From assembly GCF_004138125.1 (NCBI RefSeq), contig NZ_RXHS01000001.1, positions 310,001 through 374,000 on the forward strand: a DNA stretch of 64,000 bases. The letters are read 5' to 3'. The notes under the pieces were generated by a model. It was given only the letters and a program-made list of their open reading frames with translations, was not told the origin of the DNA and searched no databases. Shown one piece after another: positions 1 to 64,000 of this stretch (position 1 is its first letter; the number at the start of each line of letters is the position of its first letter). The position numbers were made by a program, and so were the translations under genes. The DNA is from Seramator thermalis (GTDB lineage: Bacteria; Bacteroidota; Bacteroidia; Bacteroidales; Dysgonomonadaceae).

Positions 1-262
1 CGATTGCCGCTCCATAAAGCACAGGAATTACAAATCCCCAAAAAATCCATCGACCTTTTCGCACATTTCCGTCATTGAGTTGAAAGTAATCGTAATAGCA
101 AACAACCGATAAAACGAAAAACATACCAAAATGCGCAAGTTTGTCCCAAGGTATTACATCGGGCATTTCAGGTATTTCATTGGGTGTCAGCAAACAGGTC
201 AAAACAAAAATGACCAATCCGATGAATCCAGGGAGTAAAAGATGTCGAAAAAAACGAGACAT
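1..262 (-). CDS. VanZ-like membrane protein, N-terminal part
   Basis: This is an open reading frame that runs off the left edge; about 87 residues from the start codon are visible. It starts with a short basic stretch and a hydrophobic helix. A segment reading DKLAHFGMFFVLS follows, typical of VanZ-like proteins (family named for the teicoplanin-resistance protein VanZ; most members have no known function). A second hydrophobic stretch then leads to the edge. The ATG at 262 sits about 14 bases downstream of the expected transcription start of the promoter-like element at 283-313, which supports it. The gene is divergent from the S41 protease. Everything after the second helix is outside the window. 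Confidence 0.75.
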   Translation of the reverse strand, partial: MSRFFRHLLLPGFIGLVIFVLTCLLTPNEIPEMPDVIPWDKLAHFGMFFVLSVVCYYDYFQLNDGNVRKGRWIFWGFVIPVLYGAAI

Positions 263-282
263 ATCATTAGCTTATTCTTTCG

Positions 283-313
283 CAAAAGTACATGAAAAAA
301 GAGGTATTTCCAA
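283..313 (-). promoter_or_regulatory. Bacteroidetes-type promoter for the VanZ-like gene
   Basis: Read on the minus strand, TACTTTTG fits the Bacteroidetes minus-7 consensus TAnnTTTG. A TTG lies 20 bases upstream at the minus-33 position. The predicted start falls about 14 bases before the VanZ ATG. This is a motif match only. Confidence 0.5.
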
Positions 314-451
314 GCGTGATTTATAGAGGAAAGATACGAAATTCCACAATCGAGAGCCACTTTTAAAAACATATAACAATACGCGGTGCATCTATTCGCA
401 AAAAATTCGTTTCTTTGTGTAGAATTTAACAATACAATTTTGCAACATAAT

Positions 452-2131
452 ATGAAGAAGATCTTTTTGATGCTGCTTTTTTCTGCATTCTTATGCAACA
501 TATCAGCTCAAACCTCCCCCAAGAATGACAATCAACGTTATTTCGACATCAATAAAAACCTTGACATCTTCAATTCCGTATTCAAAGAATTGCACATGTT
601 CTATGTGGATAGTATTCCTACGGACAAAATGATGCAGAGCGTCATCGAAAATACGCTTGCCGGACTCGATCCATATACTGAATACTATGCAGAAAATAAC
701 ATGGACGATTTGCGCATGCTCACTACGGGCGAATATGCCGGAATTGGAGCCGTGATTTCATACAACAACGGGCAGGTCATCATCAATCAACCTTACGAAA
801 ATATGCCCGCGGCAAAAAGTGGACTGAAAGCTGCCGATGCCATACTTGAAATTGATGGCATAGATATGCGCAAAGCAAACGTTAAGGATGTTAGCGATAA
901 ACTCAAAGGCACTCCCGGAACAACAGTTACACTACTCATCCAAAGACCCGGCGAAAACAAACCACGTACCATAAAAGTCGTTCGCGAAAAAATTACGATC
1001 AATCCCGTAACCTATTCGGCAATAAACGATAGTGGAACAGGATACATCCATTTTTCGGGTTTCACCGAAAACAGTTCGAAAGAATTTCGTAAAGCGTTTC
1101 TCGACTTGAAAGATAAAGGGGCTCAATCGCTCATCATCGATTTACGAGGCAATGGTGGCGGAATTTTGGAAGAGGCAGTAAGTATTGCCAATCTTTTTAT
1201 TCCGAAAGATCAGGAAATTGTTTCCACCAAAGGAAAAATCAAACAATGGGATCGCACCTACAAAACATCCGAACAACCCATTGATACACTTATTCCGATT
1301 GCCGTGCTCACCGATACCAGCTCTGCTTCGGCATCGGAAATTCTTGCCGGTTCGATGCAAGATCTCGATCGCGGAGTGATTATCGGTAACCGAACATTCG
1401 GAAAGGGTTTGGTCCAAACAACCCGCATGCTGCCTTATAATGGAAATCTGAAAATCACGACTGCCAAATATTACATTCCGAGCAGACGTTGCATTCAGGT
1501 GCTCGACTATTCACATCGGAATCCCGACGGAAGCGTCGCCCGCGTGCCTGACAGTCTGACAAATGTATTTTACACTCGAAACGGACGTGAGGTTCGCGAT
1601 GGTGGCGGAATCAATCCCGATTTTATAATTGCCGAAGACAAACCGGGAACCATTACTTATTACTTGATTACTCAAAACGTTGTGTTCGATTTCGTGACAG
1701 ATTGGGTACTGAAACATTCTCAAATTGATTCTCCCGACAAATTTTCGCTCACGGATGCCGATTACGAAGCTTTCAAGCAATTTGTTAAATCGAAAAAAGA
1801 TTTCAAATACGATCAAATGAGCGCGCATTCGCTTCGCAATCTTGAAGAGGTAATGAAATTTGAAGGGTACATGGATGTAGCATCCGCCGAATTTCAGGCA
1901 CTCAAAGCTAAACTCGTCCCGGATTTGGATCGCGACCTCGAATTATTTAAGGAATCGATTAAGGATGTCATCACCAACGAAATCATTCGGCGCTATTATT
2001 TCGAGAAAGGCGTTCTCATTCACACACTGCAAAACGACAAGGCTTACCAAAAGGCGGTAGAAGTGCTTAACGACAAATCGTTGTATAACAATACGCTGAA
2101 GCCGGGCAAGTCAATTGCTTCGTCGCACTAA
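452..2131 (+). CDS. S41 family C-terminal processing peptidase (CtpA/Prc-like)
   Basis: A periplasmic serine protease with a Ser-Lys dyad that trims or degrades envelope proteins from their C-termini. The chosen ATG gives a clean signal peptide (MKKIFLMLLFSAFLCNISAQ); an ATG 66 bases upstream would prepend 22 residues and bury it. After the signal comes the S41 N-terminal region, a PDZ domain (roughly residues 80-165, with GEYAGIGAVIS and the KGTPGT loop), then the protease core. The motif SSASASEI contains the likely nucleophile Ser293, and FGKGLVQ contains Lys318; the 25-residue spacing equals that of E. coli Tsp. The C-terminal 150 residues are helical and charged. At 559 residues it matches the long Bacteroidetes CtpA type. 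The CapA-like gene follows after 12 bases. Confidence 0.93.
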   Translation: MKKIFLMLLFSAFLCNISAQTSPKNDNQRYFDINKNLDIFNSVFKELHMFYVDSIPTDKMMQSVIENTLAGLDPYTEYYAENNMDDLRMLTTGEYAGIGAVISYNNGQVIINQPYENMPAAKSGLKAADAILEIDGIDMRKANVKDVSDKLKGTPGTTVTLLIQRPGENKPRTIKVVREKITINPVTYSAINDSGTGYIHFSGFTENSSKEFRKAFLDLKDKGAQSLIIDLRGNGGGILEEAVSIANLFIPKDQEIVSTKGKIKQWDRTYKTSEQPIDTLIPIAVLTDTSSASASEILAGSMQDLDRGVIIGNRTFGKGLVQTTRMLPYNGNLKITTAKYYIPSRRCIQVLDYSHRNPDGSVARVPDSLTNVFYTRNGREVRDGGGINPDFIIAEDKPGTITYYLITQNVVFDFVTDWVLKHSQIDSPDKFSLTDADYEAFKQFVKSKKDFKYDQMSAHSLRNLEEVMKFEGYMDVASAEFQALKAKLVPDLDRDLELFKESIKDVITNEIIRRYYFEKGVLIHTLQNDKAYQKAVEVLNDKSLYNNTLKPGKSIASSH

Positions 2132-2143
2132 CCAAGATTCAAA

Positions 2144-3226
2144 ATGACGCTTCGACGCCTTGTTGTTTCATGTTTTCTGTCGGTCGCATTTTATGCGTGT
2201 TTCGCACAGAAAAAAGAGGTGAAACTTCTTTTTGCAGGCGATGCCATGCAGCATATGCCACAAGTGGAATCTGCATGGAACGAAAGAGGAAGTTATCGGT
2301 ATGACGATTGTTTCGAATTGGTAAAAAGTCGCATCTCAAGTGCGGATTTAGCTTGTGTTAATTTCGAAACCGTGCTTGCAGGAAAGCCTTATACGGGCTA
2401 TCCCACATTCAGTTCGCCGGACGAGTTTGCACTTGCCTTGCGAGAAGCGGGCTTCAATCTGTTCGTTCAGGCCAATAATCATGCAGCGGACAAGGGAAGC
2501 AAAGGATTGAAAAGGACTATCGACGTACTGGATTCTTTCGGAATAAAACATACCGGAACCTTTTCTTCTTCCGAGAGCCGCTCGTTGCAATATCCCCTCA
2601 TCCTCATTCGCAACGGCATTCGAATGGCTTTTCTCAATTACGTTTACGATACCAACGGAATTGAAGTGAAACCTCCGTTCATTGTAAATCTGATCGATAC
2701 CATACAAATGAGAAACGATATCGAAATGGCAAATCTTTACCACCCCGATATCATCATTGCCGTTATGCATTGGGGCGAAGAATACCAAACCTACCCTACT
2801 GCCGAACAATTGAAATTGACCGAATTCCTGAAACGAAATGGCGTACGCATTGTCATAGGACATCATCCTCACGTCATTCAACCGATTTTGACAGATTCCA
2901 CCCGAAATGGGATAAATAGTGTGGTCTTTTTTTCTTTGGGAAATTTCATCAGCAATCAGCAGAAGTCGAATACCGATGGCGGCATGATTGCCGAAATAAC
3001 AATCAGTAAAGTCGACGATAATTCATTGGTAACCATAGATACGGTGCAACACAGTTTGGTATGGGTACGAAAATTTTTCGAAAACAAGAAGAAACGATAT
3101 CTACTCATCCCGACCGATTTGCCCCTCGAACAAATTCATCCGGTAATGAACCCCGCCGAAATACAAAAGATGAATGCTTTTACCTCGAATGCCCTGCAGA
3201 TTCTAAATCATCGGATCCACTACTAA
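2144..3226 (+). CDS. CapA family protein (metallophosphoesterase-like fold)
   Basis: CapA-family proteins take part in poly-gamma-glutamate or capsule anchoring in Bacillus. Most Bacteroidetes members are uncharacterised exported proteins. The sequence has an N-terminal signal peptide (first 22 residues, ending FYACFAQ). The conserved blocks follow in order: GDAMQHMP near residue 30, NFETVLAG near 72, QANNHAADKG near 110, MHWGEEY near 205 and GHHPHVIQP near 240, the last two matching the metal-binding His/Asp positions of the family. The length of 360 residues is normal. It follows the S41 protease closely and may be co-transcribed. Its stop codon directly abuts the stop of the convergent DUF1460 gene, with no intergenic base. 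Confidence 0.88.
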   Translation: MTLRRLVVSCFLSVAFYACFAQKKEVKLLFAGDAMQHMPQVESAWNERGSYRYDDCFELVKSRISSADLACVNFETVLAGKPYTGYPTFSSPDEFALALREAGFNLFVQANNHAADKGSKGLKRTIDVLDSFGIKHTGTFSSSESRSLQYPLILIRNGIRMAFLNYVYDTNGIEVKPPFIVNLIDTIQMRNDIEMANLYHPDIIIAVMHWGEEYQTYPTAEQLKLTEFLKRNGVRIVIGHHPHVIQPILTDSTRNGINSVVFFSLGNFISNQQKSNTDGGMIAEITISKVDDNSLVTIDTVQHSLVWVRKFFENKKKRYLLIPTDLPLEQIHPVMNPAEIQKMNAFTSNALQILNHRIHY

Positions 3227-4090
3227 TCATTTCTTTTGGCAGCTATTTATTTGTATCACCATCACGCCCTTGCACTGTTTTTGTGAAGCACAGTATTCAC
3301 TCAGCGTTGCTGGTTGAATGATTACTTTTTTCGCGACGCTCGATGCATGAATAAAGGTCAGTTTCCCATTCTGTCGATAGGCAAAAGCCACATGCGAAAC
3401 ATCCAATCCGTCAATCGACGTAACGAATGCAATCATTGCCATATTCGGAATTTTGTCCGATTGAGACAAAATTCGGTCCTTCGGAAGATAATAAAATCCG
3501 CCTCTATCGTTGATTATTTTTTCGCGCAGCGACATTTTCTGCAACATCTGTTCATCGGACGCGAGTTGTCGGTATGCCTCACGATGCGATGTCATAAAAT
3601 GAATTTTGCGCACATCTTTTGTTCCACCCAATTGGCGACTGATATTTTCGACGATTCCTCGTCGTTGGTTTTCGAAAACCCAGTCACAAGTATAGTGCAA
3701 ACGCGAAGAATAATCATCGATAATGCCATTTCGATAACGAATTTTTCGAAGTTCGTCAACGAAAGCATCAAACGACAATTCGTCACCTCGGGCAGCAAGC
3801 GATAAGGCAATTACATTTTCCACGAAAGTCGTGCAATCAAACTCTCTCAGATTTACAATCAATATTTCGTCAGCAGCTTCAAGTGTATTGGCTACATACG
3901 GCGATTCAAGAAAAAATTCGGCAGTAGCCTGCAATACATCCTCCATCGGCTTGTTGCGATAAGGTTCGATATATTGCACATACCTGTCGAAGATAGCGAT
4001 ATCATCCCGGGTATAAATTGGTTTTTGCTTTGCAAAGATAACTGAAGCTGTGGCCAGAAACAATAACAATATCAACCCTACTCTTTTCAT
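3227..4090 (-). CDS. DUF1460 (N-acetylmuramoyl-L-alanine amidase-like) exported protein
   Basis: A secreted cysteine-hydrolase-like protein of the DUF1460 family, whose fold is NlpC/P60-like and which is thought to act on peptidoglycan; the substrate here is inferred. A signal peptide occupies about residues 1-20. The likely catalytic Cys86 lies in FDCTTFVENV, and a candidate His lies in GLDVSHVAFAYR near residue 235, the usual Cys-His arrangement. The length of 287 residues is ordinary for the family. It starts 7 bases after the DUF3307 gene ends and is probably the last gene of the satD-DUF3307-DUF1460 transcript. Confidence 0.85.
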   Translation of the reverse strand: MKRVGLILLLFLATASVIFAKQKPIYTRDDIAIFDRYVQYIEPYRNKPMEDVLQATAEFFLESPYVANTLEAADEILIVNLREFDCTTFVENVIALSLAARGDELSFDAFVDELRKIRYRNGIIDDYSSRLHYTCDWVFENQRRGIVENISRQLGGTKDVRKIHFMTSHREAYRQLASDEQMLQKMSLREKIINDRGGFYYLPKDRILSQSDKIPNMAMIAFVTSIDGLDVSHVAFAYRQNGKLTFIHASSVAKKVIIQPATLSEYCASQKQCKGVMVIQINSCQKK

Positions 4091-4097
4091 CGAAGCA

Positions 4098-4814
4098 TCA
4101 TTTTAATTGTGCGGTTATACCAACCACTATCATTCCCGTAACAATGGCGATACCAAAACTAAGCAAAGTTCCGATAAGGATATATTCGGTCAACTTTCGA
4201 TTTCCGGAATCTTTTAAATCACCAAATCGAAACACAGATTTGGCGGCCACTAAAAAACCAATGGCATCCCAATGGCCTGAAATCACAAAAGTAAAGACCA
4301 ATAGTCTTTCCAAAATGCCGATATATTTACCGGCGTTTGGCAACGATTCCGCTTTTGAGAAGTTTATATAACTAGTCCAATTTTCCAACATTAGTTGAAT
4401 CGCAATGCCACATGCAACCGTCAAAAACACAATTGCCGTCAGATATACCCAAAACAGATTATTTTCGAAAATAAAAGTCAGAGAGAGATTTGGATAGAAA
4501 AACAAAAACCATAGTGCAAAAATACTTACGAGATGCAACGACTGATCAATCAAAAACCAGCGCGATTTACTGTTTTCTTTCTGAAAATGCTGTTTCATCA
4601 AATCTATCACAACATGAATGATCGCAATGACAAGCGCCAAGGCCCAATAAGAAAGATTCCACAGAACCAACAGTACCAAGACCCCATGAATGAATCCGTG
4701 AAAGTAAATTTTCGAGGATCTAAACCCCAATTTTTCCTTTTCGTCTACCCACGACTTCGATTGTAAAACAAAATCGCCGATTAAATGAGCCAAAATCAGT
4801 CTGACAAATTCCAC
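4098..4814 (-). CDS. DUF3307 integral membrane protein
   Basis: A 238-residue multi-pass membrane protein with about six or seven hydrophobic segments. The N-terminal block LILAHLIGDFVLQS and the following HGFIHGVLVLLVLW are characteristic of DUF3307, a family without a known function. The start is a GTG placed immediately after the TAA of the upstream SatD-like gene, indicating translational coupling. SatD and DUF3307 proteins are commonly encoded side by side in Bacteroidetes, suggesting a joint role, perhaps in metabolite sensing or transport, but nothing in the sequence tells what. Confidence 0.85.
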   Translation of the reverse strand: MEFVRLILAHLIGDFVLQSKSWVDEKEKLGFRSSKIYFHGFIHGVLVLLVLWNLSYWALALVIAIIHVVIDLMKQHFQKENSKSRWFLIDQSLHLVSIFALWFLFFYPNLSLTFIFENNLFWVYLTAIVFLTVACGIAIQLMLENWTSYINFSKAESLPNAGKYIGILERLLVFTFVISGHWDAIGFLVAAKSVFRFGDLKDSGNRKLTEYILIGTLLSFGIAIVTGMIVVGITAQLK

Positions 4815-5459
4815 TTAAATCATCAATTTATTCAATTTTCGCCGGTAAACTTGTTCCACAGCCAATATTTCGTCTATTCTTGCTCTTTTCCACCTTCCAC
4901 TCACAGAGTTTTGCTTGATATCAAGCATTTTACCTATTTCATTCTGTTTCCGATCCGGATATTTCAACACCATCTCCATCAATTCGGCAGAAGCGATGGT
5001 CCAATTATCCATAAAAATAGATATTAATCTTAAGTAAAGATTCATTTCATCATCGAAATCTCTCCAAGGACTTTTTATAAGTAAATTAACTTTTTCTCTT
5101 TCAAGTTCTTCAAATTTCTCTCCCGCATTTATAAAGGCTTCCCCGTTACTTTCAGAAATACGCTTGCCGGAATAATTTTTTTCGCCAAGACCAATTGCCA
5201 TTCTCACATCGATATCGCTTGCTTTTTTATTTTTATTTTTAGGCATTGTCTTTTTTATCAAAGCTTTAATGGACAAAGCTTTGAACAATACTTCGGCAGG
5301 TTGGTCTACTTCGAGTTGAAAAGAATCTCCCCAAACCAACTCCCATTGCGCGGGCGTTTCACCCCACTTATCGAATAATTCTTTCAGTGGCAATAGCCAA
5401 ACTTCAGGATTATCCATTTTCCGGGACGAAACAATATCTCCTTTTATAATTGCTATCAT
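4815..5459 (-). CDS. SatD-like protein with C-terminal helix-turn-helix
   Basis: SatD was named in a streptococcal acid-tolerance operon; its biochemistry is not settled. The N-terminal part opens with IAIIKGDIVSSRKM and contains WGDSFQLEV, the two blocks that mark the family. The C-terminal 60 residues (QNEIGKMLDIKQNSVSGRWKR) look like a helix-turn-helix, so the protein probably binds DNA. It is the first gene of a leftward transcript with DUF3307 and DUF1460. Three identical-spaced dyads lie directly upstream of its start codon (5468-5543), a natural set of targets for autoregulation. The link between protein and sites is inference. Confidence 0.85.
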   Translation of the reverse strand: MIAIIKGDIVSSRKMDNPEVWLLPLKELFDKWGETPAQWELVWGDSFQLEVDQPAEVLFKALSIKALIKKTMPKNKNKKASDIDVRMAIGLGEKNYSGKRISESNGEAFINAGEKFEELEREKVNLLIKSPWRDFDDEMNLYLRLISIFMDNWTIASAELMEMVLKYPDRKQNEIGKMLDIKQNSVSGRWKRARIDEILAVEQVYRRKLNKLMI

Positions 5460-5467
5460 GGTTCAAA

Positions 5468-5543
5468 TATCGTAATAATAAACGATAAATCAAAATATCG
5501 TCGAAATAAACGATAATCGAAAATATCGTCGAAATAAACGATA
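5468..5543. promoter_or_regulatory. Three phased operator-like dyads upstream of satD
   Basis: Three 20-bp sites occupy 5468-5487, 5496-5515 and 5524-5543. Each has perfect arms TATCGT and ACGATA separated by an 8-base spacer (AATAATAA in the first, CGAAATAA in the other two). The repeat distance is exactly 28 bases both times. The first site ends 9 bases before the satD start codon, so a bound regulator would cover the promoter or transcription start. Confidence 0.75.
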
Positions 5544-5572
5544 TTTTTCGAAAGGGGAAAGTATAGAAGAAT

Positions 5573-7288
5573 TTAGCTCAGTCCTTCCACCTGACCATTC
5601 ACCAAATCGATGCGTTTTGCCTGTGGATCGGCCGGTAAACCGGGCATGCGAACCATTTCGCCCGCAATGGCAACAATAAATTCCGCCCCCTGATTAATAA
5701 CCAGATCGTTGATTTTGAATGAAAATCCTTTGGCTACGCCATAAGCCGTTGGATCGGCCGAGAACGAATATTGCGTTTTGGCAATGCACACAGGCAGCTT
5801 TTCGAGAGCAGTTCCTTCGATTTGCTTGAGCATTTTTTGCGCCTTTTCGCCAAACGAAACTTCGTGTGCGCCATAAATTCCCATTGCTACTTTTTCGAGT
5901 TTCTGATCTATGGGATCATCATCCTCATAAGTAAACAGCAAACGACCGGAAGGAGAATTTTCTACCACATCTACCACAACATTCGCCAACTCCACGGCGC
6001 CTGCGCCACCTTTTTCGAATGCTTCGCATAAAGCAAAACGTACACCTTTTCTTTCACAAAAATCCCGAACCACAGCAATTTCTTCTGCCGAATCGTTATG
6101 AAACTTGTTAAATGCCACGACCGTTGTTTGTCCAAATGCGGCCAAATTGATCAAATGGCGCTGCAAATTGTCGAGACCTTTTTTCAGCCCCTTCATATCG
6201 GGATTTTTAATCAGTTTTTCGGGAGTGCCGCCATGCATTTTCAATCCCTGTGCAGTAACTACGATTACCGTTGCTTTGGGCTGCAATCCGCTTTTCCTGC
6301 ATTTTATGTTGAAAAACTTTTCGGCGCCCAGGTCGGCACCAAAACCGGCTTCGGTTACCACATACTCACCATACGACATCGCCATTTTTGTGGCCAGTAA
6401 CGAATTGCAACCGTGTGCAATATTGGCAAAAGGTCCGCCGTGCACAAAAGCCGCCGTATTTTCGGTTGTCTGCACAAGGTTCGGATTTAATGCATCTTTC
6501 ATCAATACAGTGATGGCGCCTGCAACACCCAAATCCTTCACCGTAAATGGTTCGCCACTTCGTTTGTAACCCAAAAGAATGTTTTCGATACGACGCCGAA
6601 GATCTTTCTCATTTTCAGCCAGGCACAAAATTGCCATCAACTCCGAAGCAGCCGTTATGTCGAACCCACTTTCCTGCGGAACGCCATTGCCTTGCCCCAG
6701 ACCGGTAACAATATAACGCAAACTCCTATCATTCACATCCAGCACACGTTTCCAAAGCACCTGTTTCAGTTCGTCCTGTGTTCCCTGAACGCGATAAATA
6801 TAGTTATCCAACAAAGCGGAAATAGTATTGTGAGCGGTAGTAATGGCATGAAAATCGCCCGTGAAGTGAAGGTTGATATTTTCCATCGGGAGAACTTGAG
6901 AATAACCACCACCTGCTGCTCCGCCTTTCAAACCAAATACAGGCCCTAATGAAGGTTCTCGAAGAGCCACGATAGCCTTTTTGCCGATACGATTCAATCC
7001 GAGTGTCAATCCGATAGAAATGGTTGTTTTTCCCACCCCGGTTTTGGTAGGAGTGATGGCCGTTACCAATATCAAATTGCTTTTCGCAATATGGTCATCA
7101 TTTATCTGATCGTATGGCACCTTTGCCATATGCCTTCCATAACTGATAACCTCCTCGCGTGGAATGCCGATCTCTTCGGCAACATCTTTAATTCGTTTCA
7201 ACGGTGTTTCACGCGCTATTTCAATATCCGATTTCATAATAAAATCCGTTTCCGGAGATTGGTCAAACTCTTTCGTTTGCTCGTTCAT
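5573..7288 (-). CDS. fhs: Formate--tetrahydrofolate ligase
   Basis: Catalyses the ATP-dependent formylation of tetrahydrofolate to 10-formyl-THF in cytosolic one-carbon metabolism. The P-loop region [11 protein letters not shown] near residues 75-85, the [13 protein letters not shown] block, [13 protein letters not shown], and the C-terminal [15 protein letters not shown] signature are all present. At 571 residues it is slightly longer than usual (about 555). An internal ATG at residue 18 ([10 protein letters not shown]) would match the common start better, so the first 17 residues are uncertain. It lies 11 bases after uvrB's start on the same strand and may be co-transcribed with it. Confidence 0.96.
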
Positions 7289-7299
7289 GTGAATAATGT

Positions 7300-9342
7300 T
7301 TAATATTTTGTATGATGTTTGATTTTTTCTTCTTCTTTCAATTTGTCTTCCAACATAATCAGTTGATCGCGCAATTGTGCAGCTTCCAGGAATTCGAGTT
7401 TTTTGGCGGCAGCCAGCATCGCTTTGCGTGTTTTTTCGATTTGTTTTTTCAAATCGTCCTCCGAAGCATAATTCGGTTGTACCGGTTCGGCAACGAGCGA
7501 ATAATAGTCGGGCTCGACATAGGCATGCGGTTCCACGGTAGCCGCCTTTTGCCCCAAAGCCGACGATTTGGATTTGACGATGGGTTGTGGCGTAATGCCA
7601 TGTTCTTCGTTATATTTCATCTGCTTTTCGCGTCGGCGATTGGTTTCGTCGATGGTAAGCCGCATGCTTTCAGTTATTTTGTCGGCATAAAAAATCACCT
7701 TTCCGTTCACGTTTCTTGCGGCACGTCCTGCTGTTTGCGTAAGCGAACGATTGGAGCGCAAAAAACCTTCTTTGTCGGCATCGAGTATGGCCACAAGCGA
7801 AACTTCAGGAAAATCGAGCCCTTCGCGCAACAGGTTCACCCCGATAAGCACATCGAAAAGTCCATTCCGAAGATCGTCCATAATCTTCACGCGCTCCAAA
7901 GTCTCCACATCCGAATGAATATATCGGCAGCGAACGTTGAAACTCGTCAGATAATCCGTCAGCTCTTCGGCCATACGTTTGGTGAGGGTCGTCACGAGCA
8001 CACGTTCGTCTCGTTCCACCCGCTGCTGTATCTCTTCCATCAAATCGTCGATCTGATTCAGACTGGGACGCACTTCGATAGGCGGATCAAGCAAACCCGT
8101 AGGACGAATCAGCTGATCGACCACCACTCCTTCCGACTTTTCCAACTCATAGTCGGCGGGCGTTGCACTCACGAAGATAACCTCAGGCACAATAGCTTCG
8201 AATTCTTCGAATCGGAGTGGACGATTGTCGATGGCGGCCGGCAGTCGGAACCCATATTCCACCAGGTTGATTTTTCGCGAATGATCGCCGCCATACATCG
8301 CACGAATTTGCGGAATGGTAACGTGACTTTCATCGATGACCGTCAGAAAATCTTTCGGGAAAAAGTCCAACAGACAGAAAGGTCGCGTTCCGGGCGGTCG
8401 TCCGTCGAAGTAACGCGAATAGTTTTCGATACCCGAACAATACCCGATTTCCTTAATCATTTCCACATCGTAGGTAACCCTGTCATACAGTCGTTTGGCT
8501 TCGAGTGGCTTACCAATGGATTGAAAAAACTCTACCTGCTTGCCCAAATCGATCATAATTTCATCCACCGCCCGAAAGATGCGTTCCTTGGTAGTTACGA
8601 ACAAATTTGCCGGAAAAATGCGATAAGCATCCAATTGCTCGAGCGTGACACCCGTCAACGGATCAACCATTTCGATGCTTTCTATTTCGTCACCCCAAAA
8701 AATGACGCGGATAATCTGATCGTCATAAGCCAAAAACACATCCACTGTATCGCCTTTTACCCGAAAATTGCCCCGATTGTATTCGGCTGTTTCGTTGCGA
8801 GAATACAGACTTTCGACAAGCTGCCGCAAAAAAACATCGCGCACCAGGTTTTGCCCCACTTTGAGGTCGATGGTTACTTTATTGAAATCTTCGGGATTGC
8901 CAATGCCATAGAGGCACGAAACCGACGAAACCACGATGACGTCGGTTCTTCCGGAAAGCAATGCCGACGTGGCCGAAAGGCGCAGTTTTTCGATTTCGGC
9001 GTTGATGGACAAATCTTTTTCGATATACGTGTCGGTGGAAGGGATGTAGGCTTCGGGCTGATAATAATCGTAGTACGAAACATAATATTCCACCGCATTG
9101 TGCGGGAAAAAGCTCTTGAACTCGCTGTAGAGTTGCGCGGCAAGCGTTTTGTTGTGACTGATGACCAGCGTCGGCTTGTTGATTTGCGCAATGACGTTGG
9201 CTATCGTAAAAGTTTTGCCCGAACCCGTAACACCCAACAGCGTTTGGTACGGAACTTTATTCCGCAAGCCTTCTACCAGCGCTTTTATGGCCTCCGGCTG
9301 ATCGCCGGTTGGTTTGTATTCTGATGTTAACTCAAATTTCAT
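7300..9342 (-). CDS. uvrB: UvrABC excinuclease subunit B
   Basis: The damage-verification helicase-like subunit of nucleotide excision repair, loaded by UvrA and recruiting UvrC. The Walker A motif [10 protein letters not shown] is near residue 40 and the beta-hairpin [12 protein letters not shown] near 90-103. A DEAD-like DESH motif is in [11 protein letters not shown], and the helicase motifs [15 protein letters not shown] and QTAGRAARN follow. The UVR motif that contacts UvrC lies at the C-terminus ([31 protein letters not shown] region). The length of 680 residues is standard and all domains are intact. Confidence 0.98.
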
Positions 9343-9377
9343 TCTTCACCTTTAGCAAAAAATTGCAACCTCAAAAT

Positions 9378-10523
9378 TTAGGGTGCGTCGATATAAGGTT
9401 TTGTTTCGAAAATTCCGATAATACGAAACATTTCATCCAATTCGGCATGAATGATGTAACCATATTGGGTTACCGAATTGCCTTTGTTGTCGATATATGT
9501 TTTAGTCAGCGGAATATTGGTTTTATAATGCCCGTTGAACGTTTTTTGGTACTGCAAAGCCGCAATGTCGGGAACAAACTTGATAGTTGGTTTTGAAGTT
9601 TTTGACCCTGCCACAACCAGCTCTCCCATCAACTTTTCACGCGAAATTGTTCCTGAATCGAAAAAGCGGAAGATTCTGGGAGCAAGCGTTTCTTTCATTT
9701 TGTTGTAATCGACATTCGAAAGTGCCACAAAAAAGGCATCCATTGTCATCCGAATCGAATTGTATTCGGCAGAATCTACCGGATAGGACTGAAAAAGCAT
9801 TTCATAGCGTTTTTGGGCATCGTTGTAAAAAATACCCGGCAATTCACCGCTGTCCGACGAAACCATGTAATCGTAATAAGACTGCACGGTGTTGGCATTG
9901 AGTGCGGACCGCCATCTCAACGAGTCAAGTCGATTGAGTACCAATGATTTGTATGGGCTTTTTGGAAACGACTTTAAAAATGCATGAAATTCTGCCTCGT
10001 TGTCTGACTTTCTTAAGTTATCCCATGCCTTCGCTTCTTTCTCCTTCAACTGCTGCATTTTCGACAAAGCTTCGGCAAAATGTTTCCCTTTTGGAAACTG
10101 ATTCATATACGACACATAAGCGCTCACTGTATTTTGTCGTTGCGCGTTTTCCCATTCCGAACGATCAAGATTCAGACCTTTAACGTAATACGTATATATC
10201 GCAAAAGAGCCTCCTGATAATAGAATAAAAGAGATAATCCACACAAATATGGTTCCCATTCTTCGAGAAGATTTTTTCCCCTCAACAATATCGTTGTTAG
10301 TTTCTGGGGAAAGAGTCTCTGATGTTGGCATCTTATGACTATTCTCGCAATATACCGTCTCAACATCTTCGACAATCATCGACGAACGATCAATTCCATA
10401 CTCGGAATTATCCGGCCGAAACAAATCTATTTCGAAGTCACGTTGAATTTTCTTCGAACAATCGGGACAAAATAATTCATCTTCGGATTTTGATTTTTGA
10501 CAAATCGGACAAAACTGCGACAT
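9378..10523 (-). CDS. Zinc-ribbon, single-pass membrane protein of unknown function
   Basis: The function is not recognised. The N-terminus carries a zinc ribbon (Cys5, Cys8, Cys19, Cys22: CPIC and CPDC knuckles). A polar linker and one transmembrane helix at about residues 91-113 follow. Next comes a helical region rich in short motifs such as AYVSYMNQFPKGKHFAEAL, which resembles sel1/TPR-type helical repeats. The C-terminal domain of about 110 residues has beta-strand character and may be an NTF2-like or DUF4878-type fold (a guess). The predicted topology puts the ribbon in the cytoplasm and the rest outside. The gene follows uvrB's start by 35 bases on the same strand. A CAAAGATA (TATCTTTG on the minus strand) lies about 32 bases upstream of the ATG. 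Confidence 0.7.
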   Translation of the reverse strand: MSQFCPICQKSKSEDELFCPDCSKKIQRDFEIDLFRPDNSEYGIDRSSMIVEDVETVYCENSHKMPTSETLSPETNNDIVEGKKSSRRMGTIFVWIISFILLSGGSFAIYTYYVKGLNLDRSEWENAQRQNTVSAYVSYMNQFPKGKHFAEALSKMQQLKEKEAKAWDNLRKSDNEAEFHAFLKSFPKSPYKSLVLNRLDSLRWRSALNANTVQSYYDYMVSSDSGELPGIFYNDAQKRYEMLFQSYPVDSAEYNSIRMTMDAFFVALSNVDYNKMKETLAPRIFRFFDSGTISREKLMGELVVAGSKTSKPTIKFVPDIAALQYQKTFNGHYKTNIPLTKTYIDNKGNSVTQYGYIIHAELDEMFRIIGIFETKPYIDAP

Positions 10524-10723
10524 AACCGAAAAACAATGCGTTGTTTTTTCATCACAAAGATAAACAATGTTAGCGTATTAGCGGACAAATTTGAATGGTT
10601 TTTACACAGTGGAACGAAAAAATAATGCAATCACATCACCAAAAACAAATTGTAATCGATTTATATTACTCACATACTTATCACTTCGGCCCTACTTTCA
10701 AATCGATGGAAAGCAAATTTTCC

Positions 10724-12043
10724 CTATCTGAAAAAACTGACAAAAAGCATCACGTTTAAAATCGTCACAATCGATCCGAGCAAATAAAGAACAATTTTCG
10801 ATAAAGTGGAATTTTTGTACTTTCCCATCACCTTTTCGGATGAAGTGAGCCTCACCTGCGTGAAAATCGTAAACGGCAGTTGGACACTCAACAGCATTTG
10901 CGAAACAATAAGTCCCTGAAAAGGATCAGAGATAAAGAAAATGACACACACAGCGAGCACCAAAGAAATAAGAACCCCTAATCGCGAGTGATTGTCTTTC
11001 ATATCGTAAGGTTCCTTATACATTCCTGCAAAAATGCTTGCACCCGCCATCCCCGACGTGAGTGTAGAAGAAATTCCCGAGAACAGCAAAGCCACTGCAA
11101 AAACTACCGAAGCATTTTTTCCTACCAACGGTGTCAGTAAATGATTGGCCTGCTGCAATTCGGTAACCGGAGTTTTGGTTTCGAAAAAAGTGGCCGCCGC
11201 CAACAAAATCATGGCACTGTTGATTGCCCAACCAATGAGCATGGAAAACAGTGTGTCAAAAAATTCGTATTTCAGCTGTTTATTGATTATTTTTTCATCT
11301 TTCAAGTTCCATTGGCGGCTTTGGATGATTTCGGAATGCAGAAAAAGGTTATGTGGCATCACAACCGCACCCAACACACTCATAATAATCAACATCGAAT
11401 TTTCAGGGAAACTTGGTGTCACCCAACCCACAAGAGCCGAATTCCAATTGATATCGACTAACGACAATTCATACAAAAACGACAATCCAATGATCGAAAC
11501 AAAACCAATAATCCATTTTTCGATTACGCGATATGAGTTCGTAAAAAGCATGATGAGCACAAATATCGTCACCAGAACAGCTCCTGCTCGAATGGGGACA
11601 TCGAAAAGCATGTTCAAGGCAATGCTTCCGCCCAAAATTTCGGCCAACGAAGTAGATACCGATGCCAACATAGCCGAACCCAGTACAAACTTGGAGTAAA
11701 CCGGTTTCAGATGAATAGCAGCAGCCTCCGATAAACACAAACCTGTGGCAATACCCAAATGCGCCACATTATGCTGCAGCAAAATAAGCATGATTGTGGA
11801 CAGCGTTACCATCCACAAAAGCGAATATCCAAAATTGGAACCGGCGGCCAAATTGGAAGCCCAGTTGCCCGGATCGATGAATCCAACGGTTACCAACAAA
11901 CCCGGACCGATAAATTTGAAAATATCCGATGCTCCGAATACCGGGCGATAGGATTTATTGTCGATATGTCTGAATGCCTTAAACACAACTTGAATGTCTT
12001 CAAATATACGGATTACAAAAATATTAAATTCTTCTTTAAACAA
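10724..12043 (-). CDS. mntH: Nramp-family divalent metal transporter (MntH-like)
   Basis: A proton-coupled Mn2+/Fe2+ importer of the inner membrane. The two signature metal-binding motifs are intact: DPGN at residues 57-60 in the first helix and MPHN at 229-232 in the sixth. Eleven hydrophobic helices can be traced over 439 residues. The 40-residue hydrophilic N-terminus (FVIRIFEDIQVVFKAFRHI) is longer than in E. coli MntH. No MntR- or Fur-like box was recognised upstream. The gene stands alone, divergent from dgkA. Confidence 0.92.
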   Translation of the reverse strand: MFKEEFNIFVIRIFEDIQVVFKAFRHIDNKSYRPVFGASDIFKFIGPGLLVTVGFIDPGNWASNLAAGSNFGYSLLWMVTLSTIMLILLQHNVAHLGIATGLCLSEAAAIHLKPVYSKFVLGSAMLASVSTSLAEILGGSIALNMLFDVPIRAGAVLVTIFVLIMLFTNSYRVIEKWIIGFVSIIGLSFLYELSLVDINWNSALVGWVTPSFPENSMLIIMSVLGAVVMPHNLFLHSEIIQSRQWNLKDEKIINKQLKYEFFDTLFSMLIGWAINSAMILLAAATFFETKTPVTELQQANHLLTPLVGKNASVVFAVALLFSGISSTLTSGMAGASIFAGMYKEPYDMKDNHSRLGVLISLVLAVCVIFFISDPFQGLIVSQMLLSVQLPFTIFTQVRLTSSEKVMGKYKNSTLSKIVLYLLGSIVTILNVMLFVSFFR

Positions 12044-12169
12044 CGATAACCAATAGCTTGTTTAAAAGAGCCGTTCAGAAAAGCAAAAAAATCTACAAAT
12101 AATTTTATTTTGCATGATCAATTATTGGCATTCTCAGGCAATGTTTTTTCTTTTTCTCAACGAAACTCG

Positions 12170-12177
12170 TAACTTTG
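12170..12177 (+). promoter_or_regulatory. Minus-7 promoter element for dgkA
   Basis: TAACTTTG fits TAnnTTTG and lies 26 bases before the dgkA ATG. No convincing minus-33 box is visible, so this rests on one motif. Confidence 0.4.
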
Positions 12178-12203
12178 TTCAGTGAATCACACAAAAAACA
12201 ATT

Positions 12204-12569
12204 ATGCATTCCTATTTTCAAAAGCGAATTTTGTCCTTCAAATATGCGTTTCGGGGAATAAAAGTGCTCGTACATGAAACACCTAACTCTCGAATTCATA
12301 CAATACTCGCCATTATGGCGATCACGTTGGGATTCGTATTTCGTATTTCGACGACAGAATGGATAGCGATTTGCATCGTCATCGGACTGGTTTTCGCTAT
12401 GGAAGCGATAAATACAGCCATCGAAACACTCGCCGACTATGCTTGTAACAAACAAATCGACAGTCGCATAGCAAAAGCGAAAGACTTGGCCGCCGCCGGC
12501 GTTTTGATGGCCGCCATAGCAGCACTTGTCGTCGGCATCATTGTTTTCCTGCCAAAATTTTTTCAGTGA
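12204..12569 (+). CDS. dgkA: Diacylglycerol/undecaprenol kinase family protein
   Basis: A small membrane kinase that recycles diacylglycerol or undecaprenol for lipid and cell-wall metabolism. It has 121 residues, three transmembrane helices, the N-terminal amphipathic segment and the signature MEAINTAIETLADYA with the Glu/Asn residues of the active site. Bacteroidetes and Gram-positive members often act on undecaprenol, so the lipid substrate is uncertain. The stop codon lies 29 bases before the preferred ATG of the downstream helicase gene. Confidence 0.93.
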   Translation: MHSYFQKRILSFKYAFRGIKVLVHETPNSRIHTILAIMAITLGFVFRISTTEWIAICIVIGLVFAMEAINTAIETLADYACNKQIDSRIAKAKDLAAAGVLMAAIAALVVGIIVFLPKFFQ

Positions 12570-12598
12570 AAAAATTTCATTACAAAAACTCACCAATC

Positions 12599-15500
12599 AT
12601 GTTCGACGCATCACCCTATCTCACCGAAATAGAAGAAATATCGAATTCCGATCTCACCGCCGGTGAAAAAATCGTTCAACTCAACCGCCTGCTCGACCGA
12701 TTGTCCAAATCGATTGTTAGAGACGAAACGCTGCAATTTGCAAACCAGTTTTCGCGATTAGTATTCATTGCCCAGAAATACAATCTCTCCAAGCAACACG
12801 AATGGCAATTACAGCACTTCCGGGTGAAAGCACGGGAAATCCGTCGCAATAAAGGCAAAAAAGCACCTGCGGCAGAATATCGACGCATGGAACGTGCTTT
12901 CCTCGATCTTTGTCATATTGTGGGAGGACAACCTGTTACACAAACTGGACCGATACAGGAAGAAATAGCCGAAACACCCGCAGCAGAAACAATGAGGGTG
13001 CAGATAACCGCTATTGATCGCGAAAAAAAAGAACTGCATTGCATCAGCGAACATGCCCCAATAGAACTGACCGTAAAATATGGCATCAATGCCGAACAAA
13101 ATACCTACCAAGCTTCCATCGACCGGTTTTGGGTAGGAGCTCAGCTCAATTTGATAGATTGCACAACGGACAACGAGGGTTGCCTCATACCCCGACATTT
13201 TGTGCTCGAACCCGATTATCTGATTGATGCTTCGGCTCTGGCCGAATGCTTCCAGGATTACTGCAAATCGCCACTTCACTATTTTCGCAACAAATTCGAA
13301 GAGAAAGAAAACCGCTCCTATCTGCTTTTGGGAAACCTTGCCAACTTTTTTCTCGATAAGCTGGTATTTGCAGAGCATCCCGAAGAAGTGAGCTTCATGG
13401 ACGTTTTTCTACAATCGTTCAAGCAGTCGCCATTCGAATATGCCAGCTGCAACGACATCCGTTCCGACGAAGATTTTCGAGACTTTATGGCTACCGCCCG
13501 GCAACAGTTCGAAAACATTCGGCGCGTTGTCACGAAAGACTTTCCGGCACGAAAAATCGATCGGAAACGTTGTATTCTCGAACCTTCATTCTTCAGCGAA
13601 AAATTTGGATTTCAGGGACGATTGGATATGCTGCAGGCCGACGCCAAACAACAAAAATTCAACATTGTAGAATTGAAATCGGGAAGGCTTCCTTTTCCAC
13701 CATCCGAAAAAGGGAAAATCGCACTAAATCACGAAACACAAACGGCCATCTATCGAATGATGATCGAAAGTGTTTTTGGTGCAGATTCACGTGCGATTGA
13801 TGCAGCCATTCTGTATTCTGCAGGCAATATTCCGGGCGAAAATTTACGTTTCGCAGCCGTATATCGGCAATTGGAAAAGGAAATCGTGAACATGCGCAAT
13901 CTGATTGTGGCCGATGAATATCAACTGACATACGGCGACAACCGCGCCGTTGAAAATAAATTCGAAGAACTGTTTCAGTCCGTTGAAGGAATCGACAGGC
14001 TTCCCTCTTTTTACCTCAATAAAATAGAGGCCCTATCGTCGGTGCTTCAACAAGCTACCGACGTCGAGCGCAGCTATTTCTATCGTTTTGTCCGTTTTAT
14101 TGCCCGTGAAATGTATCTGCAAAAAATCGGCGACACCGAATACGAATCGCCTACAGGCGTGGCCGCACTCTGGAACAGCGATTTCGCCGAACGTGCCGAA
14201 TCGCTTGACGTACTCTATGATTTGACCATCGACGAAAAAACGATGAACGAAAACGACATGAGTATTCGCTTTTGTAGAAACCATCCCGAAAACGATATCG
14301 TCAACTTTCGCGAAGGCGACATCTGCATTGTTTATCCCCGCAACAGCGAGTCGGACAACGTGCTCAACCAACAGATTCTGAAAGGGACTATCGAACATAT
14401 CACCCCTGACGAAGTGCATATCAGATTTCGTTACAAACAGCACAATCCGGCTTACTTCGACGAAAACCGCTACTGGGCAGTGGAACACGATACACTCGAC
14501 AACTCGTACAACGGAATGTACCGAAATCTGTTTTCATTTCTTTCGGCTTCACACCGAAAACGCGATTTGCTGCTCGGCTTGCAGGAACCACGCACAAGAC
14601 AAATCGAACAAACAGAGGAAAAACCATATCCCGAAAACATTATTTCGAAAGCGCTGGCTGCCGAAGATTATTTTCTGATTGTTGGGCCTCCCGGCACCGG
14701 AAAGACTTCGATTTTCGCCCGAAGACTGATCGAAGAATATTATGCACAGCCGGATACGAATATTTTGGTTTTGGCCTATACCAATCGTGCGGTCGATGAA
14801 CTGTGCGAAGCAATCAATGCCGCTTTTGACAGGAAGTCGCCCGACAATGCACCTTTCATTCGCATCGGATCGGAGTTGTCGTGTGCCGAACCCTATCGCG
14901 ACAGACTATTGCAGCGAATATCGGAGAAAGCTCTTAATCGCGAACAATTGCGGAACGAAATTGAACAAACACGCATTTTTGTTGCCACCATTGCCTCTCT
15001 CAACGGCAGGATGGAGCTCTTTTCGCTTAAGGATTTTCAGATAGCGATTGTGGATGAGGCTTCACAAATTCTCGAACCACAACTCGTCGGCATTTTGCCT
15101 AAGGTGAACAAATTCATTCTGATTGGCGACCACAACCAACTATCTACCATCGTCCTCCAAAAACCGCTAGTTTCGGCCATTCACAAGCCGGAACTCAACC
15201 GCATCGGATTTCTCGATTGTCGCGATTCCCTTTTCGAAAGGTTATTCCGCGTATGCAATGCCAACGGATGGAAACATACCTGCGCACAACTCACCCAACA
15301 AGGACGCATGCACAATGATATAGCCAATTTCCCGTCCACCTTTTATTATTCACAAGGGCTATGTCCGGCCAGCGAATGGCAGCAAGAAACATGGAGATTG
15401 GATTGTGCAGACTACGGCAATCTGTTTGACAGATGTGTGGCATCGCAGCGTGTGGCAGTGTTTTCCACCGAAAAATTATTTCGATTCACACCTTCCGACA

Positions 15501-15949
15501 AAATCAACGAAACCGAAGCCGACATTGTCGTAAGGCTGGTACAATCCATTAACAGAATATACGAAGCCAACGGGAAATCCTTTTCGAGTGAAATGCTCGG
15601 AATCATTGCACCTTACCGCAACCAAATCGCACTCATCAAGCATAAACTGGCTTCGGCCGGTATAAGCGATTACGAAAAAATAATGGTGGATACGGTAGAA
15701 CGCTTTCAGGGGAGTCAGCGCGAAGTGATTTTACTGTCGTTTTGCGTCAACCGGCCTTATCAACTCGACTTGATGTGCAACCTGAATCACGAGGGCAAAG
15801 TCGATCGCAAACTCAACGTGGCTATCACACGGGCACGGCAGCAATTCTTTATGACCGGCAATGCACGTTTGCTTCGCCTGCATCCGGTGTATGCCACCCT
15901 ACTCGACTATTATGATTCCCAAACGTTTGTTTTGAACGAAATCCCTTAA
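12599..15949 (+). CDS. Dna2-like protein: PD-(D/E)XK nuclease fused to superfamily 1 helicase
   Basis: A cytosolic DNA-processing enzyme of about 1,116 residues. The N-terminal half contains a Cas4/RecB-like nuclease signature: GRLDML near residue 340 followed by VELKSG near 358. Conserved cysteines that would form an FeS cluster were not confirmed. The C-terminal half is an UPF1/DNA2-type superfamily 1B helicase. Its Walker A VGPPGTGKTS is near 697, DEAS is near 818, then VDTVERFQGSQREV near 1031 and the arginine-finger motif AITRARQQ near 1075. A GTG at 12566 that overlaps the dgkA stop would add 11 residues; the ATG at 12599 is preferred. Likely roles are repair of flaps or recombination intermediates (inference from family). 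Confidence 0.88.
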   Translation: MFDASPYLTEIEEISNSDLTAGEKIVQLNRLLDRLSKSIVRDETLQFANQFSRLVFIAQKYNLSKQHEWQLQHFRVKAREIRRNKGKKAPAAEYRRMERAFLDLCHIVGGQPVTQTGPIQEEIAETPAAETMRVQITAIDREKKELHCISEHAPIELTVKYGINAEQNTYQASIDRFWVGAQLNLIDCTTDNEGCLIPRHFVLEPDYLIDASALAECFQDYCKSPLHYFRNKFEEKENRSYLLLGNLANFFLDKLVFAEHPEEVSFMDVFLQSFKQSPFEYASCNDIRSDEDFRDFMATARQQFENIRRVVTKDFPARKIDRKRCILEPSFFSEKFGFQGRLDMLQADAKQQKFNIVELKSGRLPFPPSEKGKIALNHETQTAIYRMMIESVFGADSRAIDAAILYSAGNIPGENLRFAAVYRQLEKEIVNMRNLIVADEYQLTYGDNRAVENKFEELFQSVEGIDRLPSFYLNKIEALSSVLQQATDVERSYFYRFVRFIAREMYLQKIGDTEYESPTGVAALWNSDFAERAESLDVLYDLTIDEKTMNENDMSIRFCRNHPENDIVNFREGDICIVYPRNSESDNVLNQQILKGTIEHITPDEVHIRFRYKQHNPAYFDENRYWAVEHDTLDNSYNGMYRNLFSFLSASHRKRDLLLGLQEPRTRQIEQTEEKPYPENIISKALAAEDYFLIVGPPGTGKTSIFARRLIEEYYAQPDTNILVLAYTNRAVDELCEAINAAFDRKSPDNAPFIRIGSELSCAEPYRDRLLQRISEKALNREQLRNEIEQTRIFVATIASLNGRMELFSLKDFQIAIVDEASQILEPQLVGILPKVNKFILIGDHNQLSTIVLQKPLVSAIHKPELNRIGFLDCRDSLFERLFRVCNANGWKHTCAQLTQQGRMHNDIANFPSTFYYSQGLCPASEWQQETWRLDCADYGNLFDRCVASQRVAVFSTEKLFRFTPSDKINETEADIVVRLVQSINRIYEANGKSFSSEMLGIIAPYRNQIALIKHKLASAGISDYEKIMVDTVERFQGSQREVILLSFCVNRPYQLDLMCNLNHEGKVDRKLNVAITRARQQFFMTGNARLLRLHPVYATLLDYYDSQTFVLNEIP

Positions 15950-15966
15950 TTTTTCGTTTCGGAACT

Positions 15967-15998
15967 ATTGCGGAATCGCAATTTATTTTATACTTTTG
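15967..15998 (+). promoter_or_regulatory. Promoter of tRNA-Gln
   Basis: An ATTG (minus-33) is followed after 20 bases by TACTTTTG (minus-7), both matching the Bacteroidetes consensus. The tRNA begins 12 bases after the minus-7 element, allowing a leader of only a few bases. Confidence 0.65.
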
Positions 15999-16009
15999 CA
16001 CTCACAAAT

Positions 16010-16080
16010 TGTCCTGTGGTGTAATGGTAGCACAACAGATTCTGGTCCTGTTTGTCTTGGTTCGAATCCGAGCAGGACAA
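16010..16080 (+). tRNA. tRNA-Gln (anticodon CTG)
   Basis: The 71-nt gene folds as a cloverleaf. The 7-bp acceptor stem TGTCCTG/CAGGACA is perfect, with discriminator A at 16080 and CCA not encoded. The T arm is CTTGG-TTCGAAT-CCGAG. The anticodon loop TTCTGGT places CTG at 16042-16044 with U33 and G37 correct for glutamine. The last anticodon-stem pair is an A-C mismatch. It reads CAG codons only, so a second tRNA-Gln (TTG) should exist elsewhere. Confidence 0.93.
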
Positions 16081-16090
16081 CAATTCTCAC

Positions 16091-16125
16091 AAATAACTGT
16101 CTATTATTTAGGCAGTTATTTTTTT
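16091..16125 (+). terminator. Intrinsic terminator after tRNA-Gln
   Basis: A 9-bp stem AACTGTCTA/TAGGCAGTT (one G-T wobble) closes a TTATT loop. It is extended by A-T pairs and followed by a run of seven T's. It begins 11 bases after the tRNA. Confidence 0.8.
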
Positions 16126-17776
16126 GTAAAAACTACTTTGGCTCACCCGCAAACATATGTGTTTAAGCATTATATTGCGTTAACGTAACTTGGATGCAAA
16201 ACAAAAAGCAGTCCGGAAACTGCGGTTGTTTCAAGCAGAAGTTCGGAAACTTGAACTACAAAATAAAAGGAGTGAAAAAGTTAGAAACGAAGAAATGGGA
16301 ATTTTAAATTACATGGGGGTTGGAAAATTACGCTATTTTGGACCTTAAGTTCATTCGAATCATGTACGGAGCAGATACGACGGAAGTGTCATTCGAAGAA
16401 TGGATGATTTTCAGAAGAAATGAAGAAGTGAGAAGTAAGAAATGGGAATTATCCGTCCCGTCTGCGTTTTTTTAATCTGCGAATATCTGCGTGAGATGAA
16501 TTTTTTTCTTTCTCGCAGATCAACGCTGATTCTTTTCTCACTGATTTACGCTGATTTTATTCGGAATCATCTGCATGAAAATTACGCTGCGCTGCAGAAA
16601 GTGAGAAATGAGGAAATATCATAACCCCTATACTGCTCGAAATTCATCCGTAAATCATCAAATCAGTAAATCGATAAATCATCGACTAATTCCAATCTCC
16701 AACCCCCATCCTCCATCCTCCAGCCATGTTTACATCCTTTCACATTCTCAATTGTGATGTTTTGTTAATAAAATAGGGCAAATTTCTTTCATAAGCTTTC
16801 AGTATGACATTAATATATGTATATCAGCAGATTATTTGTATGTTTCTGAAGTAAAAATTCATCGATTCGGGAACAAAATTGCCCCGTCAGAAATGTAGAA
16901 AACGCGTTTGACTCCGACGGACCTGTTTTCTACTTTGTAGAAACCACGTTCGACTTAAAGAATGTTATATCTACTTTGTAGATTTCGCAAATGTGAATGA
17001 AAACGTCCAATCTTGTTAACATTCTATAGGGATTCGGCGCCAAATTGCCCAATTTTGAAGTGCAGAAAGTACAACTTTGTCCGACGAACATACTTTCTAC
17101 AAAGTAGACGGAGCAATTTTGTCCGCCGATTGCCCCGTCTATACTTCTGAAAGGTACATTTTCGAGCCAAATTGCCTTTTCTATTAACATGCTATAGGTA
17201 TTTTTTGGCTAAAACATGTAATCTGCAACGTAGAAACCATGACTTTTTGTGACGGACATGCTTTCTTCACACCAAGATGACAGGTCACGACAGGTCAATC
17301 GTGTCATTTCGAAGTGAAAACGGGGGATCATTCCTCGCCGAACGTGTCATCTTTGAGTGAAGATGATGGAATTTGAGTAACAGGAGTGTTAAATCAGCCT
17401 CATTATTTAACGATTTTCTACGGATTTGCATCATCACGAAGTGTAGAAACCACAACTTTTTCGGCTGATGTAGTTTTCCGCGAGTACGGACGATGGGGTT
17501 TTCTCCGACGATTGTGTAATTCTTGTGTGCTGCATACCTCCATAACCCTCGAATTGATTCGTGGGTTAATGATGGATGATAACAAAAACCCACCACGTTT
17601 CGACGTTTTAGAATAACTTGCATGCACTATTTACTTATTCGTCCCCATCGACTAATCAATAAATCATTGAATCGATAAATCACTCATATGGTATTATCAA
17701 TATCATGAATTGTTTTTTCTGCTTTGTTTACCTATGATGGAATTTAGATATCCGGTCAAACAAACAATGATTTTAT
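16126..17776. repeat. Gene-free island of degenerate intergenic repeats
   Basis: About 1.65 kb without a credible gene; the open frames here are short and lack recognisable protein character. It holds several repeat families. These are a segment at 16176-16257 with a relative at 52447-52528; an ATCTGCG-type repeat at 16471-16575; a 40-base word at 16617-16656 with a copy at 51932-51971; AAATC octamer runs at 16651-16686 and 17654-17683; and five copies of a 39-base unit at 16895-17481. No transposase, integrase or terminal repeat was found, so the origin of the island is unclear. Confidence 0.75.
16895..17481 (+). repeat. Five dispersed copies of a 38-39 bp hairpin-like unit
   Basis: Copies start at 16895, 16937, 17062, 17230 and 17443; four are exactly 39 bases and the second is 38. 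Each opens with GTAGAAA or GCAGAAA. Three of them (16895, 16937, 17062) end in CTAC; the first and third have matching arms (for example GTAGAAAA/TTTTCTAC). The middles share a TTTNNCCGACG-like core. Two copies are preceded by a related TTAACATnCTATAGG block about 165 bases apart (17016 and 17184). Confidence 0.7.
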
Positions 17777-17778
17777 CT

Positions 17779-17810
17779 TTTGGCGGCATTAAGTTTCTTG
17801 AGTATTTTTG
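17779..17810 (+). promoter_or_regulatory. Promoter of the TPR/HTH regulator gene
   Basis: TTTG at 17779-17782 and TATTTTTG at 17803-17810 are separated by 20 bases, the ideal Bacteroidetes arrangement. The expected transcript start near 17816 lies past the TTG codon at 17808 and before the ATG at 17844, which decides the gene start. Confidence 0.7.
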
Positions 17811-17843
17811 CAAAAAATTGTTTACAGTAATGGCATTACAGTA

Positions 17844-19553
17844 ATGGCATCGGGAAAAACAAAAAGATTGATTCTCCTGTTTCTGATATTTTTATCCTGT
17901 GAAAGACCGGATAACCAAACAGTCTGCGATCATTTGCAAAAATGGGATACACAATTGACCATAAACCCGGAAAGAATTCGGGACAGCTTGAAAATGATCG
18001 ATCGGGAAGTTTTATCGGGTGCCGATCGTGCCTATTTCGATTTAATGAAGGTGATTGCGGACGACAAGTCGTTTGTCGCGTTCACGTCCGACTCGCTCAT
18101 AACTTCAGTCGAGGACTACTATCGACGTCATGAGCCCAACAGTTACAATCATATCCGATCGCTGATTTATCAAGGCATTGTCCGATACAGGATGGGCGTT
18201 AAGGATTCCACGGCGATGCTTCCCTTTCAAGAAGCGAAAAAGATTTACTCGCATCGGGGAGAAGAAGATCCAATACTCGGATATTTCATTCATTACTATC
18301 TTGGAGAGGTATTAATAGACAACCAACAAAGCCCGATGGCAAAAAAGTATTTGAATAAAGCGCTTTCTTTTGCAAAATTGTCCGGGAACAAAAATTACGA
18401 ATTTGATGCCTATGTCGAATTATATTGGTGCGAAATGATTCAGGATCACTATTCGGAGGCCAAATCCTATCTGGACACGTTGCAAACTTTTACAAACCTT
18501 TCGTCCGATGACCGCTATACTTTGTATAATGCACAAAGCATTTATTACGATACGCAGCAAGACTATCAAAAAGCACTCGATTTCAAGAAAAAACAAAAAG
18601 ACCTCATCCCGTATTTGAATCACGAAAAAGAATTTTTCAGATTATATTACTCGATTTCGGAAAGATATGGTGACATCAACCGGCCCGATAGCGCTTTTTA
18701 TTATGCAAAACTGGCTATTGATAACATACAGGATACCTCCAATATTTTCAATTATCTGCTCTATGAAAATATTGCAGATGCTGCCGAAAAACTTCATGAT
18801 TACAAAACGGCCAATGACTATCGGAAAACCGGTATGGGCCTGCTCGAAAAAAACATTGAACGTAAAACCGAAATGCAGGTAGTAGCGTTAGAAAAAAAAT
18901 ACTCTCTGGCCGAGGCAGAAAATAAAGCTTTGAAGATGAAGGAGCACAATCGTTACCTAATATCTGCGCTGGTGATGCTGAGCCTTTTTATCGTCCTGCT
19001 TTATTTTTACATATCCAAACAAAAATCTCTCGGAAAATTAAAGCAAAAACAACTTGAAGCAGAAATGCAACAGACGATGCTGCAACACCAAATTGCAGAG
19101 ACTAAAGCTTTGTATGCTATGAAGCAAAGCCAGTCGCAACAACAGATGTTGCTTATTTATTCGACATTCGTCAAACATTTTGCCGATCAGGTGCACAAAA
19201 CGACTTCGTTGGCCATCAACATAAGAGGCAAGAATCCGCAAATAGCCGACAAACTCGACCTGCAATTAACCGAAAACCGGAAAAATATCAATCTCCTAAC
19301 CACACATTTGTTTTCGCCGGAAAAGTTAGCCGAATTACTGAAGTTGAATACGATTCCAACTTTCCTCAACCATCACGAATGCTTGATCCTCTTTATGATG
19401 GCGGAAAAAATGGAAAATGCACAGATCGCAGCTTTACTAAACACCACAAATGACAGTTTTAAAGCAAGAAAAAGTCAATTGAAAAAGAAAATATCTTTGA
19501 AAGCACAAGATTCTTCGGATTTAAACACTTTGCTTAACCTTTTTAACGGCTAA
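17844..19553 (+). CDS. TPR-containing membrane protein with C-terminal HTH, probable regulator
   Basis: About 569 residues. A hydrophobic N-terminus with a possible lipobox (LIFLSC) leads to a helical TPR region of about 330 residues (for example AKKYLNKALSFAKLSG and PDSAFYYAKLAIDN). A transmembrane helix follows at about 371-391, then a coiled coil (QKQLEAEMQQTMLQHQIAETK). A C-terminal LuxR-like helix-turn-helix ends the protein (ENAQIAALLNTTNDSFKARK, near residue 525). This architecture is common in Bacteroidetes (DUF6377-type proteins) and suggests a periplasmic sensor with a cytoplasmic DNA-binding end; the signal is unknown. Two outer-membrane proteins follow on the same strand and could be targets. 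Confidence 0.75.
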   Translation: MASGKTKRLILLFLIFLSCERPDNQTVCDHLQKWDTQLTINPERIRDSLKMIDREVLSGADRAYFDLMKVIADDKSFVAFTSDSLITSVEDYYRRHEPNSYNHIRSLIYQGIVRYRMGVKDSTAMLPFQEAKKIYSHRGEEDPILGYFIHYYLGEVLIDNQQSPMAKKYLNKALSFAKLSGNKNYEFDAYVELYWCEMIQDHYSEAKSYLDTLQTFTNLSSDDRYTLYNAQSIYYDTQQDYQKALDFKKKQKDLIPYLNHEKEFFRLYYSISERYGDINRPDSAFYYAKLAIDNIQDTSNIFNYLLYENIADAAEKLHDYKTANDYRKTGMGLLEKNIERKTEMQVVALEKKYSLAEAENKALKMKEHNRYLISALVMLSLFIVLLYFYISKQKSLGKLKQKQLEAEMQQTMLQHQIAETKALYAMKQSQSQQQMLLIYSTFVKHFADQVHKTTSLAINIRGKNPQIADKLDLQLTENRKNINLLTTHLFSPEKLAELLKLNTIPTFLNHHECLILFMMAEKMENAQIAALLNTTNDSFKARKSQLKKKISLKAQDSSDLNTLLNLFNG

Positions 19554-19769
19554 ACGGTGGAATGAAAAGGTTAAAATTCATATTGGCAATATATTAAAAA
19601 TGAATGTATTGAATATGGTTTGGAGGTAAAACTCAGTCGCGAAACTTGTATAAAAACAAAACTTCGGTTTATTTTGTTCCAAAATTAATATCAATTTACT
19701 AAAATACAAAAGCAAATCAATATGAGTTCTCTATTACTAACATTATAACATATTAAATAACAACTTTTT

Positions 19770-20477
19770 ATGAAACAATTCTACTTTATCGCTGTGGCTG
19801 CCGTGGCTTTTTGTGCATCGGTCATTTCGCCTGTAACCGCCCAACAGGCATCGTCTTACGGAACTGAAGATCAACCTTTTTCGAGCTATAAAGACTTCCG
19901 CGTAGCTGTTGGTGGCGGCTACGCCTATCGGCTGGGAAAGATTGAAGAGACTTCCGACCCGGAAATTGACGATATGAATAAGAAATTACGCAACGGGTTC
20001 GTGATCGATGTCGATGCCCAATATTTCTTCAGGGAATCGTGGGGAGTCGGACTAAATGCCAATTTATGCACTGCTTCTACTTCTGGGAGTGGATTTACAC
20101 TTCCCGGACTGAATCAAACCATCAACAGTTACGAAGAAACCCAGCGATGCTTATATGTCGGTCCCGCATTTGCAGCTCGCTCCGAAAGCGATAAGTTTTT
20201 ATTGGTAACCTCCATCGGCATCGGCCCGTTAGTCTTCCTGGATGATATTACCATCGAAGGCGTAGAAGTCAACGGCAATAAAACGACTGTCGGCATCAAT
20301 GCAGGTGTTTCGGGTGAATATAAGATGAACAACCGGATGGGATTAGGTCTGAAGTTTTCCTATACGATGGGAACCATCAATTCGATTAATTTCGAGGGAC
20401 AAAACATTTCATCCGATGAAAAGATAAACGTTTCCAACCTTATGATTACGGCATTTTTGAGTTTCCGATCCTGGTAA
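19770..20477 (+). CDS. Outer-membrane beta-barrel protein
   Basis: A 235-residue exported protein with a signal peptide cut after about residue 24 (PVTAQ). The rest alternates hydrophobic and polar residues in beta-strands (FRVAVGGGYAYRLG, GWGV-like strands, GLGLKFSYTMG) and ends in an aromatic-rich strand (MITAFLSFRSW), the usual targeting signal for the outer membrane. It resembles the OmpA/OmpW-like 8-strand barrels. No specific ligand can be assigned. It lies 216 bases after the regulator gene. Confidence 0.8.
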   Translation: MKQFYFIAVAAVAFCASVISPVTAQQASSYGTEDQPFSSYKDFRVAVGGGYAYRLGKIEETSDPEIDDMNKKLRNGFVIDVDAQYFFRESWGVGLNANLCTASTSGSGFTLPGLNQTINSYEETQRCLYVGPAFAARSESDKFLLVTSIGIGPLVFLDDITIEGVEVNGNKTTVGINAGVSGEYKMNNRMGLGLKFSYTMGTINSINFEGQNISSDEKINVSNLMITAFLSFRSW

Positions 20478-20551
20478 TTAAGTAATGTCAGTCAGGCTCT
20501 TGTTTGCTGAGTCTGATGGGCTATCAAATCATCCAAATAAAACCATTCGCA

Positions 20552-21271
20552 ATGAAAAAAACAATTTTCTCTTTTATCTTCTTTCTATTGCTAATTGCCA
20601 CTCCCACATTTGCTCAATTTCGTGCAGGACTGAAAGCAGGTGCCAACCTGTCGAATATGAGCATGAATATGAGCAGTGTGGAATTAGAAATCTATGAACC
20701 TCGGGCGGGTTTTCATGCCGGTATGATGGCTGAATACATGTTTAGCAGATATTTTGGACTACATAGCGAACTCATGTACATATACAGCGGGGCGAACATA
20801 AATCCCGAAAAATACCTACAGGGATTGGAACTTCCGGAAGGAACGTCGGTGGAAGGGTATGTAAGCATGAATACGATCCAGTTGCCGCTGTATGCGAAGG
20901 TTAAGTTCACGCTGCCTGACGGATTGAAAATATACGGCATGGCAGGAGGTTTTGCAACCTACGCACCAGCTGCAGACCAGCATATAAAATTATCGCAAGG
21001 TGGAGAATCAATGAAGGTGAAATGGAGTTTGTATGACCCCAACATACGGATTCTTGACCAGGAGGAAAGTAACGTGTATCTGCAACAACGCTTTAATGGG
21101 GGAATAGCTTTGGAGGCAGGCATGGAGTTTTCGCAGGGATTGACGGCCGGAATCGGATTTCGTCAGGTGTTGAATAACATGGCTGCTTTTGGATATATGG
21201 TCGGTGGCGGTTCGGTGAAACCTACTACCAAAATGTGGACGGCAACCTTATCGGTAGGATATTATTTTTGA
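20552..21271 (+). CDS. PorT-like outer-membrane beta-barrel protein
   Basis: About 239 residues. The ATG at 20552 gives a clear signal peptide (MKKTIFSFIFFLLLIATPTFAQ); an ATG 48 bases upstream would place a spurious extension before it. The mature part opens with FRAGLKAGANLSNMSM, typical of the PorT/outer-membrane beta-barrel family, and ends with a C-terminal aromatic (LSVGYYF). The barrel strands include HSELMYIYSGANI and GIGFRQVLNNM. It probably forms a unit with the preceding barrel gene. The function is unknown. Confidence 0.85.
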   Translation: MKKTIFSFIFFLLLIATPTFAQFRAGLKAGANLSNMSMNMSSVELEIYEPRAGFHAGMMAEYMFSRYFGLHSELMYIYSGANINPEKYLQGLELPEGTSVEGYVSMNTIQLPLYAKVKFTLPDGLKIYGMAGGFATYAPAADQHIKLSQGGESMKVKWSLYDPNIRILDQEESNVYLQQRFNGGIALEAGMEFSQGLTAGIGFRQVLNNMAAFGYMVGGGSVKPTTKMWTATLSVGYYF

Positions 21272-21344
21272 GATAATTTCTCTAAAGGTATTTTTTGATT
21301 TGTCTTTACCTTTGAAGCGGGTTCCAACTTCGAAATTTGGCCAA

Positions 21345-21385
21345 CATCCTGCAGCGGAGGGGTAACTTTTCCCCCGTTTGGCCAA
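21345..21385 (+). repeat. Hairpin at the left edge of the RHS remnant
   Basis: Arms GGCCAA and TTTGGCC enclose a second inner pair GGGG/CCCC around TAACTTTT. The hairpin sits exactly where recognisable RHS coding sequence begins and resembles in style the two elements inside the pseudogene. Confidence 0.4.
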
Positions 21386-21563
21386 TGCGACCGGCGACAG
21401 GGTAAAGATGGACGTCATGCAGGCAAATACCGCTTTATTGACGCGGTATTACCTTGGCGGGCAGTACGAACTGGATGCCCAGAGCGGTGTGGAACGGCTG
21501 TATTTGGGTGGTGATGTTTATTCTGCTCCGGCAGTGTATGTAAAGGAAGCTGGGAATTGGAAT

Positions 21564-21633
21564 TATTCCGTTAAGTGAGAGCAGAACGAGTTTACTCGTT
21601 TTGCCGAACGAAGGAATAATCTACGTAGTGAAT
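21564..21633 (+). repeat. Hairpin element E1 inserted in the RHS remnant
   Basis: About 67 bases plus a 3-base direct repeat (AAT at 21561-21563 and 21631-21633). The core AACGAG-TTTA-CTCGTT is flanked by imperfect arms ATTATTCC and GGAATAAT. A palindrome CTACGTAG sits at the right end. Removing it joins GNWN to IYYICRDYLG, the expected RHS sequence. Confidence 0.65.
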
Positions 21634-21699
21634 ATTTATTATATTTGTCGGGATTATCTGGGCAGTATCACCCATGTGGCCAATGCCGATGGTTCTTTG

Positions 21700-21780
21700 A
21701 AATGACGAACGAGTGAGGGTAGAGCCAAGCTTGCTTGTGCTATGCCGAGCGAGGAGGAATTCTGCGGCATAGCCGCGAAA
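21700..21780 (+). repeat. Hairpin element E2 inserted in the RHS remnant
   Basis: About 78 bases with a flanking AAA direct repeat (21700-21702 and 21778-21780). It contains the hairpin CAAGC-TT-GCTTG, the shared word TGCCGAGCGAGG and a second hairpin GCGGC-ATA-GCCGC. Its removal joins GSL-K to QELSYDAWGR in frame. It shares TGCCGA(A/G)CGA(A/G)G and GGAAT with E1. Confidence 0.65.
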
Positions 21781-22463
21781 CAGGAGTTAAGTTACGATGC
21801 ATGGGGACGGTTGCGAAATCCTGCTACGCAGGTAGCCTATGATCCCGGAAGCGAGCCTGCCTTATTCATGGGCAGAGGTTACACAGGGCACGAATATCTG
21901 CCGTGGTTCGGGCTAATCCATGCGAACGCCCGACTCTACGATCCCGCCTTGGGGCGTTTCCTCTCGCCCGATCCCTATGTGCAGATGCCGGATTTCTCGC
22001 AGAATTTCAACCGGTACAGTTACTGTTTGAATAACCCGCTGGTGTATGTGGATGATGATGGAGAATCATTTATCCTTGTTGCTGCCATTATAGGAGCATG
22101 GATGGGCATGGAGCAAGCTATGATTAGTAGTGACGAAACAGGCTGGGGATTGGTTGGAGATATGTTTAAAGGAGCTTTGGTAGGCGGTGCAGCTGGATCC
22201 ATAGGAGCCTGGGCCGGTGGTATCGTTTCAAGCGCGCTTAATTTTGGAGGATTTTTGGAGGACATGTATCCGGTGGAGCCAGAGGTGGACTCGGTAGTTT
22301 TGTCGGCGGGGCCGGAAATGCATGGTTATTACAAGGCGCTAATTTTAATCAAGGGCTACAAGCAGGATTTATTGGAGGAGGCGTTGGATTAGCTGGTGGC
22401 GCTCTATTGGGAGGACTTACCAGAGGAATTATGGATTACAGAAATGGCCAAAAGTGGTCCTAA

Positions 22464-22956
22464 AAATGGGTAGTACCATAGACAGCCGAACATGCGTACA
22501 TCGGTTCAGGATGTGTTCGGCCGTGTGCATTGGCGGATATTCGTGTTTATTGTGATCGTTAGGTCCATATTCTAACGTCGGATGATTTATTTTTTCTCTG
22601 ACACAAAATTATAGGATAATTTTCAATTGACATACTGACTGACAAACCAAAATTCGGAGATTAGAGGTTGGAGAATGGAGGATAAATGGATTTAACGATG
22701 CAATGATGTGAAAATTAATGCATAATAAAAAATGCAGAATGATAGGTTGGTTATTTGATAGTTATTCGATCGTTATTCAGTTGTTATTCAGTTGTCATTT
22801 AATGGTGTTGATAGCTGAACGCTGATCGCTGGCACTTATAGCCGCATAGCGGCGAAATATTGGTAGCTACGACGTCACAACCAAAACCAGAGCTACAGCG
22901 TAGCGAAACATAAATGTCGGTTGAAGGTTAGATGCTTCCTTCGCCTGTTTGCATTA
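22464..22956. other. Gene-free stretch with short hairpins and low-complexity repeats
   Basis: No gene is visible. It contains a purine-rich GGAGATTAGAGGTTGGAGAA block (22658 onward) whose complement recurs at 16692-16723. Runs such as GTTATTCAGTTGTTATTCAG occur near 22771. Two hairpins, GCCGC-ATA-GCGGC at 22841-22853 and GCTAC-AGC-GTAGC at 22892-22904, are each followed by GAAA. Confidence 0.6.
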
Positions 22957-22993
22957 AAAAACGGCCGTTCGTGAAGGAACAACCGTTTAAAAA
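22957..22993 (-). terminator. Intrinsic terminator of the rubrerythrin transcript
   Basis: Read leftwards, AAACGGTTGTTC pairs with GAACGGCCGTTT (12 bp, two G-T wobbles) around a CTTCAC loop and runs into a T-stretch. It lies 17 bases past the rubrerythrin stop. Confidence 0.8.
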
Positions 22994-23010
22994 TCAATCT
23001 TTTATTTGAA

Positions 23011-23625
23011 TTAAATTTTTACAAATTGGTCGCGGGAGGTTTGGCAGAAAGCACATTTCTCATCCACACTGCCAGCTTCATACGTATTTCCACAAACCGG
23101 ACACACTTCGTAATCGAATGGCAACGTGCTTTCGTTTCCTGCTTGCAAGACTGCAAGTGCTTGTTTATAAAATTCGGCATGTTTCTTTTCGGTGTCCCTT
23201 GCCCAAGTAAACGATTTTACGGCATCGACTGCCTTTTCCGTTTCCGCATCGCTAAGAAATCCGGGATACATGGTTGTTTCTTCGTAGGTCTCTCCATCAA
23301 TGGCGGCTTGAAGGTTCTCAGCCGTTGTTTTTACTTCGAATTGTGGAGTGAAGGGTTCCATTTTCTCACCAAGTTTTTCCAATACTTTTGTGTGATTTGC
23401 GGCATGAATGCTCTCTGCTTTGGAAGCAGCATCAAATAATTTGGCGATGGTATCGTTCCCTTCTTCGCGAGCTTTCTGAGCGAATGCGGCATACTTGGCA
23501 CTTGCCGTAGTTTCTCCTTTAATTCCTTCTTTCAGATTGGCAATGGTTTTTACTGGTTTCTGACTGCAACCAACGAACGCAAACATGGCTCCTAAAGCCA
23601 ATAGAATGAATACATTTTTTTTCAT
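23011..23625 (-). CDS. Rubrerythrin family protein with lipoprotein signal
   Basis: A non-haem diiron peroxidase-type protein of about 204 residues. The start at 23625 gives the signal MKKNVFILLALGAMFAFVGC with a lipobox ending in Cys20, so the protein appears to be an exported lipoprotein; rubrerythrins are normally cytosolic. The diiron domain shows the EGIKGETTASAKY helix and AESIHAANH (ExxH). The C-terminus is a rubredoxin-like ribbon with CPVC and CAFC knuckles near residues 180-200. A role in peroxide defence is inferred from the family. It lies downstream of DUF2231 with a 26-base gap. Confidence 0.92.
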   Translation of the reverse strand: MKKNVFILLALGAMFAFVGCSQKPVKTIANLKEGIKGETTASAKYAAFAQKAREEGNDTIAKLFDAASKAESIHAANHTKVLEKLGEKMEPFTPQFEVKTTAENLQAAIDGETYEETTMYPGFLSDAETEKAVDAVKSFTWARDTEKKHAEFYKQALAVLQAGNESTLPFDYEVCPVCGNTYEAGSVDEKCAFCQTSRDQFVKI

Positions 23626-23651
23626 TTTGTAACTTTTTAAATATTTAAACA

Positions 23652-24083
23652 TTAAAGTGGCATCATATAGTTATAGACAAGAGTTCCTCCGAAATTGCCG
23701 GTTACGAAAACGCTCACGGTGGCTAACCCGTAAAGTATAAAACCCAGATTTTTCAGGGTGCGATTATCTTCTTTCTTTTTGGCTCTGATATAAATTCGGA
23801 TACCGGAAGTGATGATCAAAAGTATGACCGTAATCGTAGCTAGAAGGGCATGCATTTCGCGGATTTGTCCGGAAGTGCCTTCCATTTCAGCGGTAAATAA
23901 TTCTCCCGACAGCCAGGTAACGATGGCTGCCAACGTTCCCAGCAAGAGCAGGTAATAGCCGGCCTTGGTCAGACAAACTTCTTTTTTGTTCAATAAATAG
24001 ATCAGTTCAAAAAGAAAACCGACGGCAGTTAAAGCAATCGGAAAATGCACCAACATGGGGTGAATGTGCGATAACGTGAACAT
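23652..24083 (-). CDS. DUF2231 membrane protein
   Basis: A 143-residue protein with four transmembrane helices. It starts MFTLSHIHPMLVHFPIALT, where the HPMLVHFPIAL pattern with two histidines marks DUF2231, a family that may bind haem or a metal in the membrane. It is the first gene of a two-gene transcript with the rubrerythrin lipoprotein, which suggests that the pair handles electrons or oxidants across the membrane (inference). The start is the only ATG that preserves the conserved N-terminus. Confidence 0.85.
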   Translation of the reverse strand: MFTLSHIHPMLVHFPIALTAVGFLFELIYLLNKKEVCLTKAGYYLLLLGTLAAIVTWLSGELFTAEMEGTSGQIREMHALLATITVILLIITSGIRIYIRAKKKEDNRTLKNLGFILYGLATVSVFVTGNFGGTLVYNYMMPL

Positions 24084-24443
24084 AAGACTGTGTTTTTAAA
24101 TAAACAATTTTAAATCTATGTAAAGATAGCATGCTTTCAAACAGGTTGTTTATCTCGAATATTAAATATTCTCAAATTTATAAAATATAGAATCATTCTA
24201 TGGAAGATTTTTACGCTGGAAAAGGCATTTATTCTACTAATTTACAGAGATATACATCGATATATCAGTTCATAAATTTCGGGATTAATAACCAACTAAT
24301 AAAAGCTATAGTATTCAATTGTTTGATGAAAGCCTTTTCAAGCTGATTTGTAGGGATCGGAACTAGATAAACCATCTTTGTTCGCCGAGAGACTGACGAA
24401 AAAATAGGAACGATTTTACTCCAACTCAGTGTTTGAAGGGTTT
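24084..24443. other. Intergenic region without recognisable genes
   Basis: This 360-base AT-rich spacer separates the DUF2231 gene from the macro-like gene. TATCTTTA (minus strand, 24121-24128) is one base off the minus-7 consensus and could be the promoter of the DUF2231-rubrerythrin pair. I see nothing else in it. Confidence 0.5.
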
Positions 24444-24854
24444 CTATTTCTGCCCTTCAATTACTTGAAGAAAACTTGACGGCAGCCATACATTTTCCAA
24501 GTTAGCGGCCTCTGCAAACAACGGGGCAATCTCTTCATCGCGAAAACCGGCAATGCCACATCCAACACGGGTGACCAAAAAATGCAATTCGGGATGCGAT
24601 CGGGCAAAGGCGATGAACTCTTCCACATAGGGTCTGATAGCTTCCACACCCCCGTGCATGGTAGGAATTCCGTACGAATTACCTTGCAATCCCGCACCCT
24701 GTCCCCAAATGGCACCAAAATGCCGGTAAGCAGTAGCGGCAGCACCACCTCCGTGTGCTCCTTCGAGATTACTTCCGAAAACGAAAATTTCGTTGGGTTT
24801 AAGTTCCGTTATCCGTTCGGGCGTAATTCTTCTATTCGACGGTTCGGTTTTCAT
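24444..24854 (-). CDS. A1S_2505-family (phage-like, possibly macrodomain-related) protein
   Basis: A 136-residue soluble protein. The block NEIFVFGSNLEGAHGGGAA, then GQGAGLQGNSYGIPT and TRVGCGIAGF, is the conserved signature of the A1S_2505 family found in phages and bacteria. The glycine-rich loops recall macrodomains that bind ADP-ribose; that link is inference. The start codon overlaps the stop of the DUF1080 gene by one base (TAATG), so the two are translationally coupled. Why a phage-type protein is coupled to a sugar-lyase-like lipoprotein is not obvious. Confidence 0.75.
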   Translation of the reverse strand: MKTEPSNRRITPERITELKPNEIFVFGSNLEGAHGGGAAATAYRHFGAIWGQGAGLQGNSYGIPTMHGGVEAIRPYVEEFIAFARSHPELHFLVTRVGCGIAGFRDEEIAPLFAEAANLENVWLPSSFLQVIEGQK

Positions 24855-26236
24855 TATGGTTTGATATGAGGTTTATACATATCGTCGGCAGTGATTCCGC
24901 ATTCGTTTTTCATTTCAATGCAATATTCGAGTTTTCCGAGATTAGCGTCCGTGTTATTTGTCCCGAAAGTAAATTTCAAGCCGGCAGCTTTGGCTTTCCG
25001 AATAAATGTCTTGTGTGGAATTTTGTAGCGATTGTTGATTTCGAGAGCTTTTCCGTTCTGCACCATAGCATCTATTACCCTGTTCATGCGTTCTTCGGTC
25101 CAGAACTCATCGTAACGATCGCTCATTACATCCGGCAGAAAAGTTGGATTTACATACACATCCATGGGTTCTTTCATCACCTCTACGATTTTATCGACAA
25201 TCAAGTCCATATATTTCTGCTCATCATCGATGAATACTTCTTCGGGAATCCACAGGCGTGTTCTGTTTCCCTTTGTATCGATGAATGTCATGGCGTCGGT
25301 AAACACATAGTCGAACCGGTCGCGTACTTCTTTCGAAAACGTAGTAGGCCACTCACGACCTTCGCCCTGCATGGCAAAAACGAAAGGCTGCCCTTTCATG
25401 CTGTCGAGATAATGGATGACTTGTGCATCATTTTGAATCGGAAATCCGATTCCGCAATTGGGTGCAAGTGCATAATTTATGCCGAACTTTCGCGATTGCT
25501 CCGCAGCTTGCTCTCCCGTCCAACCACCTTTCAGGTGAACATGATAGTCGAGTACCGGAAAATTTTCCTGATGCAGTTTGACGATATCGTCGGCAGATTC
25601 GTCGATTGACGAAACAATAGCCGGCGAAGCGGGTTTTATTTTTTCGATCGCAATGCGCTTAAACTCCAAATTGCCGCCACCCGTATTTTTTATAAAAATT
25701 GTTCCCTTCGACAGCAGTTGGTCAGCATGATCTGCAGTGCGAAAAGGTTTGTCCGGTTCGGTATATTCCACAACGGGATATTCATTGAGTCTGATGGTGA
25801 TGGTCTTGCCATCTACACGAATGCTCATATCGAACCATTCGCCGGTTTTGACCAGAGATTTTACAAGATTACGAACCGAAAGCAAACTGCCCGTCTTGGT
25901 CCACCATTGCATAGCCGATGTATCGTTGTCGAAAGCCACACGATATCCTCCATTTCCGTGATCATCTGTATGAAATGCTATGAATCCCTTACCGGTATCA
26001 ACAGTGCGGGCGGTAAGCTTTAATTCGAAATTGTCGAAAGATCCGTCGGTAAGTGTCAGTGAAGCGTCATTCTCCAAGGAAAGAATACTGTCATTGAGTT
26101 TGACATCACCTTGAGCAGTCCATTGATCGATGCTGTTGCCATCGAAAAGTGTCTGTATCGATTTTGAATTTGAACATGCACCGACTGCCATCAGCACAAA
26201 AATCATGACGGCATACATAATGTTGTTTTTACTCAT
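24854..26236 (-). CDS. DUF1080 (3-keto-disaccharide hydrolase-like) lipoprotein fused to a PHP-like domain
   Basis: 460 residues. The N-terminal signal ends in a lipobox (LMAVGAC). Residues of about 30-195 form a concanavalin-like DUF1080 domain (LFDGNSIDQWTAQGDV, GFIAFHTDDHGNGGYRV). Some family members cleave 3-keto-glycosides. The C-terminal 230 residues start LDYHVHLKGGWTGEQA, with an HxH motif near 230, and contain LAPNCGIGFP, ALEINNRYK and FTFGTNN, resembling PHP or amidohydrolase metal-dependent hydrolases. The combination suggests a periplasmic carbohydrate-processing enzyme; the substrate is unknown. TACTTTTG (minus strand, 26272-26279) lies 36 bases upstream as a likely promoter. Confidence 0.8.
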   Translation of the reverse strand: MSKNNIMYAVMIFVLMAVGACSNSKSIQTLFDGNSIDQWTAQGDVKLNDSILSLENDASLTLTDGSFDNFELKLTARTVDTGKGFIAFHTDDHGNGGYRVAFDNDTSAMQWWTKTGSLLSVRNLVKSLVKTGEWFDMSIRVDGKTITIRLNEYPVVEYTEPDKPFRTADHADQLLSKGTIFIKNTGGGNLEFKRIAIEKIKPASPAIVSSIDESADDIVKLHQENFPVLDYHVHLKGGWTGEQAAEQSRKFGINYALAPNCGIGFPIQNDAQVIHYLDSMKGQPFVFAMQGEGREWPTTFSKEVRDRFDYVFTDAMTFIDTKGNRTRLWIPEEVFIDDEQKYMDLIVDKIVEVMKEPMDVYVNPTFLPDVMSDRYDEFWTEERMNRVIDAMVQNGKALEINNRYKIPHKTFIRKAKAAGLKFTFGTNNTDANLGKLEYCIEMKNECGITADDMYKPHIKP

Positions 26237-26271
26237 GGAAGTAGTTATTTGTTTTTTTGTTATCAGAGAGT

Positions 26272-26279
26272 CAAAAGTA
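26272..26279 (-). promoter_or_regulatory. Minus-7 element for the DUF1080 gene
   Basis: TACTTTTG on the minus strand matches TAnnTTTG and would start the transcript about 29 bases before the ATG. No minus-33 box is evident. Confidence 0.4.
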
Positions 26280-26348
26280 TAAAAAAAGATATAAACTTTC
26301 TCTTCCGCTGAAGATTTTAACGCTGAAAGGAAAGATTTATCGGATCAA

Positions 26349-27347
26349 TCAGAAAATGTAAACGAGCTCAACGGTCAGTTTGTCGGCATCCATTTCTTCA
26401 TTTTGGTGCATGAAGTCGAGTCGGTTGTTCACGAAATACAATTCGTAGTCGATTCGAAGAAGCGAATCAAACGGTTTTGAGCTTAATCCGAATCCCAGCC
26501 CAAGAGTTAAGCGGTTGACATCGAAAACATCGTTACCGGTTTTGTCGATAAAATCGTAACGTGCTGCCGGCATCAGATTTTTAAACAGATAAGAATCTTT
26601 CAAAGGAAAAGAATATCCGGATTGCAAATATGCAGAAACAAAATTTTCTCCATTGACTTTGTCATCGCGTTTCATAATCTCGGTTTCTATTTTCCAATTG
26701 TCTGAAGCATAGCGAAGATCAGCCCCATAGAGAAGATAATGAATATCAGGCGAATTGGGATAGTCGTATATTTTCATGGTCGAGCGCCAACCCTTCATTC
26801 CTCCCAAAGTCAATCGTCCGGCTATCGACATTTTTTCGCTCCACAGCGGATTATTGATCGTGTTTCCGTTATATACTCCCAAATCGATGCCGAAAGGCAT
26901 GTTTCCAATCCGTTTTACATATTTTGCCACAAAACCTATATCGCGCGTGCCGGCATAATATTTTGCCAAAAAGGTGCGATTGGCAAACATCATCGTACCC
27001 GGGTTGGTGGTGTAGGAGTTAAAAATAGGAATGCTCGTTTGTCCAATTGTTAGAGACAGTCCTTCAATCGGTCTGAGGGTTCCACTCAAATCGAGTACTT
27101 GAAATTTACCTTCGTTGCTCAGTTCGACTTGCGCTCGATAATCGACCTTCGGATATATTTTGCCCGAGACACCAAGTCGTGAATTGCGTACCGAAAACCT
27201 TGATGTGCCGACAGGAGGCGCATATTCATATTTTGTTTTCAGCACGCCATCGAATCGAAAAAAAGGATACATCGATTCCTTTTCTTGCGAAAATAAACTC
27301 GTTGTCAGACCAATGCCGAAAATAAGAAAAAACAGGTAACGTTTCAC
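26349..27347 (-). CDS. OprO/OprP-like porin
   Basis: An outer-membrane porin of the phosphate-selective OprO/P family, about 332 residues. The GTG start at 27347 yields a proper signal peptide (KRYLFFLIFGIGLTTSLFSQ). An in-frame ATG at 27404 would overlap the ogt gene and put 19 unlikely residues in front. The mature protein shows alternating strands (GVSGKIYPKVDYRAQVELSN, LTIGQTSIPIFNSYTTN) and ends in VELVYIF. Pore selectivity cannot be read from the sequence. It is the last gene of the leftward six-gene run that begins with DUF4199. Confidence 0.85.
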   Translation of the reverse strand: MKRYLFFLIFGIGLTTSLFSQEKESMYPFFRFDGVLKTKYEYAPPVGTSRFSVRNSRLGVSGKIYPKVDYRAQVELSNEGKFQVLDLSGTLRPIEGLSLTIGQTSIPIFNSYTTNPGTMMFANRTFLAKYYAGTRDIGFVAKYVKRIGNMPFGIDLGVYNGNTINNPLWSEKMSIAGRLTLGGMKGWRSTMKIYDYPNSPDIHYLLYGADLRYASDNWKIETEIMKRDDKVNGENFVSAYLQSGYSFPLKDSYLFKNLMPAARYDFIDKTGNDVFDVNRLTLGLGFGLSSKPFDSLLRIDYELYFVNNRLDFMHQNEEMDADKLTVELVYIF

Positions 27348-27376
27348 TTCTTTGATGTTGGGTATGTTGTTAAAAA

Positions 27377-27955
27377 TTAACGTAAGATGGATGCACGTTC
27401 CCAATCAATCATTTTCCTCTTTATGTCGATGCCCCAGTGATAACCTCCAAGCTTGCCATCGGCACGCAACACGCGGTGACAGGGGATTAAACAGGCTATC
27501 GGATTTCGGCCAATGGCACTTGCAACGGCACGCACTGCCTGTGGAGCTCCAATGGTTCGAGCAATTTCACCATAGGTAGTCAGCATGCCTTTTTGTGTTT
27601 GCAACAATGCTTGCCAGACCCGCATTTCGAAATCGCTTCCTTTGAGGTGAAGAGGCAAAGCCACAGAAAGTGCCCCATACTGATCGATTGCGCCGACTGC
27701 CGAAAATTGCAATTCTGTTTCTTCCCGATGAAAAATTCCTTTCGGAAAACGCATTTCTAGTTCTTCCAAAGTTTTTACCCCATCGCCGAAAGCAATAAAG
27801 CAGATTCCCTTCCGTGTATTTGCAATAAGTGCACTACCATATTGGGTTTGATGCACATGGTAACTGATAACGATCGACGATTCTTCCTCAGGCAACATCC
27901 GCTCGATGATGAAAGATTGAGTGGAGGTATGAAAAGTTTTTGATGGTTGCATCAT
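27377..27955 (-). CDS. ogt: Methylated-DNA--protein-cysteine methyltransferase
   Basis: A suicide repair enzyme that removes the methyl group from O6-methylguanine onto its own cysteine. The active-site block IACLIPCHRVLRADGKLGGY places the acceptor Cys (PCHRV) near residue 158. The preceding helix-turn-helix (TTYGEIARTIGAPQAVRAVA) with the arginine finger is complete. The N-terminal domain of about 90 residues is the usual ribonuclease-H-like cap. There is no AraC domain, so it is Ogt-type, not full Ada. Five bases separate it from apbE. Confidence 0.95.
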   Translation of the reverse strand: MMQPSKTFHTSTQSFIIERMLPEEESSIVISYHVHQTQYGSALIANTRKGICFIAFGDGVKTLEELEMRFPKGIFHREETELQFSAVGAIDQYGALSVALPLHLKGSDFEMRVWQALLQTQKGMLTTYGEIARTIGAPQAVRAVASAIGRNPIACLIPCHRVLRADGKLGGYHWGIDIKRKMIDWERASILR

Positions 27956-27960
27956 TGTCT

Positions 27961-29025
27961 CTACTGTTGTTCCAAAACTTCGGTTTTATCCGCAAAAAAC
28001 TCAAGTAATCCTTCGGAGAAAGCAATTTTTGTTTTTCCGTCGGGATCAGAATAAATAATGTAGTATTCCAATCCCGGAATTTTTTTTGCCATTTCTTTCG
28101 ATTTTTTTAAGCCGGCGGCCATGAAAGCCGTGGAGTAGGCGTCGGCAGTCATGCAATCGTCGGCAATGACGGTAGCTCCGAGCATTTCGTTTTCGGAAGG
28201 ATATCCGGTGATCGGGTCGATGGTATGGGCATATTTTTTACCGTTTTTAAGGTAATAGTTGCGATAGTTTCCCGAGGTAGAAAGACACTTGTCGCACACG
28301 GAAACGATGGTTTGCAACTCATGCCGCAGTCCGGTGTTATCATCGATGGGTTTGTCAATGCCGATGCGCCAGCATTCATTTTTGTCGTTCACGCCTTTTG
28401 CGGCAACTTCGCCGCCGATTTCCACCATGTAATTTTCTATTCCGTAATTTTCGAGCAAGCGGGCAATCACATCGCTCGCATAACCATCGGTCAACGATGT
28501 TGTATTAATTTGCACGCGTGGATCGGTTTTCACAATCTTGCCATTCTCGATTTTAATTTTCTGGTAGCCTACAAATTGCTTTAAACTGTCGATGATATGT
28601 GGTGTGACGTTATCCATGTTTTCGAAGCCGAAACCCCATGCATTGATGAGTGGCGAGACGGTAATATCGAACTTTCCTTCAGAAATAATAGCGACTTCCA
28701 TCGATTTGTTAAACACATCCACGAAAAATGAGTCAAGTTCTACGGGTTCGTTTCGGTTGACTTTGCTGACGATCGAGTTTTCATCGAATGGATTAAGCGA
28801 ATGATCGACCTTGTTGAGTTCGCTCTTAATCTCGTCATACAATGAGCTATTGTAAGCATATTTGATGTGAAAACTGGTGTGAAATATTTCTCCCTGTTCC
28901 TGATAATAGGTATAGTTTTCAGAGTTTTTGTCGTTTTTCTTCGAAGAAGAATTGCATGAAACAAAAAGGGAGGGAAGAGTAAAGAATAGAAGAAAAATAT
29001 AGCAAGTGATTTTGAAAGACTTCAT
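27961..29025 (-). CDS. apbE: FAD:protein FMN transferase (lipoprotein)
   Basis: A Mg-dependent enzyme that transfers FMN from FAD to Thr/Ser of target flavoproteins such as RnfG/NqrC. The signal ends in a lipobox (LPSLFVSC) and the protein should be anchored at the outer face of the inner membrane. Family motifs are NAWGFGFE, TTSLTDGYASDVIAR, MVEIGGEVAAKG, TIDPITGYP and MTADAYSTAFM. The 354 residues are complete. No flavinylation target gene lies nearby, so its clients are encoded elsewhere; the adjacent nitroreductase binds FMN non-covalently. Confidence 0.95.
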   Translation of the reverse strand: MKSFKITCYIFLLFFTLPSLFVSCNSSSKKNDKNSENYTYYQEQGEIFHTSFHIKYAYNSSLYDEIKSELNKVDHSLNPFDENSIVSKVNRNEPVELDSFFVDVFNKSMEVAIISEGKFDITVSPLINAWGFGFENMDNVTPHIIDSLKQFVGYQKIKIENGKIVKTDPRVQINTTSLTDGYASDVIARLLENYGIENYMVEIGGEVAAKGVNDKNECWRIGIDKPIDDNTGLRHELQTIVSVCDKCLSTSGNYRNYYLKNGKKYAHTIDPITGYPSENEMLGATVIADDCMTADAYSTAFMAAGLKKSKEMAKKIPGLEYYIIYSDPDGKTKIAFSEGLLEFFADKTEVLEQQ

Positions 29026-29051
29026 CGCGGTTGTATGTGTTAGTTAAGGGT

Positions 29052-29570
29052 TTATCTCCATTCTACGATCTCGTTCAACGCTTTGCGTTTTTTGTTGCGG
29101 GCATCGGCCACAAAATCGTTGGCCGGATAACCAACGGGCAAGATCACCATCGGTTCCCACGAATCTGATAGTTGCAGCGCTTTTTTCACTTTTTCGACGT
29201 CGAAATGGCACACCCAGCAAATTCCGAGTCCCAAATCGGTAGCTTTCAACACAATGTGCTCAACGGCAATGGCAACATCAATGTCGCAATGATCTTTTCC
29301 ATCGGTTGGTCGTTTCCACGACTGTGAATGATCGCCACATGCCACGATATAAGTTTGGGCTTCGGCAAACCACTTTCGATCGTAGCTTTCCCTCAAAGCC
29401 AACTTCATTTCTTCGGATGTACATACGTAAAATCTCCAGGGTTGAAAATTCACGGCCGACGGAGCAAGACGAGCACTTTCGAGCAACTTGACGATGAGCT
29501 CTTTATCCACCTTTTTTTCACTGAACTTTCGAGTCGATTTTCTATTTTCTACTACGCTGTCGAATTCCAT
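29052..29570 (-). CDS. Nitroreductase family protein
   Basis: A flavin oxidoreductase of 172 residues, the short single-domain kind. The N-terminal FMN-contact block NRKSTRKFSEKKVD and the LAPSAVNFQPWRFYV segment are typical, as is the GLGICWVCHFDVEKV helix pair. Substrates are unknown; such proteins reduce nitro compounds, quinones or enones with NAD(P)H. It is co-oriented with apbE (26-base gap) and the GT2 gene (11-base gap). Confidence 0.9.
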   Translation of the reverse strand: MEFDSVVENRKSTRKFSEKKVDKELIVKLLESARLAPSAVNFQPWRFYVCTSEEMKLALRESYDRKWFAEAQTYIVACGDHSQSWKRPTDGKDHCDIDVAIAVEHIVLKATDLGLGICWVCHFDVEKVKKALQLSDSWEPMVILPVGYPANDFVADARNKKRKALNEIVEWR

Positions 29571-29581
29571 TTCTTTTCAAA

Positions 29582-30532
29582 TTATATTTCTTCCGTAATT
29601 CGGTAATAATTTCTTTCCGGTGAATTTCGCGAAATAAGTTCTCCAATGAATCCGCCCAGAAAAAGCAAAGTACCCAATATCATCATCGTGAGGGCAATAT
29701 AAAAATAGGGCGACTCCGTTACCAATCGGTAAGGATTTCCGTGCTTCATGTCGTAAATTTTAATGACTCCCACAGCAACCACTGCTATCAATCCGATCAG
29801 GAACATGAGCGACCCCCAGAGACCAAAAAAATGCATTGGTTTTTTCCCGAATTTGTTTAAAAACGATAGCGTCATCAAGTCGAGATATCCGTTAACAAAA
29901 CGGTTCATACCAAATTTGCTCTTTCCATATTTACGTGGCTGGTGGCGGACTATTTTCTCCCCAATTTTGGTATATCCTGCATTTTTGGCCAAAATCGGGA
30001 TATAGCGATGCATATCGTTGTAAACCTCGATATTTTTCACTACTTCATTTTTGTATGCTTTCAATCCGCAATTAAAATCGTGAAGTTTAATTCCCGATAC
30101 TCTGCGGGCAGTGGCATTAAAGAGTTTTGAAGGCAGATTTTTTGACAAAATCGAGTCGAAACGCTTTTTTTTCCATCCCGATACCAGGTCATAATCCTCG
30201 TGCCGAATCATCCTGTAGAGCTCGGGGATTTCGTCGGGACTGTCCTGTAGATCGGCATCCATCGTAATCACCACATCGCCCGAAACTTTCTGAAAAGCAC
30301 AAAACAGTGCAGGAGATTTTCCGTAGTTGTGCTGAAAACGAATAGCACGAATATTCGGATCCTGTTCTCTGAGCTTTGAGATCACACGCCACGAAGAGTC
30401 GGTGCTTCCGTCGTCCACGAAAACAATTTCATACGAAAACCGATTTTCGGTCATCACACGTTTTATCCAGACATAAAGCTCTTCGAGCGATTCTTCTTCG
30501 TTGTAGAGCGGAATAACAACAGAAATGTCCAT
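29582..30532 (-). CDS. Family 2 glycosyltransferase with two C-terminal membrane helices
   Basis: A polyprenyl-phosphate sugar transferase of the DPM1/GtrB/ArnC kind, 316 residues. The GT-A fold opens with ISVVIPLYNEEESLEELY. DDGSTD is at 40-45 and the metal-binding MDADLQD at 91-97. Two transmembrane helices near 230-300 anchor it to the inner membrane. It would load a sugar onto undecaprenyl or a similar phosphate for export; the sugar is unknown. It overlaps no neighbour, with gaps of 11 and 24 bases on either side within the run. Confidence 0.93.
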   Translation of the reverse strand: MDISVVIPLYNEEESLEELYVWIKRVMTENRFSYEIVFVDDGSTDSSWRVISKLREQDPNIRAIRFQHNYGKSPALFCAFQKVSGDVVITMDADLQDSPDEIPELYRMIRHEDYDLVSGWKKKRFDSILSKNLPSKLFNATARRVSGIKLHDFNCGLKAYKNEVVKNIEVYNDMHRYIPILAKNAGYTKIGEKIVRHQPRKYGKSKFGMNRFVNGYLDLMTLSFLNKFGKKPMHFFGLWGSLMFLIGLIAVVAVGVIKIYDMKHGNPYRLVTESPYFYIALTMMILGTLLFLGGFIGELISRNSPERNYYRITEEI

Positions 30533-30556
30533 TTTATCGAGATATAGATTGAGATT

Positions 30557-31099
30557 TTAATCCTCTTTACGAGAATTCTCGTTTTGTCTTGTGATTTCGA
30601 TTTTCATTGCCAGTGGTACAATGAGAAGTGACAGAACAATGCCTATCAACACATCACTTATTATCAAATTAAGAGTATAGAGAAAAGGCGTCGGAACGGG
30701 TTGATTTCTGACCTGTTCGATCGTATTTTGATCTACGGGTAGCGATTCGGCTATCGAAATAATGTTTTCGAACGTATTCGATATGTAGTTCGGATCGATC
30801 CATAAAACGTGAATCATCACGATAATCGCTTCGATCAGGCCTGCGTAAAAAAACAGCAGCATCGAAAATTGCACTCCGTGCCAAAAACCGATACGACTGC
30901 CTTCAATCTGATTTTTGTATTTCACAATAAAATAGAGCAAAATAAGAGGTGTTCCGATGCTTAACAATGATTGCACAATTCCCAAAAAAGGAAATTGTGT
31001 TGCACCAATCACAAAAAGATATTTGAAAACCCAGAATCCCCCCAGTATAAGACCGCTATTCATAGCGTAGTTCATCAATTGACTTTTGTCTTCCTTCAT
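30557..31099 (-). CDS. DUF4199 membrane protein
   Basis: About 180 residues with four transmembrane helices. The ATG at 31099 starts MKEDKSQLMNYAMNSGLILG, the conserved DUF4199 beginning. A longer reading frame exists upstream but would cross the probable promoter element at 31122-31129. DUF4199 proteins in Bacteroidetes regularly sit directly upstream of a GT2 enzyme as here, hinting at a shared glycolipid function; the family has no established role. Confidence 0.88.
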   Translation of the reverse strand: MKEDKSQLMNYAMNSGLILGGFWVFKYLFVIGATQFPFLGIVQSLLSIGTPLILLYFIVKYKNQIEGSRIGFWHGVQFSMLLFFYAGLIEAIIVMIHVLWIDPNYISNTFENIISIAESLPVDQNTIEQVRNQPVPTPFLYTLNLIISDVLIGIVLSLLIVPLAMKIEITRQNENSRKED

Positions 31100-31121
31100 C
31101 TGTATCGGTTTTATTTTCGTG

Positions 31122-31129
31122 CAAAAATA
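31122..31129 (-). promoter_or_regulatory. Minus-7 element for the DUF4199-to-porin gene run
   Basis: TATTTTTG on the minus strand matches TAnnTTTG, 22 bases before the DUF4199 ATG. It supports the shorter start of that gene. Confidence 0.45.
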
Positions 31130-31240
31130 ATCAAAAAATACGAAAACATAAGGATAACCATCTCTGTCATTTTTGATAGAAGTATTCCGATCAGCTTTCA
31201 ATTTATGCTGATGATAATATTCAAAAGTTAAGAAATGGAT

Positions 31241-31248
31241 TACCTTTG
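31241..31248 (+). promoter_or_regulatory. Minus-7 element for the uracil permease
   Basis: TACCTTTG fits the consensus and lies 40 bases before the ATG. It is divergent from the DUF4199 promoter. Confidence 0.45.
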
Positions 31249-31288
31249 CGGACGATACTAATTTATAAAAACTTTTCATTTTCTGTCA

Positions 31289-32503
31289 ATGAGTAACGAT
31301 AAACAACTTTCTCCGGCTTCGAAAACGGTAGTTGGAGTGCAATTTCTTTTTGTGGCATTCGGAGCCACAGTCCTTGTACCCCTTCTGGTGGGACTCGATC
31401 CGTCAACAGCTTTGTTTACGGCAGGTGTAGGGACATTGCTTTTTCATTTGATTACGAAAGGCATTGTCCCTATTTTTTTGGGAAGCAGTTTCGCATTTAT
31501 CGCACCGATTATTAGAGCAACCGAATTATACGGACTCGCTGGAACGCTTTCAGGATTGGTGGCCGTAGGCCTTATATATTTCATGATGAGCGGGTTGATA
31601 AAATGGCAGGGACTAAAAATAATCGATCGTCTTTTTCCGCCTGTGGTCATCGGTCCGGTGATCATGCTCATCGGGTTGTCGCTCGCCGGTACAGGCGTAA
31701 ATATGGCAAAAGAGAATTGGTTGCTTGCTCTCATATCTTTGTCAACAGCCGTTGTCGTTAGTTTGTTCGCCAAAGGGCTGTTAAAATTGATACCTATTTT
31801 CAGTGGAATCATTATCGGATATTTGGTATCCATTTTTACGGGAAAAGTTGATTTTTCGGGCATAGCGACCGCTCCCTGGATTGGCTTACCACAATTTGAG
31901 AAACCGGCGTTTTCTTGGGAAGCCATTCTCTTTATGATTCCTGTTGCAATAGCACCTGTCATCGAACATGTAGGCGACGTGTATGCAGTGAGTCACATCG
32001 CCGGAAAGGATTTCGCGAAAAAGCCCGGCTTGCATCGCACCATGTTGGGCGACGGCATTGCATGTTGTTTTGCAGGGCTGGTGGGCGGCCCTCCTGTAAC
32101 TACCTACTCCGAAGTTACCGGTGCGATGGCTCTGACTAAGGTTACCGATCCGGCCGTGATAAGGATCGCCGCCGTGACGGGCATTGTTTTTTCGTTGGTG
32201 GGCAAGGTAAGCGCCGTGCTGAAATCGATCCCGAATGCCGTTTTGGGCGGTATTATGCTGTTACTTTTCGGGATGATTTCCGCAGTGGGGATCAACAACA
32301 TGGTTCACAACAAAACCGATATGAACAATACCCGCAATCTCATCATTGTTTCGCTGATACTTACCACCGGCATCGGTGGAGCGGTTTTTCAATGGGGAAC
32401 TTTTAGTATTTCGGGTATCGGTCTTTCAGCCCTTGTAGGGATTATTCTCAATCTGATTCTTCCGAACTCAAAAAAGGATGAGGATGTGCAAGCGAAAGAA
32501 TAA
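31289..32503 (+). CDS. uraA: NCS2 family uracil/xanthine permease (UraA-like)
   Basis: An inner-membrane nucleobase:proton symporter of 404 residues. It has about 12-14 helices with the two half-helix repeats of the UraA fold. Conserved features are FVAFGATVLVPLLVGLDPS at the start, IAPVIEHVGDVYAVS (the substrate-contacting Glu and His region), and GGPPVTTYSEVTGAMALT. The last is the QNxG-equivalent element of the family. Uracil is the likely substrate by similarity to UraA. The gene stands alone between a divergent promoter and a shared terminator. Confidence 0.92.
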   Translation: MSNDKQLSPASKTVVGVQFLFVAFGATVLVPLLVGLDPSTALFTAGVGTLLFHLITKGIVPIFLGSSFAFIAPIIRATELYGLAGTLSGLVAVGLIYFMMSGLIKWQGLKIIDRLFPPVVIGPVIMLIGLSLAGTGVNMAKENWLLALISLSTAVVVSLFAKGLLKLIPIFSGIIIGYLVSIFTGKVDFSGIATAPWIGLPQFEKPAFSWEAILFMIPVAIAPVIEHVGDVYAVSHIAGKDFAKKPGLHRTMLGDGIACCFAGLVGGPPVTTYSEVTGAMALTKVTDPAVIRIAAVTGIVFSLVGKVSAVLKSIPNAVLGGIMLLLFGMISAVGINNMVHNKTDMNNTRNLIIVSLILTTGIGGAVFQWGTFSISGIGLSALVGIILNLILPNSKKDEDVQAKE

Positions 32504-32665
32504 ATAGCTATTTTAGAAAATTAATTATTTGATATTTGTCTTTATTCAACAGAAATACTTTAAAATTTGTCGGATCTACTGAGCATTTTTGTTGTATAAA
32601 TATTGAAGGACAAAATCATAATCAATTCATCAAGAGTCACAAAAGTGAAGCAATTGAACCGTAAT

Positions 32666-32694
32666 AAAAATGCCCGAAGATTTCGGGCATTTTT
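32666..32694. terminator. Bidirectional terminator between uraA and susD
   Basis: A perfect 13-bp stem with arms AAAAATGCCCGAA and TTCGGGCATTTTT and a GAT loop. A and T runs on both sides let it stop transcription from either direction. It lies 10 bases after the susD stop codon and 163 bases after uraA. Confidence 0.9.
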
Positions 32695-32704
32695 ATTATT
32701 TATC

Positions 32705-34276
32705 TTACAGTCCTGAATAACCGGGATTTTGAGTAAGCTTATTATTAGCCTCCAATGCCTGAATAGGTATTGGGAAAAGTATTTTATAAATTGGAGTGGT
32801 TTCGGGTTTTAAAAATCGAGGCGCTGTAAACGTTCCAAAACGAATCATATCTTGACGCGTGTAACATTCCCAAGCCATTTCATACCTCCGCTCTCTATAA
32901 ATATCTTCCAAGGTCACTTCTGTAAGTAGTTTGGAGGGATCATCAAAGGCTCTTTTTCGAACCTCATTCACAAGAGGTAATGCTTCTGCATTTCGGCCTA
33001 AACGAACCAATGCTTCGGCTTTCATCAAATAAACATCAGCTAATCGGAAAATTGCAAAATCATTTTCAGAATTTGCAGACATACCGGGCTCAATTGCCCA
33101 TTTATAACAACGAGCTCCAACTTCTTGATGAACCTCTCCCCAAGTCCCATCATACTTATTTTGCGATCCTTCAATTATAGGTATGTCAATCGTATGAATG
33201 AGATCGCGGCCATGTTGAGTGATCAGCACATCTCCTGTAGCCGGATCAATCATAGGTCCGATAAGAAATGACCAATCTTTGCGCTTATCCGCATCATCAT
33301 ACTGATTTACATAATCGGGGATTGCACTAATTCCATTCCATGGACTGATGCTAATACCTAAAGCTATTGGATCTTTATAATGCAAGGTTCGATGCAAAAT
33401 ATGATTTCCCGATTCTTTTCGAGTAAACACACAGGGGAAAATGATTTCCTTTGACGACTCATTGTTTACTTCAAAAGATAATTTCCAATTTGGCTCAAGA
33501 ATGTAAGGTAATTTTAAGACTGAGTCGCAAGCATCGATACAATTTTGCCATTCAGCAGTTCCTTTAGTGAAAGAAGACTCAGTAAGCGTTCCCGTAAAAA
33601 TTTCGGCATTCAAATACATTTTTGCCAACAAAAAATACGCCGCTCCTTTAGTAAACTTTCCATAAGTTTTTGATGACACGTCTGATGGAAGTTGATCTTT
33701 TATCTCAGTAAGTTCATCTATTACAAATTTATAAACATCTTTTCTACTAGTAGTACTAGGCAATTCTGTATCGTCGAAACTAGTAACCAACGGAACATTT
33801 CCAAAATAATCGATCAGTATATAATACCAAAAAGCCCTTACACCACGTATTTCAGCAATGGCATTAGCTTTTTTTGTTTCATCCATTGATGTGTTTGATT
33901 CTATAATTGCCAATACTTTATTGCAGGTGGTAACACCGTTATTCGCACTATTCCAAAATCCGTTCAATACTCCATTTCTTGGCTGCCAAGTATGTCTGCC
34001 GAATTCCATATGAACACCACCATCCCACCAATCACCTCCGATTCGAGTAGGAGTTATAGCCATATCCGCAGATTCTTCCGAAATAACTAATCCATCTCCA
34101 GGCCATAAACTAGTCAATGAACGATAGATTGGTGCAATTATAGCATTGATTTGAGCCTCAGTTTGGCCGAATTTATCGGCAGGGATTTTATCATATACAT
34201 CTTCTCCTAAGTCAGTACACGAAAAAAAGAATAACAGAGAAAAAGAAGTTAGTAGATATTTGATTTTTGTTTTCAT
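32705..34276 (-). CDS. RagB/SusD family outer-membrane nutrient-binding lipoprotein
   Basis: The surface-exposed lid that captures ligand above a SusC channel. A lipobox follows a short signal (SLLFFFSC, Cys20). The 523-residue helical TPR-like fold is recognisable from VRAFWYYILIDYFGNVPLV, FTKGAAYFLLAKMYLNAEI and the C-terminal ERRYEMAWECYTRQDMIRFG. It is complete. The SusC partner is directly upstream (20-base gap). No glycosidase, sulfatase or regulator adjoins the pair, so the ligand cannot be guessed. Confidence 0.95.
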   Translation of the reverse strand: MKTKIKYLLTSFSLLFFFSCTDLGEDVYDKIPADKFGQTEAQINAIIAPIYRSLTSLWPGDGLVISEESADMAITPTRIGGDWWDGGVHMEFGRHTWQPRNGVLNGFWNSANNGVTTCNKVLAIIESNTSMDETKKANAIAEIRGVRAFWYYILIDYFGNVPLVTSFDDTELPSTTSRKDVYKFVIDELTEIKDQLPSDVSSKTYGKFTKGAAYFLLAKMYLNAEIFTGTLTESSFTKGTAEWQNCIDACDSVLKLPYILEPNWKLSFEVNNESSKEIIFPCVFTRKESGNHILHRTLHYKDPIALGISISPWNGISAIPDYVNQYDDADKRKDWSFLIGPMIDPATGDVLITQHGRDLIHTIDIPIIEGSQNKYDGTWGEVHQEVGARCYKWAIEPGMSANSENDFAIFRLADVYLMKAEALVRLGRNAEALPLVNEVRKRAFDDPSKLLTEVTLEDIYRERRYEMAWECYTRQDMIRFGTFTAPRFLKPETTPIYKILFPIPIQALEANNKLTQNPGYSGL

Positions 34277-34296
34277 AGACTTTAATGGTTTTATTA

Positions 34297-37236
34297 TTAA
34301 AAACTTAAACTTACTCCAAGAGAAAATGTTCTTGGTTTGGGATAAAATTCTCGTTCTTCCTTTCCAGGATCAACTCCGTCCATCCTTACTTCAGGGTCAA
34401 GACCGGTGTAATTAGTAATAACAAACAAATTCTGACCTGTAATGTACACACGAGCATTATTCAACCACCCTATTCGAGATGTGTCGAAGTTATATCCAAT
34501 GGATAGGTTATCGAGTCGTATATGGGATCCATCTTCTACATAGTAGCTACACATTTGTGGAGCTTGAGTTAGCCCTATCTTTAGAGCTTCTTTTCGTACA
34601 TTAGCACCAATCAAACTTTGGGAATTAGAGTATGCAATCTTTCCAATATTCAGTACATCGTTACCTACAGTACCTCTGAAGAAAAACGATAAATCCCATT
34701 TTTTATAATTGAATGTATTTTGCCATCCGAAAACAAAGTCCGGTTGAGCATCTCCTACATAAGTACGATCAGCATCCGTAATTTCACCCTCTCCCGTAAT
34801 ATCTTCGATTATGTATTTTCCATTTTCATCAATGCCATTACTCTTAAGCATATAAAACTGACCCACAGGGTACCCTTCTTCCAATATTGATGAAGTAGTA
34901 GCTGACATACCTCTAATTCCACCAACATCCCCCACATACAGTCTACTCGTAGAATATAATTCATTGGATAATTTCGTAACTTCATTATGATTGAAAGAAC
35001 CATTGATCGAGGTAGTCCATGTAAAATTAGAGTTTCTAATTGGAGTTGAAGAAAGTGCAAATTCAAACCCGGTGTTTAACATATCTCCTACATTCGCCAT
35101 AATTCTATCATGTAAAAAAGGAGGAGTAGGTACAGCATATTCATAAAGCATATCCGACGTTTTTTTGCGATACCATTCTACAGTTCCATTTAAAACATTT
35201 TTAAAGATCGAAAAATCAAGACCAATATTGAGAGAAGAAGTTTGTTCCCACTTTAAATCAGGATTAGCATTCTGAGCAATTTTATAGGAAGTGTACCAGT
35301 TTCCCTGATCATAATAAGACCCCGAACGACCATACAATTCTAATGTTTTGTAAGGATCAAGCCCGTCTTGATTTCCGGTAACACCATACCCTACTCGAAA
35401 TTTCAAATCATCCAGCCATGTAATATCTTTCATGAATTCTTCTTGTGAAACACCCCAAGCAGCTGATACCGAAGGAAAAGTACCCCATTTATGATTCGAT
35501 CCAAATTTAGAAGAACCATCATAACGAAGTGTCGCTGTAAGCATATATCGTTCTTTATATGCATAATTTAATCTTCCGAAAAATGAAATTAAACGATACA
35601 TATTTTTCTCAGATAAAACATCTTCGGGAAGTAGATTCTGTCCTGATTGCAAATCGTTTGCCTTTAACATATCTGTAATAAAAAAACGATTTTGCGCTTG
35701 AACTCTTTGAAAATCATTTTGTTCCCATGAATAACCGCCCAAAAGCGTAACCTTATGAGCATTGTTAAATATGGTATTGTATGTGAGTGTGGATTCCAAC
35801 AAATTTTTATCCATCGTTCTTGCGTCACGCTGAGCGAAACCTTTTGGATCTCTTCCATTATATGTTTCACTGTGATCGTAACGAGAATAATCAAAAGATT
35901 TTCTTTGAGTGTACAATGTCAGTTTACCAATAAGATCCTCAGTAAAGCTAAATTCAATATCGCCATTACCATAAAAATCTACATTTTTAATATTTCTTTC
36001 ATTCATTTCTATTTGTCTCAAAGGATTTCCTTGATTCCATTCGGTCAAATCAAACCAACTTCCATCCGAATTATACACAGGATAAACCGGTAAAAAGTTT
36101 GAAGCTAACATTGAATTAGATTTATCGCTTGGAGAAATATTTCGGATGTTTGCAACGCCTGTGAGTCCAATTCTGAGTTTGTTGTCAATAGCTCTTTGGC
36201 TGAATTGGAATCTGAAATTGAAATTTTCAAAAGTGTTGTCTTTCATAATTCCTTCCATGTTCCGATAATTGACAGATGCCCTATAATTATTCGCCGAACC
36301 TCCCCCGGAAAGAGATAGAGAATGATTTTGGGAAAATCCAGTTCTCAATATTTCATCAAACCAATTGGTATCGGCATTATAACGGTCAAAAGCAGCGGCC
36401 TGTTCCTGTAATCCATTTTCAGTTACATAATTACGCCAATCTTGAGCCGAAAGCATCTCCGGCTTGTTGGCGGCAGTAGAAATGGCAACGTATCCATCGT
36501 AAGAAATTCGTTGAGCACTTGCTGAACCTCTTTTTGTTGTAATCAGAATAACACCTCCGGCAGAACGCGACCCGTAAATAGCTGCAGAAGACGCATCTTT
36601 AAGAACGGAAATGGATTCAATATCCTGAGGTGCAACTGAATTTAAATCACCTCCGGGAACACCATCTATAACAATGAATGGACCGTTATCCCTTTGAAGT
36701 GTATTAACTCCTCTTAAACGAATAGTTGGACTATCATTTAAATCTCCACTCGCAGATGTTATTGAAAGACCCGCAACTTTTCCTTGAAGCAAGTCGGCTG
36801 CATCTTTAGTTAAACCTTTGTTAAAATCTTTTTCGGAAACGTTGGCAACAGATCCTGTAATCTCTCTCCTTGTCTGTGTCCCATATCCTACGACCACAAC
36901 TTCATCCAAAGCAGCCACGTCTTCACGCATTGTAATGTCAATAGTCGATCGGCCATTTACGGCAACCGACTGCTGCTGCATTCCCACATACGAAAAATCG
37001 AGAACGGCGTTGGTAGGGACATTCTCCAATTCGAACTTTCCATCCATGTCGGTAACCGTTCCCGAAGAAGTCCCCTGAATTTGAACCGTTACTCCGATTA
37101 ATGGTTCTCCCGATGCATCTTTCACCGTTCCTCTAACGGTGCGATTTTGAGCAAACACACTGAACGAAAACAAGCAAAAAACCAGGAATAAAGCTCCTTT
37201 CGTCAGTTTCCATAAATTTTTTTCTTTAGGTGTCAT
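34297..37236 (-). CDS. SusC/RagA family TonB-linked outer-membrane transporter
   Basis: A TonB-dependent channel of 979 residues. After the signal (ending FSVFAQ) comes a carboxypeptidase-regulatory-like domain (TVRGTVKDASGEPLIGVTVQ) and the TonB box region LDEVVVVGYGTQTRREITGS. The plug follows (SISVLKDASSAAIYGSRSAG), then a large beta-barrel ending FSLGVSLSF. It is on the short side for SusC (1,000 or more residues is common) but not visibly truncated. It imports an oligomer captured by the SusD partner, powered by TonB-ExbBD. Confidence 0.95.
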   Translation of the reverse strand: MTPKEKNLWKLTKGALFLVFCLFSFSVFAQNRTVRGTVKDASGEPLIGVTVQIQGTSSGTVTDMDGKFELENVPTNAVLDFSYVGMQQQSVAVNGRSTIDITMREDVAALDEVVVVGYGTQTRREITGSVANVSEKDFNKGLTKDAADLLQGKVAGLSITSASGDLNDSPTIRLRGVNTLQRDNGPFIVIDGVPGGDLNSVAPQDIESISVLKDASSAAIYGSRSAGGVILITTKRGSASAQRISYDGYVAISTAANKPEMLSAQDWRNYVTENGLQEQAAAFDRYNADTNWFDEILRTGFSQNHSLSLSGGGSANNYRASVNYRNMEGIMKDNTFENFNFRFQFSQRAIDNKLRIGLTGVANIRNISPSDKSNSMLASNFLPVYPVYNSDGSWFDLTEWNQGNPLRQIEMNERNIKNVDFYGNGDIEFSFTEDLIGKLTLYTQRKSFDYSRYDHSETYNGRDPKGFAQRDARTMDKNLLESTLTYNTIFNNAHKVTLLGGYSWEQNDFQRVQAQNRFFITDMLKANDLQSGQNLLPEDVLSEKNMYRLISFFGRLNYAYKERYMLTATLRYDGSSKFGSNHKWGTFPSVSAAWGVSQEEFMKDITWLDDLKFRVGYGVTGNQDGLDPYKTLELYGRSGSYYDQGNWYTSYKIAQNANPDLKWEQTSSLNIGLDFSIFKNVLNGTVEWYRKKTSDMLYEYAVPTPPFLHDRIMANVGDMLNTGFEFALSSTPIRNSNFTWTTSINGSFNHNEVTKLSNELYSTSRLYVGDVGGIRGMSATTSSILEEGYPVGQFYMLKSNGIDENGKYIIEDITGEGEITDADRTYVGDAQPDFVFGWQNTFNYKKWDLSFFFRGTVGNDVLNIGKIAYSNSQSLIGANVRKEALKIGLTQAPQMCSYYVEDGSHIRLDNLSIGYNFDTSRIGWLNNARVYITGQNLFVITNYTGLDPEVRMDGVDPGKEEREFYPKPRTFSLGVSLSF

Positions 37237-37285
37237 AGATCATTTTTTTAAGTTAAATGTTTGCGATTTTTTAATTAGAACAGGA

Positions 37286-37316
37286 CAAATATATCAAATC
37301 AAAATAAATATTCAAA
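37286..37316 (-). promoter_or_regulatory. Promoter of the susC-susD pair
   Basis: On the minus strand TTTG (37313-37316) precedes TATATTTG (37286-37293) by 19 bases, a full Bacteroidetes promoter. It predicts a leader of about 40 bases before the susC ATG. Confidence 0.65.
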
Positions 37317-37469
37317 GTTTTTGTAATATTTTTTTTATTTTAATTTTACAGCTACGCAGAAAGACCTAAATCAAAGCAATGTTAATTGATCCCCTTTCAT
37401 GATTATTCACAACGAACACTTCGAAAGTGTAATAAAATTGATTTCCTTTGCACAAATTTTTTACTGACT

Positions 37470-39413
37470 ATGCTTTCTGTCGAAAATATTACGGTTGAAT
37501 TTGGTGGTTTTGTCCTGTTAAATGATATTTCGTTTGTAATCAACAAAAACGAACGCGTCGCATTGGTCGGAAAAAATGGAGCCGGAAAATCTACTTTACT
37601 CAAGATTATGGCCGGCAAACAAATGCCGACGCATGGATCGATAGCTTATCCAAAGGATATTTCGGTAGGTTATCTTCCTCAGCAGATGACTTTAAGCGAT
37701 TCGCGAACGGTGAAAGCAGAAGCATCTACGGCCTTCGAACATCTGCAAAAGATGGAACGTGATTTGGAAAAACTGCACATCCAGCTTGCAGAACGAACCG
37801 ATTACGAATCGCAAGAATACGGCCAACTTATCCAACGAGCAAGTGATTTGCAGGAGCTTCTGCAACTGTCAGGAATCCACAATTTCGAAGCAGAAGTCGA
37901 AAAGACACTGTTGGGATTAGGTTTTTCGCGCTCCGATTTCGACAGGCCGACTCGCGAATTCAGCGGCGGATGGCGCATGCGCATAGAACTTGCCAAACTT
38001 TTGCTGCAAAATCACGACGTGTTGCTTCTCGATGAGCCCACAAATCATCTCGACATAGAATCCATCCAATGGCTCGAAAACTTTCTGGTTTCGCATTCCA
38101 CGGCAGTAATGCTGGTTTCGCACGATCGCGCTTTTCTGGATAAGGTAACCAACCGGACTATCGAAATTATGCTCGGCAATATTCACGACTATAAGGTCAA
38201 CTACAGCAAATATGTAGAGTTGCGTAACGAACGTCGGGAACAGCAACTTCGAGCATACGAAAATCAGCAAAAGCAAATTAAGGAAACCGAAGATTTTATC
38301 GAACGTTTTCGATATAAACCAACAAAATCCAATCAGGTGCAATCGCGTATCAAACAGCTCGAAAAAATAGAAATCATCGAGGTGGACGAAGTGGATAATT
38401 CGAAGCTGAATCTGAAATTTCCCCCCTCTCCCCGCTCAGGTTCCTACCCTGTCATCATGGAAAATGTGTCGAAAAAATACGGTGATCACACGGTTTTTTC
38501 GGATGTAACACTTACCATCGAACGAGGAGAAAAGGTGGCTTTTGTCGGGAAAAATGGCGAAGGAAAATCGACGCTCGTTAAGTGCATTATGAATGAAATT
38601 TCTTTCGACGGCAAGCTGCAATTGGGGCACAATGTCAAAATAGGTTATTTTGCTCAAAATCAGGCGCAATTGCTGGACGAAAATCTTACGGTTTTCGAAA
38701 CCATCGATTATGTGGCCGTCGGCGATATCCGTACGAAGATTCGCGATATTTTGGGCGCTTTTATGTTCGGCGGCGAGGCATCAGAAAAAAAAGTGAAAGT
38801 ACTGTCCGGCGGCGAACGTGCCCGATTGGCAATGATCAGACTGCTGCTCGAACCGGTAAATCTGCTCATTCTCGACGAGCCTACAAATCATTTGGACATG
38901 GCTTCGAAAGATGTGCTAAAGAAGGCTATTCGCGAATTTGATGGTACGGCAATTATCGTTTCGCACGATCGCGATTTTTTGGACGGCATCGTCAGCAAAG
39001 TGTATGAATTTGGGCATGGAAAAGTAGTTGAGCACCTTGGCGGAATTTACGATTTTTTGAATCGAAAAAACATCGACAATCTGCAAGCATTGGAACTTGC
39101 TACTCCGAATTCGGCGCAAAACGTTTCGGAGATGAATGAAACTACTTCGGCCGGCAAACTTTCGTATCAGGAACAGAAAGAGCGGAATCGACTAACGAGA
39201 AAACTCGAAAAAGAAGTTGCAGACTTGGAATCTGAAATAGAATCCATCGAGAAAGAAATCGAGCTCCTCGAATCTCAACTATCCACCCAAAAAGGTTCTT
39301 CCGACACATCTCTGTATTATAAGCATCTCAAGCTTAATACGAAACTCGACACGCTGATGCAGGCATGGGAAAATAAACAAAACGAATTGAACGATTTTCT
39401 GAATCGAACCTGA
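37470..39413 (+). CDS. ABC-F family ATPase (Uup/EttA-like)
   Basis: A soluble, ribosome-associated double ABC protein of about 647 residues without membrane segments. The first Walker A is GKNGAGKST and the second GKNGEGKST. Signatures are FSGGWRMR and LSGGERAR, each followed by LLLDEPTNHLD or LILDEPTNHLD. The inter-domain linker and a C-terminal coiled coil (LEKEVADLESEIESIEKEIE) are present, the latter as in Uup. The ATG at 37470 opens the canonical MLSVENITVEFGG; an upstream ATG would add 28 non-conserved residues. ABC-F proteins resolve stalled ribosomes or protect from antibiotics; which applies here is unknown. Confidence 0.93.
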   Translation: MLSVENITVEFGGFVLLNDISFVINKNERVALVGKNGAGKSTLLKIMAGKQMPTHGSIAYPKDISVGYLPQQMTLSDSRTVKAEASTAFEHLQKMERDLEKLHIQLAERTDYESQEYGQLIQRASDLQELLQLSGIHNFEAEVEKTLLGLGFSRSDFDRPTREFSGGWRMRIELAKLLLQNHDVLLLDEPTNHLDIESIQWLENFLVSHSTAVMLVSHDRAFLDKVTNRTIEIMLGNIHDYKVNYSKYVELRNERREQQLRAYENQQKQIKETEDFIERFRYKPTKSNQVQSRIKQLEKIEIIEVDEVDNSKLNLKFPPSPRSGSYPVIMENVSKKYGDHTVFSDVTLTIERGEKVAFVGKNGEGKSTLVKCIMNEISFDGKLQLGHNVKIGYFAQNQAQLLDENLTVFETIDYVAVGDIRTKIRDILGAFMFGGEASEKKVKVLSGGERARLAMIRLLLEPVNLLILDEPTNHLDMASKDVLKKAIREFDGTAIIVSHDRDFLDGIVSKVYEFGHGKVVEHLGGIYDFLNRKNIDNLQALELATPNSAQNVSEMNETTSAGKLSYQEQKERNRLTRKLEKEVADLESEIESIEKEIELLESQLSTQKGSSDTSLYYKHLKLNTKLDTLMQAWENKQNELNDFLNRT

Positions 39414-39471
39414 TTTAATTCTAAACAATAAACGCGGATTCGGCGTTAAAAATAAGCGCAAAAAATTAATT

Positions 39472-40014
39472 ATGTGGCAAAAAATCAGCAAAATTATTTT
39501 GAAAACCCTTGGCTGGAAAATAACAAATATCATTCCCGATATTCCCAAATGCGTATTGGCTATAGCTCCTCACACCAGCAATTGGGATTTTTTGATTGCA
39601 AAATTGGCCTATACGTCCCTTGGCAGAAATGCCCATTTCCTCATAAAAAAAGAATGGTTTTTTTTCCCGTTCAACCTTTTTTTCAAAAGCATTGGGGGCA
39701 TCCCTGTGGATCGATCAAAAAAACAATCGATGACGGACATTATGGCCGAAGAATTCGGCAAACGTGACCGGTTTCAAATCGCTATTACTCCTGAAGGAAC
39801 GCGTAAACGTGTAACCGAATGGAAGCGTGGTTTTTACTATATCGCCGATAAAGCACAAGTTCCTATTGTACTCATCGGCCTGGACTATAAGAATAAAATC
39901 ATTTCTTTTCTCGATGTTTTCACTCCCACAAGTCATGTGGAAGAAGACATGCTTACTATTCAATCGAGATATAAAGGATTGTCAGGCAAAAATCCCGACA
40001 ATTTTTCTTCGTAA
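39472..40014 (+). CDS. 1-acyl-glycerol-3-phosphate acyltransferase-like protein
   Basis: A small PlsC-like lysophospholipid acyltransferase of 180 residues. The catalytic HxxxxD motif appears as HTSNWD (His34, Asp39) and the phosphate-binding motif as PEGTRKR near residue 107. The C-terminal YKGLSGKNPDNFS is typical of the short Bacteroidetes form, so the protein is complete. The exact acyl acceptor is unknown. It follows the ABC-F gene after 58 bases on the same strand. Confidence 0.9.
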   Translation: MWQKISKIILKTLGWKITNIIPDIPKCVLAIAPHTSNWDFLIAKLAYTSLGRNAHFLIKKEWFFFPFNLFFKSIGGIPVDRSKKQSMTDIMAEEFGKRDRFQIAITPEGTRKRVTEWKRGFYYIADKAQVPIVLIGLDYKNKIISFLDVFTPTSHVEEDMLTIQSRYKGLSGKNPDNFSS

Positions 40015-40147
40015 CATTCATTGTCGGCTACGGGACATTCCTTTGCTGCATTGTTTGCCGGTAAAGCATTTTCCGATGAGATATTTAATAAAACCATCAT
40101 CTTCTTTTCTTAAGCAATGGATCGAATAAAGTTGCCATAATTTTTTT

Positions 40148-41203
40148 TTATTGCATGCTTTTTATTTTGGAAAAATACATGGCAAACGAGCGGTAAAGAA
40201 AATGCGTCCATTTACCGAAAGGAACGATGATAAGTGCCCATTGCGCCAACACCGTCAGGTGAATGATGTACATCCATTGTTGGGTTTCGATCAGTCCCAA
40301 ATCGATGAATAATCTGACCAAAAAAGCAGTAACTCCCATCAACAAAAGCCATATCACGAACAACCAATCCGAAGGTTGCGAAAACTGGTTGAGCGATTTA
40401 TTTTTCTTGATGCGACTCCCTACGAAATCGATCGTTACCACAAATATCAGAAAACTTTCGATGTATCCCAACGCGATCACAAAAATGCTTTGAGAGCCGA
40501 ACCAGTTGAGAAAAACCGTTGTGAAAAGCAGCGACAGATAGGCAATCACGAGCACAAAATGCTCGAGCCATCGGAAATGAACGTCGCCGTCGCAATCCTT
40601 ATATCGTTTTTGAGTGAACATGTGAACCAGCAGATCGCTAAGTGCCGATACATAATTTTTTAACGGAGCTTTCACTTTTGGCTTGACGATGGTGAAATAC
40701 CACATTCGCAACAGGTTGGGAAGAAAAATTACCAGAAGAACTGTCCCGATCGCGGTCATTTCGAAATAGTGCCCAATGTGGAGCATGCGTTCGGCATCGA
40801 AACCCACGGAATTGGCAAACAACAAAACGCCGGCAAACACCAGCAATAATGCAGCAATGGTGAACGAGAGCGAACGATAGAGCAGTCCCGACAACCCCGT
40901 CCAATCGTATTGTGCGGTAAGCCATCTGCGGAGCGACATCATCAGTTCACCCGGATTGGCCGTTTGCGGACAATTGGCTGTGCATTCGCCGCAGTAATAG
41001 CACTCCCACGGTTTAAGCGACGATTTGATTTCGTCTTCGAGCCCCAGTGCACTGTATCGAACCATTTCGCGTGGAAAAGAATCGTCGGTGGTGGATAGCG
41101 AACATACCGCCGTGCAGGTTCCGCAATTGTAGCACGCGTTCATGTTTACGGCACCGTATTTTTTTAGTTCTTCCGAAAACTTGGGATTGATTTTTGTTGC
41201 CAT
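40148..41203 (-). CDS. QmoC/HdrC-E-like membrane subunit with two 4Fe-4S clusters
   Basis: 351 residues. The N-terminal cytoplasmic part is an HdrC-type ferredoxin with CxxCxxCxxxC at Cys24-27-30-34 and a second set in CYYCGECTANCPQ near residue 70. The rest has about six transmembrane helices with histidines placed as in cytochrome-b-type HdrE/NarI/DsrM subunits (for example MLHIGHYFEMT and IIHLTVLAQWALI). In sulfate reducers QmoC passes electrons between the quinone pool and QmoAB. It is the last gene of the operon; its start overlaps the stop of the winged-helix gene by one base. Assignment to Qmo over other Hdr-like complexes is inference. Confidence 0.85.
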   Translation of the reverse strand: MATKINPKFSEELKKYGAVNMNACYNCGTCTAVCSLSTTDDSFPREMVRYSALGLEDEIKSSLKPWECYYCGECTANCPQTANPGELMMSLRRWLTAQYDWTGLSGLLYRSLSFTIAALLLVFAGVLLFANSVGFDAERMLHIGHYFEMTAIGTVLLVIFLPNLLRMWYFTIVKPKVKAPLKNYVSALSDLLVHMFTQKRYKDCDGDVHFRWLEHFVLVIAYLSLLFTTVFLNWFGSQSIFVIALGYIESFLIFVVTIDFVGSRIKKNKSLNQFSQPSDWLFVIWLLLMGVTAFLVRLFIDLGLIETQQWMYIIHLTVLAQWALIIVPFGKWTHFLYRSFAMYFSKIKSMQ

Positions 41204-41481
41204 TATTTTACCGGTTTATACGAAAAATATTCATCCATATCGTCAATTTCGCCAACAACTACCATACCATATTTCACTAGCGTTAGAAGATAATAGGTAA
41301 CGTCGGGTTTGGACATTTGCAATTTTTCGGCCAGTTGCGGAATTGTCATTTCCTGCTCTTTCAGGGCATCGAAGATGGCCTTTTTGATGCGATTGAACTC
41401 TTTGAGTTGTTCCTTTGCGCTATCGGGAACACCTTGCTTGTCCCGAAGATATTTGGCGGTTTTTCCGATTTCTATTTCCAT
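41203..41481 (-). CDS. Small winged-helix protein embedded in the redox operon
   Basis: A 92-residue cytosolic protein. A charged N-terminal helix is followed by a clear helix-turn-helix (MTIPQLAEKLQMSKPDVTYYLLTL) and a wing (YGMVVVGEIDD). It resembles DNA-binding modules of the ArsR/MarR type, but it is encoded inside an operon of enzyme subunits with 7- and 1-base junctions. It could be a local regulator or a structural accessory of the complex. I cannot assign it to a named family. Confidence 0.75.
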   Translation of the reverse strand: MEIEIGKTAKYLRDKQGVPDSAKEQLKEFNRIKKAIFDALKEQEMTIPQLAEKLQMSKPDVTYYLLTLVKYGMVVVGEIDDMDEYFSYKPVK

Positions 41482-41488
41482 AATTTTG

Positions 41489-43213
41489 TTAAGCTAAAGC
41501 ATCGATCATACTCATCATTTCTTCACTCGTATAGCCAATCAGGTTGATGGCATCTACCGGACAAACGGGAGCACACATGCCACAACCCTTGCACACCATC
41601 GGGTTGACGGATGCAACCTTTCTTCCACCCGTTTCTATCTGTTCGATAGCATCGAAGGGACAGGCATTGCTGCATTTGTCGCACCAGGAGCAAATATTCT
41701 GATCGATTTCGGCGATAATCGGTTCCGTTTCGAGTGTCCCTTTGCTGATATACGAAAACGATTTTGTTGCTGCCGACAAGGCCGAATTTACCGATTCGCT
41801 GATGTTTTTCGGCCCCTGACAGGTCCCGGCAATGGTTACGCCATCGATCACGGTTTCCACCGGTCGGAGTTTCATGTGAATTTCGTTGAAAAACCGGTCT
41901 CTGCCTTTCGGCAATTTAAGCATCGTACCGATAGACTGGTCTGCTCGCGGCACCATTCCGGTTACCAGCACCACCAAATCGACTTCCATTTCCATCTCCT
42001 TTTCGGCCGAAAGAATATCTTTTACGGTTACGACCGTTTTTTTGCCTTCGGTACGAATTTCGGGGAGATTATGTTCATCGAATTGCAGATACAGATCGCC
42101 CATTTGCAGCGATTCGGCATACAGCAACTCCTGCTTGCCATAGGTGCGGATGCCACGCGTTAGATGGATATTTTGAATGCCTTTGAACTTCTTTTTGGCT
42201 TCGATGGCCGTGTGAATGACCGAAGTGCAGCAAAATCGCGAACAATACGTGTTTTCGCCCTCACTCTGACGGCTGCCGACACAATAGACATAAGCGATAT
42301 TGTTGATTTTCTTGCCGTTGAAATCCAATGATTTGCCGGCAGATTTATCGACCAGTTGTTTAAATTCGGGCAAGGTGATCACAACCTCGCTCGTTCCGAA
42401 TCCATATTCCCCCTGTTTCGGCAAATAATGATCGTAGCCTGTTGCTACCACAATTGAGCCTACATGCAGTTCGATGATTTCCATCGGATCGTCCTCTTTC
42501 TGCGGACGCCTGCGAATTTTCAACTCGAAATTGCCAATGCTTCCTTTGGTGTCCGTAACTTCCGCACCTGTTAGAATGGTTACATTGTTATACTTTCGTA
42601 AATCGCTTTCGATGCGGGTCGTCAGTTCGAAACCTTTTTCATCGGTCATAAACAGACTGCCCCATTCGGCAGTGTGTCCTCCCAATCGGTTTTCCTTTTC
42701 AATCAGGATCACATTCGATTTTTTTTCGGCGAGCGACAAAGCTGCTTTCATTCCGGCAATACCGCCACCGATGACGGCGATGGTTTTTTCGGCTTCGAAC
42801 TGATTGGGAAACAGCGGATCGGCATATCGCGATTTGGCAATAGCCGCCTTAACCAGCCGAATGGCTTTTTCGGTTGCACCGAGTTTGTCGTCGGAATGTG
42901 CCCACGAAGCTTGTTCGCGAATGTTAGCGTGAACATACGTATATTTGTTCAAATCGCCCCGTTCGGTAACATTGCGGAATGTGGTGAGATGCAATTTGGG
43001 TGAACACGAAGCCACAATCACTCCGTCGAGATTGTGTTCGTGAATATCCTGCACCATATCGGTCTGATTGGTATCAGAACAAGCAAACATGGTAGTTTTG
43101 GCTATCACCACACCCTGCTCGTGTTCTACGGCAGCGCGTACCTTTTCTACATCCACGTAGTCGGAAATATTTCCGCCGCAATGACAAATATAAACGCCTA
43201 ATCTTTCTTTCAT
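41489..43213 (-). CDS. HdrA/QmoB-like FAD and iron-sulfur oxidoreductase
   Basis: 574 residues arranged as in heterodisulfide reductase subunit A. The N-terminal domain (GVYICHCGGNISDYVDV, then MFACSD and VASCSPKLH) carries conserved cysteines. An FAD-binding Rossmann fold follows (AVIGGGIAGMKAALSLAEK near 145-165), then a thioredoxin-reductase-like core with a CSRFCC segment. Two C-terminal 4Fe-4S motifs close the protein (CSWCDKCSNACP and CKGCGMCAPVCP). It could receive or bifurcate electrons. It overlaps the preceding QmoA-like gene by four bases (ATGA). Confidence 0.9.
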   Translation of the reverse strand: MKERLGVYICHCGGNISDYVDVEKVRAAVEHEQGVVIAKTTMFACSDTNQTDMVQDIHEHNLDGVIVASCSPKLHLTTFRNVTERGDLNKYTYVHANIREQASWAHSDDKLGATEKAIRLVKAAIAKSRYADPLFPNQFEAEKTIAVIGGGIAGMKAALSLAEKKSNVILIEKENRLGGHTAEWGSLFMTDEKGFELTTRIESDLRKYNNVTILTGAEVTDTKGSIGNFELKIRRRPQKEDDPMEIIELHVGSIVVATGYDHYLPKQGEYGFGTSEVVITLPEFKQLVDKSAGKSLDFNGKKINNIAYVYCVGSRQSEGENTYCSRFCCTSVIHTAIEAKKKFKGIQNIHLTRGIRTYGKQELLYAESLQMGDLYLQFDEHNLPEIRTEGKKTVVTVKDILSAEKEMEMEVDLVVLVTGMVPRADQSIGTMLKLPKGRDRFFNEIHMKLRPVETVIDGVTIAGTCQGPKNISESVNSALSAATKSFSYISKGTLETEPIIAEIDQNICSWCDKCSNACPFDAIEQIETGGRKVASVNPMVCKGCGMCAPVCPVDAINLIGYTSEEMMSMIDALA

Positions 43214-44514
43214 ACGCTTTGATACCGGGTTAAGTAACTGATTGCTTCCGACGATGCCGAACCGGCCGATAGAATGGAATCGGGGATATCCATCGGTCCA
43301 GATGCCGTGCCGGCAACAAAAACCCCGTCGATACTGGTTTTGGCCGGACTGCCCAACAAATCTTGTTGCGCCACAAACTGCAGCGGATCGAGTTTGAGCG
43401 AATTGCCGTCGAATATTTTTCCTGCCGAAGGATTAGATTTTACACCCACCGAAAGCACTACCATATCGTGTTCGGCTTCCTTCACCACCCCTTCGGCTAT
43501 ATCTTCGTAACGCAGAATAAGATTTCCGTTTTCTTTCTCGGTGATTTTGCCGATTTTTCCTTTCACAAAATTCACGCCCATTCCTTCGGCTTGCCGGTAA
43601 AATTCTTCGAATCCCTTGCCGAAGGCTCGAATGTCGATATAATAAATGGTAATATCTGCCATTGGTAAAGCACCCATCAGCAATTGCGCCTGCTTCATGG
43701 AGTACATGCAGCAAATTTGTGAGCAAATGGGGTTGCCGACGGTGTTGTCGCGCGAACCGGTGCAAAGTACATAAGCGATGCGGTCGGGCACTTTGCCGTC
43801 GCCCGGTCGCAAAATGGTATTGTAGGGTCGTGTCGGAGCAATTTCGCGTTCCATCTGCATGGAAGTAATCACGTTCTTGTATTGACCGTATCCGAATCGC
43901 GGTATCTCGAGCGGATCAAAAAGATTGAAGCCTGTGGCGAGAATGACCGTTTTGACGTGAAGCTCATAGTATTCCGTTTCCATCGTAAAATCGATGCAGT
44001 GGGTAGGACAGGCTTTTTCGCAAGCGCCACACAGCGTACAGTTTTCGATATCGATGACCGCCGCTTTGGGATTGGCAATGCTGAATGGAATAAAAGCCGC
44101 CTTGCGACCGATGAGCCCGAATTGATATTCGTCCCGAACACTCACAGGGCAGGCTTTTTCGCACAGTTGACATGCCGTGCAGTCTTCCACTCTTACATAA
44201 CGTGGTTTTTTCGTGATTTGTGCAACGAAATCGTTGTCGCCTTTTTTTGCGATATGGGTTACCTCGCTTTCCGTGAAAACGGTAATATTTTTATGACGAG
44301 CTATTTCCGATACTTTTGGAGTCGTGATGCAAGCGGCACAATCGAGGGTCGGGAAAACCTTGCTCAACAAAATCATTTTCCCGCCAAGCGAGTGATCTTT
44401 TTCTACCAGCAGCACCTTGTAGCCGGTATTTGCAAGATTGATGGCAGCTTCACCTCCTGCAATTCCTGCGCCGATTACCAAAGCATCGTACTCGATAATT
44501 TTTCTGTCTTCCAT
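43210..44514 (-). CDS. QmoA/HdrA-like FAD and iron-sulfur oxidoreductase
   Basis: 434 residues, a shorter HdrA relative. It opens with a Rossmann FAD site (VIGAGIAGGEAAINLANTGY) and keeps LDCAACIT. It carries two internal ferredoxin motifs (CTACQLCEKACP and CTLCGACEKACP) inserted before the second flavin half, the order seen in QmoA. Like QmoA it lacks the N-terminal HdrA domain. Its start codon shares one base with the stop of the MvhD-like gene, implying fixed stoichiometry. The partner and donor are not known. Confidence 0.88.
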   Translation of the reverse strand: MEDRKIIEYDALVIGAGIAGGEAAINLANTGYKVLLVEKDHSLGGKMILLSKVFPTLDCAACITTPKVSEIARHKNITVFTESEVTHIAKKGDNDFVAQITKKPRYVRVEDCTACQLCEKACPVSVRDEYQFGLIGRKAAFIPFSIANPKAAVIDIENCTLCGACEKACPTHCIDFTMETEYYELHVKTVILATGFNLFDPLEIPRFGYGQYKNVITSMQMEREIAPTRPYNTILRPGDGKVPDRIAYVLCTGSRDNTVGNPICSQICCMYSMKQAQLLMGALPMADITIYYIDIRAFGKGFEEFYRQAEGMGVNFVKGKIGKITEKENGNLILRYEDIAEGVVKEAEHDMVVLSVGVKSNPSAGKIFDGNSLKLDPLQFVAQQDLLGSPAKTSIDGVFVAGTASGPMDIPDSILSAGSASSEAISYLTRYQSV

Positions 44515-44930
44515 TAATTATTGTTTGAATGGATGGTTTTTATCAGATAATCGTTGAAACTGCGCATTTGCTTCACAAAGGCCTCACTGCAAACCGAGCA
44601 TAGGGCTGCCATGCGTAGACGCGCAGGATCGATTTCCTTCTCTTTCATTTTTTCGTGTGTCATCGCCACGATGTTTCCGGTTTTTTCGGTACACGATTCG
44701 CCGAAAATGCAATCGGTGCCGTCGGCTGCGATGAAAACTCCGTCGAAGCCTTTTTCATAGGCATGCATAATCCACGACGGTTTGATGCCGCTCGAACACG
44801 GAACCGTGATGGTATAAACCGTAGGCGGATAGTGCAGCTTGAGCAATCCCGCCATGTCGATGGCGGGATCCGAAATCTTTTCTGTGGAAAATACGAGTAT
44901 CTTCGCGTTCTTTTTGAAGGAATCCGACAT
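44514..44930 (-). CDS. MvhD/FlpD-like electron-transfer subunit
   Basis: 138 residues matching the hydrogenase delta-subunit family that in methanogens links a hydrogenase or formate dehydrogenase to HdrA through a 2Fe-2S cluster. Conserved cysteines occur in VPCSSGIKPSW, GTDCIFGESC and ALCSVCSEAF. No hydrogenase or formate dehydrogenase gene is nearby, so here it probably connects the HdrA-like proteins to another donor. It lies 28 bases downstream of the tusA start. Confidence 0.88.
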   Translation of the reverse strand: MSDSFKKNAKILVFSTEKISDPAIDMAGLLKLHYPPTVYTITVPCSSGIKPSWIMHAYEKGFDGVFIAADGTDCIFGESCTEKTGNIVAMTHEKMKEKEIDPARLRMAALCSVCSEAFVKQMRSFNDYLIKTIHSNNN

Positions 44931-44958
44931 TTCGAAACAGTTTTTTTCGATGTTGGGG

Positions 44959-45210
44959 TTATTTTTTTCTCAGATAAACTTTGAAATATCCGTTCTCGTC
45001 AATCGATCCGAGAAATTCGTGCCCTTGTTTGGTGCACCATTTCGGGATATCTATTTTTGTGCCTTCGTCAGCCGACAATACTTCCATCACATCTCCCACA
45101 TTTATGGTTCCGATGGCTTTTTTTGCTTCCAAAAGCGGTCCCGGACAGGCAGTCCCGCGTGCATCAACCGATTTGGCTACTTTCAATCCTTTCAATTCTT
45201 CTGTTGTCAT
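44959..45210 (-). CDS. tusA: TusA family sulfur carrier
   Basis: 83 residues. The SVDARGTACPGPLLEAKKAI motif places the persulfide-carrying Cys22 in the canonical CPxP. TusA proteins pass sulfane sulfur between enzymes, either for tRNA thiolation or in sulfur oxidation. Its place between a DsrE2-like gene and Hdr-like genes is the arrangement associated with dissimilatory or detoxifying sulfur trafficking, not tRNA modification. The linkage is inference. Confidence 0.93.
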   Translation of the reverse strand: MTTEELKGLKVAKSVDARGTACPGPLLEAKKAIGTINVGDVMEVLSADEGTKIDIPKWCTKQGHEFLGSIDENGYFKVYLRKK

Positions 45211-45291
45211 GATGTTTGTTTTTTATGGTTTCCCCTTTTAGTCGAGGAAACGAGGTGAATATTTAATGTGAATATTTTTTTTGGGAAACGG

Positions 45292-45858
45292 TCAAATAAA
45301 CCATTGCATGCTGCTTTCGCCTGCATCGGCAACGAAAGTGGTTGCTCCGGCAAAACGGAGATTGGGGTAATCGATCATTTCTTCTTTCTTGAAGCCCATC
45401 AGGTGCATCGACATTTCGCACACCGTGATTTCGATTCCGAGCTCCGCTGCTTCCTTGAACATTTCGTCGAGCGACATTACGCCTTGTTTTTTCATCAGAC
45501 TTTTGATCATCACGGGTCCCATTCCACACATGTTGAGTCTGGAAAGTTTCAGTTTGTTGCGTCCTTTGGGAAGCATGAATCCGAACATTTTCGAAATAAA
45601 ATCTTTTCCTTTGGCTTTCTTTTTGGGATCGCGCAAAGCCGCCAATGCCCAAAACGAAAAAAACAGTTTCACTTGTGTGTCCATAGCCGCGGCAGCCAGC
45701 GAGATGATCATTCCGGCCAATATTTTATCCATATCGCCCGAAACAATGGCGATGGACAATTGATCTTTTCGCGAATTTTCCATTCGTGAGGTTTGTGCTT
45801 TCAGGGTTTCGAGTTCCGCCAAAAGCTTTTCCATGCTTATTTCTCCCGATTCTTCCAT
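45292..45858 (-). CDS. DsrE/F-like (DsrE2-type) persulfide-handling protein
   Basis: About 188 residues from the ATG at 45858 (MEESGEISMEKLLAELETLK). A longer open frame upstream would run through the palindrome and the promoter of the regulator and is rejected. After a coiled N-terminal helix comes the DsrE fold with hydrophobic IAIVSGDMDKILAGMIISLAA. Candidate sulfur-binding cysteines are in RLNMCGMGP and EITVCEMSMHLMG, as in DsrE2. Such proteins exchange persulfide with TusA, the next gene (81-base gap). It is the first gene of the seven-gene operon. Confidence 0.88.
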   Translation of the reverse strand: MEESGEISMEKLLAELETLKAQTSRMENSRKDQLSIAIVSGDMDKILAGMIISLAAAAMDTQVKLFFSFWALAALRDPKKKAKGKDFISKMFGFMLPKGRNKLKLSRLNMCGMGPVMIKSLMKKQGVMSLDEMFKEAAELGIEITVCEMSMHLMGFKKEEMIDYPNLRFAGATTFVADAGESSMQWFI

Positions 45859-45891
45859 GTTGTTGATTTTTTGTAAATGAATACAATGCGA

Positions 45892-45913
45892 AATAAGGAA
45901 ATATTTCCTTATT
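45892..45913. promoter_or_regulatory. Perfect 22-bp palindrome upstream of the dsrE2 operon
   Basis: The half-site is AATAAGGAAAT and the second half is its exact reverse complement, with no spacer. The site sits 33 bases before the dsrE2 ATG and is a strong candidate operator for the operon. Its sequence differs from the CRP-like site 38 bases away, so a second regulator (perhaps the operon's winged-helix protein) may bind it. Confidence 0.6.
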
Positions 45914-45948
45914 AAATTCTTTTTATCACGTGCAGAATCATACAATAT

Positions 45949-45981
45949 TTTGTGATATGTATCACTTTTTAGATATCTTTG
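45949..45981 (+). promoter_or_regulatory. Promoter of the Crp/Fnr gene with overlapping CRP-type site
   Basis: TTTG (45949-45952) and TATCTTTG (45974-45981) are 21 bases apart, a good Bacteroidetes promoter. A TGTGA-TATGTA-TCACT dyad (45951-45966) covers the spacer, the usual position for repression. The predicted start lies at or just after the annotated ATG. Confidence 0.6.
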
Positions 45982-45985
45982 TCGT

Positions 45986-46663
45986 ATGAAGAACGAATGC
46001 CTCAATTGCGCCTGCGTCATGAAATCGATGCAGTCGCTCAAAAGCTGTCAGTTGGAACAGCTCGAAAGTAATCATGCCGTAGTGCAATTTCGGAAAGGTG
46101 ATCCCATCATCAAACAGGGAATGTTTTCGACCAACGTTGTTTTTCTGAAAAGCGGGTTGGTCAAAATTCACATCACGGGCCCTTATCACGAACAGATCGT
46201 GCGTTTGGCCAAAGCGCCTACTTATTTGGGTTTGCCAACCACAATCGGCGATAAAATCAATCAATATTCCGTTACGGCAGTGCAGGATTCCGAAGTTTGC
46301 TTTATCGATCTGAACATCTTTAAGCGCGTATTGGAAGAAAACAAAGACTTTTCGTCCCATATCATTCTCGAGTTATGCAAAAGCGAACTCGAAAGCTATC
46401 GCAGATGTGCCAACCGCACTCAAAAGCAAACGCGAGGCAATTTGGCTGATGTTTTGCTCGATTTGTCGGAAAACGTTTTCGAGTCGGCTGAATTCGTCTT
46501 GCCCATTTCTCAATCGGATATAGGCAATCTGGTTGATGCCAGTCGCGAAAGCGTGAACAGACTTCTATCCGAACTGATGAACGATGGAATCATCCGCATG
46601 GAAGGAAGGAAAATAGAGATTTTGAACAAATCTTCGCTGCAATTGATTTCTCAAAACGGATAA
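45986..46663 (+). CDS. Crp/Fnr family transcriptional regulator
   Basis: 225 residues with an N-terminal cyclic-nucleotide-binding-like beta-roll (QFRKGDPIIKQGMFSTNVVFLKSGLVKI). A dimer helix follows, then a C-terminal winged helix (ISQSDIGNLVDASRESVNRLLSELMNDG). A CxxCxC cluster (Cys5, Cys8, Cys10) at the extreme N-terminus recalls FeS- or redox-sensing FNR types. The predicted promoter leaves almost no leader before this ATG, so translation might start at the ATG at 46019, which would remove the cysteines. It is divergent from the sulfur/Hdr operon and probably controls it. Confidence 0.9.
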   Translation: MKNECLNCACVMKSMQSLKSCQLEQLESNHAVVQFRKGDPIIKQGMFSTNVVFLKSGLVKIHITGPYHEQIVRLAKAPTYLGLPTTIGDKINQYSVTAVQDSEVCFIDLNIFKRVLEENKDFSSHIILELCKSELESYRRCANRTQKQTRGNLADVLLDLSENVFESAEFVLPISQSDIGNLVDASRESVNRLLSELMNDGIIRMEGRKIEILNKSSLQLISQNG

Positions 46664-46778
46664 AGTGGCGAACCTTCATTGTGATTGTGTGCCCATATGG
46701 ATGGAATTTCCCCATTCCCACACAATTTCCATCATACGATTTTTTTACCGGCCACAGCGCGGATTGAAAATTATCATG

Positions 46779-46786
46779 TATTTTTG
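46779..46786 (+). promoter_or_regulatory. Minus-7 element for the AlaX-like gene
   Basis: TATTTTTG matches TAnnTTTG and lies 19 bases before the ATG. No minus-33 box stands out. Confidence 0.45.
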
Positions 46787-46805
46787 CAGTCGATAAAAAA
46801 ATCGT

Positions 46806-47291
46806 ATGGATACGACTGAAGGCGAAAATAATTTGGACAAAAAGTTTCAGCGCGAATCGATTGCTCCCATGCACACGGCAGAACATATTCTGAACCAAAC
46901 AATGGTACGCATGTTTGGTTGTCCGCGCTCGCGTAATGCCCATATCGAACAGAAAAAGAGTAAGGCCGATTATCTGCTCCCGCAACCGCCAACCGACGAA
47001 CAGGTGAATGCCATCGAAACAGCCGTTAATGAAGTGATTGCACGCGATTTGCCCGTTACGGAAGAATTTATGTCAATGGAAGAAGCTTCTCATATTGTGG
47101 ATTTGTCGAAATTGCCGGCCGATGTTTCGCAAACATTGCGTATCATACGCATAGGCGATTATGATGCATGTGCCTGCAGCGGGCTGCACGTCAAACATAC
47201 ATCCGAAGTGGGACGATTCGAAATCATCAGCCACGATTACGCAGACGGGCGTTGGCGCGTACGTTTTAGGCTCAAAAACAATCACTTGTAA
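46806..47291 (+). CDS. AlaX-like trans-editing domain protein
   Basis: A free-standing relative of the alanyl/threonyl-tRNA synthetase second additional domain, 161 residues. The HTAEHIL motif supplies the two histidines of the zinc-dependent editing site, and CACSGLHVKHTSEVG supplies the Cys and third His. Such proteins hydrolyse mischarged tRNAs (for example Ser-tRNA-Ala). There is no synthetase catalytic core. The exact tRNA substrate is unknown. It is followed 42 bases later by mtgA on the same strand. Confidence 0.88.
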   Translation: MDTTEGENNLDKKFQRESIAPMHTAEHILNQTMVRMFGCPRSRNAHIEQKKSKADYLLPQPPTDEQVNAIETAVNEVIARDLPVTEEFMSMEEASHIVDLSKLPADVSQTLRIIRIGDYDACACSGLHVKHTSEVGRFEIISHDYADGRWRVRFRLKNNHL

Positions 47292-47333
47292 AAAAAGCTC
47301 CAACATCGCATCTTTTTATCGATTATTGTTGAC

Positions 47334-48035
47334 ATGAAAAAGATTTTTCGATTTATACGCAAAGTCATTCTGTGGTTTTTCATTTTATCGATTGGCGGGG
47401 TAATACTCTATCGTTTTTTCCCGGTCGTATTCACCCCTCTGATGGGCATAAGGATGGTTCAACAAATCGCCGAAGGAGAAAAACCGGTTTTTCATCACCA
47501 ATGGGTTTCTTACAACTATATATCGGATAATCTGAAACGGGCCGTAATTGCCTCGGAAGATCAGCGTTTTTTCGAACACAACGGATTCGACACCATCGAA
47601 ATTGAAAAAGCTCTGAAGGAAAACAAAAAACGAAAACGTCCTCGCGGTGCAAGCACCATTTCGCAACAAACGGCTAAAAATGTTTTTCTGTGGCCAAACT
47701 CATCTTGGGTGCGTAAAGGATTGGAAGCCTATTTCACGGTTCTGATCGAATTGATTTGGCCGAAAGAGCGAATTTTGGAAGTTTATCTCAACTGTATGGA
47801 AACCGGGAAAGGAATATATGGAGCCGAAGCCGTTGCCAACCAACATTTCAATACCACAGCCCAAAAGCTGACGGCTTCGCAGTCGGCTCTCATCGCAGCC
47901 ACACTGCCCAATCCCATTCGATACAATTCGGCAAAGCCATCGGCCTATATCTTGCGTCGCCAATCGCAGATAATGGCGCAAATGAGATATATCCAATTGC
48001 CCGACAAAAAGATTGCCGGGAAAAAATCAAAATAA
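47334..48035 (+). CDS. mtgA: Monofunctional peptidoglycan glycosyltransferase
   Basis: A GT51 enzyme that polymerises lipid II into glycan chains. 233 residues with one N-terminal transmembrane helix (about 12-30), then the family motifs [17 protein letters not shown] (the catalytic Glu in EDQ), [17 protein letters not shown], and [22 protein letters not shown]. No transpeptidase domain follows, so it is monofunctional. Its stop abuts the metF stop on the opposite strand with no gap. Confidence 0.95.
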
Positions 48036-48989
48036 TCAGTAGATTTCTTTTGCAACACGATACACACTCTCGGTGGCCATCAGCGAATAGAAATGAATGC
48101 TGGGCACCCCATGCCGAATCAGCTCCTTACACTGGGTGATGCACCACTCCACACCCACTTCCTTGGCTTCGTCATCCGTAGTACACTTGCGCAATTCCCT
48201 TGCCAAATCTTCGGGAATGTCCGAACGAAAAACCTTCGGTAAAACGGTCAACTGACTCATCAAGTGGATGGGTTTAATGCCGGGTATAATCGGGACAGTA
48301 ATTCCTGCAACTCGGCATCTATCGACGAAGTCGAAATATTTCTGATTGTCGAAAAACATTTGCGTTACCAAATATTCGGCACCATTATCCACTTTCATTT
48401 TTGTGTAATAGATTTCGGACTCCATGTTGGGTGATTCTTCGTGTTTTTCGGGATAACATGCCATACCGTACGAAAACGGATTTTCTGGCGCTTCAAACCG
48501 AGTCCCGTCATAGCCGATTCCCTTGTTGAAGTTGTTCACCTGAATTTGCAAATCGGTGGCATGTTCGTGGCTATCCATTTTTCGCTGTTCGATGTCGAGT
48601 TTGTTGGTATCACCACGCAGCAACAGCAAATCGGTAACGCCGAGAAACGACAGATCGATCAGGGCATATTCGGTTTCTTCTTTGGTGAAGCCTTTGGCAA
48701 TGAGGTGAGGCACCGCCATTATTCCGTATTTGTTTTGAATGGCAGCCGCAATGGCTACTGTGCCCGGACGTTTGCGAATATTAATTTTGCGGATAACCCC
48801 ATCATCGCCTTCCTTATAAATATTTTCGCTGTGATGTGTAGTTATGTTGATATATTTCGGGTCGAATTCCTTCAATCGGTCAATTGTCGTGAAAACATGT
48901 CGAATACTGTTTCCTTTGAGAGGAGGGAGCAACTCGAAGGAAAACGCCGTTTTCCCCGAATTTGAATTGATCAATTCCGAAACGCTCAT
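48036..48989 (-). CDS. metF: Methylenetetrahydrofolate reductase
   Basis: Reduces 5,10-methylene-THF to 5-methyl-THF with FADH2 for methionine synthesis. 317 residues, an E. coli MetF-type TIM barrel. It shows FSFELLPPLKGNS at the start, the folate/flavin segments NITTHHSE and LLLRGD, and VTQMFFDNQKYFDFVDRCR toward the end. It follows rseP by 11 bases and probably shares a transcript with dxr and rseP. Confidence 0.95.
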   Translation of the reverse strand: MSVSELINSNSGKTAFSFELLPPLKGNSIRHVFTTIDRLKEFDPKYINITTHHSENIYKEGDDGVIRKINIRKRPGTVAIAAAIQNKYGIMAVPHLIAKGFTKEETEYALIDLSFLGVTDLLLLRGDTNKLDIEQRKMDSHEHATDLQIQVNNFNKGIGYDGTRFEAPENPFSYGMACYPEKHEESPNMESEIYYTKMKVDNGAEYLVTQMFFDNQKYFDFVDRCRVAGITVPIIPGIKPIHLMSQLTVLPKVFRSDIPEDLARELRKCTTDDEAKEVGVEWCITQCKELIRHGVPSIHFYSLMATESVYRVAKEIY

Positions 48990-49000
48990 ATTTTTGACGA

Positions 49001-50323
49001 TTATTTAAAAATTGCTCTTATTATATCCATTCCGTTGGCATAGATCACAAGCCCCAACAATAAAACCATGCCGGCTATCTGTGCATATTCCATAAACTTC
49101 TCGCTCGGCTTGCGACGTGTGACAACTTCGTAAAGGAGAAACAACACATGTCCGCCATCCAATCCGGGGATAGGGAGTATATTCATAAAGGCAAGAATTA
49201 CCGAAAGAAAAGCGGTCATCATCCAGAATGCATGCCAGTTCCAAGTTGGCGGGAAAAGACTTCCGATTGCACCAAAACCGCCCAACGACGATGCTCCTTC
49301 CTTAGTAAATACGTATTGAAACTGATTTACATAATCCTTCAGCGTTTGAATACCCATTTTTATTCCGGCAGGAAATGATTCGAAAAATCCATATTCAAGC
49401 GTTACCGTTTGATAGACTTGCATTTCGTTTTTCGGATAAAAACCCAGATATCCGGCCGTATCCACTTTGGCAACGGTAGACTCCAAAATGCCTTTTCGGT
49501 AAAAATCGAGGGTAATCTCCTGATTTTTATATTTCGACAATTCTTCTCGAAAATCATTGAAGGTAGGAGTAATTACGCCATTGATCGCGACCAAACTGTC
49601 GCCGGACATCAAGCCGGCCTGTGCGGCTCCCGAATTGGGCTGAACATCATAAACAACTGTCGGCAGACGAAACGAGGCAAATCCCTGCTTGGACGACATC
49701 AATGTTTGCATGAAATTTTCAGGGATATCGATGGTAACTTCCCGGCCGTCGCGCAATACGGTAACTTGGCGCGCATCGGCTACATCGAGCAATGTGCTCA
49801 CTCCATATCGTTCCAATTCCTTTCCATCGGCTCTGAGCAGAATGTCTCCATCCTTAAATCCGGCCTGCTGTGCAGCTTGACTGAATTCCATTCCCATCGT
49901 GGCATTTTTCATCGGCAAATAGGTATCGTTCCAGGTGAAAAGCACCATCGAATAGATGAAAAAAGCAAGAATAAGATTGAACAAAACGCCTGCAATCATC
50001 ACCAGTAAACGCTGTCCTGCCGGTTTCGATCGGAATTCCCAAGGTTGTGCAGGTTGTTGCATTTGTTCCTTGTCCATCGATTCGTCTATCATTCCGGCTA
50101 TTTTAACATAACCTCCCAAGGGCAGCCAACCTATTCCGTATTCCGTTTCGCTGTTTTTGGGTTTGTATCGAAAAAGAGCGAACCAGGGATCGAAAAACAG
50201 ATAAAACTTTTCGACCCTTATTTTGAAAATTCGGGCAAACAGATAGTGCCCGAATTCGTGAAAAACGACGAGAATAGACAAACTTAATATTAATTGTAAT
50301 GCTCTGATTAAAAAAGTCTCCAT
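49001..50323 (-). CDS. rseP: Site-2 intramembrane metalloprotease RseP
   Basis: A membrane-embedded zinc protease that cleaves transmembrane anti-sigma factors or signal peptides. The active-site HEFGH is at residues 22-26 in the first helix and the second zinc ligand motif PIPGLDGGH is near 375. Two PDZ-like segments lie between (YDVQPNSGAAQAGLMSGDSL is clear, the first one is weak). The length of 440 residues is normal for Bacteroidetes. It lies between dxr and metF, an arrangement often seen for dxr-rseP. Confidence 0.95.
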   Translation of the reverse strand: METFLIRALQLILSLSILVVFHEFGHYLFARIFKIRVEKFYLFFDPWFALFRYKPKNSETEYGIGWLPLGGYVKIAGMIDESMDKEQMQQPAQPWEFRSKPAGQRLLVMIAGVLFNLILAFFIYSMVLFTWNDTYLPMKNATMGMEFSQAAQQAGFKDGDILLRADGKELERYGVSTLLDVADARQVTVLRDGREVTIDIPENFMQTLMSSKQGFASFRLPTVVYDVQPNSGAAQAGLMSGDSLVAINGVITPTFNDFREELSKYKNQEITLDFYRKGILESTVAKVDTAGYLGFYPKNEMQVYQTVTLEYGFFESFPAGIKMGIQTLKDYVNQFQYVFTKEGASSLGGFGAIGSLFPPTWNWHAFWMMTAFLSVILAFMNILPIPGLDGGHVLFLLYEVVTRRKPSEKFMEYAQIAGMVLLLGLVIYANGMDIIRAIFK

Positions 50324-50347
50324 GTAAATATTAATGAGTTGAGTTGT

Positions 50348-51517
50348 TTATTTTATTCGTTTTATCAATTCAGTTGCCACCATTCGGGCTTCGGCATCGG
50401 TTGCAAAGTAGTCGTCGAGCGAAGGCGACTCCAAAAACGAAACTTTTTGCATGGTGTATTCGATGACGTCGCTCATCGGCAAAAATCCGATTTCTTCGCG
50501 CAAAAACGAAGCCACTGCTATTTCGTTTGCAGCATTCATGATGCACGGCATATTTCCCGCTTTAGCCACAGATTCGTACGCAAAAGTAAGATTTCGGAAC
50601 TTGTCGGTATCGGGTTTCTCAAACGTCAAACTGCCCAAAGTCGCAAAATCCAAAGGCTGTATGTTCAGATTCAACCTTTCGGGATATGAGAGTGCATACT
50701 GTATGGGCAATCGCATGTCGGGTTGACCGAGTTGGGCGATCACCGAAGTATCTTCGAATTGCACCATCGAATGAATGACAGATTGCGGATGCACCACGAT
50801 TTCGATTTGCGAGGGAGTCACATCAAACAGCCATCTGGCTTCGATCATCTCAAACCCCTTGTTCATCAACGTGGCCGAATCAATCGTAACTTTCGCCCCC
50901 ATATTCCAATTGGGATGGGCAAGTGCCTGAGTCTTGGTCACTTTTTTCAATTCGTCCACCGAATAGCCACGAAAAGGGCCACCCGATGCAGTGAGGATTA
51001 TCTTTGAAATGGCATTGTTGCCTTCGCCATTCAGACACTGAAAGATGGCCGAATGTTCGGAATCTACCGGCAAAATAGGTGTTCGATAATGAAGAGCCAG
51101 TTCGGTAATCAGTTCGCCGGCAACCACCAGCGTTTCCTTATTGGCCAAAGCGATGGTCTTTCCGGCCTTGATGGCTTCTATCGTCGGTTTCAATCCCGAA
51201 AAGCCGACCATCGCCGTCAGCACAATGTCGATAGGTTGGCTCTGCACGACTTGAGCAATCGCTTCACTCCCACTCCACACCTTCATCGGCAAATCAGCCA
51301 AAGCCTCCTTCACGAAAGCATACTTTGCCTCATTGGCAATCACCACCATTTCGGGGCGAAAGCGACGAGCTTGTTCCACCAGCAATTCGGCATGATTGTT
51401 GGCCGTGAGTGCATACACCTCGAACCGGTCGGGATGTTGCGAAATCACGTCGAGTGCCTGCGTACCGATGGATCCTGTGGAACCGAGTATGGCGATGGAT
51501 CTTTTTTTATCTTCCAT
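50348..51517 (-). CDS. dxr: 1-deoxy-D-xylulose 5-phosphate reductoisomerase
   Basis: The second step of the MEP isoprenoid pathway: DXP to MEP with NADPH and a divalent metal. About 389 residues from the ATG at 51517, which opens MEDKKRSIAILGSTGSIGTQ, the canonical NADPH motif. An upstream ATG would add 35 residues and cross the promoter element at 51545-51552. Metal and substrate motifs VDSEHSAIFQCL, LTASGGPFRG and HPNWNMGAKVTIDSATLMNKG are complete. It heads the dxr-rseP-metF transcript. Confidence 0.97.
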   Translation of the reverse strand: MEDKKRSIAILGSTGSIGTQALDVISQHPDRFEVYALTANNHAELLVEQARRFRPEMVVIANEAKYAFVKEALADLPMKVWSGSEAIAQVVQSQPIDIVLTAMVGFSGLKPTIEAIKAGKTIALANKETLVVAGELITELALHYRTPILPVDSEHSAIFQCLNGEGNNAISKIILTASGGPFRGYSVDELKKVTKTQALAHPNWNMGAKVTIDSATLMNKGFEMIEARWLFDVTPSQIEIVVHPQSVIHSMVQFEDTSVIAQLGQPDMRLPIQYALSYPERLNLNIQPLDFATLGSLTFEKPDTDKFRNLTFAYESVAKAGNMPCIMNAANEIAVASFLREEIGFLPMSDVIEYTMQKVSFLESPSLDDYFATDAEARMVATELIKRIK

Positions 51518-51544
51518 GAGCAAAGGGTTGTCCTTTAAACCGTG

Positions 51545-51552
51545 CAAAGGTA
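51545..51552 (-). promoter_or_regulatory. Minus-7 promoter element of dxr
   Basis: TACCTTTG on the minus strand fits TAnnTTTG, 28 bases before the preferred dxr ATG. It argues against the longer start. Confidence 0.5.
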
Positions 51553-51639
51553 CATGATAATTTTTAATCCACATACCCACTGAATAAAATTTCAATTCTA
51601 ACCATTCTGAAAATGTTTCCAATGAGGAGGTTATGGGTT

Positions 51640-52620
51640 GGAAAATGATTTACCGATTTGCCGGTGAATTCCGGTCATAACTGTCCTCTTAAGATAAGGA
51701 GACAAGCACTGCCGCCGGGCAGTGCAGGGGTTATGATATTCCTCCACTTCCGACTTCTTCTCTTCTTTCTTAAATTTTCAATTGTCAATTATCCATTATT
51801 TTTTGGGAGATGTGGTCTTGATCTTTTTGGCATCAAGGCAAAAAAGCATGTTGGGTTTGCGGCAAAGCCCCAACAAGTCAATCGATAATTGATAATGCAC
51901 AATGAATAATTTACAGATTCTATGATTTAATGATTTACTGATGAATTTCGCGCTGTGTAGGGGATATGATAATCAGTTAAGTTTGTAAAGTTTTTAAAGG
52001 TCATAAAGTTCCTGCCTAAAGTTATGCTGCCGCTAAACTTGAACGGATAGCAGTTGAGATAATAATTCAGACCTCGTATGTTTGCAGAATTAACACAAAG
52101 AGGGAAAAGTACTGCCTTTCAGGCAGGTTTCTGACGACGATTCATGCCGCAGAATAAATTCTGCGGTTATGAAAATTCGGCTTTTCAAGCCAAAAATACC
52201 TTCGAATACAGAAACCCATCGCAGTGGAAGCATTCAATTCACTGGCTCACTTTTGCCTGAAAGGCAATAACCTTCATAACCGCAGGTCGGTGACCTGCGG
52301 ACAAAGACGTCCCTACCATTACTGCCTGAAAGGCAGAACTCTTGCCGTTGTACAAATGAATATCCACACCGGCAAAAAAGAACAAACAAAACGAAAATTC
52401 GTAATTTAAAATTCTCATTTCCGACTTCTTCACTTCTTCTCTAATAGAGCAAGTTCCCGAACTTGTGCCGGAAACAACGGAAGTTTGAAAACTGCCGGTC
52501 GTTTTGCGTCCAAGTTATGCCATCGCTAAACTTGAACGAATGGAGATAACTCAAGCATCGCCAATTTCCTCATCAATGAATCGTTGAATCGATAAATCTT
52601 CAAATCAACACTATTATTTC
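51640..52620. repeat. Second gene-free repeat island
   Basis: About 1 kb without a believable gene. It carries hairpins (CACTGCC/GGCAGTG at 51708-51725 and a cluster at 52112-52336). Copies of words also present at 16.1-16.7 kb occur at 51719-51744, 51932-51971, 52020-52061, 52401-52422 and 52447-52528. AAATC-type octamer runs lie at 51912-51943 (minus) and 52574-52607 (plus). No transposase is present. Confidence 0.7.
52112..52336. repeat. Cluster of six short perfect hairpins
   Basis: The hairpins are at 52112-52126 (CTGCCT-TTC-AGGCAG), 52147-52166 (CCGCAGAAT-AA-ATTCTGCGG), 52179-52191 (GGCTT-TTC-AAGCC), 52254-52266 (TGCCT-GAA-AGGCA), 52280-52300 (CCGCAGGTC-GGT-GACCTGCGG) and 52322-52336 (CTGCCT-GAA-AGGCAG). 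The left CCGCAG hairpin is followed by TTATGAA and the right one is preceded by TTCATAA, so the array is roughly mirror-symmetric. Confidence 0.75.
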
Positions 52621-52675
52621 TTTGCGCTACTGCCCTCTCCTATCATGGCATTGTAACAATCCAAAAGAATTAACG

Positions 52676-53680
52676 TTATTCGTAGAGCGAGGAGAGTTTT
52701 TGCAACATATCGTCGATGGAATGTGCAGTCATGGTCAGATTGTCTTTGCGAATTGTCCACAATCGACTCACGTCGTCAATCGTCAACTCCACCGGAGACT
52801 GATTGTCGATACGGAATCCTTTCCTCGAAAGGGCTTTGGTGGTCCATCGGGCCATCAATCCGTCGGGACGACTTACACGAGTGGCAATGGTTTTGTCCAA
52901 AAGTTTTTTAACAACAAAACTACCATATTCCTTATCAAATTCGTAGGAAGGATTTTTGAATACGTCATCTATTTTTCCGGTCAGCACCATATCTTCGGGT
53001 GTACCCATAATCACCCGATGACTTTTGTCGAGCAGCCATATTTTGTCGGCCACTTGCATAGCCGTTTCGATTTCGTGTGTCGAGAGCAATATGATTTTTT
53101 TCGTGTCGCGAGCTAATTTCTGCAACAAAAGCAAAATACGGATTCGGTTAGATAAGTCGAGATGCGAGGTAGGTTCATCCAACAAAATTACTGAAGTATC
53201 CTGTGCCAATGCACGTGCAATGAATGCCCGTTGACGCTCTCCATCCGACAATTCGTTGACGTTTCGTTGCTCGAACCCCTTCAAATTTGTCATGTCGATA
53301 GAACGATCGACCAACTCTTGATCCTCGTCGGTAAGTTTTCCCAACCATCCGGTATAAGGATCGCGTCCAATGGAGATAAGCTCACGCACGGTGAATGATG
53401 CCGGCGGTTGATTGTCGGTGAGAACTACGGAAATTAAAGTTGCCCTTTGTCGGGTGGGAATCTGTCGAATATTTTTGTTGTCGATGAAAATTGTTCCGCT
53501 CAAGAGGGGTTGCAAACACGCAATAGAGCGAATCAGGGTAGATTTTCCACATCCGTTTGGGCCAATCAAAGCGATCAGTTCCCCTTCGCGGGCTGAGAGA
53601 TTCAATCCCGATTGCACAAAAATCGGTTGTTTTCGGGAGAAATAACCGATGCTCACATTTTGCAACTGGAGGTGCGACAC
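52676..53680 (-). CDS. ABC transporter ATPase, FepC/BtuD-like, without adjacent permease
   Basis: 334 residues. The ABC domain of the iron-siderophore/cobalamin importer class has Walker A GPNGCGKST, signature LSDGERQR, Walker B VILLDEPTSHLD and the switch His in LSTHE. About 80 extra C-terminal residues (after position 250, VVKKLLDKTIATRVSRPDGL onward) are not part of the canonical ATPase and may be a regulatory domain. No permease or binding-protein gene adjoins, so it must work with subunits encoded elsewhere. Confidence 0.85.
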   Translation of the reverse strand: MSHLQLQNVSIGYFSRKQPIFVQSGLNLSAREGELIALIGPNGCGKSTLIRSIACLQPLLSGTIFIDNKNIRQIPTRQRATLISVVLTDNQPPASFTVRELISIGRDPYTGWLGKLTDEDQELVDRSIDMTNLKGFEQRNVNELSDGERQRAFIARALAQDTSVILLDEPTSHLDLSNRIRILLLLQKLARDTKKIILLSTHEIETAMQVADKIWLLDKSHRVIMGTPEDMVLTGKIDDVFKNPSYEFDKEYGSFVVKKLLDKTIATRVSRPDGLMARWTTKALSRKGFRIDNQSPVELTIDDVSRLWTIRKDNLTMTAHSIDDMLQKLSSLYE

Positions 53681-53732
53681 GAATTTGCGAAACTATTTAC
53701 AATAATTAGAAATGCGATTGACGAGAAATGGT

Positions 53733-54254
53733 TTAAAGACTGATTAATCCTTCAGGCAATTCCATTCGGATAATTTTTTGATTATCGTCTATTTCGGTAA
53801 TGAAATCTTCTGTTGCGGGAATCAAATGTTCGGTTTCTGAGCCGGCTACTACAAAAAGCACGTTCATTGTGGAATGATCAACAAATGTGATTTTGCCGAT
53901 TTCGCCCTTTTTTTCGTCATGCACTGTGTAGCCCACGAAAAAATCGAAATTGGGGGCATTATCCGCAGCAACAGATTGTACGACATTGCGCGGCAAAAAT
54001 ACGGGAGTATTGCAATATCTCGCAGCAACAGACTGATCGTCGATGCCTTCAAACTTTACGTAAGCGGAAATATCGGTATGAAAGCGCATTTCTTCAACAA
54101 AAAAGGGGACAAAAATGCCGTCGATGTCAAAAAAATAAAACGATGAATCGATGTCGGCATAAGTCTCTTTATCGAAAAGAAGCACAATTTCGCCTTGGAT
54201 GCCGTGAGGTTTGAGCAAACGCCCGATCTGCAAAACGTCGTTATCGGTAATCAT
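53733..54254 (-). CDS. rimM: Ribosome maturation factor RimM
   Basis: Assists assembly of the 30S head through ribosomal protein S19. 173 residues. The N-terminal RimM barrel starts VLQIGRLLKPHGIQGEIVLLF with the typical KxHGIxGE motif. The C-terminal PRC-barrel contains FFVGYTVHDEKKGEIGKI and LIPATEDFITEID. It lies just downstream of DUF4290 (8-base gap), a common Bacteroidetes arrangement. Confidence 0.95.
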   Translation of the reverse strand: MITDNDVLQIGRLLKPHGIQGEIVLLFDKETYADIDSSFYFFDIDGIFVPFFVEEMRFHTDISAYVKFEGIDDQSVAARYCNTPVFLPRNVVQSVAADNAPNFDFFVGYTVHDEKKGEIGKITFVDHSTMNVLFVVAGSETEHLIPATEDFITEIDDNQKIIRMELPEGLISL

Positions 54255-54262
54255 AGGCCCAA

Positions 54263-54853
54263 TCAGCGTTTGCGTTGCATTTTGATGGACTTTAGTTTTT
54301 GAGGCGATGCATTTGCCTTCATATCCGCTAAGTGATAGGTTTCGTCGAGCATGATTTTGCCATCAGACAATTCGTATAAATCGCTAAAAATTTTGGCATT
54401 ATCCACATCTTTGTTCCATTGCATGTACGATTTTTTCATCTGACTTGCCAACATGCGCACCAAATGATCTTTTTCCGTCCCATCTTCCATCGCAGCTGCA
54501 ATCTTGATCATGCGTTCGAGTATTTTGCCGTAATGGCGATATTTCATCGTTGGACGACTGTAATCGATATGACCGGGAGGAGTATTTAGCTCCTCTTGCT
54601 TGATGACTTCGTAGGGATAGTCGATATCGAGCTTGAAATCGGACATTATGGCCAAATGATCCCAAAGGATGTGTTTAAAATCATTCACATCACGTAAGTG
54701 AGGAAACATATTTCCCATGATGTTGATGATTGCATACGCACATTTGGTACGTTCTTCCCGATTTTTGACGGTTACGCAGTAATCCACCATATTCTGAATG
54801 TTGCGTCCATATTCGGGCATAATCAATTTTTTCTGTTGTGTATTGTAAATCAT
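54263..54853 (-). CDS. DUF4290 protein
   Basis: About 196 residues, soluble and helical. The ATG at 54853 starts MIYNTQQKKLIMPEYGRNIQ, the conserved opening of DUF4290; a longer frame would overlap the end of the upstream LysM gene. Conserved segments include DYCVTVKNREERTKCAYAII and YGKILERMI. The family is specific to Bacteroidetes and has no assigned function; its steady association with rimM suggests a role in ribosome or RNA metabolism (inference). Confidence 0.88.
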   Translation of the reverse strand: MIYNTQQKKLIMPEYGRNIQNMVDYCVTVKNREERTKCAYAIINIMGNMFPHLRDVNDFKHILWDHLAIMSDFKLDIDYPYEVIKQEELNTPPGHIDYSRPTMKYRHYGKILERMIKIAAAMEDGTEKDHLVRMLASQMKKSYMQWNKDVDNAKIFSDLYELSDGKIMLDETYHLADMKANASPQKLKSIKMQRKR

Positions 54854-54857
54854 ATTT

Positions 54858-55796
54858 TTATCTGAGTTTGAGTACGTCTCCTTCGGTGGGAACGTATTCA
54901 TAATTTTTTTTGTTCAACTTATACAAACTCGAGACGCGAATGCCGTATTTCTGAGAAATACTATACATCGACTCGCCAATCTGCACCACATGCTCAAAAT
55001 ATGGCTTGTCGGCTTTCGATTTTTTCTTTTCGAAATAAACGATATCACCCTCGCTCAACGGGAAATTTTCGGGAACTTCGTTGTATTTGAGCAAATCTTT
55101 CGTTTTAAATCCAAATTCTTTGGCAATACTTTCAAATGTGTCTCCTTCGATAGCAATTACATACACCAATCCGTGCGTCTTGTAGGGTTGATGTTTCCAC
55201 TCGGGATGTTCGGCCAATTCCGACGATCGCGACTTTGAATCGTTTTTTCTATAGTTTTTATCGTCGAATCGATACAATTCGTAATCTTCGATAAGTTTGA
55301 TCAGCTTATTGGCATAGGCTCTGTCGGTAGCATAGCCGGTGGTTTGCAAACCGCGCGCCCACCCTTTGTAATCGGTGATTTGAAGATTGAAAAGACTGCG
55401 ATAGCGTGCGCCGTTCGACAAAAATTCCGAATGATCTCTATAAGAATCTTCCACACTGCGATATTTGCGAAAACAATCGTTTGGGCCATCGTCCGGCGCA
55501 AAAACTTTAGGGCCTTCCCATCCTCTGTGGCATTTGATGCCAAAATGATTGTTGGATCGAATGGCCAAATCACTCATACCGGCACCTGACTCGAGCAAAC
55601 CTTGAGCAAGTGTAATAGATGCCGGAATTCTGTATTCGCGCATGTGATCAACTGCAATTTGGCTATAGCGAGTAATGTATTTCTCGTATGCAGGATTACG
55701 ATTTTGAGCAGAAATGCCAAAAGTAGCAAGAAATAAAAACAACAAAACGAGCCGGCATAATGAATTGTGCGTATATTTGTCGGGTAAAACGGTCAT
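54858..55796 (-). CDS. Glucosaminidase with two LysM domains
   Basis: A peptidoglycan hydrolase of 312 residues, probably periplasmic or outer-membrane facing. The N-terminal hydrophobic segment (LCRLVLLFLFLATFGISAQ) is a signal. The glucosaminidase domain (about 45-190) shows ITLAQGLLESGAG, with the catalytic Glu, and NNHFGIKCHRGWEG. Two LysM repeats follow (VYVIAIEGDTFESIAKEFGF and HVVQIGESMYSISQKYGI). It opens the lysM-DUF4290-rimM run and is divergent from cdd. Confidence 0.92.
   Translation of the reverse strand: MTVLPDKYTHNSLCRLVLLFLFLATFGISAQNRNPAYEKYITRYSQIAVDHMREYRIPASITLAQGLLESGAGMSDLAIRSNNHFGIKCHRGWEGPKVFAPDDGPNDCFRKYRSVEDSYRDHSEFLSNGARYRSLFNLQITDYKGWARGLQTTGYATDRAYANKLIKLIEDYELYRFDDKNYRKNDSKSRSSELAEHPEWKHQPYKTHGLVYVIAIEGDTFESIAKEFGFKTKDLLKYNEVPENFPLSEGDIVYFEKKKSKADKPYFEHVVQIGESMYSISQKYGIRVSSLYKLNKKNYEYVPTEGDVLKLR
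55772..55779 (+). promoter_or_regulatory. Minus-7 element for cdd
   Basis: TATATTTG matches TAnnTTTG, 56 bases before the cdd ATG and inside the N-terminal coding end of the divergent LysM gene. Evidence is the motif only. Confidence 0.35.
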
Positions 55797-55835
55797 TATT
55801 GTCGATCTTTTTAAAATATAAATCAGAATAATCGC

Positions 55836-56315
55836 ATGAAAGAAATCAATCTAACCACAAAGATAACGGTTTATACCATTGAGGAGTGCAACGAAACAGA
55901 AAAAAATCTGATTGAAGCCGCAAAAAAAGCCACCCAACATGCTTATGTACCTTATTCGAAATTTAGCGTTGGAGCTGCGGTATTGCTCGAAAACGGAGAA
56001 ATAATCTCGGGAAACAATCAGGAAAATGCCGCTTATCCTTCGGGATTGTGTGCCGAACGGACGACTGTGTTTTTTGTGAACGCCAACTACCCCGATCAAA
56101 AAATCCTGACAATTGCGATTGCGGCTTTCTACAAAGGAAAATTTACAAAAGAGGTGATCACTCCCTGCGGCGCATGCCGACAGGTACTACTCGAAGTGGA
56201 AAATCGCTTCAATATGCCTATGAAAATTTTGATGTATTCCGAAGAAGAAATTTATTGCGTAAAAAGCGTAAAAGACATTCTGCCGCTCAGTTTCGGAGAC
56301 TCAATGTTGCGATAA
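55836..56315 (+). CDS. cdd: Cytidine deaminase
   Basis: Converts (deoxy)cytidine to (deoxy)uridine in pyrimidine salvage. 159 residues, the small tetrameric type. Zinc ligands and catalytic Glu lie in LCAERTTVF (CAE) and PCGACRQVL (two Cys). The substrate motif YSKFSVGAAVLLENGEIISG is intact. The opening 20 residues (NLTTKITVYTIEECNETEKN) are the usual Bacteroidetes extension. It may be co-regulated with nothing nearby; the next gene is convergent. Confidence 0.95.
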   Translation: MKEINLTTKITVYTIEECNETEKNLIEAAKKATQHAYVPYSKFSVGAAVLLENGEIISGNNQENAAYPSGLCAERTTVFFVNANYPDQKILTIAIAAFYKGKFTKEVITPCGACRQVLLEVENRFNMPMKILMYSEEEIYCVKSVKDILPLSFGDSMLR

Positions 56316-56344
56316 AAGAAATCGGAGTTGATTCCCGTCAGAAC

Positions 56345-56827
56345 TCAAAACGATGTATCCTCGATACCTACAAGAAACCATTTCCCATTGTTTTGCTTGA
56401 AATAATAATTGGCATAAATGCCATTATCAATTCCACGAAGCTCGACAATGGCCGAATCGGAAGTAAAACGAACCCGTTGCAAATATTGATCGTAATCGCG
56501 TGAAACGTAAGTGCTGTCATATGATAGGTCGAGGTATTCCCAGTCCTGTTTTTCAATCACTTCCTGCATGGGTGCAAGGCCTTCGTCGTCAGGGTTTCCC
56601 ACAATTGCGTAAATCGGAAACGATATACGTTTTAATTGAAAAATTCGATCGTCGTTGAAATTTTCAAAGAAAGTGGAAAAATCTTCGATTTGGGATTGAT
56701 TTTTCGAAACGGAAACGGTGGATTTTGATGCGTTTATGCCATCGGAAAAGTGCTTTGGTGAATCCTTTGTGGTACACCCTGAGCCGAAAGTGCTTATCAA
56801 AATGAAAAGCAATGCGATAACCTTCAT
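56345..56827 (-). CDS. Probable DUF4348 lipoprotein
   Basis: 160 residues. A signal peptide ends in a lipobox (ISTFGSGC). The mature part reads FSTFFENFNDDRIFQLKRISFPI and ends NNGKWFLVGIEDTSF, resembling DUF4348 proteins of Bacteroidales, which have an NTF2-like look and no known role. A TAATTTTG minus-7 element (minus strand, 56850-56857) lies 23 bases upstream of the ATG and supports the start. Confidence 0.7.
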   Translation of the reverse strand: MKVIALLFILISTFGSGCTTKDSPKHFSDGINASKSTVSVSKNQSQIEDFSTFFENFNDDRIFQLKRISFPIYAIVGNPDDEGLAPMQEVIEKQDWEYLDLSYDSTYVSRDYDQYLQRVRFTSDSAIVELRGIDNGIYANYYFKQNNGKWFLVGIEDTSF

Positions 56828-56849
56828 TTTTTGTCTTTAAAATATGATG

Positions 56850-56857
56850 CAAAATTA
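56850..56857 (-). promoter_or_regulatory. Minus-7 element for the DUF4348 gene
   Basis: TAATTTTG on the minus strand fits TAnnTTTG; predicted leader about 16 bases. Confidence 0.4.
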
Positions 56858-57045
56858 CATATAAAACCATTACATTATCCTGATTATCCGATAAAAATAA
56901 CTACAAATTCGATAAATTTCTTCTTTCGCCCATGCAGATGCAAATTCCTGCTTCTCTAAACCACTCGTCTGTTACGATAAAATAAGTCGCCGAAGTGAGC
57001 CGGATTATAACTCCGATGTTGTCTTTCGTTTTCATTAAAAATAGC

Positions 57046-57053
57046 TATCTTTG
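57046..57053 (+). promoter_or_regulatory. Minus-7 element for the DUF4922-serB run
   Basis: TATCTTTG fits TAnnTTTG and lies 26 bases before the DUF4922 ATG. A TTTC 18 bases upstream is only a weak minus-33 candidate. Confidence 0.45.
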
Positions 57054-57078
57054 TTCGAATAAAACGCTTGTAAAATAA

Positions 57079-57921
57079 ATGAACCTACAAGAACAAGTAA
57101 ATGAATTGATAGCGTCACAACGCGGCGAGTGGAAAGAATTTGACGAAGCTCTGCTCCAACTCGATAACATAAAAGTTAAAACATTCCGCTGGGGAAAAGA
57201 TGTTTCGGTAAGCGTTCAATTCAATCCCGGAAGAATGGTTTCGACGGCGGCTAACATCGACAAACAAAGCATCGAACACCGGCCCTGCTTTTTGTGCGAA
57301 GCCAACAGGCCGAAGGTGCAACGAGGCATTCCGTTTCTCGACAAATATTCGATTCTTGTCAATCCGTTTCCTATTCTTAAAAACCACCTCACTATTCCCA
57401 TTCATTCACACGTACCTCAACGCATTCGCAAAAAAATTGGCGACATGCTCTCGTTGGCCGAAATGCTACCGGATTATATCGTTTTTTACAACGGTCCCAA
57501 ATGCGGGGCATCGGCACCCGATCATTTTCATTTGCAGGCAGGTCTCAAAGCCCCCGTTTTGCTTCAGGGCGAAAACGAACTTCGATCCTGTCTGATCATC
57601 GAATCTTCGACGAAAGAGGAAGCCGAAGAACGATTCGAAGATGTTTATCATTATCTCCGAAATCGTCAACCCGAAGAAGATGAGCCCATGCTCAACATCA
57701 TAGCCTATAAGGAAAACGAAAATTTCGTTTTGCACATTTTCCCGCGCAAAGCACATCGCCCCCGCCAATATTTTCTGGAAGGAAAAAATCGATTGATGGT
57801 AAGTCCCGGAGCAATCGATATGGCGGGATTGATCATTGTGCCCCGCGAAGAAGATTTTGAAAAAATAAAACCGGAAGAGATCGAAGATATTTATTCACAG
57901 GTTTCGATGCCTATCATTTAA
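57079..57921 (+). CDS. DUF4922 (HIT/GalT-like nucleotidyltransferase superfamily) protein
   Basis: 280 residues. The middle contains ILVNPFPILKNHLTIPIHSH and GPKCGASAPDHFHLQAG near residue 146; the HFHLQ pattern is the HxHxQ active-site signature of the histidine-triad/GalT superfamily. An N-terminal FLCEANRPKVQRG segment may bind zinc. The family could act as a nucleotide-sugar or ADP-glucose/ATP phosphorylase; the substrate is not known. It is 5 bases before serB, suggesting co-translation and a link to central metabolism (inference). Confidence 0.85.
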   Translation: MNLQEQVNELIASQRGEWKEFDEALLQLDNIKVKTFRWGKDVSVSVQFNPGRMVSTAANIDKQSIEHRPCFLCEANRPKVQRGIPFLDKYSILVNPFPILKNHLTIPIHSHVPQRIRKKIGDMLSLAEMLPDYIVFYNGPKCGASAPDHFHLQAGLKAPVLLQGENELRSCLIIESSTKEEAEERFEDVYHYLRNRQPEEDEPMLNIIAYKENENFVLHIFPRKAHRPRQYFLEGKNRLMVSPGAIDMAGLIIVPREEDFEKIKPEEIEDIYSQVSMPII

Positions 57922-57926
57922 TTTTT

Positions 57927-59141
57927 ATGAAAGATTCGGAAATCATTCTCATGATCATCAATAGCGAAGATCGTCCCGGAGTAACCTCGGGATTGACCGA
58001 AATACTTGCCCGTCACGATGCATTCATTCTCGATATCGGACAAGCCGATATCCATCGCAACCTTTCGCTGGGGATTTTGTTCATGGCCCAAAATTCAGGC
58101 GAAATCATGAAAGATTTGCTCTTTAAGGCATACGAGATGGATGTAAACATTCGTTTTAACCCGATATCGAAAGAGCAGTACAGCAATTGGGTCAGCCTGC
58201 AGGGCAAAAACCGCTACATCATCACACTGTTGGGCAGAGTGCTTACCGCAAAGCAGATAGCTGCAGTTTCGAAAATTGTTGCCGATCAAAATCTGAATAT
58301 CGATAACATTGTCCGACTCACGGGTCGCGTGCCTCTTGATGAGAAACAGCGTTCTCCCAAATCGTGTGTCGAACTCTCGGTGAGAGGAACACCTTCGGAT
58401 CGCCGCTTTATGCAGGAAGAATTTTTGAGGCTTTCGTCCGAACTCAATTTCGATATTTCGTTTCAAGAGGAAAGTATGTATCGACGAATGCGACGGCTGG
58501 TCTGCTTCGATATGGATTCGACCCTGATTCGCACCGAAGTCATCGACGAGCTTGCCGACAAAGCAGGAGTAGGCGAAGAGGTGAAAGCCATCACCGACGC
58601 GGCTATGCGAGGCGAAATCGATTTTCAGGAAAGTTTCCATCGGCGAGTCAAATTGCTCAAAGGGCTCGATGTATCGGTGATGCACGAAATAGCCGAAAAT
58701 CTGCCCATAACCGAAGGTTTAGATCGACTAATGTCCATACTGAAAAAAGTAGGGTTTAAAACTGCCATTCTTTCGGGTGGATTCACCTATTTTGGCAACT
58801 ATCTGAAAGATAAATATGGGTTCGATTACATGTATGCCAACGAACTCGAAATAGAAAACGGCAAACTTACCGGAAATTACATTGGCGATGTTGTGGACGG
58901 AAAGCGCAAAGCCGAATTGCTCCGATTGATTGCTCAAGTCGAAAAAATCGACCTTCGACAAACGGTAGCCGTGGGTGATGGAGCAAATGATCTGCCTATG
59001 CTCGGCGTTGCCGGATTGGGAATTGCATTTCATGCCAAACCGAAAGTGAAGCAAAATGCCGAACAATCGTTATCGACCGTCGGAATCGACGGCATTTTAT
59101 ATTTTCTCGGATACAAAGATTCGATGTTGGACAATTATTGA
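57927..59141 (+). CDS. serB: Phosphoserine phosphatase with N-terminal ACT domains
   Basis: The last step of serine synthesis. 404 residues: two N-terminal ACT-like regulatory domains (about 1-180, with MIINSEDRPGVTSGLTEIL and the second near YIITLLGRVLTAKQ). The HAD phosphatase follows, with nucleophile motif DMDSTLIRTEVIDELA near 195, the SGGFTYFG loop and the VGDGANDLPML metal motif. All catalytic residues are present. The long two-ACT form is common in Bacteroidetes and mycobacteria. Confidence 0.95.
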   Translation: MKDSEIILMIINSEDRPGVTSGLTEILARHDAFILDIGQADIHRNLSLGILFMAQNSGEIMKDLLFKAYEMDVNIRFNPISKEQYSNWVSLQGKNRYIITLLGRVLTAKQIAAVSKIVADQNLNIDNIVRLTGRVPLDEKQRSPKSCVELSVRGTPSDRRFMQEEFLRLSSELNFDISFQEESMYRRMRRLVCFDMDSTLIRTEVIDELADKAGVGEEVKAITDAAMRGEIDFQESFHRRVKLLKGLDVSVMHEIAENLPITEGLDRLMSILKKVGFKTAILSGGFTYFGNYLKDKYGFDYMYANELEIENGKLTGNYIGDVVDGKRKAELLRLIAQVEKIDLRQTVAVGDGANDLPMLGVAGLGIAFHAKPKVKQNAEQSLSTVGIDGILYFLGYKDSMLDNY

Positions 59142-59194
59142 GAACTTGTTCCGAAAACAAACTGTTTATAGTTTAATCATTCAAAATCATTGCA

Positions 59195-60064
59195 ATGGGT
59201 AAGAATCCGGATTCTAACACACCTGTCAATCAACTGATCTGTTTCATGGATACCGACACGGGAATAAAACTGTGTGAGCTTTCGGCAAAACTCATCTCGC
59301 GAACAAACGAATCGTCTATCACGCTGCTTCAGCTGATGAACAAAGAACAAGCTGCCGGTATAGACAATCTTGAGAAATACAAAAACGACACATTTCGATC
59401 AACAATCGAACTATGTAAAAATAAAGGGATCACAATCCGCATTTTCGTAAAGATTTCCGAAAATTTCCCGGACGACATCGTTAGCATGATTGAAGAATTT
59501 GGTTACAATTTTCTTTCAGTAGGCATTCATCAGCAAATTATCGACGACCCTGCCTGGCCACAAAATATGAACCTGCAAAACAACGAATCCCCGATAATGT
59601 GGAAAGCATCGAATGCAAATGACAATGTTGTCAGAAAAAACGATATCGCCGAACAAATTTCGTCGTTGCTCAATCGAGTAATGATTATGACCGGAATCTT
59701 TATCAATAAGAATTTTGAAAAGATGAACAACATTTTTATTCCTCTTCTCGACAATAAAGACATTCCTCTTTTCAGGTTTGTCAATTCTTTTTCCATCAAA
59801 GAAGTATCATCGGTAATCACCTGGGATGCCGTTGGTATCATCGAAAACAATCCGGATCTAAAAAAAATGTATCGAGATAAGTTACGGAGTAGCGATGGAA
59901 AATTTACCCTGTGGGATACAAACAAAAAAATAGATTGTAATTTTATTGAACAGCAGGATTTAATGATTATTGGCCTTGAAAGTTGGGGCAAACTCATTGG
60001 GGCCGCCCTCACGTGGTGTCACGCTCTACCTTCAACGTTAATCATCAAAGACAAAACAGATTGA
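59195..60064 (+). CDS. Unknown protein, possibly universal-stress-protein-like
   Basis: Not recognised. 289 residues, soluble, without a signal or transmembrane helix. The layout of two alpha/beta halves (ICFMDTDTGIKLCELSAKLIS, then FIPLLDNKDIPLFRFVNSF) and the ending DLMIIGLESWGKLIGAALTW loosely recall tandem UspA domains such as those at the end of Bacteroidetes Na+/H+ antiporters. No ATP-binding GxxG(S/T) motif is clear. The next gene begins 5 bases after its stop, so the two are probably co-translated. Confidence 0.65.
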   Translation: MGKNPDSNTPVNQLICFMDTDTGIKLCELSAKLISRTNESSITLLQLMNKEQAAGIDNLEKYKNDTFRSTIELCKNKGITIRIFVKISENFPDDIVSMIEEFGYNFLSVGIHQQIIDDPAWPQNMNLQNNESPIMWKASNANDNVVRKNDIAEQISSLLNRVMIMTGIFINKNFEKMNNIFIPLLDNKDIPLFRFVNSFSIKEVSSVITWDAVGIIENNPDLKKMYRDKLRSSDGKFTLWDTNKKIDCNFIEQQDLMIIGLESWGKLIGAALTWCHALPSTLIIKDKTD

Positions 60065-60069
60065 AACTC

Positions 60070-62295
60070 ATGACTCAAAAAGAAATACAAGATACTTTAT
60101 CGACTGTCAATCGTGCAATTGAAGGCAATCGGCTGAAAGACGCTTTCGACGGTATAAAAAAGTTACTCGGAGGACAACAGAATTGGGCTCTTGCCGACAG
60201 TCTGAACGAGATCGAAACCAATTATAGATACATGATTCATTATCTGACTGATGGCGGCAAAGATCCCGATCAGCGCAATATATACCGGCAATTGCAACGC
60301 AACACATATAAACTGGCTCAGGATGCGGCCGAGAATTTATGTATGAAAACAAGTTCGTTGCTCTTTTTCGAAAAATCGCGAGTGCTAATGATTCGTCAGC
60401 CAATTTCGATAGACGAATATCGTGAAATGATAAACAAACAGATGGACACGTTTGCGGTGCTCGATTTATTGGAAGATGGATATGAAAAAAATTCAAGAAT
60501 GAAGCTCAATGCACAAGCTCACGAACACACGGTTTCCGATCTTTTCTATGCTGTGTTTGCAGGCCCTCGTGCCAACGACGATCTGATCGAATCGTATCGT
60601 AACTTTATGAACGATACGATCATCCCGATCAACGACAAATGCATGCTGGTGTCGGCACTGACAATGAATGTGATGCAGCGGTTTGACTCTAAAAAAATCG
60701 GATTTATGATCGACGTGGCTCAGTTCGGAGTCCCCGAAACAGCCATCAGGGCGGTTATCGGATTGATTCCCGTTTTTCAGATTTATGCTTCACGTTGGAA
60801 GCTATATCCCGAAATCGTCAACCGGTTGGAAGTTTTGGCTGACGATCCGTTGTTCACTCGCCGCACAATGTTTGCCCTCATACAATATATTCAGGCACGC
60901 GAAACCGAAAAAATTGCAAAGAAGCTTACCGAAGAAATTCTGCCTGAAATGATGAAAATAAGCCCAATGATCGGGAAAAAAATCAATTGGGACGAATGGA
61001 TCGGAGAAAGCAACTTCGAAGACAAAAATCCCGAATGGCAGAAAATTCTTGACGAATCGGGGTTGAGCCGCAAACTGGAAGAGTTCTCCGAAATGCAACT
61101 CGAAGGGGCTGACATTATGCACTCTACTTTTTCGAATCTGAAATCCTATCCTTTTTTCCATGAAATGAGCAACTGGTTTTTACCCTTTGATGGACATCAT
61201 TCGCAAGTGCAACAACTCATTTCGGATCTTGCAGACAGCAATCAGCTTTTGAAGTCGCTTATCGAACAGCCCATTATCTGCGATTCCGACAAATATTCGT
61301 TTTGCTTCAGCATTATGCTGATGCCGGCAGAATATCGCAAGATGACGATTTCGCAACTTTCCGCCGAAGGTGATGAAATTCAGAAGATGATTGAAGAAGG
61401 TGTGGCTCTCAATCCTAATCAAAAAGAGGAAATGATTTGTCGGCAATATTTACAGGATTTATATCGCTTCCATAAACTTTTTTCTAAAAAGTCCGATTTC
61501 ATCGACATCTTTGCTCTCCCACTCGATTTTCACAAAATCGAAATATTAAGTCCGATTACGGGAACGCCCGAAAATCTTCAACGAATAGCATTCTATTATT
61601 TCGAGAAAAATCACTTCGAAGAAGCGCTTGAAGCATATACCTTATTGGCCGGCGAGGGATTGCAAAATGCCGAAGTGTGGCAAAAAATAGGTTACTGCCG
61701 TCAAATGTTGGGCGATATTCGCGATGCACTCGATGCTTACCTCAATGCCGACCTCATCGACGAAAACAACCCGTGGGCATTGCGTCGGATAGCCCAATGC
61801 TATCGTTTGCTGAAGCAGCCGAAGGATGCACTCGAATATTATCGTCGCCTGGAACAACTGAAACCTAACGATTTAAATATCCAACTCAACATCGGACATT
61901 GTTATCTTGAGCTGAAAAATTTTGCGGAAGCTCTCAATTATTATTTTAAGGTCGAGCTCATCGATGGCAGCAATACTCGAGCTTGGCGTTCAATCGCCTG
62001 GTGTGCTTTTCTGTCCCGAAAATTCGATATCGCACGGTCCCATTATGCCAAAATCATCGAATCGAAGCCCAATGCTCAGGACTATATGAATGCCGGACAC
62101 GTAGAACTTTGTACGGATAATATCAAAACGGCCATAGAACTTTATGAACAGTCGCTCAAACTGTCAGATAGCTTTGATGTATTCATATCGATGTTGCACG
62201 AAGATAAGGATGAACTTCGCGAAGCAGGCGTCAATATCGAATTATTGCCGATTATCGTGGATAAAATCAAGTACGATCAGGAAGAAAATCAATGA
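60070..62295 (+). CDS. Large TPR protein of unknown function
   Basis: 741 residues from the ATG at 60070 (MTQKEIQDTLSTVNRAIEGN). An earlier ATG would overlap the preceding gene by 82 bases and is unlikely. The first 490 residues are helical without a known domain. The C-terminal third (about 497-710) has six or so TPR units, such as HFEEALEAYTLLAGEGLQNA, DALDAYLNADLIDENNPWAL and PKDALEYYRRLEQLKPNDL. No signal peptide, so cytosolic. It probably forms a scaffold with the upstream partner. The gene pair looks Bacteroidetes-specific. Confidence 0.8.
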   Translation: MTQKEIQDTLSTVNRAIEGNRLKDAFDGIKKLLGGQQNWALADSLNEIETNYRYMIHYLTDGGKDPDQRNIYRQLQRNTYKLAQDAAENLCMKTSSLLFFEKSRVLMIRQPISIDEYREMINKQMDTFAVLDLLEDGYEKNSRMKLNAQAHEHTVSDLFYAVFAGPRANDDLIESYRNFMNDTIIPINDKCMLVSALTMNVMQRFDSKKIGFMIDVAQFGVPETAIRAVIGLIPVFQIYASRWKLYPEIVNRLEVLADDPLFTRRTMFALIQYIQARETEKIAKKLTEEILPEMMKISPMIGKKINWDEWIGESNFEDKNPEWQKILDESGLSRKLEEFSEMQLEGADIMHSTFSNLKSYPFFHEMSNWFLPFDGHHSQVQQLISDLADSNQLLKSLIEQPIICDSDKYSFCFSIMLMPAEYRKMTISQLSAEGDEIQKMIEEGVALNPNQKEEMICRQYLQDLYRFHKLFSKKSDFIDIFALPLDFHKIEILSPITGTPENLQRIAFYYFEKNHFEEALEAYTLLAGEGLQNAEVWQKIGYCRQMLGDIRDALDAYLNADLIDENNPWALRRIAQCYRLLKQPKDALEYYRRLEQLKPNDLNIQLNIGHCYLELKNFAEALNYYFKVELIDGSNTRAWRSIAWCAFLSRKFDIARSHYAKIIESKPNAQDYMNAGHVELCTDNIKTAIELYEQSLKLSDSFDVFISMLHEDKDELREAGVNIELLPIIVDKIKYDQEENQ

Positions 62296-62319
62296 TCATC
62301 TGTTGAACACGAAATTGAG

Positions 62320-62913
62320 TTATGATTTGTAAAGGTTTTTCTTCACGATAAAATCATACACTTGCGAAGGAACAAAAGCCCGCATGTTTTTACCTGCTTT
62401 TATACCATCTCTGACGAAAGTGGATGAGATTTCGATAATCGGAGCGGCAGCGCAATATACATTCGATGAAAATTCCGAAGGAATTGTGACAGGTGCCCCT
62501 GTTCTGGGATAAATAAGGATTTGATATTCGCGGCGAAGGCGCTCATAATCTTTCCACTGATCGAAGATTATCCAATTGTCGCTGCCAATAATTAATGTAA
62601 ATTCGGTATCGGGATTTTCGCCCGAAAGTTTTTCGAGCGTGTCAATAGTATAGGACGGTCGCTGCATGCGGAATTCGACATCCGAAACCTGCAAATTGTC
62701 GAAATCGTGCAAAGCAATTTGAACCATTTCGAGGCGGATATCGTCGTCCAACAAATCATCGGCCTCTTTCAACGGATTGTGAGGCGTTACCACAAACCAC
62801 ACTTCGTCCAGATAAGTAAATTCGCGCATATAGTTGGCCAAAACCAAATGACCTACATGGATGGGATTGAAAGTTCCCGAGAATATTCCGATTTGTTTTT
62901 TATTCATTTCCAT
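62320..62913 (-). CDS. nadD: Nicotinate-nucleotide adenylyltransferase
   Basis: Joins NaMN and ATP to deamido-NAD in NAD synthesis. 197 residues. The nucleotidyltransferase motif GTFNPIHVGH is at residues 13-22 and the second motif ISSTFVRDGIKAG near 160. LIIGSDNWIIFDQWKDYERL marks the NadD family. It is convergent with the TPR gene (24-base gap). Confidence 0.95.
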   Translation of the reverse strand: MEMNKKQIGIFSGTFNPIHVGHLVLANYMREFTYLDEVWFVVTPHNPLKEADDLLDDDIRLEMVQIALHDFDNLQVSDVEFRMQRPSYTIDTLEKLSGENPDTEFTLIIGSDNWIIFDQWKDYERLRREYQILIYPRTGAPVTIPSEFSSNVYCAAAPIIEISSTFVRDGIKAGKNMRAFVPSQVYDFIVKKNLYKS

Positions 62914-62993
62914 CCAATTTCGGATAGAGCATAAAGATCATAACAGCTATTCACCGAAATTTTCGACCTTTTAGCATTCGGGCATATCGCGAA

Positions 62994-63239
62994 TCATACT
63001 TTTTTAAATAGCGATATAAGCCACAGCAACAAAATTGCTCCTACCAAAGACGTAACGAGACTTCCGATAATGCTACCGTCGGGGCCAATGCCCAACAGTC
63101 CGAAAACCCATCCACCAATGACTCCGCCAACAATACCTACCACAAGGTTGATGAGCAGTCCGAAGCCTCCGCCTCTCATTATTTTACCGGCCAGCCATCC
63201 AGCAACTGCACCGATGATAATAAACAATAACCAATTCAT
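62994..63239 (-). CDS. GlsB/YeaQ/YmgE-type stress-response membrane protein
   Basis: 81 residues, three hydrophobic helices rich in glycine: MNWLLFIIIGAVAGWLAGKI, GGFGLLINLVVGIVGGVIGGW and SLVTSLVGAILLLWLISLF. This is the compact transglycosylase-associated (Tag) family pattern. The ATG at 63239 gives the family's normal start; an ATG 51 bases upstream would add a polar leader. The family is linked to osmotic or oxidative stress; the mechanism is unknown. Confidence 0.9.
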   Translation of the reverse strand: MNWLLFIIIGAVAGWLAGKIMRGGGFGLLINLVVGIVGGVIGGWVFGLLGIGPDGSIIGSLVTSLVGAILLLWLISLFKKV

Positions 63240-63354
63240 AATTTTCTGATTTAAAAGTTGTCTGTCGGGTTGCAATTTGCAATCGATCATATAATAATAT
63301 TGTTATAAACATCTCAAAATTGGAAATTGTTTACAACAAAGAAACAATTCATCA

Positions 63355-64000
63355 TCAACACATCCGGTTTTTATAATCTTCGTAACCAAATTGCCGATAA
63401 AGCACAAATTCGTTGTCTTTTGTCCACAGACCGATAGAAGGATGCGAAACCCCATTGAACATGGTGGTTTTGACAATGGTATAATGAATCATATCCTCAA
63501 AAACAATTCGATCGCCCACCTTCAGAGGCTCGTCGAACGACCAGTCGCCCATGAAATCGCCACTCAAGCAACTGTTTCCTCCCATGCGGTAAGTAGGCTT
63601 CCCCGCAACAGCCTCCTGATAAGCACCCCGAATAACAGGTTTGTAGGGCATTTCGAGACAATCGGGCATGTGGCATGCAAACGAAACATTGAGCATTGCG
63701 GTTTTCACACCGTGATTTTCGACGATGTCCGTAACGGTGGATACCAAAGGACCTGTTTGCCAGGCAAACGCGCTTCCGGGTTCCAGGATAATCTCAAGAT
63801 GCGGATAACGCGATTTCAGATCTTTCAATAGTCCGATCAGATGCTCGATATTATAATCTTTGTGCGTCATCAAATGTCCACCACCCAAATTAAGCCATTC
63901 GATTTGTGGGAACAGATGACCGAACTTGCTTTCCACCACTTTCAGGGTTTCTTCCAACGCATAAGAATTATTCTCGCACAGGTTATGAATATGCAAACCT
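63355..64000 (-). CDS. nspC: Carboxynorspermidine decarboxylase, C-terminal part
   Basis: A PLP enzyme that makes norspermidine or spermidine from the carboxy form in the alternative polyamine pathway. The reading frame is open at the right edge; about 215 residues are visible. MHIHNLCENNSYALEETL, EWLNLGGGHLMT, EIILEPGSAFAW and GNSCLSGDFMGDW (the Cys involved in the active site) match fold-III decarboxylases of the NspC type. The first half, with the PLP lysine, lies outside the window. Confidence 0.93.
   Translation of the reverse strand, partial: GLHIHNLCENNSYALEETLKVVESKFGHLFPQIEWLNLGGGHLMTHKDYNIEHLIGLLKDLKSRYPHLEIILEPGSAFAWQTGPLVSTVTDIVENHGVKTAMLNVSFACHMPDCLEMPYKPVIRGAYQEAVAGKPTYRMGGNSCLSGDFMGDWSFDEPLKVGDRIVFEDMIHYTIVKTTMFNGVSHPSIGLWTKDNEFVLYRQFGYEDYKNRMC

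Follow-up and report, generated by a model that had tools for sequence, protein, structure and literature searches.

A Bacteroidales operon combining TusA and DsrE2-like sulfur carriers, a Qmo-type complex and an MvhD-like subunit with rebuilt cysteines

The stretch of DNA analysed here (64,000 nucleotides of Seramator thermalis, referred to as the window) possesses at 40148-46663 an operon whose novel feature is an MvhD subunit with rebuilt cysteines. The operon appears to encode a quinone-linked sulfane-sulfur oxidoreductase, composed of sulfur carriers, the rebuilt MvhD and QmoABC under Crp/Fnr control, which would most likely reduce TusA-persulfide to sulfide; the chances of this reading are put at about even. 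All its ORFs are open, with seven co-directional genes and a divergent regulator gene (Table 1), the order from the first gene being DsrE2-like, TusA, MvhD-like, QmoA, QmoB, winged helix and QmoC. Overlaps of 1 base (MvhD/QmoA), 4 bases (QmoA/QmoB) and 1 base (winged helix/QmoC) are present, and for the DsrE2-like gene, given an early TTG start in the ORF list, the ATG at 45858 is likelier. The seven leftward genes, their overlaps and the divergent Crp/Fnr gene are all as an earlier note on this DNA had described them. That note also called the motifs complete, which is so for the CPGP motif of TusA but not for the Fe-S motifs of MvhD, which has lost the canonical cysteine motifs, and not fully for those of QmoB, where four alignment columns that hold cysteines in 71 of 99 rows have none in this protein.

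Table 1. Features of the operon and its regulator, in coordinates of the window
Feature	Coordinates	Strand	Basis
QmoC-like membrane subunit (HdrC-type 2x[4Fe-4S] + membrane domain)	40148..41203	-	qmoC model, cluster Cys/His conservation
Small winged-helix protein	41203..41481	-	HTH_5 2.3e-6, AlphaFold2 fold
QmoB (HdrA-type FAD/Fe-S flavoprotein, HdrA N-terminal domain, no fused MvhD)	41489..43213	-	HdrA2 model, tree
QmoA (short HdrA-type FAD protein, two [4Fe-4S] motifs)	43210..44514	-	HdrA2 model, tree
MvhD-like subunit, remodelled cysteines	44514..44930	-	FlpD 3.6e-26 (Pfam), canonical motifs absent
CSVC motif (Cys111/Cys114) in MvhD-like subunit, proposed redox or cluster site	44589..44600	-	CxxC conservation
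TusA sulfur carrier, CPGP motif	44959..45210	-	TusA profile 2.6e-23 (Pfam)
DsrE2-like sulfurtransferase, first operon gene	45292..45858	-	DrsE_2 9.5e-43
GTGAT-N4-ATCAC palindrome, likely operator of divergent regulator	45952..45965		Box recurrence in related spacers
Crp/Fnr-family regulator, divergent	45986..46663	+	HTH_Crp_2 1.8e-15, cNMP_binding 1.5e-13

The operon had been regarded as uncommon; its type of QmoA and QmoB was found in at least 54 of 295 sampled Bacteroidales genomes, a lower bound obtained with QmoC matches opened down to about 31% identity. A first count, restricted to full-length QmoC matches of at least 56% identity, gave 36 of 295, and all 35 beyond the window were inspected, several of them cut by contig ends and four (L050, L055, L058, L060) without a winged-helix call. 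The weaker QmoC matches added 18 genomes with the operon's QmoA/QmoB type and another kind of QmoC. Fourteen of these have TusA, one (G180) has the rewired MvhD, and the remaining three (G110, G076, G083) have only Qmo genes and the winged helix before the contig ends; one further locus (L226, in G157) was left unassigned to any Qmo type. In the neighbourhood search suggested previously, which kept the best 80 of 587 matches on relatives' contigs, the core order was retained in 44 of the 49 loci with enough flank, and TusA lies upstream of QmoA in 64 of 65. A cultured relative, Prolixibacter denitrificans DSM 27267, also has the operon (L130). As the same gene order is found in dozens of genomes, the operon is far beyond chance, and chance or artefact is ruled out. 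The distribution is nonetheless patchy and accessory, none of the three sampled genomes of the window's family having the operon, which speaks against a role in trafficking sulfur to biosynthetic pathways (those of Fe-S clusters, thiolated tRNA and cofactors) with a Qmo part that only keeps the carriers reduced. The TusA and DsrE families do act in such trafficking elsewhere, but trafficking would not need both flavoproteins and a quinone-linked subunit in the membrane, making this role very improbable.

The TusA protein scores 82.1 bits against a Pfam cut-off of 28.6, and its Cys22 is invariant in 98 rows; it lies below the TusA equivalog cut-off (46.5 vs 78 bits). The DsrE2-like protein is likewise below the NCBIfam DsrE2 equivalog cut-off (59 vs 210 bits), with Cys147 invariant in 56 rows and an AlphaFold2 model closest to a solved DsrE (3pnx, E-value 9.2e-17). 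The membrane DsrE2 of Allochromatium has two transmembrane helices, the comparison with the window's protein being by AlphaFold2 model only. Judging by family and invariant cysteines, the two proteins would carry sulfur as cysteine persulfide. TusA and DsrE-type carriers are shared with the YTD cluster (yedE-tusA-dsrE; DsrEFH type II), which two papers report chiefly alongside reductive Dsr genes and from organisms that disproportionate sulfur (PMC12998232, PMC13293266). That cluster has a yedE/yeeE transporter, whereas the window's genome has no YeeE match (PF04143), and across the order YeeE is not enriched with the operon (16/36 vs 123/259, p 0.86; widened count 28/54 vs 111/241, p 0.45), which counts against the overall reading of the operon. 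YeeE with a second TusA and DsrE is nevertheless joined to the operon in three loci (L135, L139, L142), and YeeE with DsrE in two others (L121, L136).

The MvhD-like subunit is a clear member of its family (FlpD profile, 92.0 bits vs cut-off 22.3). The canonical MvhD/FlpD cysteine motifs, these being an N-terminal CxxC and GCHxGDC as in solved MvhD chains, occur in none of 99 distinct TusA-adjacent copies, the window's included, while a new CxxC is present in all 99 (97 C[ST]VC, 2 CSIC). This new CxxC is absent from the seven hydrogenase-linked and eight AprAB-linked copies, and all seven hydrogenase-linked copies have both canonical motifs. Loci fetched later follow the same rule, with the new CxxC in 13 of 13 TusA-adjacent and 0 of 9 hydrogenase-linked copies, all nine of the latter being canonical. 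The cysteine pattern thus tracks the partner, the new CxxC standing beside TusA and the canonical motifs beside hydrogenase. In the outgroup loci L189 and L190, just the CxxC is kept of five MvhD cysteines. MvhD in hydrogenase complexes connects hydrogenase to HdrA, and the subunit had been taken for an ordinary electron link of this sort, a view that the lost motifs and the new CxxC do not bear out. The rebuilt CxxC could instead be the meeting point of carrier-bound persulfide and the electron chain. We would suggest, more tentatively than the reading of the operon as a whole, that catalysis takes place at the rewired MvhD, the complex being a new respiratory persulfide reductase, quinol-linked (and possibly NAD(P)H- or ferredoxin-linked), spread through Bacteroidales and unrelated to molybdenum polysulfide reductases, which turns TusA sulfur into sulfide. 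The cysteines may also be ligands of a different Fe-S cluster instead of a sulfur-reactive site. If the persulfide-reductase proposal is true, one Qmo chassis would serve three partners within one order, namely APS reductase, [NiFe] hydrogenase and sulfur carriers.

The best profile matches of both QmoA and QmoB are HdrA models (HdrA2, 1.5e-141 and 1.7e-144 respectively), and QmoB matches solved HdrA chains at a best E-value of 5.1e-111. QmoC matches the qmoC model (1.7e-41, 142.9 bits, below the curated cut-off of 300); among 86 rows its eight cluster cysteines, His145, His215 and His334 are invariant, with His194 and His315 at 94% and His142 at 88%. By homology, electrons would pass via the FAD and Fe-S clusters of QmoA and QmoB to QmoC, which would exchange them with menaquinone. 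In the trees, the operon's QmoA and QmoB stand apart from AprAB-linked Qmo, whose QmoA/QmoB clade (support 100/99) leaves them out, and from a hydrogenase-linked paralogue. The final tree had 44 rows and was free of long-branched ones; an earlier tree, in which rows below 330 residues were dropped, left the placement of long-branched rows unsure. All three types, AprAB-linked, hydrogenase-linked and TusA-linked, are found together in one genome. The QmoC tree with later loci shows QmoC to have been swapped between the sulfur-carrier-linked and hydrogenase-linked complexes, L062 (hydrogenase-linked) and L067 (sulfur-linked) being labelled by kinship only as their contigs end early; the membrane module is therefore of one kind in both complexes.

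Type I QmoABC, seen here in Chlorobia-like genomes (L184-L187) and in the window's order (L201-L204), shares the two HdrA-type flavoproteins and a QmoC. It differs in lying beside aprA/aprB, in forming separate clades in the trees of all three subunits and in a QmoB of 704-750 residues with MvhD at its end, whereas the window has a free-standing MvhD with rebuilt cysteines and its genome has no AprA. The hydrogenase-linked paralogue (L061, L064, L069, L070, L071 and others) likewise has QmoA, QmoB, QmoC and MvhD together, but with adjacent [NiFe] hydrogenase genes, canonical MvhD cysteines and separate QmoA/QmoB clades. HdrABC-MvhAGD of methanogens has HdrA- and MvhD-related proteins in common with the operon (solved relatives 5odc, 8rvv, 9sw2); the window's genome has no [NiFe] hydrogenase, the operon has lost the canonical MvhD motifs, and a Pfam scan of the operon's seven proteins gave no HdrB-type CCG domain. 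Type II Qmo of Ammonifex and Vulcanisaeta was compared by its published description only (Neukirchen et al., 2023, PMC10504309), in a paper whose main text contains neither "bacteroid" nor "mvhd" and whose section 9 describes the role of Qmo-like complexes without Dsr or Apr as needing experiments. No description of the operon was found in open-licence PubMed Central papers. The operon offers such complexes a testable substrate (protein-bound persulfide) and a candidate site (the MvhD CxxC); it also brings a regulator and the matching box, and the genomes that carry it contain natural controls.

The earlier note proposed a persulfide/quinone complex with no AprAB, DsrAB or [NiFe] hydrogenase nearby, and the absence extends to the whole genome (99.97% complete), which gave no match to the sulfite-reductase domain (NIR_SIR, PF01077), to the aprA model or to [NiFe] hydrogenase (PF00374). 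The idea that the Qmo works for an AprAB encoded at another site of the genome is accordingly rejected. Nor do the trees and the aprA search give the grouping that the note had set against its own idea, with both flavoproteins beside a characterised Qmo or Hdr system and its usual enzyme in the genome. The sole molybdoenzyme found is closer to DMSO-reductase type II models than to formate dehydrogenase. Across the order, the aprA model is over its cut-off in 18 of 295 genomes. Its frequency did not differ with the operon in the first count (3/36 vs 15/259, p 0.47) and was somewhat higher in operon-bearing genomes in the widened one (7/54 vs 11/241, p 0.03), so that a link to sulfur-oxyanion metabolism is possible in some hosts.

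As to direction, the complex probably reduces carrier persulfide to sulfide, regenerating the TusA thiol and providing the anaerobe with an electron sink. The hints are L098 and L099, where PhsA-like and NrfD-like genes and rhodaneses follow directly downstream (as the PhsA-like gene does in L095), 11 of 80 loci (best 80 of 587 matches) with thioredoxin-reductase-like genes nearby, a GltD-type NAD(P)H module within QmoA of L055 and L060, and Petrimonas, of which one MAG (L141) holds QmoA to QmoC. S0 respiration is described for one species of that genus (PMC9695182); the sulfur- and hydrogenase-related passages of a Petrimonas mucosa paper name no sulfur-reduction gene (PMC7768429). If it works reductively, anaerobic Bacteroidales would have in this operon a means of making sulfide that has not been assigned until now.

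The potentials of S0/HS- (about -270 mV) and menaquinone (about -74 mV) would make menaquinol alone too weak a reductant and sulfide oxidation the easier direction. The same complex may thus run in reverse, as a cytoplasmic sulfide:quinone reductase that oxidises sulfide, loads the sulfur on TusA/DsrE and passes the electrons to menaquinone, whether to detoxify sulfide or to gain energy. The exchange of QmoC with the hydrogenase-linked complex, a presumed quinone reducer, agrees with this, as does an SQR-like gene adjoining the regulator in L118 (a weak match, 34 of 525 bits). The genome, however, lacks a sulfite-reductase-type enzyme to process the product further, the Phs-like and thioredoxin-reductase-like neighbours of some relatives suit reduction better, and a sulfur-respiring fermenter is found among related genera; oxidation is considered possible, with the odds against it. 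Reduction may also involve a second low-potential donor, e.g., NAD(P)H or ferredoxin. HdrA flavins bifurcate electrons in methanogens, and those of QmoA/QmoB could couple sulfane sulfur, menaquinone and such a donor by confurcation or bifurcation. The GltD-type module would fit this, as would the comparable domains that Pfam alone shows in the fusion protein of L192, which is hydrogenase-linked; the window's operon has no such module, and the coupling is rather unlikely, a little more so than the oxidative direction.

Returning to persulfide reduction under dedicated control, the Crp/Fnr regulator, in which Cys5, Cys8 and Cys105 are invariant (67 rows), would govern the operon from a GTGA-N6-TCAC box. 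The box occurs in 48 of 70 crp-operon spacers against 0.73 expected from shuffles preserving single-base composition only, with L045, L101, L109, L111 and L149 excluded by length; the 70 are not all independent because two genome collections overlap, apparent same-locus pairs being L036/L090, L053/L112, L057/L117 and L046/L094. In the window, the exact GTGAT-N4-ATCAC palindrome is likely the operator of the divergent regulator. Two further exact copies in the genome both fall inside ORFs, and a wider regulon was therefore rejected. An HcpR identity is doubtful: the box is similar to the Desulfovibrio HcpR consensus (TGTGA-N6-TCACA), but the regulator has three invariant cysteines, and HcpR proteins are described in the passages seen as being without the FNR cysteine motif (PMC1274295; also PMC545781).

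The small winged-helix protein has an ArsR/MarR-type fold (AlphaFold2, mean pLDDT 89.5). Many ArsR/MarR folds tie in its structure search, DsrD not being among the matches listed, and its conservation is highest in the acidic wing DDMDEY rather than in the recognition helix.

The operon consists of seven genes on the minus strand, coding for DsrE2-like, TusA, MvhD-like, QmoA, QmoB, 92-residue winged helix and QmoC proteins, and is accompanied by a divergent Crp/Fnr gene. The gene overlaps described in an earlier note on this sequence were borne out, and its gene names agree with Pfam and NCBIfam at family level only. QmoC reached 142.9 bits against the curated qmoC model (cut-off 300), TusA 46.5 bits against the TusA equivalog (cut-off 78) and the DsrE2-like protein 59 bits against the DsrE2 model (cut-off 210). 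As several curated cut-offs are missed, the three are, on these scores, relatives of the named families and not equivalogs.

The same note had reported the known partners dsrAB, aprAB, hydrogenase and formate dehydrogenase to be absent from the neighbourhood; for sulfite reductase, AprA and [NiFe] hydrogenase this extends to the whole genome (2.98 Mb, completeness 99.97%). Profile searches across it gave no match to NIR_SIR, and therefore by inference no DsrAB, AsrC or CysI, no match to AprA, no [NiFe] hydrogenase and no YeeE/YedE transporter. The genome has a single rhodanese match and one molybdoenzyme, nearest to the DMSO-reductase type II family, while its sole MvhD/FlpD match is the operon copy. 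Since no sulfite-reductase-type enzyme was found in the genome, the chemistry available to the complex would be the conversion of persulfide to sulfide or the reverse.

In the HdrA/QmoA/QmoB tree that the earlier note had suggested (44 sequences, with a wider quick tree giving the same groups), the window QmoA and QmoB each group with their TusA-linked counterparts (100/99 and 100/100). Neither belongs to the AprAB-linked clade (100/99) or to the clades formed by hydrogenase-linked QmoA and by hydrogenase-linked QmoB (100/100 each). QmoB is closer to methanogen HdrA (95/89) and to hydrogenase-linked QmoB (89/94). All three kinds are present in one genome of the order (G176), at loci L053 (sulfur carriers), L064 (hydrogenase) and L201 (AprAB). 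AprAB-linked loci line up aprB, aprA, qmoA, a qmoB of the long form and qmoC, and the gene order aprB-aprA-qmoA-qmoB-qmoC was seen in the four loci of the order that were read (L201-L204, from genomes G176, G083, G007 and G233). The [NiFe] hydrogenase-linked operon (QmoA, QmoC, QmoB, MvhD and hydrogenase genes) was found at L061, L064, L069-L071, L212-L219 and L228-L231; L064 and L069 also have neighbouring genes that resemble those for hydrogenase maturation factors.

In MvhD, the subunit that docks the electron partner, the cysteine site differs in operons with sulfur carriers as partners, because the split between the two motif types follows the linked partner. The hydrogenase-linked MvhD of L064 matches solved MvhD structures strongly (9sw2_D, E 6e-51; 5odc_D, E 3.1e-50) and has the motifs CNWC, CSGR and GCHxGDC. 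The window protein matches 5odc_D at E 1e-11 only, its first motif being gone and its third mostly so. The old cysteines ligate the [2Fe-2S] cluster of MvhD. By alignment, the window copy retains two of these (Cys45, Cys74) and has Cys80, Cys111 and Cys114 in addition, all five being invariant in 100 aligned rows. Neither canonical motif occurs in any of the 99 distinct TusA-adjacent copies, all of which possess a CxxC (97 C[ST]VC, 2 CSIC), in contrast to 0/7 hydrogenase-linked and 0/8 AprAB-linked copies. Loci fetched later follow the same division, with CxxC in 13/13 sulfur-type and the canonical motif in 9/9 hydrogenase-type proteins. The CxxC is also present in L083, L131 and L146, which have no TusA neighbour within reach; of the five cysteines, the outgroup L189/L190 retains only those of the CxxC. 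The motif may act as a dithiol in contact with the persulfide, or else be part of a different Fe-S site. The combination of persulfide carriers and Qmo with a rewired MvhD was not found in the open-licence PubMed Central papers searched; YTD (yedE-tusA-dsrE) clusters are already described in passages of PMC12998232, PMC13293266 and PMC9751629.

A tree of the membrane subunit QmoC joins the AprAB-linked copies in a single group (100/100) but has sulfur- and hydrogenase-linked copies interleaved, with L061 and L062 among sulfur-linked copies, L065-L068 next to hydrogenase-linked ones and three changes needed per label. Seven more of the sulfur-linked loci (L205-L211) likewise carry a QmoC of the hydrogenase type, and at L227 the combination is reversed, QmoA being hydrogenase-type and QmoC sulfur-type. 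The QmoC module has therefore been exchanged between operon types, which argues that the sulfur-linked and hydrogenase-linked complexes share one pool. A third QmoC, about 30% identical, is found at L232-L240.

With regard to the other subunits, QmoC has eight cluster cysteines and six histidines conserved at 88% or more, while the window QmoB is without four cysteines that 71/99 rows have. Invariant cysteines in TusA (Cys22, 98 rows), DsrE2 (Cys147, 56), the 140-residue DsrE (Cys100, 36) and a third DsrE type (Cys86, 8) are as expected for putative sulfur carriers. The DsrE2 model (mean pLDDT 79.8; four others 70.2 down to 45.3) resembles DsrE 3pnx. The winged helix model (mean pLDDT 89.5) has an ArsR/MarR-type fold, and the protein would be as likely to bind protein as DNA, because its acidic DDMDEY wing is conserved best, its recognition-helix positions are variable and no conserved cysteine was found in the aligned rows. 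In two relatives QmoA contains a GltD-type NAD(P)H/FAD module (L055:7212-9959, L060:59-2803), a natural fusion possibly naming a second electron partner. By Pfam, such a domain is also inserted in the QmoA-QmoB fusion of L192:11156-15625, and the QmoA of L050 has the length of the GltD-bearing form.

Boxes of the GTGA-N6-TCAC type occur in 48/70 crp-operon spacers (some loci being duplicates) versus 0.73 in shuffles. The exact form GTGAT-N4-ATCAC has three sites in the window's genome, and the regulator looks dedicated to the operon because the remaining two lie inside ORFs. It is the genome's sole match to PF00325 (that profile alone), and its Cys5, Cys8 and Cys105 are invariant. A passage of Rodionov et al. 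(PMC1274295) ties R180/E181 of the recognition helix to a box of this kind; the window protein has RES in the presumed helix, as assigned by us.

Positions of the operon, its regulator and palindromic sites in the window
Feature	Position	Kind	Remark
Seven-gene operon	40148-45858	genes	
Crp/Fnr regulator	45986-46663	gene, plus strand	
GTGA-N6-TCAC-type box, putative operator	45952-45965	palindrome	recurrence in relatives' spacers
AAGGAAATATTTCCTT	45895-45910	second perfect palindrome	between box and DsrE2 start

A full-length QmoC of at least 56% identity was identified in 36/295 genomes of the order, a number that includes the window's genome and spans 29 family codes. No such copy was present in the three genomes sampled from the window's family, and the operon is therefore an accessory trait. 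Weaker matches added 18 genomes with QmoA/QmoB type unchanged and QmoC of another kind, and the operon type is therefore present in at least 54/295. The best 80 of at least 587 QmoA relatives in named genomes are, by title, nearly all Bacteroidota MAGs, among them ones named Porphyromonas cangingivalis, Fermentimonas, Proteiniphilum, Petrimonas and Paludibacter, together with the isolate Prolixibacter denitrificans. Where flanks sufficed, MvhD, TusA and a DsrE-type gene were each present in 64/65 loci, QmoB and QmoC each in 59/59, the winged helix in 57/59 and the complete core in 44/49; a divergent Crp lies within eight genes in 47/61. The DsrE slot holds the 188-residue DsrE2-like form (42/65), the 140-residue DsrE (33) or the third type (7), with two at once in some loci. 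AprA, over cut-off in 18/295 genomes, is mildly over-represented (7/54 operon-bearing genomes versus 11/241 others), and 47/54, the window's among them, are without it.

Extended versions of the operon point to sulfane sulfur. In L121, L135, L136, L139 and L142 the genes upstream code for a YeeE-type protein of 404 residues, rhodanese-family members, a porin and one or two DsrE proteins (scanned in L142 with Sulf_transp, Porin_O_P and Rhodanese, and assigned elsewhere by clustering), with a second TusA and divergent Crp heading the row in L135, L139 and L142. L056, L065, L066 and L047 resemble these by gene length, L056 by sequence too. Counting against this hint, YeeE is not enriched with the operon (28/54 operon-bearing genomes versus 111/241 others). 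QmoC is followed in L098 and L099 by genes for a molybdoenzyme resembling PhsA (469 of 694 bits), for an Fe-S and an NrfD protein and for rhodanese-family members, as scanned on L098 proteins, besides two short YeeE-like genes recognised by eye; L095 has the PhsA-like gene, first of this set, before its contig ends. Thioredoxin-reductase-like genes lie in the fetched flanks of 11/80 loci (329 of 343 bits for the one member scanned).

Redox potentials favour oxidation. We nevertheless favour persulfide reduction with moderate confidence, because some relatives have Phs-like, thioredoxin-reductase-like or NAD(P)H-module companions, and because Petrimonas sulfuriphila respires S0 according to a passage in PMC9695182 and a MAG of that genus (L141) has QmoA through QmoC.

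Several other neighbours were named by eye. Multihaem cytochrome, cytochrome-b-like, rhodanese-like and YeeE-like genes adjoin the operon at L056:2-5577, apparently as a second cluster for the respiration of sulfur compounds. Genes resembling DUF134, NifX and Mrp are found repeatedly near the operon (L087, L103, L118, L125, L126, L147), and genes resembling ATP synthase subunits lie downstream of QmoC in L127, L128 and L131. In the Paludibacter/Porphyromonas-type loci L081-L084, a gene of about 160 residues resembling a lipoprotein sits between QmoA and QmoB.
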